A stretch of 39,670 nucleotides of DNA from Candidatus Cryptobacteroides merdipullorum. Its GTDB lineage: Bacteria; Bacteroidota; Bacteroidia; Bacteroidales; UBA932. The notes beneath the pieces are model-generated. The model was not told the origin of the DNA and ran no database searches. It saw only the letters and a program-made list of their open reading frames with translations. The position numbers and the translations under genes are program-made. Positions 1 through 39,670 of this stretch are shown piece by piece (position 1 is the stretch's first letter; every line of letters begins with the position of its first letter). The stretch is taken from the NCBI GenBank assembly GCA_018715685.1, contig DVLC01000005.1:1-39670 (forward strand), given 5' to 3'.

Positions 1-763
1 AGGCCTGAAGCGTGGAGGCTCCGTCGGTCTCACGGGGAAGGACCTCCTCGTGTCTGCCGCCGGCATCGGTATAGACCAGCTCGACATTGTTGTTGCCGTA
101 TCTGCGTCGTATGTCGTCTACCGCACCCGTAATCACGAGATGCGACTTGTTGATGAGGGCGATCTCGTCGCACAACTCCTCAACCGACTCCATGTTATGT
201 GTCGAGAGGATTATGGTGGCGCCCTCGTTCTTGAGCCTGAGGATCTCCTCCCGGATTACTTCGGCGTTGACCGGATCGAAACCCGAGAAAGGCTCGTCGA
301 GTATCATCAGAGAAGGCCTGTGGACCACAGTGGTGATGAACTGGACCTTCTGCGCCATGCCCTTGGAAAGTTCCTCGACCTTCTTGTCCCACCAGCTCTG
401 TATGCCGAAGCGCTCGAACCATGACTTGAGCTCGCGCATGGCGTCGCGGGAGCTCATACCCTTGAGTTCGGCAAGGTACATGGCCTGTTCGCCGACCTTC
501 ATCTTGCGATAGAGTCCGCGCTCCTCCGGCATGTAGCCTATCTTCTCGACATCGCGCTGGGTTATGGGGCTGCCCTTGAAGAGCACCTCGCCCTCGTTGG
601 GTATCGTGATTCTGTTGATTATGCGGATAAGCGTGGTCTTTCCGGCTCCGTTCGGGCCGAGCAGACCGAAGATCCGCCCCTCCGGGATTTCGAGGTTGAT
701 GCCTTCTATGGCCACCTTCTCCCCGAAAGTCTTGGTAATGTTCCTACATTCGATAATTGCCAT
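1..763 (-). CDS. ABC transporter ATP-binding protein (ABC-2/gliding-type), truncated by the window edge
   Basis: My own minus-strand translation from the ATG at 763: MAIIECRNITKTFGEKVAIEGINLEIPEGRIFGLLGPNGAGKTTLIRIINR...LSKGMAQKVQF...LMILDEPFSGFDPVN. Walker A, signature-like and Walker B motifs are present. Absent from the ORF track because it runs off the window. Confidence 0.93.
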   Translation of the reverse strand, partial: MAIIECRNITKTFGEKVAIEGINLEIPEGRIFGLLGPNGAGKTTLIRIINRITIPNEGEVLFKGSPITQRDVEKIGYMPEERGLYRKMKVGEQAMYLAELKGMSSRDAMRELKSWFERFGIQSWWDKKVEELSKGMAQKVQFITTVVHRPSLMILDEPFSGFDPVNAEVIREEILRLKNEGATIILSTHNMESVEELCDEIALINKSHLVITGAVDDIRRRYGNNNVELVYTDAGGRHEEVLPRETDGASTLQA

Positions 764-784
764 AATGAGCGCAAAGGTAAAGAA

Positions 785-810
785 AAAATCGCCTTTTGCG
801 AGGCGATTTT
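785..810 (-). terminator. Rho-independent terminator downstream of the GH51 gene
   Basis: Perfect 10-bp stem AAAATCGCCT/AGGCGATTTT with loop tttgcg; T-run on the minus strand. Confidence 0.8.
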
Positions 811-832
811 CAATTAAAAAAAGATTAAGAAG

Positions 833-2380
833 CTATTTCATAATCAGCACCGACACCGAACAGGGAGGAAGCGTGACCTCAAGACCCTTTCCGCTCAGTC
901 GGTAATCCTTGAATTCCTTCGGGGCCACCCGCCCTGGATCGTCGAAATCGTTGAAGTCACGTACATCTCCGGAACTGAGCACCCTCGCCGAAACCACCGA
1001 CGAAACCGCGTCAGGATCATCGAAAGTCACAAGAACCTTCATCTCCTTCTTCAAATCGGTGTTCACGAGCGACAGATTCATGTTTCCGTCCTTGCGGGAC
1101 ACTGTCACGTCCACTGCCGGCACGGGAATCTCCCTGTCGCAGTCCCTTCTCGGAGTAAGGCAGTCCGAAGCTATATATTCGGCGTCCTGATGCACATTGT
1201 ACATCTCGAACACATGATATGTCGGGGTGAGCACCATCCCGGTCTCATTGGTCAGAATCATAGCCTGAAGCACATTGACCACCTGGGCGATGTTGGCCAT
1301 CTTGAGTCTCTCGGTATATTTGTGGAAAATGTCGAAATTCAGGGCGGCTATCACGGCGTCGCGCATCGTATTCTGCTGGTAGAGGTGACCGGGCTCCGTG
1401 CCGGGCTCCACATCGAACCATGTGCCCCACTCGTCGAGAATCAGGGCCACGCGGCCGGCGGGATCGTACTTGTCCATTATGTCGATATGCTTCTTCAGCA
1501 CCTCCTCTATCTCTATCGACTTGGAGAGCGTATTGTAGTAGTCGCGGTCGCTGAATTTCGTGGCCGAGCCCTTCCTGCCCCAGTCCATGACCGTATAATA
1601 GTGCAGAGAAAGGCCGCTCATGCCCTTGTTCACCAGATTCCGCATCAGGACTTCGGTCCAGTTGTAGTCATAGTCGGACGCGCCGCTGGCTATCTTATAC
1701 AGCCTGTTGTCACCGTAGTTCCTCAGGTAAGTGCCGTACCTGCGGAAAAGATCGCTGTAGTATTCCGGCGTCATGTTGCCTCCGCAGCCCCAGGCCTCGT
1801 TGCCTATGCCGAAATACCTCACTTTCCACGGCTCCTCCCTTCCGTTCTTCCGGCGCAGGTCAGCCATGGTGCTTTTCGCGTCAGAAGTCATGTACTCGAC
1901 CCAGTCGGACATCTCCTCCACGCTGCCGCTCCCGACATTGCCGCTGATGTAGGGTTCGATGTCGAGAAGCTCGCACAGATTCAGGAACTCATGTGTGCCG
2001 AAACTGTTGTCTTCCAAAGTCCCGCCCCAGTTGTTGTTGGAGATGTACGCCCTCTCCTCAAGAGGGCCTATTCCGTCCATCCAGTGATAGTCGTCGGCGA
2101 AGCATCCTCCGGGCCAGCGCATTACAGGAATCTTGAGAGCCTTGAGCGCATCGAAGACATCCTTGCGGTAGCCGTCGACATTGGGCACTTCGGAATCCTT
2201 GCCCACCCACAGTCCGCCATAGATGCAGCGGCCGAGATGTTCGGAGAACTGCCCGTAGATTTCCGCCGGAATGGTCACGCCGGTGCCGGCGTCATGAATC
2301 CTTACGGTCGCATCCTGGGCGGACATCCCCTGAAGGCCGAGCATGAGGACGCCGGCCAGAAGAACAACAGATTTTCTCAT
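833..2380 (-). CDS. Alpha-L-arabinofuranosidase, GH51-type, with signal peptide
   Basis: [53 protein letters not shown] and LILDEWGTW motifs. Confidence 0.93.
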
Positions 2381-2407
2381 AATGTCACAATTACATGGTT
2401 ATGGATG

Positions 2408-2437
2408 TAAATATATCAATTTTCCGATTTCATGCAA
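2408..2437 (-). promoter_or_regulatory. Bacteroidetes-type promoter for the GH51 gene
   Basis: Minus strand TTG-N19-TATATTTA, one mismatch to the -7 consensus TAnnTTTG. Confidence 0.5.
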
Positions 2438-2491
2438 AACCCGGAGAGCGTCATGTCGTCCGCCGCTCTTGATTTCGTCACGGATAGAGCT

Positions 2492-2499
2492 TATCTTTG
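2492..2499 (+). promoter_or_regulatory. -7 element (TATCTTTG) upstream of holA
   Basis: TATCTTTG lies 8 nt before the ATG at 2508. Confidence 0.5.
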
Positions 2500-2507
2500 C
2501 CGGAACA

Positions 2508-3551
2508 ATGGCAAAGAACTCCACCGGCGTCGACATTCAGTGCCGCCAGATAATCAAGGACGTCACCGACGGACATTTCAGCCCTGTATACCTGCTCATG
2601 GGCGATGAGCCCTATTACCCGGAGCTCGTGTGCAGGGCGATTCAGGAGCACTGCATCCCGGAAGAGGACAAGGATTTCAACGAAACGGTATGCTACGGCG
2701 CCGACGTGAGCGCGGACGATGTCGTGACGGCCGCCCGCCGCTATCCCATGATGTCCGAAAGGCAGCTCGTGGTGGTCAGGGAGGCGCAGATGATGAAGGA
2801 TATCGAGGACATCGCCGTCTACTGCAGGGAGCCTCTCGACTCGACGGTGCTCGTGCTGCTGCTCCGCCGGGCCTCCCTCGACAAGCGCAAGGCCCTGTAC
2901 AAGGAGATTTCCAAGCACGGAGTCGTCGTGGATTCGCCGGCAATACGCGACTATGCGATAGCCGGATGGATAACGGAATATTACGCAAGCCGCGGACTCG
3001 GCATCGACCCCAAGGCGGCAGTGCTGCTCGGCGAATCCGCCGGAACTGATCTGTCGACTATCGCGGTGGAGACCGACAAGCTGCTCAAGAACCTTCCTGA
3101 GGGGGCGACGAGAGTGACGGTCGAAGACATAGAGAAGAATGTCGGAATATCGCGCCAGTTCAGCATCTTCGAGCTCACCAGGGAGCTTTCCTACAGAAAC
3201 GCCGCAAGGGCGCTCACGATAGCGGAGCACATAGGAACGGCCGCGAGGTTCAACATGCCGATGGCCGTAAGCGCGCTCCACACGCATTTCTACCGCATCC
3301 TCAAATACGCGGCGGCCGGAGCCGGACGCGGTTCCGTGACTCCCGAACTCAAGACGCGGGCGCTGGCCGGCGTGAATCCATATTTCTACAAGGAATACGA
3401 CACGGCCGTGCGCAACTACCCTCTTCCCTCCGCGATGGCGGCAATCTCACTGCTCTGCGAATATGACTGGCTCGGCAAAGGAGGCGGAGGGCAGAGCACA
3501 GAGCCCGGCGAACTGCTCAGGGAACTCGTCGCGAAGCTGCTCGCGACATGA
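2508..3551 (+). CDS. holA: DNA polymerase III subunit delta
   Basis: ...GHFSPVYLLMGDEPYYPELVCRAI..., SERQLVVVREAQMM, EKNVGISRQFSIFELTRELSYRN. Start re-assigned to 2508 (MAKNSTGVDI). Confidence 0.88.
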   Translation: MAKNSTGVDIQCRQIIKDVTDGHFSPVYLLMGDEPYYPELVCRAIQEHCIPEEDKDFNETVCYGADVSADDVVTAARRYPMMSERQLVVVREAQMMKDIEDIAVYCREPLDSTVLVLLLRRASLDKRKALYKEISKHGVVVDSPAIRDYAIAGWITEYYASRGLGIDPKAAVLLGESAGTDLSTIAVETDKLLKNLPEGATRVTVEDIEKNVGISRQFSIFELTRELSYRNAARALTIAEHIGTAARFNMPMAVSALHTHFYRILKYAAAGAGRGSVTPELKTRALAGVNPYFYKEYDTAVRNYPLPSAMAAISLLCEYDWLGKGGGGQSTEPGELLRELVAKLLAT

Positions 3552-3555
3552 AAAA

Positions 3556-3573
3556 GGCCCGGAAAACCGGGCC
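3556..3573. terminator. Terminator between convergent holA and the xer-hpf ORF
   Basis: GGCCCGG-AAAA-CCGGGCC stem with T5 on the minus strand; a second small hairpin GACAT-AA-ATGTC at 3575-3586. Confidence 0.75.
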
Positions 3574-3598
3574 CGACATAAATGTCTTTAAACAACCG

Positions 3599-4786
3599 TT
3601 ATTTCTCGTATTTCTTTTCCTTGGCGCGAGTCAGTTTCTCCTTCATCGCATCCACACATTCGGTAATCGCATTCTCAAAGGTGTCGGCCGCGCGGTCGAT
3701 GATGAGACTGTCACCCGGTACCCGGATCTGGATCTTTGCCCTCTTCCCCTCTTTCGTGTCCTCAAGAACCACTTCGGCCTCCTGGGCCACTCCATCGAAG
3801 AATTTGGACAGGCGTGAAACTTTCTTCTCGACGAAAGCGATGAGCTTTTCACCGGCGTCGAACTTCAGGGATTTTACTCTAATCTCCATGTTTCCTCCGT
3901 TTTTTGCCCTTGGGTGGGCGTTGTTATAAACCTTTTTCAGCCGTTCTATCGAATTGTGCGTGTATACTTGAGTCGCCGCAAGGGAGGAATGGCCAAGCAG
4001 TTCCTTAATCGAATTGAGGCCGGCTCCGCCTTCCAGAAGTTCTGTCGCCAGGGTGTGCCTGAGGACATGAGGGGACTTCCGGCCGCTTATGCCGGCCACG
4101 CCGCCCAACTCCTTCTTTACCGTCCTGTCCACGAAGACCGGATATAGCCGGCCGCCTTTTTCAGTCTGGAGAAGAGCCGCGTCTGGTCGCGTATCAGCAC
4201 ATTTCAAAGAATCAACCGATTGTAAATATAATGAAATTTCCTCACAAAGCGAAGCCGTGAGAGGAATTTCACGCATTTTGTTTCCTTTTCCCAGAACATG
4301 CAGGACCTTGCGGTCCATATCCACCGAACTGCGGTTCAACGCGATGAGCTCGCTGCGGCGGATTCCTGTGGAATAAAGCATACCTATCACCATGCGCCTG
4401 AGCTTCGATGCATAGTCACCGTATTCCATGACCCCTTTCGTGGACTCGAAATACGCCTCCATCGACTCGCTGCGATAGAACTCGACGAGACGCTTCTCCT
4501 GTTTCGGACGCTTCACGAGACGCACAGGATCGGCCTGCAGCACGCCTCGCTTCATCAAATAGCGGCAATATCCGCTGAGCACGCTCAGATGGAGATTCAC
4601 GGTGCGCGCGCTGACTTTACGGCTGTCAAGCAGATGCACCTCGTAGGAGCGGACGGTCTGCATGTCCGGAATCTCATCCCCTTCGGCGAAAGCGGCATAC
4701 TCCTCCAGCACCGAACGGTAGAGCTCGCAGGTTCTGGCGGAATAGCGCCTTATGGTCCTTACATATTCGATGTATGCGTCAAGCAT
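3599..4786 (-). CDS. Tyrosine recombinase (XerC/XerD-like) fused in frame to HPF/RaiA-type ribosome hibernation factor
   Basis: N-terminal integrase motifs (YSTGIRRSELIAL, HVLRHTLATELLEGGAGLNSIKELLGHSSLAATQVYTH). C-terminal HPF-like MEIRVKSLKFDAGEKLIAFVEKKVSRLSKFFDGVAQEAEVVL. No stop between the domains. Confidence 0.88.
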   Translation of the reverse strand: MLDAYIEYVRTIRRYSARTCELYRSVLEEYAAFAEGDEIPDMQTVRSYEVHLLDSRKVSARTVNLHLSVLSGYCRYLMKRGVLQADPVRLVKRPKQEKRLVEFYRSESMEAYFESTKGVMEYGDYASKLRRMVIGMLYSTGIRRSELIALNRSSVDMDRKVLHVLGKGNKMREIPLTASLCEEISLYLQSVDSLKCADTRPDAALLQTEKGGRLYPVFVDRTVKKELGGVAGISGRKSPHVLRHTLATELLEGGAGLNSIKELLGHSSLAATQVYTHNSIERLKKVYNNAHPRAKNGGNMEIRVKSLKFDAGEKLIAFVEKKVSRLSKFFDGVAQEAEVVLEDTKEGKRAKIQIRVPGDSLIIDRAADTFENAITECVDAMKEKLTRAKEKKYEK

Positions 4787-6216
4787 CAGACAATCTTCTC
4801 CTGAAGCCCCATCTCCGCGGCCTTTGCGCGCATGAACGCGTCTGCCTCTTCGAAATTGTTGCCTATCACTCCGTCGAGTATCGCCTCCTTGACCATTTCC
4901 TTGAGCAGGCCTATCTCCCGGCAGGGCGGGATACCGTAGAGTTCCATCACATGCTCGCCGGTGATCGGGTTCTTGAAGTTCCGCAGCGCGTCCTTCTCCT
5001 CAACCTGTACGAGCTTCCGTTTCACGAGCTCGAAATTGGCGCGGATCCTCGCGACCTTGGCTTCGTTCTTCGAGGTGATGTCGGCGTTGCACAGCAGCAT
5101 CAGATCGTCGATGTCGTCGCCAGCGTCGAACAGCAGGCGTCTGACGGCGGAGTCCGTGACCTCGTCGTCGACAAGCGCTATAGGCCGCATGTGCAGCCTG
5201 ACAAGCTTCTGGACATATTTCATCTCGTCCAACGGCAGTTTCAGGCGGTTGAATATCTTCGGCACCATGCGGGCGCCTATTACTTCGTGACCGTGGAAAG
5301 TCCATCCGGATCCCGGATCGAAACGCTTGCTCGCAGGCTTGCCTATGTCGTGGAGCAGCGCGGCCCAGCGCAGCCACAGAGGTCTCGCCCCGCCGTCGAT
5401 GTTGTCGAGAACCGTAAGCGTATGCTCGAAGTTGTCCTTGTGCCCCTTGCCGTCGATGCTGTCGACCCGCTTAAGCGCGGCAAGCTCGGGAAGGATGTAC
5501 GGCAGCAGCCCTGCCTCGTCCATCAGACGGAAGGCCATCGAAGGCACGGGGCAGACCAGCATCTTGTTGAGCTCGTCGGATATTCTCTCCTTGGAAAGGA
5601 TGTCGAGCCGGCCGGCCATGCGGCGCATCGAGTCCATCGACTCGTCGACTATACGGAAACTTCGGCCGGGAGTAGAGAGCTTGGTGGCGAAGCGCACCGC
5701 CCGCAGCATACGGAGCGGGTCGTCGGAATATGTGGTGTCAGGGTCGAGCGGAGTGCGTATGACCCCGCCGGCAAGGTCCCTTATGCCTCCGAACGGATCC
5801 ACCAGCTCCCCGAAGCTGTCCTGCTGCAGAGAGAAGGCCATCGCGTTGATGGTGAAATCGCGTCGTTTCTGATCGTCTTCAAGCGTGCCGTTCTCGACTA
5901 TGGGCTTGCGGGACTCGCGCCTGTACGACTCTTTCCTGGCTCCGACGAACTCTATCTCGTCCGGGCCGTAATGCAGCATAGCCGTGCCGAAATTCTTGAA
6001 ATAGGACACATGCCGTCCGGTTCTCCGCCCCACTTCGAGAGCGAAGTCGATGCCGCTCCCCTCCACCACGATGTCGATATCGTTGCAGGGACGGCCGAGG
6101 AAGCAGTCGCGCACATAGCCGCCTATCACGAAGGCGCGCACGCCGCCGGCTGCAGCCACTTCTGAAACTATGCGGAATATAGGTTTGTCAAGAAACTGTG
6201 AGGTTACTGTCGACAT
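4786..6216 (-). CDS. cca: CCA tRNA nucleotidyltransferase / poly(A) polymerase family with HD domain
   Basis: FVIGGYVRDCFLGRPCNDIDIVV, RRDFTINAMAFS, LRMLRAVRFATKL, WAALLHDIGKPASK. Stop overlaps the xer ORF start (TGATG). Confidence 0.93.
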   Translation of the reverse strand: MSTVTSQFLDKPIFRIVSEVAAAGGVRAFVIGGYVRDCFLGRPCNDIDIVVEGSGIDFALEVGRRTGRHVSYFKNFGTAMLHYGPDEIEFVGARKESYRRESRKPIVENGTLEDDQKRRDFTINAMAFSLQQDSFGELVDPFGGIRDLAGGVIRTPLDPDTTYSDDPLRMLRAVRFATKLSTPGRSFRIVDESMDSMRRMAGRLDILSKERISDELNKMLVCPVPSMAFRLMDEAGLLPYILPELAALKRVDSIDGKGHKDNFEHTLTVLDNIDGGARPLWLRWAALLHDIGKPASKRFDPGSGWTFHGHEVIGARMVPKIFNRLKLPLDEMKYVQKLVRLHMRPIALVDDEVTDSAVRRLLFDAGDDIDDLMLLCNADITSKNEAKVARIRANFELVKRKLVQVEEKDALRNFKNPITGEHVMELYGIPPCREIGLLKEMVKEAILDGVIGNNFEEADAFMRAKAAEMGLQEKIV

Positions 6217-6620
6217 AGCATTTCTTCATATTCAGGTACGGAGCCGCACGGCACGAACCGGCCGGCTTCCAGCCTGTAAAGATAGGTTAAATTTCCGTTT
6301 GTCAGAATAATGTAGCGCACTCCGAGCACCGCATTGTAGCGCATGGCCTGCTCCACAACCTGCGCATCGAGATTCACCGAAGGCCGCTTGCATTCCACGA
6401 CGGCCAGCGGCGCCCCCTTCCTGTCATAGACGAGAATGTCGGCACGGTAGCGCTTGCCTCCGAACATCAGCGCGCATTCGCTCATCATCATGTGCATGGG
6501 GACCTTGAACACGTCGCGAAGCTGCACAATAAACCACTGCCGCACCCGTTCCTCGGGTGTGGCAGCGACTTCCTTCCTGCGAAGCGGATCCCAGAGCGTG
6601 TTTCCGTCAAAATCCGTCAT
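6204..6620 (-). CDS. HsdR_N-type (type I restriction R N-terminal domain) nuclease-fold protein
   Basis: RYRADILVYDRKGAPLAVVECKRP: PD-(D/E)XK-like D...ECK core. Confidence 0.8.
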   Translation of the reverse strand: MTDFDGNTLWDPLRRKEVAATPEERVRQWFIVQLRDVFKVPMHMMMSECALMFGGKRYRADILVYDRKGAPLAVVECKRPSVNLDAQVVEQAMRYNAVLGVRYIILTNGNLTYLYRLEAGRFVPCGSVPEYEEMLCRQ

Positions 6621-6626
6621 CGCCTT

Positions 6627-7073
6627 CTATTCCTGACGAATCCACTCCACGGTCTCGCCTATTCCGAGCACGCTGCCGCGAAGCTTGAGGGTCTTGCCGC
6701 CGTCTTCAAGGGAGCAGGTCACGTTCGCCCTGATCCCGCGGGTGGGGTCGTATATCTTGGTGCCGCCCCAGTTGTTCTTCTTCTCGTTGAATTCAAGTCC
6801 GCGGAACAGCACAATTTCGTCGACGGGGACGTTCCGCAGCGACTTGTCCGGATTCTTGACATCAAGTTCCTTCCTGCCGTCAGGGCCGACGCTGTTCTCG
6901 ACCCAGCGGACCTGCGCCATGTAGGTGCCGTCAGGGGACTTCATTATCTCCACGAACGACTCCACGCCGTCCTGTTCGGCGAACCACTTGCCGACTATGT
7001 CGTCAGGCTTGTTCTGGGCGCTGAGCGTCACGGACAGCGCCATCATGCACATAAGAGAAAAGAATTTCTTCAT
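6627..7073 (-). CDS. DUF2147-type secreted protein
   Basis: MKKFFSLMCMMALSVTLSAQNKPDDIVGKWFAEQDGVESFVEIMKSPDGTYMAQVRW... Signal peptide. Start moved from 7436 to 7073. Confidence 0.75.
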   Translation of the reverse strand: MKKFFSLMCMMALSVTLSAQNKPDDIVGKWFAEQDGVESFVEIMKSPDGTYMAQVRWVENSVGPDGRKELDVKNPDKSLRNVPVDEIVLFRGLEFNEKKNNWGGTKIYDPTRGIRANVTCSLEDGGKTLKLRGSVLGIGETVEWIRQE

Positions 7074-7191
7074 ATCTGTCAGTTTTATGTTCCGGCCCGT
7101 GCCAATCAATAAGCATGCCCCCGCATGTTCTCCGAGGCGCTTCCGGCTGTCTAAAATTACAAAAAAATATTTCAGAACGCAATTAAGTGAG

Positions 7192-7199
7192 TATCTTTG
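7192..7199 (+). promoter_or_regulatory. -7 element TATCTTTG immediately upstream of the epimerase gene
   Basis: Exact TAnnTTTG; ATG at 7207. Confidence 0.55.
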
Positions 7200-7206
7200 C
7201 CTCCCG

Positions 7207-8379
7207 ATGGACAGACGTGAATTCATACGTGACAGTCTGATTGTCACTGCGGGCGCGGTGGCTGCGGGCGCGTTTCCCTCCTGCTCGGGAAATGCGGGCG
7301 GAGCAGGGTCGGCGATGGCGGGCGGAACCGCTTCGGAAGGGCCCCTGGAGCTTGAATGGGATGACTTCACCGCCGAGATGAAATATACCTTCAGCATCTC
7401 GGGCTCCTCACGCAACAGTACGCCCATAGTGCTCACCAGGCTTCACTGGTGCGGTTTCACCGGCTACGGCGAAGCCTCGATGCCTCCCTACCTCGGGGAG
7501 AGTCACGAGAGCGTGAACGCCTTCCTGCGAAGAGTCAGCGACGAGGTGCTTCCGAAGTTCAGGGACGCCTTCCTCGTCGAAGACATACTCGCGATGACCG
7601 ACTCCATCGCTCCGGGAAACTGCGCGGCCAAGGCCTCGGTCGACATAGCCCTGCACGACCTGCTCGGCAAGGTCATGGGACAGCCATGGTGGAGAATCTG
7701 GGGTTTCGACCCGAATGACACCCCTTACACCTGCTATACCATAGGCTACGACGCCTCCGACGACATCGTGAGGCGGAAGACTTCCGAAGCGTCGTGGTCG
7801 AGATTTCTCAAGGTGAAGCTCGGGCAGACGGACGCCGAGGACAGACGGATGATAAGGCTGATACGCGAAATATGTCCCGACACGCCAATCTATGTGGATG
7901 CCAACCAGGGTTGGAAAGACCGCATGTACGCGGCGGAGATGGCCGGATGGCTCGCCGAAAACGGTGTCGTGATGATAGAGCAGCCCATGCCCAAGGACGA
8001 CATCGAGGGCAACGGCTATGTGAATTCGAAGAGCCCGGTTCCGGTGATTGCCGACGAATCCTGCCAGCGTCTGTCCGACATCCCGAAACTCCACGGAGCG
8101 TTCAGCGGCGTGAACATCAAGCTCATGAAATGCACCGGCATGCACGAGGCCCGGGAGATGATCACTCTCGCGCAGGCTCTCGGCATGGACACGATGATAG
8201 GATGCATGACCGAGACCTCTGTCGCGATATCCGCCGCAGCGCAGCTCTCCCCGAAGATGCGCTGGGCCGACCTCGACGGCAACATACTGATAGCCAACGA
8301 CTGTTTCAGCGGAATGAAGCTCCGGGAGGGTCGGATCACTCTCGACATGCTGCCGGGAATCGGGGTGAAACCTTTATGA
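7207..8379 (+). CDS. Dipeptide epimerase (L-Ala-D/L-Glu epimerase-like, enolase superfamily), possibly exported
   Basis: Signal MDRREFIRDSLIVTAGAVAAGAFPSCSG. Enolase-superfamily motifs ...SRFLKVKLG..., IYVDANQGW, MIEQPMPKDD, PVIADESC, VNIKLMKCTG. Confidence 0.87.
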   Translation: MDRREFIRDSLIVTAGAVAAGAFPSCSGNAGGAGSAMAGGTASEGPLELEWDDFTAEMKYTFSISGSSRNSTPIVLTRLHWCGFTGYGEASMPPYLGESHESVNAFLRRVSDEVLPKFRDAFLVEDILAMTDSIAPGNCAAKASVDIALHDLLGKVMGQPWWRIWGFDPNDTPYTCYTIGYDASDDIVRRKTSEASWSRFLKVKLGQTDAEDRRMIRLIREICPDTPIYVDANQGWKDRMYAAEMAGWLAENGVVMIEQPMPKDDIEGNGYVNSKSPVPVIADESCQRLSDIPKLHGAFSGVNIKLMKCTGMHEAREMITLAQALGMDTMIGCMTETSVAISAAAQLSPKMRWADLDGNILIANDCFSGMKLREGRITLDMLPGIGVKPL

Positions 8380-8380
8380 T

Positions 8381-8388
8381 TAATTTTG
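8381..8388 (+). promoter_or_regulatory. -7 element TAATTTTG upstream of the thioesterase gene
   Basis: Match to TAnnTTTG 21 nt before the ATG at 8410. Confidence 0.4.
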
Positions 8389-8409
8389 CCAGATCAAATT
8401 TTCAGAAAA

Positions 8410-8895
8410 ATGGACAAGATCAAGAATCCTTATATTCATCTTCACGACGAAGGCTACAACTGCTTCGCCTGCGCCCCCTGGAATCCCGTGGGGCTGCACA
8501 TGGAATTCTTCGAGGACGGTGACGACATCGTGTCGTTCTGGGAGCCGGGGCTCAATTACCAGAGCTGGCTCAACACCCTGCACGGCGGCATCCAGGCCAC
8601 GCTGCTCGACGAGACCGCGGGCTGGTACATCACCAGGAAGATGCAGACCGCAGGCGTGACTTCCTCGATGAATGTCAGATACCGCCACAATGTACCCGCC
8701 GGTCACGGGATCAAGCTGGAGATAAGGGTGAAACTCAAGGAGATACGACACAATCTGGTATTCCTCGAAGGCAGCATAAGCCACGAGGGCAAGGTCTGCA
8801 CGACCGCTGACCTGACCTACTTCACCTTCCCGCAGGACAGGGCCAGAAAGGATTTCTTCTTCAGCGGCTGCGAGCTGGAGAAAGACTCGGAATAG
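8410..8895 (+). CDS. PaaI-family hotdog thioesterase
   Basis: LNTLHGGIQATLLDETAGWYI...TSSMNVRYRHNVPAGH hotdog signature. Confidence 0.82.
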   Translation: MDKIKNPYIHLHDEGYNCFACAPWNPVGLHMEFFEDGDDIVSFWEPGLNYQSWLNTLHGGIQATLLDETAGWYITRKMQTAGVTSSMNVRYRHNVPAGHGIKLEIRVKLKEIRHNLVFLEGSISHEGKVCTTADLTYFTFPQDRARKDFFFSGCELEKDSE

Positions 8896-8902
8896 GCCCG
8901 TA

Positions 8903-9032
8903 CGGCAGCGGCGGCATTCCCTCAAAAGAGGCTTGCCGCCCGCGGCAGTGAGCGGGTGATGCGCCCAAGCGCAGCGAGGAAGCATCAATGGAGCGTAGCG
9001 GAACCTCGTCTGAGGGAATGCCGCCGCTGCCG
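8903..9032. repeat. 130-nt structured element with perfect 22-bp terminal inverted repeats
   Basis: CGGCAGCGGCGGCATTCCCTCA (8903-8924) and its exact reverse complement (9011-9032), with nested internal hairpins. Confidence 0.9.
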
Positions 9033-9037
9033 AAGTG

Positions 9038-9946
9038 CTATTTCCAGGAATTGAATTCCATGTAGAGCCTCTCGACTATGCCGTCGGCGAGGCCGAGCGA
9101 AGGCACCAGCACATAATCCGAGCGCAGCGCGTCCGCGACGTCAAGGAAAATCTCCCCGGCAGGCACGATGACGTCGGCGCGGTCCGGCTTCAGTTCGAAC
9201 CTTGACATACGTTCCTTGACATCCATACCCTTCAGCCTTCCCAGCATCTCCTTCAGCGCCGACACCGCAAGCCTGCCGTCCCTGCCGTCCTGGAGACCTG
9301 CGAGCTGGGCCAGCTTGTACAGTTTGTTGATGTTGCCGCCGGAGCCTATGATGTTCACCGGCTGCCCGCACTCCTCCCCGAAAGCCTTCATGTCAGCCGA
9401 TATATGTTCAAGCTCGGCATCGTTGACATCCTCGGAACGGTGAAGCATCCTCAAGGTACCTATATTATACGAGTAGGCGCTTTCCTTGACACCCTTGCGT
9501 ATCAGCGTGATCTCGGTGCTTCCGCCGCCTACGTCGACATACGCGCAGGTCGCCTGCTGGCGCGCCGCAAGCTCGATATGATTGCCATATACTATCGCAG
9601 CCTCTTCCGAGCCGCTGATTATCTCCACCGTTATCCCCGTTTCCTTCTTTATGTCGGCTATCAGCGACTTGCCGTTGGAGGCGTCGCGCATCGCCGAAGT
9701 CGCACAGCAGCGGTACAGGACCACGTTGTACAGTTCCATTATCTGCTTGCACGCCTTGATGAAGGTGATGGTCTTCCTGCGGCGCTCCTTGGTGATCTTG
9801 CCGTTCACGAACACGTCCTCGCCGAGCCGGAGAGGATAGCGGAAGAAGAACTCCTTCTTGAATATCAAGCCCCCGCCGCTGTCGCGTGACACGCTCTTGA
9901 TCAGAAGCCGGGCGGCGTTCGAACCTATGTCTACTGCTGCGTACAT
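9038..9946 (-). CDS. ppx: Ppx/GppA family exopolyphosphatase
   Basis: MYAAVDIGSNAARLLI, ATSAMRDASNG, ISGSEEAAIVYGN, YVDVGGGSTEITL. Overlaps the ppk1 3' end by 16 nt. Confidence 0.9.
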   Translation of the reverse strand: MYAAVDIGSNAARLLIKSVSRDSGGGLIFKKEFFFRYPLRLGEDVFVNGKITKERRRKTITFIKACKQIMELYNVVLYRCCATSAMRDASNGKSLIADIKKETGITVEIISGSEEAAIVYGNHIELAARQQATCAYVDVGGGSTEITLIRKGVKESAYSYNIGTLRMLHRSEDVNDAELEHISADMKAFGEECGQPVNIIGSGGNINKLYKLAQLAGLQDGRDGRLAVSALKEMLGRLKGMDVKERMSRFELKPDRADVIVPAGEIFLDVADALRSDYVLVPSLGLADGIVERLYMEFNSWK

Positions 9947-12063
9947 TTCAGTTCCTCCGAATAATGACGGTAAAGTTCATCCTGCGAGCGGAATGAGCGC
10001 ACGGCGTGTCCAGGCAGGGACGTGTCGAGATATTCCGGCAGATCCGCAAGGGTTCGTATGCGGTTGTCCCCGGAGCCGTCGACCACCCTCGCCTGCACCG
10101 TGTCGGCAAGCGCGCTGTCGACAATCCTGCGCAGCTCTTCCCTGATCTGCGGATCGTAGACGGGAGCCAGAACCTCCACTCTGTGGTCAAGATTGCGCGG
10201 CATCCAGTCGGCAGAACCGAGGAAGATACGCTCCTGTCCGCCGTTGGCGAAAATCAGTATGCGGGAATGCTCCAGATACCGGTCGATTATGCCGCAGATG
10301 CGTATGTTCTCCGAGAAACCGCGCTGCCCTGTGATGATCGAGCAGTTCCCTCGTAGGGCTATGTCTACCTGCACTCCGGCTTCCGAGGCCTTGTAGAGCA
10401 GATCGATCATGTCCTCGTCGGTAATATGGTTGATCTTCATGCGTATGTATGCAGGCAGCCCCTTCCGGGCATTGGCGATCTCTGTCCGTATCAGACGGGA
10501 GAGCATGCCGCGCATGTGGTTGGGCGCCACGAGAAGTTCGCGGAACTTGATGGGTATGAACGGAGAAGCTATGAAGTCAAACACCTTCTCCACCTCCCGG
10601 ACGAGCTCCGGACGGGCGGTGAACAGCAGCACGTCGGTGTAGCTGCGGGCGTTGCCCTCATGGAAATTTCCGGTACCGATGACAGCATAGCTGCCGGATG
10701 TGGTCTTGATGTGGGTCAGCTTGCCGTGGACCTTCAGGCCCTCGACCCCGTAGATGACTTCGATTCCGGCATCGCGCATCTTGGCGCTCCAGTGTATGTT
10801 GCTCTCCTCGTCGAAGCGGGCCAGAAGCTCGATGACCACCGTAACCCTCTTGCCGTTGTGGGCGGCCGCTATCAGGGCCTCGACCACCTTGGAGTTCTTC
10901 GCCAACCGGTAGAGCGAAATCTTGACGGCCTTGACCTTGGGTGACACTGCGGCTTCGCGCAGCAACTGAAGATAGGCATCGAAAGAATGGTACGGCACAT
11001 GGATGAAACGGTCCGAAGCGGAGATTATCTCGAATATCCCTGGTACGCGGCCCGTCTCTCCCATGGAGGCTCTCCAGCTTCCAAGCATGTCAAGAGGTCT
11101 GCGCGAGGGATATTTGAGGTCATTCCTGCCGCAGTCGGGAAAGGACATCAGATCCTTGTGGTTATGGTATCGCCTGCCGGGCACGATAGTATCGTAGGGC
11201 GAGAGTTTGAGCTTGCGTATGACCCTACGCAGCAGTTCGCGGGGCATCTCGCTGTCGTACATGACCCTCAGCGGTTCTCCGGTACGGCGGGACGCAAGGC
11301 CCTTCTGGACCTTCTGCATCTTGCTTTCGTTGAAGTCATTGTCTATCTCCATCTCGGCGTCGCGGGTGAACTTGAAGGAGTAGGCCTCGAACTTTTCGAA
11401 GTCCAGTCCGACAAAGAATTTGCCCATCATCAGCCGCAGTATGTCGTCGAGGGCGACCACGCATGCGTTGCCGTCGGCATCGTCGGGAAGACGGTGATAA
11501 CGGCCCACGCGGCCGGTGGGGATCGGAAGCACGGCGTATGAGCTGACAGTCCTGTCGCCCTCGCTGCGTGCCAGACTGACAGCGAGGTAGTGAGCCGAAT
11601 CCGCTATCAGATTGAGGTCGTCGACCTTGTTCATCCAGATGGGCGAAGTGGCTCCTACCAGATTCTCCTCAAAGAAGTTTTCGGCCCATGCAAGCTGCCT
11701 CTCGTCGAGCTCGTCCTCTTCCAGAAGACGGATGCCGGCTGCGGAAAGTTCGGCGAACACCGAATCCACGGTCCGGGTAAACTCCTCATCATATTCGGCA
11801 TACAGCTTCGAAATCCGCTTGAGCGTCTTCTTCGCGGCCGCGACCTCGTCGCGAAGGAACTTGTGATCGTTCTCCGCTATGCGGCTCAGGGTCGCGACCC
11901 GCACACGGAAGAACTCGTCGAGATTGTTGGAATATATTCCTATGAAATTCAGTTTCTCAAGCAGAGGGACTTCCGGACGCTGCGCCTCCTGAAGGATGCG
12001 GTGATTGAAATACATCCAGCTCACATCCCTCTCAATCGTCTTCTTAATCTTCCTTGCAGGCAT
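9931..12063 (-). CDS. ppk1: Polyphosphate kinase 1
   Basis: RDVSWMYFNHRILQEA, LDEFFRVRV, ARFDEESNIHWSAKMRDAGIEVIYGVEGLKVHGKLTHIK, IGTGNFHEGNARSYTDVLLFT. Confidence 0.96.
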   Translation of the reverse strand: MPARKIKKTIERDVSWMYFNHRILQEAQRPEVPLLEKLNFIGIYSNNLDEFFRVRVATLSRIAENDHKFLRDEVAAAKKTLKRISKLYAEYDEEFTRTVDSVFAELSAAGIRLLEEDELDERQLAWAENFFEENLVGATSPIWMNKVDDLNLIADSAHYLAVSLARSEGDRTVSSYAVLPIPTGRVGRYHRLPDDADGNACVVALDDILRLMMGKFFVGLDFEKFEAYSFKFTRDAEMEIDNDFNESKMQKVQKGLASRRTGEPLRVMYDSEMPRELLRRVIRKLKLSPYDTIVPGRRYHNHKDLMSFPDCGRNDLKYPSRRPLDMLGSWRASMGETGRVPGIFEIISASDRFIHVPYHSFDAYLQLLREAAVSPKVKAVKISLYRLAKNSKVVEALIAAAHNGKRVTVVIELLARFDEESNIHWSAKMRDAGIEVIYGVEGLKVHGKLTHIKTTSGSYAVIGTGNFHEGNARSYTDVLLFTARPELVREVEKVFDFIASPFIPIKFRELLVAPNHMRGMLSRLIRTEIANARKGLPAYIRMKINHITDEDMIDLLYKASEAGVQVDIALRGNCSIITGQRGFSENIRICGIIDRYLEHSRILIFANGGQERIFLGSADWMPRNLDHRVEVLAPVYDPQIREELRRIVDSALADTVQARVVDGSGDNRIRTLADLPEYLDTSLPGHAVRSFRSQDELYRHYSEELKCTQQ

Positions 12064-12066
12064 ATA

Positions 12067-13119
12067 TCAGAATCTTACCATGAATTCGACTACGAACTTG
12101 TCCTGTTCGGAGACATCGGGCACGGCTCCTTCGCGGTAGAAATACTTCTCGTAGTTGAGCCTTATGTCGCTGATGAAGGGAGTGCCGAGACTGATGGTCA
12201 CGCCGCCCGTGATGCGGGAGCGGGCGTAGTCGCGGACAACCATGGTCCCGTTCGGATCGGGGACTCCGCCAAGATACCGTATGCCGTCGCTATGGTCACT
12301 CATCGAATCGTAGCGCAGCAGCGGAGAGACGGACTTTATCGCCTTCTGCCCGTTCGCTATAGGGATGCGGTAGCTCACGAAACCGTCGAAGGAATACACG
12401 TCCGTGAACGAATCCTGCGCATAGGTCTTGTAGAGATATTCGGCCTCGGCGTGGAGCCTGCCGTTGTCATAGAAGGCTCCGGCGGCATACATCATCACAT
12501 TGATGTGGTCGGGGCGTATCTTCTGGGCGCTGAGCACCACATTGAAGCCGTAAGGAAGCGTGACCTGGGCCTTGGCCGAGAAGTTGATGTTGTCGGTCCA
12601 GAAATCCTTCTGATTGGTCAGCCCGCTGCCGTTGAAGAGTCCGGCGCTGATCACTACCGGAACCGCCTTTCCGAAATTCCAGCTCAGCTGGGCACCGACA
12701 TCGCGCACATTGCCGACCTCCTTGGCTATGAAGGAGCGGTTGGCGAAATACTGCTGGTGCGGGGAGCGGTGGGCGTCTATCGTGAACGGCACACGCATCT
12801 GGCCTATGGTGAAATGCAGGTTGGGGGTGATGTTGAAGCGCGCATACGCGTCGAGCATCTTTAGCACGCCCTCGTCGCAGAGGTCTATCTCCGCCTTGTA
12901 GCTCACTATGCGCGACAGGTCTCCGCTGATGCTCACGCGGGCGTTGCGGACCTGGAAGCGGCCGGACTGGATCTGCGGCTGCCATTCATATTTCCCCCTG
13001 ACGGTTCCGTTGATTTTCGGAGAGCGGTCGACCCCGTCATCCCCGGCAAACGCAACAACCGCCGCGACCAGAAAGGCTGCGACGGCTGACGCATATTTTG
13101 TCACTGTAAAAAACATCAT
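12067..13119 (-). CDS. Phosphate-selective porin (OprO/P-like) family protein
   Basis: Signal peptide, beta-rich sequence, ARVSISGDLSRIVSYKAEIDL, C-terminal ...FVVEFMVRF. Operon context with PiT and ppk1. Confidence 0.72.
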   Translation of the reverse strand: MMFFTVTKYASAVAAFLVAAVVAFAGDDGVDRSPKINGTVRGKYEWQPQIQSGRFQVRNARVSISGDLSRIVSYKAEIDLCDEGVLKMLDAYARFNITPNLHFTIGQMRVPFTIDAHRSPHQQYFANRSFIAKEVGNVRDVGAQLSWNFGKAVPVVISAGLFNGSGLTNQKDFWTDNINFSAKAQVTLPYGFNVVLSAQKIRPDHINVMMYAAGAFYDNGRLHAEAEYLYKTYAQDSFTDVYSFDGFVSYRIPIANGQKAIKSVSPLLRYDSMSDHSDGIRYLGGVPDPNGTMVVRDYARSRITGGVTISLGTPFISDIRLNYEKYFYREGAVPDVSEQDKFVVEFMVRF

Positions 13120-13151
13120 GCGTTAAGGTAATCAAATATTCCTGAAAAACA

Positions 13152-15389
13152 TCATTTTCCCGCGAAATGGTAGCTTGCGCGCATCAGATGCTTGGTGGTG
13201 TTCATGAGCTCGGAGGTCTCCTGGATCAGGTTCAGATAGAGCTGGGCTGTCTTGAAGTTGATGCCCTCCTCCCTCTGCATGCGGTCTATATGCTTCTTCC
13301 TCAATGCGGAAAGGTCTGCGATGATTCCCTGGAACACGCGGAGCATGCGCTCATAGTCGGAATAGTCTCCGGAACTGATCATCCCGGCCGCGGTGTCAAG
13401 CAGCGACAGGACCTTCTCCATCACGGGGCGGTATTCGTTGACGTAGGTCTTCGAGAAGGGATCGAAGCAGTTGTCCACATGCTCCAGTATCGGATCGAGC
13501 ATTCGGCGCATGCCGTACATATATTCCTCGTCGCAGTTCATCGCAAGGTGGAACCAGGTGTTGCGCTCCACGGCTATCTCCATCGGGGAGCGGCGCAGGG
13601 CCACGAGCTCGACTTTTCTGACCTTCTGCTGAATGTTCTTTATCGCCTTCAGGTTTCTGCTACAGCGGCGCAGAGCCTTCAGATCCTCACTTTCAAGGCC
13701 GTTGAAAATCGCCTTGTAGTCCTCGGACACATTGCGGAGCACGTCGGTCTGCACATCGACGAAATGCTTGGAAAGCAACTGCCATACCTGCTGGGGATCG
13801 CTGGTGCCCAGCATCTTCTGCTCCACGGTGTTGTCTACGGTCGCCTCCTTCTTCTCGAAGCCGCGCTTGCTGTTCCAGAGCAGGAAGGCCACGAGCAGCA
13901 TGAAGGCCACCATGGCCACGAATCCTCCGAAATGCATGATCAGACACACCAGACCGCACGCCACAAAGGCTATTCCCGCTGTCATGAACCAGCCTCCGAT
14001 CACGCTGACGACACCCGTGATACGGAACACGGCGGTCTCGCGGTTCCACGCCTTGTCGGCAAGACTGGAACCCATGGCCACCATGAAAGTCACGTATGTC
14101 GTGGAAAGCGGAAGTGTCAGCGTGGTGCCCATGATGATCAGGAGAGCCGAAAGCACGAGATTCACGGACGCGCGCACCTCGTCAAAGGCGGCTCCCTCCT
14201 CCATGATGGCTTCGTCCTTGTTGAAGCGCGAATCTATCCAGCTCCTGACGCTCTTCGGGAATATATGTTCGAGCACGCTTCCGACATTCTGGGAGCTGCG
14301 CACCAGCACTCTCGCCACGGGAGAGGAGCCGAACATCTCGTCACCCTCGCCCTGACGGCTCAGGTTGACGCTGGTCTTGATCACATTATGCGCCTTCTTG
14401 GAAGTCGCGAGGGCTATGACCATTATGACGCCCGCGATCAGCAGATAGAGAATAGGACTCGTGGCGCTTTCGGCGAGCGAGGTCATCATGAAAGCTTCGG
14501 GGTCGCCGCCGCCGTTCGCAAGATAGTCCTTCAGCGAATCAAGAGCCGCGAGAGGCACGCCTATGAAGTTCACGAGGTCGTTTCCGGCGAAGGCCATCGC
14601 GAGGGCGAAGGTGCCTGCGAGGACTATGATCTTGAACACATTGACCTTCAGGAAATACAGGAGCTCCGAAAGTACGGTCGTCACCACGAACGCCGCCAGC
14701 AGTATCATCGTGGTGTTCGCGCCTATCCACTGGCGGAAATTCTCATGTATGAAAGGCGAATCGCCGAGACCCTTGATGAAAATGAAATAGGCCAGCGAAG
14801 TGAAGGCGATTCCTCCGAAGATTCCTATTGTATAGCCGAGCTTCTTCTTGTAATTGAAAGAGAAGATGACTCTGGCGAGCCACTGCACGACCAGACCCGC
14901 GACAAAAGCTATGGCAACGGACACGAATATCGCGATTATCACGGTCAGTGCCTTGTTGCTGTTGAGCAGCATGCCGAGCGTGAGGTCGCCGTCACCGCCC
15001 ATCTTGAGAAGAGCCATCACGAATGAGGCTCCGAGCAGCTCGAACACCAGCGAAACCGTTGTGGAAGTGGGCATTCCCATGCTGTTGAACATGTCGAGCA
15101 CCACCACGTCCGTGACCATCACGGCCAGGAATATCGTCATCACTTCCTTCAGATTATAGTAGGACGGCTGCATGATTCCGTGCCTGGCGATATCCATCAT
15201 TCCGGCACTCATCACCGCTCCTATCAGAACTCCGGCGGAAGCGACAATCAATACCGTCCTGAACTTTGCCACTTTGGCTCCTATCGCAGAATTGAGGAAG
15301 TTTACTGCGTCGTTGCTGACACCGACAAACAAGTCGAACACTGCCAGAACCAGCAGAAATCCGACTATCACATAGAAAATTTCGGTCAT
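13152..15389 (-). CDS. PiT-family inorganic phosphate transporter with C-terminal PhoU/DUF47-like domain
   Basis: DLFVGVSNDAVNFLNSAIGAKVAKFRTVLIVASAGVLIGAVMSAGM... and AFAGNDLVNFIGVPLAA; helical C-terminal region. Confidence 0.92.
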   Translation of the reverse strand: MTEIFYVIVGFLLVLAVFDLFVGVSNDAVNFLNSAIGAKVAKFRTVLIVASAGVLIGAVMSAGMMDIARHGIMQPSYYNLKEVMTIFLAVMVTDVVVLDMFNSMGMPTSTTVSLVFELLGASFVMALLKMGGDGDLTLGMLLNSNKALTVIIAIFVSVAIAFVAGLVVQWLARVIFSFNYKKKLGYTIGIFGGIAFTSLAYFIFIKGLGDSPFIHENFRQWIGANTTMILLAAFVVTTVLSELLYFLKVNVFKIIVLAGTFALAMAFAGNDLVNFIGVPLAALDSLKDYLANGGGDPEAFMMTSLAESATSPILYLLIAGVIMVIALATSKKAHNVIKTSVNLSRQGEGDEMFGSSPVARVLVRSSQNVGSVLEHIFPKSVRSWIDSRFNKDEAIMEEGAAFDEVRASVNLVLSALLIIMGTTLTLPLSTTYVTFMVAMGSSLADKAWNRETAVFRITGVVSVIGGWFMTAGIAFVACGLVCLIMHFGGFVAMVAFMLLVAFLLWNSKRGFEKKEATVDNTVEQKMLGTSDPQQVWQLLSKHFVDVQTDVLRNVSEDYKAIFNGLESEDLKALRRCSRNLKAIKNIQQKVRKVELVALRRSPMEIAVERNTWFHLAMNCDEEYMYGMRRMLDPILEHVDNCFDPFSKTYVNEYRPVMEKVLSLLDTAAGMISSGDYSDYERMLRVFQGIIADLSALRKKHIDRMQREEGINFKTAQLYLNLIQETSELMNTTKHLMRASYHFAGK

Positions 15390-15441
15390 ACCTTCGGTGA
15401 ACTAAAACTTTCGCAAAGGTCGCCATATCATATTACAGAAA

Positions 15442-15470
15442 AGTTAAGAATTGTTAAGAAATTGTTAAAT
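15442..15470 (-). promoter_or_regulatory. Pho-box-like direct repeats upstream of the phosphate/polyphosphate operon
   Basis: Minus strand TTTAACAATTTCTTAACAATTCTTAACT: three TTAAC repeats at 10-11 bp spacing. Confidence 0.5.
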
Positions 15471-15534
15471 CACCGCCGGAGGAAAAGTTTGTTTTTCCAG
15501 TGATCGGGGTAGGCGGATATTTCCCGAATTGGAG

Positions 15535-15542
15535 TATATTTG
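15535..15542 (+). promoter_or_regulatory. -7 element TATATTTG upstream of the DUF362 gene
   Basis: Exact TAnnTTTG, 25 nt before the ATG at 15568. Confidence 0.45.
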
Positions 15543-15567
15543 GCGCTTGGAATCAACTCACATGATT

Positions 15568-16692
15568 ATGTCTAAAGTCTATTTCACTGATTTCCGCTGC
15601 AGGCCGGACGAGGGCCCGGCGGACAAGCTCAAGAGGCTCATCAGGGCCGCCGGCATCGGGAATATCGACATGGACGGCAAGTTCGTGGCCATAAAGATGC
15701 ATTTCGGAGAGCTCGGGAACATGACTTTCCTGCGCCCCAACTACGCGAGAGCCGTGGTCGACGTCGTAAGGGAGCTCGGAGGGAAACCCTTCCTTACCGA
15801 CTGCAACACCCTTTATCCCGGAAGCCGCAAGAACGCGATCGAGCACCTGTACTGCGCCTGGCAGAACGGCTTCACTCCGCTCACCGCCGGCTGCCCGGTG
15901 ATCATCGCCGACGGACTCAAGGGCACTGACGACATCGCCGTCCCGGTCAACGGCGGCGAATATATAAAGGAGGCCAAAATCGGCCACGCCATAATGGACG
16001 CCGACATCTTCATCTCCCTGACACATTTCAAGGGGCACGAGATGACCGGCTTCGGCGGCACTATCAAGAACATCGGCATGGGCAGCGGCTCCCGCGCCGG
16101 CAAGAAGGACCAGCACAGCAACGGCAAGCCCGTGATCGACGGGGATCTCTGCCGCGGGTGCAGGCGCTGCATGCGCGAGTGCGCCAACAACGGTCTGGTG
16201 TTCGACGAGGAGAAAAAGAAAATGACCGTGGACTACGACAACTGCGTGGGCTGCGGACGCTGCATCGGAGCCTGCAACTTCGACGCGATAGATTTCGCGC
16301 AGGACGCGGCCTGCAAGGAGCTTAACTGCCGCATGGCCGAGTACACCAAAGCAGTGGTGGACGGACGGCCGAATTTCCACATCTCGCTGATCTGCGACGT
16401 GTCTCCGACCTGCGACTGCCACTCCGGCAACGACACTCCCATCATCCCCGACGTGGGCATGTTCGCCTCATTCGACCCGCTCGCCCTCGACCAGGCCTGC
16501 GTGGACGCCTGCCTCAGGCAGACTCCCCTGCCAGGCAGCCAGCTGACAGACGAAATGGCCCGTCCCGACTTCCACGACAGGCACGACCATTTTGACAACA
16601 CCAACCCGAACACGGAATACAAAACCTGCCTCGCACATGCCGAGAAAATCGGTCTGGGAAGCAGGGAATATGAACTGGTGCCTGTCAGATAG
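15568..16692 (+). CDS. DUF362 protein with two 4Fe-4S ferredoxin motifs
   Basis: CRGCRRCMRECANNGL and CVGCGRCIGACNFDAI; DUF362-like N-terminus (KIHFGELGN-type, LTHFKGHEMTGFGGTIKNIGMG). Confidence 0.88.
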   Translation: MSKVYFTDFRCRPDEGPADKLKRLIRAAGIGNIDMDGKFVAIKMHFGELGNMTFLRPNYARAVVDVVRELGGKPFLTDCNTLYPGSRKNAIEHLYCAWQNGFTPLTAGCPVIIADGLKGTDDIAVPVNGGEYIKEAKIGHAIMDADIFISLTHFKGHEMTGFGGTIKNIGMGSGSRAGKKDQHSNGKPVIDGDLCRGCRRCMRECANNGLVFDEEKKKMTVDYDNCVGCGRCIGACNFDAIDFAQDAACKELNCRMAEYTKAVVDGRPNFHISLICDVSPTCDCHSGNDTPIIPDVGMFASFDPLALDQACVDACLRQTPLPGSQLTDEMARPDFHDRHDHFDNTNPNTEYKTCLAHAEKIGLGSREYELVPVR

Positions 16693-16716
16693 AGACATGT
16701 CCGCCTGACAATGAAA

Positions 16717-16745
16717 CCGGCAGGGCCCTTTCGGAGTCCTGCCGG
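16717..16745. terminator. Terminator-like hairpin between the convergent DUF362 and kinase genes
   Basis: CCGGCAGG...CCTGCCGG stem between convergent stop codons. Confidence 0.6.
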
Positions 16746-16786
16746 CATTCATTAGGAAGTTGTTTTGAAATTTGCCAAAACAGTTT

Positions 16787-18382
16787 CTATAGACTGACCG
16801 CCTCCTGCTCCACCGGCAGATAGCGTCTGTATCGCTCCATATATTCGTTGAAGCCCGCAACGTCCTCCGGCAAGGGATTCAGCTGAACGCTCTCGCAACC
16901 CGCGAACACCTTCCCGTCGAGGAAATCCGGCAGAGTCTGGCCGTCCTCCCGGTTGACGAGGTATGAAGCCAGCAGGGCTATGCCCCATGCCCCGCCTTCA
17001 CCGGCGGTGGACATCACGGATATCGGAGAATTGAGAGCGGCGGCAAGGATTCTCTGTCCGACGCCCTTTGTCCTGAAAAGTCCTCCATGGGCGGTTATCC
17101 TGTCGACACGCACCTGCTCCTCGCCGAAAAGTATGTCATTGCCCATCTTGAGCACGGCCACCGATGCATAAAGGTGAGCGCGCACGAAATTGGCCAGACT
17201 GAATCTGGCGTCGGGCGCGCGCAGGAACAGCGGACGGCCGCCTTCCTCGACGCCGGCAACCGGTTCTCCCGAATAATAGTTGTACGCCAGCAGGCCGCCG
17301 CAGTCAGGATCACCTTCGAGAGCGTGATTGTAAAGCAGACCGAAAAGACTGTCAGCATCAGTACCGGCGCCCGCCAGTTCGCCGAACTCACGGAAAAGGC
17401 CGACCCATGCGTTGAGATCGGACGTGCAGTTGTTGCAGTGAACCATGGCGACGGGATTGCCGTCCGGCGTCGTGACCATGTCTATGACGCTGTGCGGACG
17501 CGTCAGATCCTTTTCCAGAACTATCATCGAGAACGACGAAGTTCCGGCCGAGACATTGCCCGTACGCGGTCTGACAGCGTTTGTCGCCACCATGCCGGTG
17601 CCCGCGTCTCCTTCCGGCGGACAGAGAGGTATGCCCGGCTTCAGATGTCCGGACTCATCCAGCAGTGCGGCTCCCTCCTCCGTGAGGCATCCGGCGTCAT
17701 CTCCGGCCATTAGCACCTCCGGCAAGATGTCCCTGAGCTTCCATCCGTAATTCCTGCCGCTCACCAGGGCATCAAACTTGTCCACCATGTCTTCGGAATA
17801 ATTCCGGGTGTCAGGGTCTATGGGAAGCATGCCCGAGGCGTCTCCGATACCGAGAACCTTCCTCCCGCTGAGTTTCCAATGGACATATCCGGCAAGCGTG
17901 GTCAGGCTGGCGATGCCGCCGACATGAGGTTCGTCATCAAGTATGGCCTGATAGAGATGGGATATGCTCCAGCGCAAAGGAATATTGCAGCCGAAGAGCC
18001 CGGACAGCTCAGCCGCGGCTCTTCCGGTGTTGGTGTTCCTCCATGTACGGAAAGGCACCAGAATCTCCCCGTCGGCGCCGAAAGCCATGTAGCCGTGCAT
18101 CATCGCACTCACGCCTATGGCCGCAAGGGATTCGATGTCAACGCCGTAGGTCTCCGACACATTCGTCCGGAGATCGGAATAGCAGTCGCGTATGCCGCTC
18201 CAGACCGATTCGAGGCTGTATGTCCACAGGCCGTCTGTCAGACTGTTCTCCCAACTGTGGCCGCCCTGGGCGATCACCTCGTTGTTCCCGTCTATGAGCA
18301 CCGCTTTGATGCGGGTGGAGCCGAGCTCTATGCCAAGGACGGCTCTCCCCGCGGCGATGCAGGATTTCGCTTCCCGGTTCAT
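16787..18382 (-). CDS. araB: FGGY-family pentulose kinase, probably ribulokinase
   Basis: [45 protein letters not shown]. Located directly after araA and araD. Confidence 0.8.
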
Positions 18383-18383
18383 A

Positions 18384-19910
18384 TCAGCAAAGCGACTTGT
18401 TGAGCAGGTAATAGACCTCGTTCATGCGAAGCTCCTTCTTGAATTCGGAGATATTCGTATGTTCGTCGATATGGACCATCTCGATGCCGGCTATCTCGGC
18501 ATAGTCCTCCCAGTATTCGGCCGTCAGGTCGTAGGAGAAACAGGAGTGATGGGTTCCTCCGGCAAGTATCCACGCACCTGCGCCGACTTCGAAGTCCGGC
18601 ATGGGCTTCCATAGTGCGGAGGCCACGGGCAGCTTGGGAAGCGGCTTGGGCTCGATACATTCGACATCGTTGACAATCAGGCGGAAACGGTTGCCCATAT
18701 CGACCACCGTCGCCGTGCAGCCTTTCCCGACCTTGGAAGTGAACACCAGTCTGGCTGTCTCGGCCTTGCGCACGCCGATTCCGAGGAAGTGGACCTCCAG
18801 ACGGGGCTTCCGCGCGGCTATCAGCGGGCAGACCTCCAGCATGTGGGCCTGAAGTATGGAGCTGTCCTTTCCGTTGAAGTTCAAGGTGTAGTCCTCAAGG
18901 AAGGAGCAGCCTCCGGGCAGTCCCTGGTTCATGACCCAGAGCGTGCGGTAGAGAGCGGCGGATTTCCAGTCGCCCTCGGCACCGAAGCCGTACCCTTCGG
19001 CCATCAGACGCTGTGAGGCAAGACCGGGTATCTGGTCGAAATGGCTGCCGTCGGTCTGTCCGAGATCGTCGAAATTCGTCGTGAACCCCTTGGCCCCCTT
19101 GTCCTTAAGGATAGCGCGCAGGGCGATTTCGGCCTTCGCTGCATTCCATACCACCCCGTAATCGGCAGAGCCGGGATCCTCCAGGGCGGAATCATGGTCG
19201 TACAGCCTGAAATATTCCTCCATCATTGCGCGGACCTCCTCGTCCTTGACTCGCGCATGGTACTCCATGAGCTCGCTCACCGGGCAGTAGTCCACATGAT
19301 AGCCGAGACGCAGTTCGGCCTCTACCTTGTCTCCGTCGGTCACGGCCACATTGTTCATCTGGTCGCCGAAACGCAGAATCAGCATGTCCTGGGCGTCAGC
19401 CCATGCCGCACAGACGCGCATCCACACCGCTATCTTGCGCAGAGCCTCGTCATCCTTCCAATGGCCAACCACAACCTTGCGGCGCAGGCGCATGCGGCTG
19501 CATATATGTCCGAACTCGCGGTCACCGTGGGCCGACTGGTTCAGATTCATGAAATCCATGTCCATGGTGTCCCACGGAATCTCGCTGTTATACTGCGTGT
19601 GAAAATGAAGCAGAGGCTTCCTGAGCTGCTGGAGTCCGTGTATCCACATCTTAGCGGGAGAGAAGGTGTGCATCCATGTGATGACTCCTATGCACCTGGC
19701 GTCGTTATTCGCCGCCTTGAATATGTCCTCCACCTCTCTGGACGAATTGGCCGTACCCTTGTACACCACCTTTACAGGCAGCTTGCCCGATTCGTTGAGG
19801 CCGTTCACCATTTCTGTCGAATGGCCGTCTACGGCGACCACGGCGTCACCTCCGTAAAGCAGCTGCGCGCCGGTCACCCACCAGACCTCATGATTGCTGA
19901 ATGTTTCCAT
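18384..19910 (-). CDS. araA: L-arabinose isomerase
   Basis: [81 protein letters not shown]. Confidence 0.97.
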
Positions 19911-19929
19911 AATGATAATCAGTTAATTG

Positions 19930-20634
19930 TTATTGTTCATGTGATTTCTTCTGTCCGTAATATGCGTTGGGCCCGTGCTTGCGGCTGTAGTGCTTCTCCA
20001 CGAGCAGGGGGTTCATGGTCGTATCCGGATTTATCATCAGAGAGACGAACGCCATCTTCGCGCACTGCTCCATGACCTTGGCGTTGTACACGGCGTTTTC
20101 GGGACTTGTCCCCCATGAGAAGGGGCCGTGGTTCCTCACGAGCACTCCGGGCGTATGGTCGGGGTTGATGCCGCTGAAGCGGCGCACGATCACGTTGCCC
20201 GTCTCCAGCTCATAGTCTCCTTCCACCTCCGCGGCAGTCATGCCGTCGGTGCACGGGATGTCGTTGTGGAAGTAGTCCGCATGCGTGGTGCCGATGTTCG
20301 GGATGTCCCTGCCCGCCTGAGCCCAGGCCGTGGCATAGGTTGAATGAGTGTGGACTATGCCACCTATGTTCGGGAAGGCCCGATAGAGCACCAGATGAGT
20401 GGGAGTGTCGGACGAAGGATTCAGCTCCCCCTCCACCGTCTTTCCGCTTTCCAGGTCCACCACCACCATATCCTCCGGCTTCATACTGTCATATCCGACG
20501 CCGCTGGGCTTGATGACCACGAGGCCGCGCTCCCTGTCGATACCCGAGACATTGCCCCAGGTGTATATCACCAGTTTCTGCCTTACGAGTTCGAGATTGG
20601 CCTCGAACACTTTCGCTTTCAAAGATTCCAACAT
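19930..20634 (-). CDS. araD: L-ribulose-5-phosphate 4-epimerase
   Basis: [79 protein letters not shown]. Confidence 0.96.
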
Positions 20635-20656
20635 ATCTGAAAATTGTTTGTATCCG

Positions 20657-22408
20657 CTACCAGAAGTAGATATAGAACAGGGCGCACAGAGCGACGACGC
20701 CCAGAGAAGCCACGATGTCCCACTTGTTCCAGCTCTTTCTTATCTCCTCCCTGTACTCCTTGGTGAAAGTGATGGCCGCCACCTGCTCGGCGCTGGGTTT
20801 GGGAGTGAACAGGGATATGATGAACATGGCCACGATGATGAATGCCAGCAGCCAGACCTCGAACACGAGCCAGTTGGTCTGCCAGAACCACGAAGTGGCA
20901 TCCCAGAAAGCGCCCTGCATGTCGGCGCGTCCAGAATCGGTGATCACGTTGGTGACCAGTCTGAGCATCCCTATGAGGAAGCCTCCGATGAGACCCCATT
21001 CGCCGGCCTTCGGCGTTATCCTCTTGGAGAATATTCCCAGCGCGAACACCGCCACCATCGCAGGGGCGATCAGCGACTGGATATCCTGCAGGTAGGAATA
21101 CAGATTGCCCATGTTCATCATTATAGGTATCCACGCCACTCCGAGCAGCACCACGACGACGGTCGCGACACGGCCGACGAACACGTAGTGGCTCTCGCTC
21201 ATGCCTTTCCTCTTGGGTTTGTAGAAATCTTCCGTAAACAGAGTCGCACAGCTGTTGAAGAATGCCGCGAGAGAAGTCACGAGCGCACAGATGAAGCCGA
21301 CAGTCACCAGGCCTTTCACGCCTACTGGAAGCACATTCTTCACCATCATCGCGAAGGCTCCGTCGGTATCGTGGGTATTCGTTATGTCCATCTGGATTCC
21401 GCTGCCCGTCTTGAGCGACAGGGCATACGCTACCATGCCGGGAACTAGAAACATGAAGACGGGAAGAATCTTGAAGTAGCCGGCGGCGATGGAGCCTCTG
21501 CGCGCCCTCGCCATGACCTTCGCGTTGTCCTCCCCTTTCGTCTGCCCCAGCACTCTCTGGACGATGTGCTGGTCAGTACACCAGTACCAGAAACCGATGA
21601 TGGAAGCTCCGATGAACACGACATAGCCCGGGAACTGCGCGTACATGGGATCGGCGGGATCGGTATGGAACATGTGCGTGGTGCCGAAACCGTCATGCGC
21701 GGCGTTGCAGACATCCATCATCCGGCTCCACCCCTGCACTATGCTGCCGTCGCCGAGCATGCCCAGACCGAGGAACAGAACGAGGAACGAGCCGACGATC
21801 AGTATGGGAGTCTGGATAGCCGACAGAGTCATGACGCCCTTCATGCCGCCGAATATCGTGAATACGGCCGTTATCACTATCAGACCTATTGCACCGTACC
21901 AGAAATCCAGCCCTATCAGGTACTCGAAGAAGATTCCGCCCGTGAAAGCGGTTACGGAAACTTTCGTGAGTATGTATGCTATCAGCGTGATGATCGAGAG
22001 CCACGAACCCGTCCGCTGGGTATAGCGGAACTTGAGGAAGTCCGGCATCGTTATGATCTTTCCCAATTTGTTGGTGAGCAGCTGATAGAAGGGCACGAAA
22101 AGCCAACCCAGAATAAGGATCATCCAGCCCTGCATCTCCCAATGGGCCATGCCCACCCCGTCCTTCGCCCCGGTGCCGGCCAGCCCCACAAGATGCTCCG
22201 AACCGATGTTGGCCGCGAAAACGGCAGCTCCAATCACGATCCAGGGTTCGCCCTTGCCGAAAAGATAGTCCTGGCTGTCCGCCCCCTTCATCTTCTCCTT
22301 GTCCTTCTTCACAGAGCGCCATATGGCCCATACTATGGCCAGAAGCCCGACGGCTATCACCACCCAGTCCAGCCACATCAATTCATTTGAACTCCAGTTC
22401 ATGGTCAT
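20657..22408 (-). CDS. Sodium/sugar cotransporter (SSS family), probably an arabinose transporter
   Basis: Multi-TM protein with [57 protein letters not shown]. Confidence 0.92.
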
Positions 22409-22419
22409 TGAGGTTTAGA

Positions 22420-23583
22420 TTATCGTATTGTGAATTTGAATATGGTCTCGCTCTCGTAGCTTTCACCGGGCCTCAGCACGACTGACGGCCAGTCCGGCTT
22501 GTTGGGACTGTCGGGATAATGCTGGGTCTCAAGACATGCGGCCGCACGTTTTCCGTAAACCTTCCCGTTCTTTCCGGTCTGCGTGCCGTCCAGAAAATTG
22601 CCGGAATAGAACTGCAGCCCCGGCTCGGTGGTATAGACCTCCAGCGCGATTCCGGATTCGGGGCAGCTCAGCTCCGCGGCCTTCACGCTTATGTCTCCTC
22701 CGCCGTTCAGCACCCAGTTATGGTCGTAGCCGTTGCCGTTCTTCAACTGCTCATATCCGAAGTCGTCGATATCCCGCCCTATGAGCTTGGGCGTGCGGAA
22801 GTCCATCGGGGTTCCCTCGACCGGAAGGATCTCCCCCGTCGTCATGTAGGTGCTGTCGACGGGAGTGAAGCTGTCCGCGTCGATATAGAGCAGATGGTCG
22901 GTGACCGGCCTGGAGGGATCGCCGGAGAGATTGAAATATGAATGGTTGGTCATGTTGATGACCGTAGGTTCCGTGCTGGTGGCACTGTATTTAATGTCAA
23001 GCGCATTGTCGTCCCGGAGCGTATAGGTCACCACGGCCGTCACTTCACCCGGGAAATTCTGGTCGCCGTCAGGCGAATGCATGGTCAGGACCAGAGTGCT
23101 GTCGTCCGGCTGCGCGGCATCATATACCTGATACTGCCACCCCGCAGGCCCGCCGTGCAAGCAATGGCCGAAATTGTTCACGGGAAGCTGGATTCTCTCG
23201 CCGTCAATCACGAACGAGCCTTTGTCTATTCTGTTTGCATAGCGTCCTATGGCCGCTCCGAAATCCGACTGGTTGTTTGAAGGGAAATAGTCGGAAGCCT
23301 TGCTGAAGCCCAGGACCACGTCACGGAATCCGCCGTCCCTGTCGGGCACCGTCAACGAAACGATGCGGCCGCCGAAATTGGTTATGCAGGCCTCCATCCC
23401 GGATCCGTTTTTCAGGACATGGAGCGACACCGGCTTGCGACCTCGCAGCGAATCCTCATATTCGGTCTCGAAATCCGCGGGCCTGAGGCCGGATTTTGTC
23501 ACTTCATTCCGGCCCTGCGAACAGCCGGCAAGCGCAGCTATGGCAATTGCAGCACACAGCGTAAGCAATTCAAGTTTCTTCAT
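22420..23583 (-). CDS. galM: Aldose 1-epimerase, lipoprotein
   Basis: Lipobox ALAGCSQG, GRYANRIDKGSF, LHGGPAGWQYQVYD, NMTNHSYFNLSGD, TEPGLQFYSGNFLDG. Start re-assigned to MKKLELL at 23583. Confidence 0.9.
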   Translation of the reverse strand: MKKLELLTLCAAIAIAALAGCSQGRNEVTKSGLRPADFETEYEDSLRGRKPVSLHVLKNGSGMEACITNFGGRIVSLTVPDRDGGFRDVVLGFSKASDYFPSNNQSDFGAAIGRYANRIDKGSFVIDGERIQLPVNNFGHCLHGGPAGWQYQVYDAAQPDDSTLVLTMHSPDGDQNFPGEVTAVVTYTLRDDNALDIKYSATSTEPTVINMTNHSYFNLSGDPSRPVTDHLLYIDADSFTPVDSTYMTTGEILPVEGTPMDFRTPKLIGRDIDDFGYEQLKNGNGYDHNWVLNGGGDISVKAAELSCPESGIALEVYTTEPGLQFYSGNFLDGTQTGKNGKVYGKRAAACLETQHYPDSPNKPDWPSVVLRPGESYESETIFKFTIR

Positions 23584-23730
23584 GCTCTGGAACGATGTTA
23601 TGGTTATTGGTTTTGTGTCGGTTCCCGCCTCCGGACTCATCCGAAAGCAGGCACAAGTTATAAAAAAATGGAATAATTGGCAATTATGCCCACAGGAATT
23701 GAATCGCCATACTTCGCCGGCGTTGCAGGG

Positions 23731-23770
23731 CAAAAGAAAAGCCGCCGCCAACTTATTGATCGGCAACGGC
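23731..23770 (-). terminator. Terminator of tmRNA
   Basis: Minus strand GCCGTTGCC...GGCGGCGGC stem (includes G-U pairs) followed by TTTTCTTTTG. Confidence 0.65.
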
Positions 23771-23776
23771 TTCCAG

Positions 23777-24170
23777 TGGAGATGGGCGGAGTCGAACCGC
23801 CGTCCAAACAACGCCCCAGAGAGCTTTCTACACGCTTATTCCTCCTTTGGTTGTCGACTCCGGCCTGCCGAAGGACGGGCCAGCCGAAGCTTATCCTCTG
23901 AATCTTGACGGGACATAGAGGCGTCCGCCCCGCGCATCCGGTTTTGATGATACCCCTTTACCCAGACTGAACCGGCCTAAAGCTGGAGGGATATACGTCA
24001 GTGCCGCAGCCTTGGCGGCTCTGATTGATGCTCAGTTTCTATGAAACTAGCAAGCGTATGAGTAGTTGTAGTTGCCAGTTATGGCTTGAAGACTGGGATT
24101 AGCGGGCCAGTCTCCTACTCCCGACGTGCTTACCATCCGGAATCGATGCTGTCAAAACCAGAACATCCCC
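23777..24170 (-). ncRNA. ssrA: tmRNA (transfer-messenger RNA)
   Basis: 5' GGGGATGTTCTGGTTTTGACAGC; 3' GGACGGCGGTTCGACTCCGCCCATCTCCA with acceptor pairing GGGGATG/CATCTCC. CCA not encoded. Confidence 0.95.
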
Positions 24171-24176
24171 ATTTGG

Positions 24177-24734
24177 TTATAAAAGTCGCATTCCTGAAAG
24201 GTCGTATGTATCCAGCGGGCCTTCGTACTCATACTCGAACTCACATTCGCTGGCCTTCAGGACTGCTTTTATCTCATAGTCGCCGTCCGGTCCGACCTCT
24301 ACTTCCAGGGATCCTCCTTCTACCGGATAGCGGATGGAAGAGTCCGATCCCATGGGCACCACCTCGACATACGAACACTCGTCATTGTCCGGCCCGGCCG
24401 AATCTGCGCCGCAGTTCAAGGTGTAGTCACCTGACTGGCCATACAGCCCTTCCGGCAGTTCAACATCCGGCAGAAGCGGCGCTCTCAACACGAGCGAAGC
24501 CTTGGAACCGTACGAAGTCAGGTCGTTGTTGTCGTCAGTCCTGCCGACGACAAGCGTCAGCCGGTACTGTACGACTCCGGCATCCGAAGAACTGCCATAG
24601 TAATATGCCGCAGCCCACTCGGTGTCATATTCATATTTCAAGCCACCCTCTCTGAAATGCGTGTTCAAATCACAACCAGCCAGCATGTTAACTGACATGG
24701 CAAGGAGGATGAACAATCTGCATGTCGTTTTCAT
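24177..24734 (-). CDS. Hypothetical lipoprotein
   Basis: MKTTCRLFILLAMSVNMLAGCDLN: lipoprotein signal peptide. Stop lies 6 nt from the tmRNA 5' end. Confidence 0.6.
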   Translation of the reverse strand: MKTTCRLFILLAMSVNMLAGCDLNTHFREGGLKYEYDTEWAAAYYYGSSSDAGVVQYRLTLVVGRTDDNNDLTSYGSKASLVLRAPLLPDVELPEGLYGQSGDYTLNCGADSAGPDNDECSYVEVVPMGSDSSIRYPVEGGSLEVEVGPDGDYEIKAVLKASECEFEYEYEGPLDTYDLSGMRLL

Positions 24735-24800
24735 ACGCCCTATAGATGCAGATTGCAATGCAAAGATTGCACAAATTTTTTAAAAAAATGTAAAATATTT

Positions 24801-24830
24801 TTGGTGAATAAAATTTTTGTTGTACATTTG
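24801..24830 (+). promoter_or_regulatory. Bacteroidetes promoter of tRNA-Val
   Basis: TTG-N19-TACATTTG: exact -33/-7 arrangement. Confidence 0.75.
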
Positions 24831-24857
24831 CAAACCCAAACGAAACGAGGGTCGCTC

Positions 24858-24932
24858 GGGAGCTTAGCTCAGTTGGTTCAGAGCGTCTGCCTTACAAGCA
24901 GAGGGTCGGGGGTTCGACTCCCTCAGCTCCCA
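24858..24932 (+). tRNA. tRNA-Val(UAC)
   Basis: GGGAGCTTAGCTCAGTTGGTTCAGAGC-GTCTGCCTTACAAGCAGAGGGTCGGGGGTTCGACTCCCTCAGCTCCCA. Cloverleaf with anticodon TAC; no encoded CCA. Confidence 0.96.
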
Positions 24933-24941
24933 CAAAGAATC

Positions 24942-24971
24942 AAGCAGTTGCAGAAATGTAGCTGCTTTTTT
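24942..24971 (+). terminator. tRNA-Val terminator
   Basis: AAGCAG...CTGCTT stem followed by a T-run. Confidence 0.65.
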
Positions 24972-25085
24972 CGTGTCCGGAAGTCGCGAAAACGGGGCGA
25001 GGCGGACAAATCGGTATAATTGGTATAATTGCCAAAAATGGTTGGCGAAACCTCCATAACTTGTTAAGCTTCTGCAATATAAAGA

Positions 25086-25111
25086 AATTAGATGAAACGC
25101 GTTTCATCTAA
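25086..25111. repeat. Perfect 26-bp palindrome
   Basis: ATTAGATGAAACGCGTTTCATCTAAT is its own reverse complement. Confidence 0.95.
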
Positions 25112-25291
25112 TGAGTGATAATCGAAAAATAAGGAGGCGCCAACGCTGCCCGGAATACGGCTTCCGCGTCGGCCTGCATTCACTCAAAGCGGTCTCACAG
25201 GCTATACTTCCAAGTCGGCGAGGTGGACAATCCGGGCGATGAAATCATTCAGCCAAATGCGCCGAGCAGCCATGTTGTGGCTGATGAAATT

Positions 25292-25373
25292 ACCTGGGAG
25301 CAATATATTTTGAAAAAATGCCCTTGCAGGCCTGTAGAGAGGTGTTTTTCTGAAACCCAATGCTCCCAAGTCG
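25292..25373 (+). repeat. 82-bp imperfect-palindrome repeat, copy A
   Basis: ACCTGGGAGCAATAT...ATGCTCCCAAGTCG: inverted-repeat termini; homologous to the inverted copy B. Confidence 0.85.
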
Positions 25374-25385
25374 GTGTTTTTGAGG

Positions 25386-25467
25386 CGACTTGGGAGCAAT
25401 ATGTTCCGGACAATCGGCCATACAGGCCGCTGCAGGGCCGATTTCGCAAAACATATTGCTCCCAGGT
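25386..25467 (-). repeat. 82-bp imperfect-palindrome repeat, copy B (inverted relative to A)
   Basis: The reverse complement begins ACCTGGGAGCAATATGTTTTG and ends ATTGCTCCCAAGTCG, matching both ends of copy A. Confidence 0.85.
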
Positions 25468-25629
25468 TTTTCGCCCAGCACTGTCAGCTTTTCCTCCTAC
25501 CACTTTTGGCATTGTCACCAACCTAAAATACCGAAATCACCGGGACGCTTCGGAGCATAACGCTGAGCGAAGGCTGTCTCTGCGTGTCGAAACAGCTGCA
25601 GGAGATGAAACAATTCCGGACTGCGGAAC

Positions 25630-26070
25630 GTGACACAAGCGACCATGTCCGAAACGTCGGCAAATTACACGACAGGGTTAACGGCACAGCACATGCTTGA
25701 AACTCAGCCGTTGCCGTGCCTCTTGCGGTATCCACATCCTCCGGCAACAATACTGCACACGCCTGAAACTCAGGCACGGACTTTCAGCACGGATCCGGAA
25801 ATGCACGCGACTCCGAAACGGCAGCACAGCAGCGCAAAGGCTATACAACACCCGGCAAGGCCGTACATCCCGACTGCTCGACACTCTGTACCGGCACAGC
25901 AGTCCAGCGGCAAGGCAGCACGCGGCTGTCCAGAAATATCACATCTACCAGCGGCAACACATCACAACATCGACACGACAACAGACACGGAGCAGCATAA
26001 CAGTCCAGCGCCAAGCCAACGACCGACAGCGCCACATCAGTGCAGCACCGGCTCAGCAGCGCCATACCCA
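25630..26070. other. A/C-rich (G/T-poor on +) apparently non-coding segment
   Basis: Strong strand composition asymmetry by eye. The overlapping ORFs give Q/T/H/R/P-rich proteins with no recognisable domain. Confidence 0.6.
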
Positions 26071-26074
26071 AAAC

Positions 26075-26108
26075 AAAAAACCGGGACAGCGAAGCACCGC
26101 CGCCCCGG
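26075..26108 (-). terminator. Terminator of the flavin reductase gene
   Basis: Minus strand CCGGGGCGGCG-GTGCTT-CGCTGTCCCGG then TTTTTTG (stem includes G-U pairs). Confidence 0.8.
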
Positions 26109-26177
26109 TCATCGCAGAAGCCTCAACAATGCCATGAGAAGGCCCAGCACTGGCACCAGAAGGCCGGAACGAGCCCC

Positions 26178-26738
26178 CTACCTCATCACCTTCCCGTCGC
26201 TGAACGCGGTGCCGATACGCGCACCGATGGCGAGGTAGGCGTTGTTCACGGGGTCGAAGGTCACGAAACCGGCCTTGGAGGGGTCGATCTTTCCGCTGTC
26301 GTCGAGCACTGATTCAGAGGCCGAGACATTGACGATGCGCGCTGTCATATAGCAGCTCTCGGGGTCGTAGGAAAGCAGCTCGCACTCCAGAGCGACCGGA
26401 AGTTCCTCTATGAGAGGAGCGTTCACGAATTCCGACTTCACGGCGTGGAACCCGGCCCTTTCGAACTTGTCGGGCACGCTGTTGCCGGAGACGATGCCGA
26501 CATAGTCGCAGGCCGTCAGGTACTCCGCGGTGGCGAAACTCACGGTGAAGGCCCTGGACGCAAGAATGTTCTGCGTGGTCTTGTGCCCTTTGGACAGGCA
26601 GATTCCGACAGTGTCGTCGGTGTTGATACCGCCCCAGGCGGCGTTCATCGCATTGGGCCTGCCCTCATCGTCGTATGCCGCAACGATGAGCACGGGCAGA
26701 GGATACATCCAGCTTTTGCTTCCGAAATTCTTTCTCAT
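26178..26738 (-). CDS. Flavin reductase/flavoredoxin-like FMN-binding protein
   Basis: PVLIVAAYDDEGRPNAMNAAWGGINTD...KTTQNILASRAFTVSF. Confidence 0.87.
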   Translation of the reverse strand: MRKNFGSKSWMYPLPVLIVAAYDDEGRPNAMNAAWGGINTDDTVGICLSKGHKTTQNILASRAFTVSFATAEYLTACDYVGIVSGNSVPDKFERAGFHAVKSEFVNAPLIEELPVALECELLSYDPESCYMTARIVNVSASESVLDDSGKIDPSKAGFVTFDPVNNAYLAIGARIGTAFSDGKVMR

Positions 26739-26795
26739 AATAATCATGTCTTATAGCGGGAGAAACTGTTTTCAAGTTCTCCGGAAATTCTTTTG

Positions 26796-27833
26796 CTAGC
26801 TGCCAGTCACGGCCACCTTCATCACCCCGTCGAGACGATTCTCGAACAGATGGTACGCCTTGCCTATCTCCTTCAGGGGGAAGCGGTGGGTTATGAGCGG
26901 AGTCGTGTCGATCCTGCCGGCCTCGACAAGTTTCAGAATCTCGGCACAGTCGCAGCCGTCGACGCCGCCGGTCTTGAAAGTAAGATTCTTGCCGTACATG
27001 TCCGGAAGCGGCAGCGATTGAGGGCCGTCATAGAGCGCCGCGACGGTCACCACGGCGTTGGGCCTTGCGCATTCCCACGCCAGACGGAACGAATCAGCGC
27101 TTCCGGCGAGCTCCATCACGGCATCCGCACCGCCGTGAGCGGCGGTCGACATGACGAGATCCCGGCATTCTCCGGGCCCGGTCACGAGCACGTCAGGATA
27201 AAGCCTGCGCACGAACTCCCTTCTCTCCGGATCGCGCTCGCAGACTACCAGTCTGCCAGGATTGTGCAGCATCGCGCACTGAAGGGCGCATATGCCTGTC
27301 GGCCCGGCGCCGATGACCAGCACCGTATCTCCGGCGGATATTTCAGCAATCCGGGCCGCCCAGAAACCCGTGGCGAGGATGTCGCCGGCAAAAAGAGCCT
27401 GTTCGTCGCTGACCGTATCAGGAATGCGGCAGAGGCCCGTATCGGCATGAGGAACCCTCACATATTCAGCCTGCCCTCCGTCGATGCGGCAGCCGAGCGC
27501 CCATCCGCCGTCAGGATCGGTGCAGTTGTTCACATAGCCGTGGCGGCAGAAGAAACATTCTCCGCAGAAAGTCTCGACATTGACGGCAACCCTGTCCCCC
27601 GCTTTCACGGAAGAGACTCCGGAACCGGTCTCCTCGACCACTCCGACCATTTCGTGACCGACCGTGATGCCTGGAACGGCTCTGGGCACACTTCCGTGCT
27701 TGATATGCAGGTCACTCGTACAGATGCTTCCGAGAGTGACCCTAACTATCGCGTCCTTGGCGTCCAGGAGAACGGGACGCGGCTTTTCGATCAGTTCGAA
27801 GCGGCCGGGAGAAATATAGGTATAAGCCAGCAC
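26796..27833 (-). CDS. Zinc-dependent alcohol dehydrogenase (MDR family)
   Basis: GSICTSDLHIKHG, GHEMVGVVEETGSGV, CGECFFCRHGYVNNC, VLVIGAGPTGICALQ. Confidence 0.92.
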   Translation of the reverse strand: MLAYTYISPGRFELIEKPRPVLLDAKDAIVRVTLGSICTSDLHIKHGSVPRAVPGITVGHEMVGVVEETGSGVSSVKAGDRVAVNVETFCGECFFCRHGYVNNCTDPDGGWALGCRIDGGQAEYVRVPHADTGLCRIPDTVSDEQALFAGDILATGFWAARIAEISAGDTVLVIGAGPTGICALQCAMLHNPGRLVVCERDPERREFVRRLYPDVLVTGPGECRDLVMSTAAHGGADAVMELAGSADSFRLAWECARPNAVVTVAALYDGPQSLPLPDMYGKNLTFKTGGVDGCDCAEILKLVEAGRIDTTPLITHRFPLKEIGKAYHLFENRLDGVMKVAVTGS

Positions 27834-27836
27834 TGT

Positions 27837-30800
27837 CTATCTCCAGCCCCCTCCCAAGGCCTTGTACAGCGACACGAGAGCCAGATACTCGTCGCGGACC
27901 GCCGTCAGATGGGAGATCTGGGCGTCAAAATACCGCCTCTGCGCGTCGAGCACGTCGAGGTAGCTGATCGCACCGTTGATATACTGGAGATTGGCGAGCC
28001 TGTAGTACTTCGCCGAAGCGTTCATGAGGTCGGTCTGGTAGTTGGTGTTGTCTATCGCCGAGTTATATGTCACCCTGGCGTCATACACATCCTTGAACGC
28101 CGACATCACCGTTTTCTCGTATTCAGCACGGCTTCTTTCGTACGCTTCGACGGCTGCCTTGAAGTTCGCCCTGTTCCTTCCGAAATTGAAGATCGGCGAG
28201 GCAAGGCTGCCGAGAGCATAGTAGAACGGCGACTGGAGAAAACCGCTGAAATTGTCGTCCTCGAGACCTCCGATCAGGTTGATGGTGAAAGTAGGGAATC
28301 TTTCTGCGCTCGCGACTCCGACCGCAGCTTCGGCGGCCTTGAGGTTCATCTCCGCCTCACGGACGTCGGGTCGCCTCGTCAGCAGCTGGGAAGGCACGCC
28401 AACCGCGACCTCCTCACGATAACCGAGCTGCAGCAGCGACGAACCACGCCTCTCCATCGCCCGAGGATAAGACCCTGTCAGGAAGGCGAGCTCGCTTTCC
28501 TTGACAGCAATCTGTCTCTCGAGGTCAGGAACCAGCGAAGACGCCGTCGCAAGCTCCACTATCGCCTGCTGATAGGGAATCTCGTTGGTAAGACCACTGC
28601 GGAAACGCAGTTCGGCCTTCGCCACCCCTTCCTCACGGGTCTTCACGGTAGCCTTGACCACCGCCAGTTCCTCATCGAGCGACACGAGTTCGAAATAACA
28701 GCGGGCGACCTCGGAAATCAGAGTCATCTGCACGCTGCGTCTGGCTTCCACGCTCGCAAGATACTCCGCCATGGCCTCCTTTCCGCCCCAGCGCAGCCGG
28801 CCCCACAGGTCGACTTCCCAGTTCATCTCGGCCTTCAGTCCGATTGCAGGGTCATCGGAAGCGCCCGCACCGTCATAGTTGTTGAGCTCGTTGTCCGCGC
28901 TTGCGGCGGCGGAAATCGAAGGGAAGATGCGTGAGTTCTCCACACGGTAACGATATTGAAGTTCCTGCACGCGGCGGGCCGCTATCTCCATGTCCTTGTT
29001 GTATTCCAGCGCATGGTTGACGAGATTGCATAGAATCGTGTCGCCGTATATCTCGGTCCACTCCAGATCCGCGATGGTCAGCGAGTCCGCCGACATCCCT
29101 CCGGCGTATGTCTCCGGAAGCTCCTCAAGATCGGGCCGGGTCACATACTTCGAAGGCGAGCAGGAAGACGCCCCGAAAGACAGACCGGCGATCAGCAGCA
29201 GAGCGGCTGCCCCTCTGCCGCCCGCTTTCCCGAGACCGGGAAGCCTGCGCCTCTTCAACTTGTCGTGCATAATATCTTTGAGCCTGTAAATCCATACGAA
29301 GAAGAAAGGAACGAACACTATGCCCACCGTCACGGCCACTATCATTCCGATGAACACGCCCGTACCTATATTCTGGCGACTTGCCGCACCGGGGCCGGAC
29401 GCCATCACGAGCGGCAGCATGCCGAGAATGAAGGCCAGCGAGGTCATCATGATGGGCCTGAACCTGAGCCTGGCGGCATCTGTGGCGGCCTGCACGGGAT
29501 CCTCCCCCTTCTCTATGTTATCCTTCGCGAACTCGACTATCAGAATCGCATTCTTCGCCACGAGTCCGACAAGCATCACAAGTCCGATCTGGAAATAGAT
29601 ATTGCTGTCGTAGCCGAACAGAAGGACGCCGAAATATGCGCCGGCAATCGCTATAGGCAGCGACATCAGCACCGCCACAGGTACGCTCCAGCTCTCGTAG
29701 AGAGCCGCAAGGAACAGGAACACGAAGAGCACGCAGAGAGCGAGCACTGTGCCGGTCTTGCCTCCCTCCTTCTTCTCCTGATATGACAGTCCGCTCCACT
29801 CCACGTCCACGTTCGAAGGCAGATGCTCGGAGACTATCTGCTCCAGCGCGTCCATCGCCTGTCCGGAGCTGTAGCCCTGTGCGACCTCGGCGTTGATGTT
29901 CGCCGAATAGAACATGTTGAACCTCTTCACGGTTCCGGGGCCGGTGGTGTACGACGTGGTGCCGAGAGCAGTCACCGGTACCATGGATCCGGACGAACTC
30001 TTGACGAAGAACAGGTTCAGGTTGTCCTTATGCGCCCTGTAGGGGCCTTCAGCCTGAAGATACACCCTGTAGATTCGGTTGTACATGTTGAAGTCGTTCA
30101 CATACACCGAACCGGTGAAAGCCTTGAGCGTCGAGAAGACATCCGCGATCGGGACTCCGAGCAGCTGCGCCTTGTCCCTGTCGACATCGAAATACAGCTG
30201 GGGGATATCCTTCTGCATGGCGCTCGACACGCTCGCGAGCTCCTTTCTCTGCGACGCGTAATATACAAGGGAGTCGGCGGCCGCCTGAAGCTGCTCGTAA
30301 GTGCAATCCCCGCGCGCCTCCAGAGCCATCTCTATGCCTCCTGAAGAGCCGAGTCCGGGAATCACGGCGGGAGTGCTCGTGTAGACCTTGCTCTCGGGAT
30401 ACAGCGACAGCGTGTCGGACACCATCTGCATCATCTTGGAGATGTCCCTTATCTTTCTCTCGTCCCAGGGCTTGAGCATCACGGTGAACTGGGCATTGGC
30501 CTGGCTCGTACCTATTCGCGGAGAGGAACCCACGACACTGAGCACGTTCTCGATGTCGGGCTGACGCATGAAGAACTCCATGGCCCTGTCGGCCACAAGC
30601 CTCGTGCGCTCAAGAGTGGATCCGACCGGGAGTTCGAGCTCGACCGTGAAGTAACCCTGATCCTCCTTGGGGAGGAAGCTCTGGGGGATAAGCCTGGACA
30701 TCAGGAAGATACCTACGCACACGACACCGAATGCCGCGAACATGCGCTTCGAATGCCTGAGGCAGGTGCGGACGGTGCGGGCATAGAAGTTCGTACCGGT

Positions 30801-32360
30801 CTCGTACCACGAAGTAATCCTGCGGAAGATGAAATTCTTCTTCTCCGGCCTGCCATCGGACGGCTTGAGGAATGTCGCGCACATTACCGGGCTCAAGGTC
30901 AGAGCCACCACGGTGGATATGACCACAGAAACCGCGATAGTCACGCTGAACTGACGGAAAAGCTCTCCGGTGATTCCGGAAAGGAAGCTCACGGGCACGA
31001 ACACGGCGCAGAGCACCAGCGACATCGCAACCAGCGCGCCGCCGATTCCGCTCATCGCCTTCTTGGTAGCCTCCTTCGGAGGAAGATGCTCCTGCTCCAT
31101 TATGCGGTCCACATTCTCGACCACGACTATCGCATCGTCGACTACAATTCCTATCGCGAGCACGAGTCCGAGCAGCGTCATTGTATTCAGCGAGAAGCCG
31201 AAAATGAGCATGACACCGAACGTGCCCACCAGAGAGATAGGCACGGCTATCGCGGGAACCAAAGTGGCCCTCCAACTCTGCAGCGAGAGGAACACCACCA
31301 GGATCACGAGCAGCAGCGCTTCGAAAAGTGTCTTGTAAACCTCATGTATAGACTCGGATATATAGTCGGTCATGTCGAAAGGAATGTCGTAGGTGATGCC
31401 GTCAGGAAAACCTTCGCTTATCTCGGCCATCGCCGCCTTGACATTCTCCGCGACCTCCATCGCGTTTGCGCCGGGGAGCATGAGCACATTGATCACCGCG
31501 GCATTCTTGCCGTCGATGCCACTCTCGGTGTTATATGACTGGGCTTCCAGTGAAACCGTGGCCACGTCTCTCATCCTGAGGATCGTGCCGTCATCGCTGG
31601 CCCTCACTATGATATTCTCGAACTCGCTCTCGCTTGAAAGCCTGCCGGTGGCAGTGATGGGCGTGGTGATGTCGACATTCTCGATGGGCTGCTGCCCGAG
31701 CACGCCGGCCGCGGACTCACGGTTCTGGTCACGGATCGCACTCTGGAGATCTCCGACGGTCAGACCCATGCTCGCAAGCTTGTCGGGCTGCACCCATATC
31801 TGCATCGCATAGTAGCGTCCTCCGACGCTCGAGACGCGGCCCACCCCGGGCACACGGCGTATCATGTCGACTACGTTCAGAGTCGCATAGTTGCTGAGGT
31901 AGACCTCGTCGAACTTGGGGTCCGAAGACTGGAGCGTTATGGTCAGCAGTCTGTTAGGAGCCTGCTTCTCGATGGAGATTCCGTTCTGCACAACCTCCGA
32001 AGGCAGTCTGGACTCGGCCTCCTTGACCCTGTTCTGTATCTCGACAGCGGCGAGATCGGGATCGGTGGAGCTGTCGAAAGTCACCGTGACCGTGCACGAG
32101 CCCGTGTTGGTGTTGGACGACTCCATGTACAGCATACCTGGAGTTCCGTTGAGCTCCTGTTCGATAGGCGTCGCGACCGCCTGGGAGACGGCGAGCGCGC
32201 TGGCTCCGGGATACGAAGCCGAAATCCTCACCTGCGGAGGAACGACATCCGGATACTGGTCGATCGGCAGCATCGTCAGTCCTATCAGGCCGACGATGAC
32301 TATGAGCACCGATATGACAGTGGAGAAGACCGGTCTGTCTATGAAGAAATCCGATTTCAT
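27837..32360 (-). CDS. RND efflux permease (AcrB/HAE1-like) fused in frame to a TolC/NodT-type outer-membrane factor
   Basis: N-terminal RND (FFIDRPVFSTVISVLIVIVGLIGLTMLPIDQYPDVVPP; VLAIGIVVDDAIVVVENVDRIM). C-terminal OMF with internal lipobox AGLSFGASSCSPSKYV and OEP repeats. Confidence 0.94.
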   Translation of the reverse strand: MKSDFFIDRPVFSTVISVLIVIVGLIGLTMLPIDQYPDVVPPQVRISASYPGASALAVSQAVATPIEQELNGTPGMLYMESSNTNTGSCTVTVTFDSSTDPDLAAVEIQNRVKEAESRLPSEVVQNGISIEKQAPNRLLTITLQSSDPKFDEVYLSNYATLNVVDMIRRVPGVGRVSSVGGRYYAMQIWVQPDKLASMGLTVGDLQSAIRDQNRESAAGVLGQQPIENVDITTPITATGRLSSESEFENIIVRASDDGTILRMRDVATVSLEAQSYNTESGIDGKNAAVINVLMLPGANAMEVAENVKAAMAEISEGFPDGITYDIPFDMTDYISESIHEVYKTLFEALLLVILVVFLSLQSWRATLVPAIAVPISLVGTFGVMLIFGFSLNTMTLLGLVLAIGIVVDDAIVVVENVDRIMEQEHLPPKEATKKAMSGIGGALVAMSLVLCAVFVPVSFLSGITGELFRQFSVTIAVSVVISTVVALTLSPVMCATFLKPSDGRPEKKNFIFRRITSWYETGTNFYARTVRTCLRHSKRMFAAFGVVCVGIFLMSRLIPQSFLPKEDQGYFTVELELPVGSTLERTRLVADRAMEFFMRQPDIENVLSVVGSSPRIGTSQANAQFTVMLKPWDERKIRDISKMMQMVSDTLSLYPESKVYTSTPAVIPGLGSSGGIEMALEARGDCTYEQLQAAADSLVYYASQRKELASVSSAMQKDIPQLYFDVDRDKAQLLGVPIADVFSTLKAFTGSVYVNDFNMYNRIYRVYLQAEGPYRAHKDNLNLFFVKSSSGSMVPVTALGTTSYTTGPGTVKRFNMFYSANINAEVAQGYSSGQAMDALEQIVSEHLPSNVDVEWSGLSYQEKKEGGKTGTVLALCVLFVFLFLAALYESWSVPVAVLMSLPIAIAGAYFGVLLFGYDSNIYFQIGLVMLVGLVAKNAILIVEFAKDNIEKGEDPVQAATDAARLRFRPIMMTSLAFILGMLPLVMASGPGAASRQNIGTGVFIGMIVAVTVGIVFVPFFFVWIYRLKDIMHDKLKRRRLPGLGKAGGRGAAALLLIAGLSFGASSCSPSKYVTRPDLEELPETYAGGMSADSLTIADLEWTEIYGDTILCNLVNHALEYNKDMEIAARRVQELQYRYRVENSRIFPSISAAASADNELNNYDGAGASDDPAIGLKAEMNWEVDLWGRLRWGGKEAMAEYLASVEARRSVQMTLISEVARCYFELVSLDEELAVVKATVKTREEGVAKAELRFRSGLTNEIPYQQAIVELATASSLVPDLERQIAVKESELAFLTGSYPRAMERRGSSLLQLGYREEVAVGVPSQLLTRRPDVREAEMNLKAAEAAVGVASAERFPTFTINLIGGLEDDNFSGFLQSPFYYALGSLASPIFNFGRNRANFKAAVEAYERSRAEYEKTVMSAFKDVYDARVTYNSAIDNTNYQTDLMNASAKYYRLANLQYINGAISYLDVLDAQRRYFDAQISHLTAVRDEYLALVSLYKALGGGWR

Positions 32361-33535
32361 GCCTTGCGCGCCTTCATTCCGTGAATAAGCTTATGGTAGC
32401 CCTCGACCACTATCTCCTCGCCGGCAAGCAGTCCTCTCTCGACAATCGTGTTGTTGCCGTTCTCGGGGCCGATCTCGATGAAACGCTTCTCGACGGTGCC
32501 GTTGGGACGCAGCACGAATATGTAGGAGCCCGTCTTCTCGACGGAGATGGCCTTGGTGGGCACCACTACAGTATTCTCACGCACGTCGAGCAGCACGGTC
32601 ACGTTGGTGAACTGCCCGGGAAGCAGGGCATGGTCGGGATTTGGCATCTTGGCCCTGACCGAGAACGTGCCCGACTTGGTGTCCACCTGGGGGTCGGCGA
32701 AGTCCACGAGGCCGCTGTAGGGGTACACGGACTTGTCCGCAAGCGTGATCTTCACATATGGAGCCCAGGTCCTGGAGGTGTCGGTCTGTCCGAAGTTCAC
32801 ATTCCTCGCCTTGCTCTTCTGGTAGTCGAGGTCGGTCATCTTGAACTCCACGAACACCGTGTCGCTCTTCACGATGGTGGCGAGCAGCGACTGTCCGCCG
32901 GGGCCTACCAGGGTTCCGATGTCCACATAGCGTTCGCTGATGTAGCCGCTGATAGGCGAGCGCACGACGGTGTAGCCGAGCGCCAGTTCGCTCTGCGCCA
33001 GATCAGCCTCGCTCATCTGCACCTCGGCCTTCGCGGTCTCATAGTTGGCTACAGCGTTGTCCAGATCCAGCTGGCTGGCAGCCTGCTGCTCGTAGAGCGG
33101 CTCGATACGCCTCAAGGCGCGCTCCGCCTGCTGGGCGAGGGCCTTGTTCTTCTCGAGCTGGGCCTTGTCCTTGTCGACCGTCGCCTGATACTGCCTCGGG
33201 TCTATTATGAACAGCCTCTGGTTCCTCTCCACATACGACCCCTCCTCGAAGAGCATACTCTCGAGATAGCCTTCGACGCGCGCACGTACTTCAACGAACT
33301 GCTGCGCCCTTATCGTTCCGGGATATTCCCCGTAGACCTCGACGTCCTGCGTCTGCACGGTCTGCGTCTGCACGACCGGAATATTCTCAGGTTCAGGCTT
33401 CCTGCCGGCCAGCACCGCCACGACCGCCACCGCGGCCACGACAAGCAGAGCCGCGGGCAGTATCCACAATTTCCGGCCGGCACGCCGAGCGCCGTCCTTG
33501 CCGGATTTCAAAATTTTATTAAAATTTCCTTTCAT
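32357..33535 (-). CDS. RND efflux periplasmic adaptor (membrane fusion protein, HlyD/AcrA-like)
   Basis: VRARVEGYLESMLFEEGSYVERNQRLFIIDPRQYQA..., YTVVRSPISGYISERYVDIGTLV. Start re-assigned to MKGNFNKI at 33535. ATGA overlap with the RND gene. Confidence 0.93.
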   Translation of the reverse strand: MKGNFNKILKSGKDGARRAGRKLWILPAALLVVAAVAVVAVLAGRKPEPENIPVVQTQTVQTQDVEVYGEYPGTIRAQQFVEVRARVEGYLESMLFEEGSYVERNQRLFIIDPRQYQATVDKDKAQLEKNKALAQQAERALRRIEPLYEQQAASQLDLDNAVANYETAKAEVQMSEADLAQSELALGYTVVRSPISGYISERYVDIGTLVGPGGQSLLATIVKSDTVFVEFKMTDLDYQKSKARNVNFGQTDTSRTWAPYVKITLADKSVYPYSGLVDFADPQVDTKSGTFSVRAKMPNPDHALLPGQFTNVTVLLDVRENTVVVPTKAISVEKTGSYIFVLRPNGTVEKRFIEIGPENGNNTIVERGLLAGEEIVVEGYHKLIHGMKARKA

Positions 33536-33540
33536 ATGCG

Positions 33541-34485
33541 TCAGGAGTTTTGCCGGACACCGAAAAGTCCGCGGGGCCGGAAACCGAAATCCCTGAAAGC
33601 CTTGTCGGTGTCGTAGTAATTCTTTATCATCAGTATCTTCATGTTGACCGAGGTGAACTCGACCTTCATGCCACAGCGCGCGAGCAGGTCGCCGAGAGCG
33701 CCGGCCGCCTTCAGCAGAAAGTCCGGCACAGGCAGGAAACATCTCCGCAGCCCGAAATGCCCGGCTATCGCGCGGAACAGTTCCGAATAGCTGTAGTTCT
33801 CGCCGCAGATCAGATATTTCTCGCCGCTTCTGCCGCCCTCCATCGCCATCACCATGCCTCTGGCGGCCTCGGCCACGTCTATCACGTTCTTGCCGCCGGA
33901 CGGGCAGACGAGCACCGGAGACTTCCTCACCATCGAGAACACCCGGTTGGAGCCCTTCTCGCTGCCGTACTTCCCTATCATGAAAGTGGGGTTCACCACC
34001 ACGATGTCCATTCTGTCAGCGAGCGGCAGCAGGTATTCCTCCGCCTCCCTCTTGCTCCTCGCATAGAACGACCCGCTGAAAGGATACGCCATCGGGCGAG
34101 TCTCGTCCGCTCCGAAACCTATGGTGTTGGCGGTGCTCACATATACGAAACGCTCCACCCCGCATCCGGCGGCGAGCTCCGCCAGCATCCGTGTCGCCTC
34201 GGCGTTCACCTTCCTGTACTGTCCGTAGTCGGGACATGACTGCGAAGTCATCGCAGCCACATGGATCACTCTTCCGCAACGGGACATAAGAGGTCTCATG
34301 GCCTCCGCGTCCTTGAAATCCGCCTCGACCACCTCCAGTCCGCCGGAAGTTCCGCCTGCATATTTCCTGCCACGGCGCAGCGTGGCGACCACCGCATATC
34401 CTTCATGCAGCAGTCTTTCTATTATATTCGCGGCCAGCATTCCGTTCGCGCCGGTCACGAGAACAGTCTTCTTCCTGTCCGCCAT
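33541..34485 (-). CDS. NAD-dependent epimerase/dehydratase (extended SDR, 3beta-HSD/DFR-like)
   Basis: VLVTGANGMLAANIIERLL, RVIHVAAMTSQ, FVYVSTANTIGFG, YARSKREAEEYLL. Confidence 0.85.
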   Translation of the reverse strand: MADRKKTVLVTGANGMLAANIIERLLHEGYAVVATLRRGRKYAGGTSGGLEVVEADFKDAEAMRPLMSRCGRVIHVAAMTSQSCPDYGQYRKVNAEATRMLAELAAGCGVERFVYVSTANTIGFGADETRPMAYPFSGSFYARSKREAEEYLLPLADRMDIVVVNPTFMIGKYGSEKGSNRVFSMVRKSPVLVCPSGGKNVIDVAEAARGMVMAMEGGRSGEKYLICGENYSYSELFRAIAGHFGLRRCFLPVPDFLLKAAGALGDLLARCGMKVEFTSVNMKILMIKNYYDTDKAFRDFGFRPRGLFGVRQNS

Positions 34486-34486
34486 G

Positions 34487-35275
34487 TCAGCCTCCTATTT
34501 CGTTCCTGATTACCGAACGGCTCATCAAAGTCGACTTAAGCTGCTCCGGAACCAGTTTGAGCAGATTGTACGACAATTTGTTAAGTCCTCCGGGAACTAT
34601 TATCCGCCTGCCTTTGAAAAGCCCGTCCAGACAGACCTTCGCAACTTTTTCGGGAGTCACGGAGAGCATTCGCCCGAGAGCCCCCTGACGGTTTATCCTG
34701 TCTATGATCTCCTGCCTGGTGGGCATAGGGCCGAGCAGGGCAAGGCTCACCGATATGCCGAAAGGCCTGAGCTCCTCGCGCATTCCGAGCGAGAAATGCT
34801 TGATGTACGCCTTGGAAGCCGGATACACGGTCTTGTAGCCCGTCGGAATCAGGGCCGCCAGCGAAGAGATGTTCAGTATGCGCGCGGGAGCGTTCCTGCG
34901 GAGATTGGGAAGCAGTCCGTGGGTCAGCACCGTAGTGGCGATCACGTTGAGCTTCATTATGGTGTCGATATACTTCAGCGGAGCCTCGTCGAACTTACGG
35001 CTTCCGCCGGTTCCCGCATTGTTTATGAGCAGGGACAGACGAAAGCTTCCGTTGACCTCCGAAATGAAGCCAAGGAGACTGTCCCTGTCGGTCAGGTCGA
35101 GCTCGAAGCATTCGCTCCGCACGCCGAGACTCCGGCATTTGTCGCGCACTTCATGCAGACTCTCTCCGGGGAGAGCCACCAGCAGAGTGTTCTGACCCCT
35201 GGAAGCCAGCTGCAGCGCCAGCTCCCTGCCCAGACCCTGGCTCGCGCCGGTTATCAAAGCATATTCTTCTTGCAT
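34487..35275 (-). CDS. Classical short-chain dehydrogenase/reductase
   Basis: ALITGASQGLGRELALQLA, LLINNAGTGG, ILNISSLAALIPTGYKTVYPASKAYIKHF. Confidence 0.92.
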   Translation of the reverse strand: MQEEYALITGASQGLGRELALQLASRGQNTLLVALPGESLHEVRDKCRSLGVRSECFELDLTDRDSLLGFISEVNGSFRLSLLINNAGTGGSRKFDEAPLKYIDTIMKLNVIATTVLTHGLLPNLRRNAPARILNISSLAALIPTGYKTVYPASKAYIKHFSLGMREELRPFGISVSLALLGPMPTRQEIIDRINRQGALGRMLSVTPEKVAKVCLDGLFKGRRIIVPGGLNKLSYNLLKLVPEQLKSTLMSRSVIRNEIGG

Positions 35276-35376
35276 AAATTTCTCATATAAAGCAGCCCGG
35301 CGTTATGTTGAACGATCGGGCTGCCGGTAATACCATAATAACTAACGTTACGGCGGACCAACACCGCCGTTCACTC

Positions 35377-36258
35377 TCATTCGGCAGCCTTTACATCCGA
35401 AAAGCCAATATACCCCGGTTCCGGCAGATGCATTCCGGCCATCACGAGTCCGTTCGCCCTGACACAGTCGAGGACCTTTGCGCGGGTCTCGGCGGCTTTG
35501 GCGCCGTCCATGTCGAAACTGGCGTTGATGTCGGGACGCAGCATCTGGATGGCGGCGCCGTGCATCAGGTCACCCGCTACCAGCAGGCCGGCAGACTTTA
35601 TATAATAGACCGTATGCCCGGGAGTGTGTCCGGGAGCGTAATAGGGAACCACCCCTCCGGGAAGGACCACTTCGCTGCCGGCAAGCAGCTCCAGTCCGCA
35701 GTCGACCAGATGCAGCCTGTCCTTGTATGCGTCCATAGTCCTGACCACCTGGGCCTTCCTGTCGTCAGGCATCGCCATCCAGGCATCATATTCGGCCTTG
35801 GGAGCATAGACCTGGGCATTAGTGAACACGGCGCTGTCTCCCGCCATCATGCCGCCGATATGGTCGCCGTGAAAATGGGTGATGTAGAGATAGTCGACAT
35901 CGGCGGGGCTCATGCCCAGAGAGTCGAGTCCGGCATACAGGCCGGCGTTCTCCCCTCCGTTACCGGTGTCGAAGAGCACGGTCCCGTCATCGCAGAGCAT
36001 AAGGAAGGTCCCGACTGAAGCTGGCACTCCGTCCTGCACCCCGAGGCTGTCGACGAGCGACTGCGGCGCATCGGGGAACAGGCTCACGGGCATCAGTCTT
36101 TCCCCATGGTTGTCCTTGATCCAGTATACCGTACTGTTTTCTGTCGACCTGACCACGGGCAGCCCAGCGTCCGCGACGGCTTCGTCACCGCCTCCGCCAC
36201 CTCCGCACGAGGAAAGCGTGAGAGCAAGCGCAGCCATAATCATTATCCTTTTCATCAT
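35377..36258 (-). CDS. MBL-fold metallohydrolase, lipoprotein
   Basis: LTLSSCGGGGGGD lipobox; YITHFHGDHIGGMM; VPYYAPGHTPGHTVYYI. Confidence 0.92.
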   Translation of the reverse strand: MMKRIMIMAALALTLSSCGGGGGGDEAVADAGLPVVRSTENSTVYWIKDNHGERLMPVSLFPDAPQSLVDSLGVQDGVPASVGTFLMLCDDGTVLFDTGNGGENAGLYAGLDSLGMSPADVDYLYITHFHGDHIGGMMAGDSAVFTNAQVYAPKAEYDAWMAMPDDRKAQVVRTMDAYKDRLHLVDCGLELLAGSEVVLPGGVVPYYAPGHTPGHTVYYIKSAGLLVAGDLMHGAAIQMLRPDINASFDMDGAKAAETRAKVLDCVRANGLVMAGMHLPEPGYIGFSDVKAAE

Positions 36259-37553
36259 TTCCCGAAAGTTTTATCAAGGGCCTGACGGAGGTCCGCCAGG
36301 ATGTCTTCTATGTCCTCTATGCCCACGGAGAGCCGGATGAGGTCCGGGGCTATGCCGGCCTCGCGCAGCTGCTCGTCGCTGAGCTGGCGGTGAGTGTGGC
36401 TCGCCGGATGCAGCACGCAGGAGCGAATGTCCGCCACATGGGTGGCTATCGCTATGAACTGCAGCGAATCCATGAACCTTATGGCCGTCTCCCTGTCGCC
36501 CTTGAGGCCGAACGAAAGCACTCCGCAGGAACCGCCCGGAAGATACTTGCGTCCCAGGCTGTAGCAGGCGTCGTCCTCGAGTCCGCAGTAGTGGACCCAG
36601 TTCACGCGAGGGTCGTCATGCAGGAAGCGGGCCGCCGCCAGGGCGTTCTCGCAATGACGGGCCACGCGCAGATGGAGAGTCTCGAGACCGAGATTAAGCA
36701 GGAAGGAATTCATTGGCGAAGGCGTGGAGCCGAGATCCCTCATGAGCTGCGACACCATCTTCGTGATATATGCCTTCCTTCCGAACGCGTCGGCGTACAC
36801 GAGACCGTGGTAGGAGGCGTCTGGAGTCGTCAGTCCCGGAAAACGGGCGGCGTTGGCCTTCCAGTCGAAATTGCCGCTGTCAACGGCCGCTCCGCCGACC
36901 TGGGTCGCGTGACCGTCCATATATTTGGTAGTGGAATGAGTGACTATGTCGGCACCCCATTCGAACGGACGGCAGTTCACCGGAGTCGCGAAGGTGTTGT
37001 CCACGATCAGAGGCATGCCGTTGCGGTGCGCGATGCGCGCGAATCTCTCGATATCGAACACCACGCAGCCGGGGTTGCTGATCGTCTCTCCGAAAATCGC
37101 CTTTGTGTTCGGTCTTACAGCAGCCTGGATTTCATCGTCGGAGGCGTTCTCGTCCACGAAGGTGCAGTCCACTCCGAGCTTGCGCAGGGTCACGGAAAAG
37201 AGATTGTAGGTTCCGCCGTATATTTCGGTAGAAGCGATGAAATGGTCGCCTGCGCCGCAGATGTTGAGTATCGCGAAGAGGTTCGCGGCCTGCCCGGAGG
37301 AGGTCAGCACCGCACCGACCCCGCCTTCAAGCTCGGCTATCTTGGCGGCCACGCAGTCGCTGGTGGGATTCTGCAGGCGCGTGTAGAAATATCCTTCCTT
37401 CTCGAGGTCGAACAGCATAGCCATCTCCTCGCTCGTATCGTACTTGAAGGTCGTGCTCTGGATTATGGGCAGAACCCGGGGTTCTCCGTTCCCGGGCTTC
37501 CAGCCGCCCTGCACGCAAATGGTCGCAATCTTATGTTCTCTGTCCATTTTCAT
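36255..37553 (-). CDS. metY: O-acetylhomoserine aminocarboxypropyltransferase / cysteine synthase family
   Basis: CVQGGWKPGNGEPRVLPIIQSTTFKY, YTRLQNPTSDCVAAKIAELEGG, DNTFATPVNCRPFEWGADIVTHSTTKYMDGHA. Confidence 0.94.
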   Translation of the reverse strand: MKMDREHKIATICVQGGWKPGNGEPRVLPIIQSTTFKYDTSEEMAMLFDLEKEGYFYTRLQNPTSDCVAAKIAELEGGVGAVLTSSGQAANLFAILNICGAGDHFIASTEIYGGTYNLFSVTLRKLGVDCTFVDENASDDEIQAAVRPNTKAIFGETISNPGCVVFDIERFARIAHRNGMPLIVDNTFATPVNCRPFEWGADIVTHSTTKYMDGHATQVGGAAVDSGNFDWKANAARFPGLTTPDASYHGLVYADAFGRKAYITKMVSQLMRDLGSTPSPMNSFLLNLGLETLHLRVARHCENALAAARFLHDDPRVNWVHYCGLEDDACYSLGRKYLPGGSCGVLSFGLKGDRETAIRFMDSLQFIAIATHVADIRSCVLHPASHTHRQLSDEQLREAGIAPDLIRLSVGIEDIEDILADLRQALDKTFGK

Positions 37554-37690
37554 CTCAAATCAAATGCTCCAAGTCTGCGAATTTAACGATTCTCCGGCAT
37601 TCCGCAACCTCTCGGAACAGGAAAATTGATTTTTTTGCCCCGACAGGCCGGAAAGCGCCCTGAAGACATGACATATCTGCAATATTTTAT

Positions 37691-37698
37691 TATATTTG
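37691..37698 (+). promoter_or_regulatory. -7 element TATATTTG
   Basis: Exact TAnnTTTG upstream of the ORF at 37725. Confidence 0.45.
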
Positions 37699-37724
37699 TT
37701 GGTGTTACTTAACTCTTATGCGCT

Positions 37725-38048
37725 ATGGAAGAATCTGTTCTCTATCTCTGGTACCTGAGCGAGACGAGGGACACGGCCCTCGGACACAAGACTCGTTTCC
37801 CCGCAAGGTCGACACCTTTCAGGGAGCTGTCAGCCGGAATGAATCTGGCCGTTCTGTTCGAAAATGACTATGTGCGCGAGAACCTCGGCGAACTCAAGGT
37901 CGAGGCGGTCGGCGTCTGCGACGTCACTATAAGCTACCGCGGAGAGACATTCACCCTGCGCAGAGGAGAGCATTTCTCGTCGGCCATGCACAGGGCAGGA
38001 AGCAGCTACATGCCGGAATACGTAGGCATAGAGGCAGAGCTCTCGTAA
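37725..38048 (+). CDS. Hypothetical protein (107 aa)
   Basis: Complete ORF with an upstream -7 motif; no recognised domain. Confidence 0.6.
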   Translation: MEESVLYLWYLSETRDTALGHKTRFPARSTPFRELSAGMNLAVLFENDYVRENLGELKVEAVGVCDVTISYRGETFTLRRGEHFSSAMHRAGSSYMPEYVGIEAELS

Positions 38049-38090
38049 CATCCTGACTGTCCGGGAATTCAAATTTTTCTCATTTTTTCA

Positions 38091-38100
38091 AGGGGGGGGG
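38091..38100. repeat. Poly-G tract (G10) upstream of the DUF3575-like gene
   Basis: Ten consecutive G, 62 nt before the ATG at 38163. Confidence 0.9.
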
Positions 38101-38162
38101 TAAGTTGTTGAAATAATTTATATCCTTGCAGCAGCAAACAAGATTTAACAACTTACCCAGCA

Positions 38163-38747
38163 ATGAATTCGCGAATTTTCACCAAATTCGTCGTCATTTT
38201 TGCCGCATCAGCGCTTTCACTGCAGTCTCTCCACACCCAGAAGCTCGCGGTGAAGACCAACTTGCTGTCCGACGCCACGGCGACAATCAACCTTGGGGTC
38301 GAGGCCGCACTGGCACCGAAATGGACCTTCGACCTGTCCGGCAATTACAACGCCTGGGATTTCCCCGATTACCGCAAGCAAAAGCAGTGGATGGTGCAGC
38401 CGGAAGCGAGATTCTGGTTCTGCGAGGCTTTCAACGGCCATTTCGTCGCCGCGCACCTGCTCGGCGGAGAATTCAACATGGCCAATCCCTTCTTCCCTTT
38501 CAGCATGATCCGGACCCTCCGGGACTACAGATACGAAGGCTGGATGTACGGAGCCGGCATCGGCTACGGCTACCAGTGGATACTGTCGCCCCGCTGGAGC
38601 ATCGAAGCGGAAATCGGTGCGGGATATGTAGGCACCAAATACGAACAATATGAATGCATACGCTGCGGGGCGCTCGTCGATGAGGGATTCTCCAACAAGT
38701 TCTCTATCACCAAGCTGTCCCTGGGCATAATATTCATGATATTTTAA
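38163..38747 (+). CDS. DUF3575-like outer-membrane-associated protein
   Basis: LAVKTNLLSDATATINLGVEAALAPKWTFDLSGNYNAW...WMVQPEARFWFCEAFNGHFVAAHLLGGEFN. Confidence 0.85.
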   Translation: MNSRIFTKFVVIFAASALSLQSLHTQKLAVKTNLLSDATATINLGVEAALAPKWTFDLSGNYNAWDFPDYRKQKQWMVQPEARFWFCEAFNGHFVAAHLLGGEFNMANPFFPFSMIRTLRDYRYEGWMYGAGIGYGYQWILSPRWSIEAEIGAGYVGTKYEQYECIRCGALVDEGFSNKFSITKLSLGIIFMIF

Positions 38748-38757
38748 TCTCCGGACG

Positions 38758-39307
38758 ATGAAAAATCATACACGGAACATATTTACGGCCGCGTTGCTTT
38801 CAGGCATATTCTGTCTGGGCGCAGACGCGCAGGTTTCGTATCTCAGCCGCATCGAGTGGCAGGCGGAACCGGTGGAAATCGTGACGGAGTCCTCGGGTAA
38901 GGGGGGGGGCAAGAGCAGCTGAACTGAGGCTCAGGCTGGACTGGAAAGAGCAGCCGGAGGTCTCTGCGCAGCATTCTGCTGAAATCTTGCCCGTTCTGGA
39001 AAGCGCCGACGGCTCACAGTCCTGGAGTTTCTCGCCTATATATGTCGACGGCCGCACCCGTGCCAAGGCCGTCGACAGGAAGTCTGTGCTTTCAGGCATC
39101 GAAAGGCCTGAAGGGAGTATCGTACTGCGTCCCGGCAGGAAGGACGGCTCCGGCGGAACCATCGATTACTGCGCGCGGGTTCCCTATAGTCCGGACATGC
39201 TCGACGGGCGCATCGTGCTCTATGAAACCGTGAGCGGTTGCGCAGGCTGTCTCGAAGGCAGAGTGCTATTACAGTTCCGCTGCGTCCGGGATCATACCGG
39301 CAATTGA
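38758..39307 (+). CDS. Candidate phase-variable DUF3868-like secreted protein, frame OFF at G9 (early TGA at 38920-38922)
   Basis: Start MKNHTRNIFTAALLSGIFCLGADAQVSYLSRIEWQAEPVEIVTESSGKGGG; removing one G joins it to ...ELRLRLDWKEQPEVSAQHSAEILPVLESADGSQSWSFSPIYVDGR... through to 39307 with no stop. Confidence 0.75.
38901..38909. repeat. Poly-G tract (G9) inside the DUF3868-like gene
   Basis: Nine consecutive G; falls exactly at the frame switch. Confidence 0.9.
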
Positions 39308-39316
39308 CAAGATGAC

Positions 39317-39670
39317 CTATTTCAGTTTCTCCAGCTGTTCCCCGGAGAGACCGGTGAACTCCGTTACCTGGTTCACTGGCAACCCTGCCGACAGCATCCT
39401 CCTGGCGATCTCGGCTTTTCCCTCGGCAAGTCCGGCCGCATGACCTTCCGCGCGGCCTTCGTCCCTTGCGTAGTCGATCGTGTTCCTGTAGTCGTTCTCG
39501 GTCATCATATCGTTCTCGTATTGGTTCCTCTCCTCCTTCGTGTACGCCGCGATCTTCGCCGCCTCGAAAAGGCGCGCGAACACCCGCTCGCGCAGCGCCG
39601 CCGGCCGCTCCTCCAGCCGCGACAGGTTCTTCAGGGCGTACATCCACTTGTCGATGATCGGGCTCTCCCC
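39317..39670 (-). CDS. Rpn/PD-(D/E)XK nuclease family transposase-like protein, C-terminal part (5' end outside the window)
   Basis: ...ESPIIDKWMYALKNLSRLEERPAALRERVFARLFEAAKIAAYTKEERNQYENDMMTENDYRNTIDYARDEGRAEGHAAGLAEGKAEIARRML. Confidence 0.78.
   Translation of the reverse strand, partial: GESPIIDKWMYALKNLSRLEERPAALRERVFARLFEAAKIAAYTKEERNQYENDMMTENDYRNTIDYARDEGRAEGHAAGLAEGKAEIARRMLSAGLPVNQVTEFTGLSGEQLEKLK

Follow-up and report, generated by a model that had tools for sequence, protein, structure and literature searches.

The window analyzed here comprises the whole of contig C15 (39,670 nucleotides) of Candidatus Cryptobacteroides merdipullorum, whose 2.0-Mb draft genome is distributed in 149 contigs and is 82.6% complete. 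Close to the end of the contig, the forward strand shows two consecutive genes. The first (38163-38747) is intact and encodes an outer-membrane protein of 194 amino acids, which belongs to DUF3575 (PF12099, 227.6 bits against a cut-off of 21.1), as the first-pass annotation had proposed, and is 85% identical to its ortholog in Candidatus Cryptobacteroides avistercoris (locus L073; L042/G199 is identical DNA). The second gene is split, as assembled, by a coding tract of nine G residues (G9, 38901-38909, forward strand) that leaves its halves out of frame. The 5' part (38758-38920) encodes a signal peptide and the first strand; the frame opened by the ATG at 38758 gives 54 amino acids, ending in ESSGKGGGKSS at a TGA (38918-38920) located 11 nt beyond the tract. 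The downstream frame (38897-39307) stays open from 38897 until the stop codon that ends at 39307, and its 131-codon segment continues the same protein: query residues 50-170 align with the 495-amino-acid L073 ortholog with 62% identity. In the third frame, direct reading of the sequence shows a TGA at 38925-38927. Since the two other frames stop early, the halves of the gene are joined by only one of the three tract-length classes, and according to the frame analysis a change of one base in tract length switches the reading frame. The tract, its frames and the alternative open frame of about 182 codons agree with the first-pass annotation. Its assignment of the product to DUF3868 (PF12984) was not supported, as neither the window fragment (13.5 bits) nor the full ortholog (18.1 bits) reaches the gathering cut-off of 27 bits, and the domain is called DUF3868-like here.

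A further G9 tract (38092-38100, forward strand), overlooked in the first-pass annotation, is located 5' of the DUF3575 gene. The promoters of Bacteroidales show a -7 box with the consensus TAnnTTTG, and a candidate box of this type, TATCCTTG, was read from the sequence at 38121-38128 on the same strand. The upstream tract ends 20 nt 5' of this box, which is the expected -33 position, and no clear TTG is found there. The region also contains a perfect 12-bp inverted repeat with 37 nt between its arms: the left arm GGGTAAGTTGTT (38098-38109) overlaps the upstream tract and the right arm AACAACTTACCC (38147-38158) lies directly before the start codon at 38163. The RNA fold of this region has a z value of -2.6. 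The repeat may be what is left of an invertible promoter, or it may form a hairpin in the RNA; no recombinase gene was found beside it, and a working inverton was rejected as a firm claim. A scan for sigma-70 promoters and terminators, which is ill-suited to Bacteroidales promoters, returned nothing useful.

At the 3' side, homology with the 495-amino-acid ortholog ends at its residue 170 (39265), an early end that had also been overlooked, and is followed by a tail without homology (39266-39307). The OmpA-like/TPR half of the protein (ortholog residues 171-495) is absent at the locus and has no match elsewhere in the assembly. The homology stops 52 nt short of the C-terminal end of a gene encoding an Rpn/PDDEXK_2 family nuclease (39317-39670, reverse strand), which extends off the contig end and adjoins the truncated gene. 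Several copies of the nuclease gene are found in the genome, one of them with 85% identity at contig C68. The window copy is perhaps degenerate, because the OmpA/TPR half is missing and the gene ends beside the Rpn-type nuclease gene. An in-frame product would here be a fragment of about 182 amino acids lacking the OmpA/TPR half, or else the contig end would misrepresent the full locus.

In the orthologous operon of C. avistercoris, the second gene encodes 495 amino acids with a signal peptide, the DUF3868-like domain, an OmpA-like domain and TPR repeats. The search of relatives for other alleles, suggested in the first-pass annotation, found in this gene an in-frame G7 at the codon position matching the coding G9 of the window. 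Furthermore, a G8 is located 5' of the DUF3575 gene, inside a perfect 19-bp inverted repeat whose segment shows a promoter-like TTG-N20-TATCTTTG directed toward the divergent neighbor. Downstream of the second gene there is a gene for a lipoprotein of 509 amino acids, pilin-like by position only and without Pfam match, and then a Mfa2 pilus-anchor gene (PF08842, 91.8 bits). Because these lipoprotein and Mfa2 anchor genes lie downstream, the L073 locus appears to be a type V pilus-type operon, in line with the fimbrial context predicted earlier; the window contig ends before the positions where pilin and Mfa2 genes would stand. The AlphaFold model of the ortholog is modest (pLDDT 66.9, pTM 0.39). 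A fold search with it recognized the OmpA-like and TPR parts and gave no identification for the N-terminal domain, and the residues encoded by the tract are placed by this modest model in a loop of low confidence (46-53) that connects the first long strand with the second.

Run-length statistics indicate that such tracts exceed chance. The G/C runs of the window include 23 of length 5, none of lengths 6-8 and two of length 9. A first-order Markov null expects 0.32 runs of at least 9 (P = 0.03 for two or more, a value that leaves aside that both G9 tracts share one operon). Runs of exactly 7, 8, 9, and 10 number six, five, six, and two in the whole genome, and across the sampled loci the counts fall steeply from 144 runs of 5 to 19 of 6 and one of 7. 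The excess over chance is moderate from the window alone and strong with the genome-wide run-length plateau. In a survey of 12 Cryptobacteroides genomes of about 2 Mb each, in which gene classes are approximate (simple ORF caller), 37 of the 47 non-edge tracts of at least 9 were upstream, N-terminal (first 70 codons) or intergenic, vs 53 of 144 G5 controls (p = 6e-7). Moreover, a G/C run of at least 7 was found within 250 bp upstream of 15 of 46 DUF3575 genes and of 6 of 153 other genes from the same loci (p = 7e-7), an odds ratio of about 12 for DUF3575 genes against their neighbors. On the Markov null and these position statistics, an ordinary chance run was rejected. Among the tract-bearing genes are those for SusC-type receptors, Big_2 and BspA-like lipoproteins, a hybrid two-component sensor, GH127, DUF3575 proteins and a fimbrillin-like protein whose score is below the cut-off.

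A coding tract at exactly this site was found only in the window and C. avistercoris; the orthologs of G665 and Coprenecus do not show it. Tract length differs between close relatives, both at this site (G9 vs G7) and at other positions of related loci, in comparisons that are between species (one genome per species) and not between strains; two samples, each of about 400 genomes, contained no second genome of the species. Inside the DUF3575 gene, L013 shows a G9 in frame vs a G10 out of frame in L062, the two being about 80% identical and their coding sequences otherwise free of indels. Orthologous DUF3575 promoters also vary in tract length (C8 vs C10, and C9 vs C8). Locus L206 has the layout of the window, with two G9 tracts, one 13 nt 5' of a TATATTTG box and the other after the signal peptide. 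The tracts of L188, L197 and L206 are in frame, so that both frame states are represented among the loci.

Similar runs were observed in genes of other classes. In the genome of the window itself, a SusC-type receptor gene (G000:C80, L211:2944-3010) has a G10 and a BspA/Big_2 lipoprotein gene (G000:C143, L215:3001-3009) a C9, both out of frame right past the signal peptide. In L188 (2918-6007), a hybrid two-component sensor carries an in-frame G9 immediately after the signal peptide; a switch in this gene would affect an entire regulon. The DUF3575 promoters of seven loci (L043, L044, L045, L047, L049, L050 and L083) show poly-C or poly-G of 7-10 residues located 7-12 bases before a Bacteroidales-type TTG. 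A G16 at the end of G004:C61 (L177:3001-3016) and a G12 at the start of G010:C4 are contig-end runs, probably sequencing or assembly artefacts, and runs of this kind are best excluded from tract surveys.

Clear inverted repeats were also found in relatives: 19 bp in L042/L073, 16 bp in L230 and 18 bp in L071. In L230 and L071/L226, whose orthologous operons show no poly-G, the repeats of 16-18 bp lie in the promoter region 5' of DUF3575, and at this locus inversion may be the more ancient switch. In contig C87 of the genome of the window (G000:C87, L212:2952-3123), a C10 is found inside a 15-bp inverted repeat, which has a tyrosine recombinase gene (L212:2027-2941) on one side and on the other a gene whose C-terminal domain is DUF3575, a promoter region that appears to combine signals for inversion and slippage.

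Taken together, the two G9 runs of the window are homopolymer tracts that are probably hypermutable and belong to a surface operon of pilus type; slipped-strand switching is our best reading of them and of what looks like a genus-wide theme. Where the coding tract follows the signal peptide, replication slippage would add or remove one G, and the DUF3868-like mature part would thereby shift in or out of frame, each cell line making either an exported protein or a stub of 54 residues. The upstream tract would probably tune transcription by altering how the DNA is spaced where the promoter begins or ends. The tracts, their frames, the conservation, the recurrence and the differences among species are observed; both the switching back and forth and the transcriptional effect are inferred from sequence, and the case for the latter is weaker in the window, where there is no clear TTG at -33 and the tract overlaps the 12-bp repeat. 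In related operons, where the upstream tract lies within or beside an invertible promoter, there would be two layers of switching. As assembled, the window gene is in the OFF state and also lacks its 3' half, so that it may be a decaying copy within a functional family. The phase-variable gene proposed in the first-pass annotation is sustained in part: the in-frame G7 of the relative, purifying selection, the recurrence of tracts and the G9/G10 pair agree with it, but the protein made in the ON state would be incomplete, without the OmpA/TPR half.

Less probably, the second gene is a recent pseudogene, which would have lost its 3' half by rearrangement beside the Rpn-type gene and in which the G9 frameshift would be neutral or fixed. 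The end of homology at 39265, 52 nt from the nuclease gene, and the lack of the C-terminal half anywhere in the assembly, fit this explanation. However, the segment after the tract is neither accelerated nor unconstrained. Between the window and L073, dN is 0.25 and dS 1.31 over 112 codons, and differences at the three codon positions number 26, 20, and 59. With G665 as outgroup, the window has nine residue changes of its own and the intact ortholog 14, and the window-specific changes by codon position are 10, 7, and 25. The out-of-frame segment thus appears to evolve as if translated, under purifying selection, and since it is conserved like translated sequence, the frame break would be recent or reversible. 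Moreover, the intact ortholog also has a G-tract, a second tract stands upstream, and intact genes elsewhere carry similar tracts. Decay and phase variation can both be true, in the form of a phase-variable locus that has recently started to decay in this strain.

A consensus error at the G9 that hides an in-frame tract, or a chimeric contig end, is much less likely. The sequence is a draft metagenome assembly and poly-G artefacts are known at contig ends in the genus, such as the G16 of G004:C61; however, the contig end is 770 bases away from the coding tract and 1,579 from the upstream one, and the sequence flanking each on either side is coherent and homologous. A sequencing artefact of the contig edge was rejected for both tracts. 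Furthermore, independent assemblies carry tracts at the same positions, and G10 tracts are also found in G427, a single-contig member of the family. Long homopolymers can induce polymerase slippage, and slippage at the G-run during transcription or translation could yield the two products from DNA of a single, fixed length, but tract lengths differ among relatives and genes, and we consider this explanation the most improbable.

Slipped-strand switching, as preferred here, has close parallels in other bacteria. In the sortase-pilus operon of Bifidobacterium breve, an intragenic G-tract of 9-12 near the operon start decides the joining of frames (PMC9187656). As in the window, this is a gut commensal whose coding G-tract joins two frames, and equivalents of the B. 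breve tract occur across its genus (PMC9187656). Unlike the window, B. breve belongs to another phylum and has another pilus type, its slippage and pilus expression were measured where the window is known from sequence, and the portion of that paper available to us describes no upstream tract or invertible promoter (PMC9187656). The upstream tract resembles the C-stretch of the Bordetella pertussis fim2, fim3 and fimX promoters, whose length alters transcription (PMC1891110): both are homopolymeric C/G tracts in a fimbrial promoter region, although promoter type and tract position differ, and an effect measured in Bordetella would be presumed in the window. Neisseria, Campylobacter and Helicobacter also have contingency genes with poly-G within the frame of surface proteins, at several loci per genome; these are unrelated bacteria in which switching was demonstrated experimentally (e.g., PMC3786947, PMC8355987).

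In Bacteroidales, the phase variation reported is almost entirely inversion, and the surface loci that invertons make phase-variable include type V pili (PMC12632263, PMC11892184). They resemble the orthologous loci L073, L071 and G665, with inverted repeats of 16-19 bp around the DUF3575 promoter region, but work by inversion and not by slippage, and the window has just its 12-bp repeat. The words "slipped" and "homopolymer" are absent from a 2025 review of the group (PMC12632263), and for Bacteroidales we found no account of phase variation by poly-G in the open-access literature (subscription papers and preprints being outside this scope). Slippage itself is already known from Bordetella fim promoters and Bifidobacterium pili; new would be the Bacteroidales setting.

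More tentatively, Cryptobacteroides, and Bacteroidales more widely, could possess a poly-G contingency repertoire covering pilus operons, SusC transporters, lipoproteins and two-component sensors, in which some pilus operons would stack an invertible promoter, a promoter poly-G and a coding poly-G. If pili and nutrient transporters are indeed switched by poly-G slippage, cells would differ at their surface in ways hidden from inversion-finding software, and many "pseudogenes" of draft genomes would be OFF alleles.
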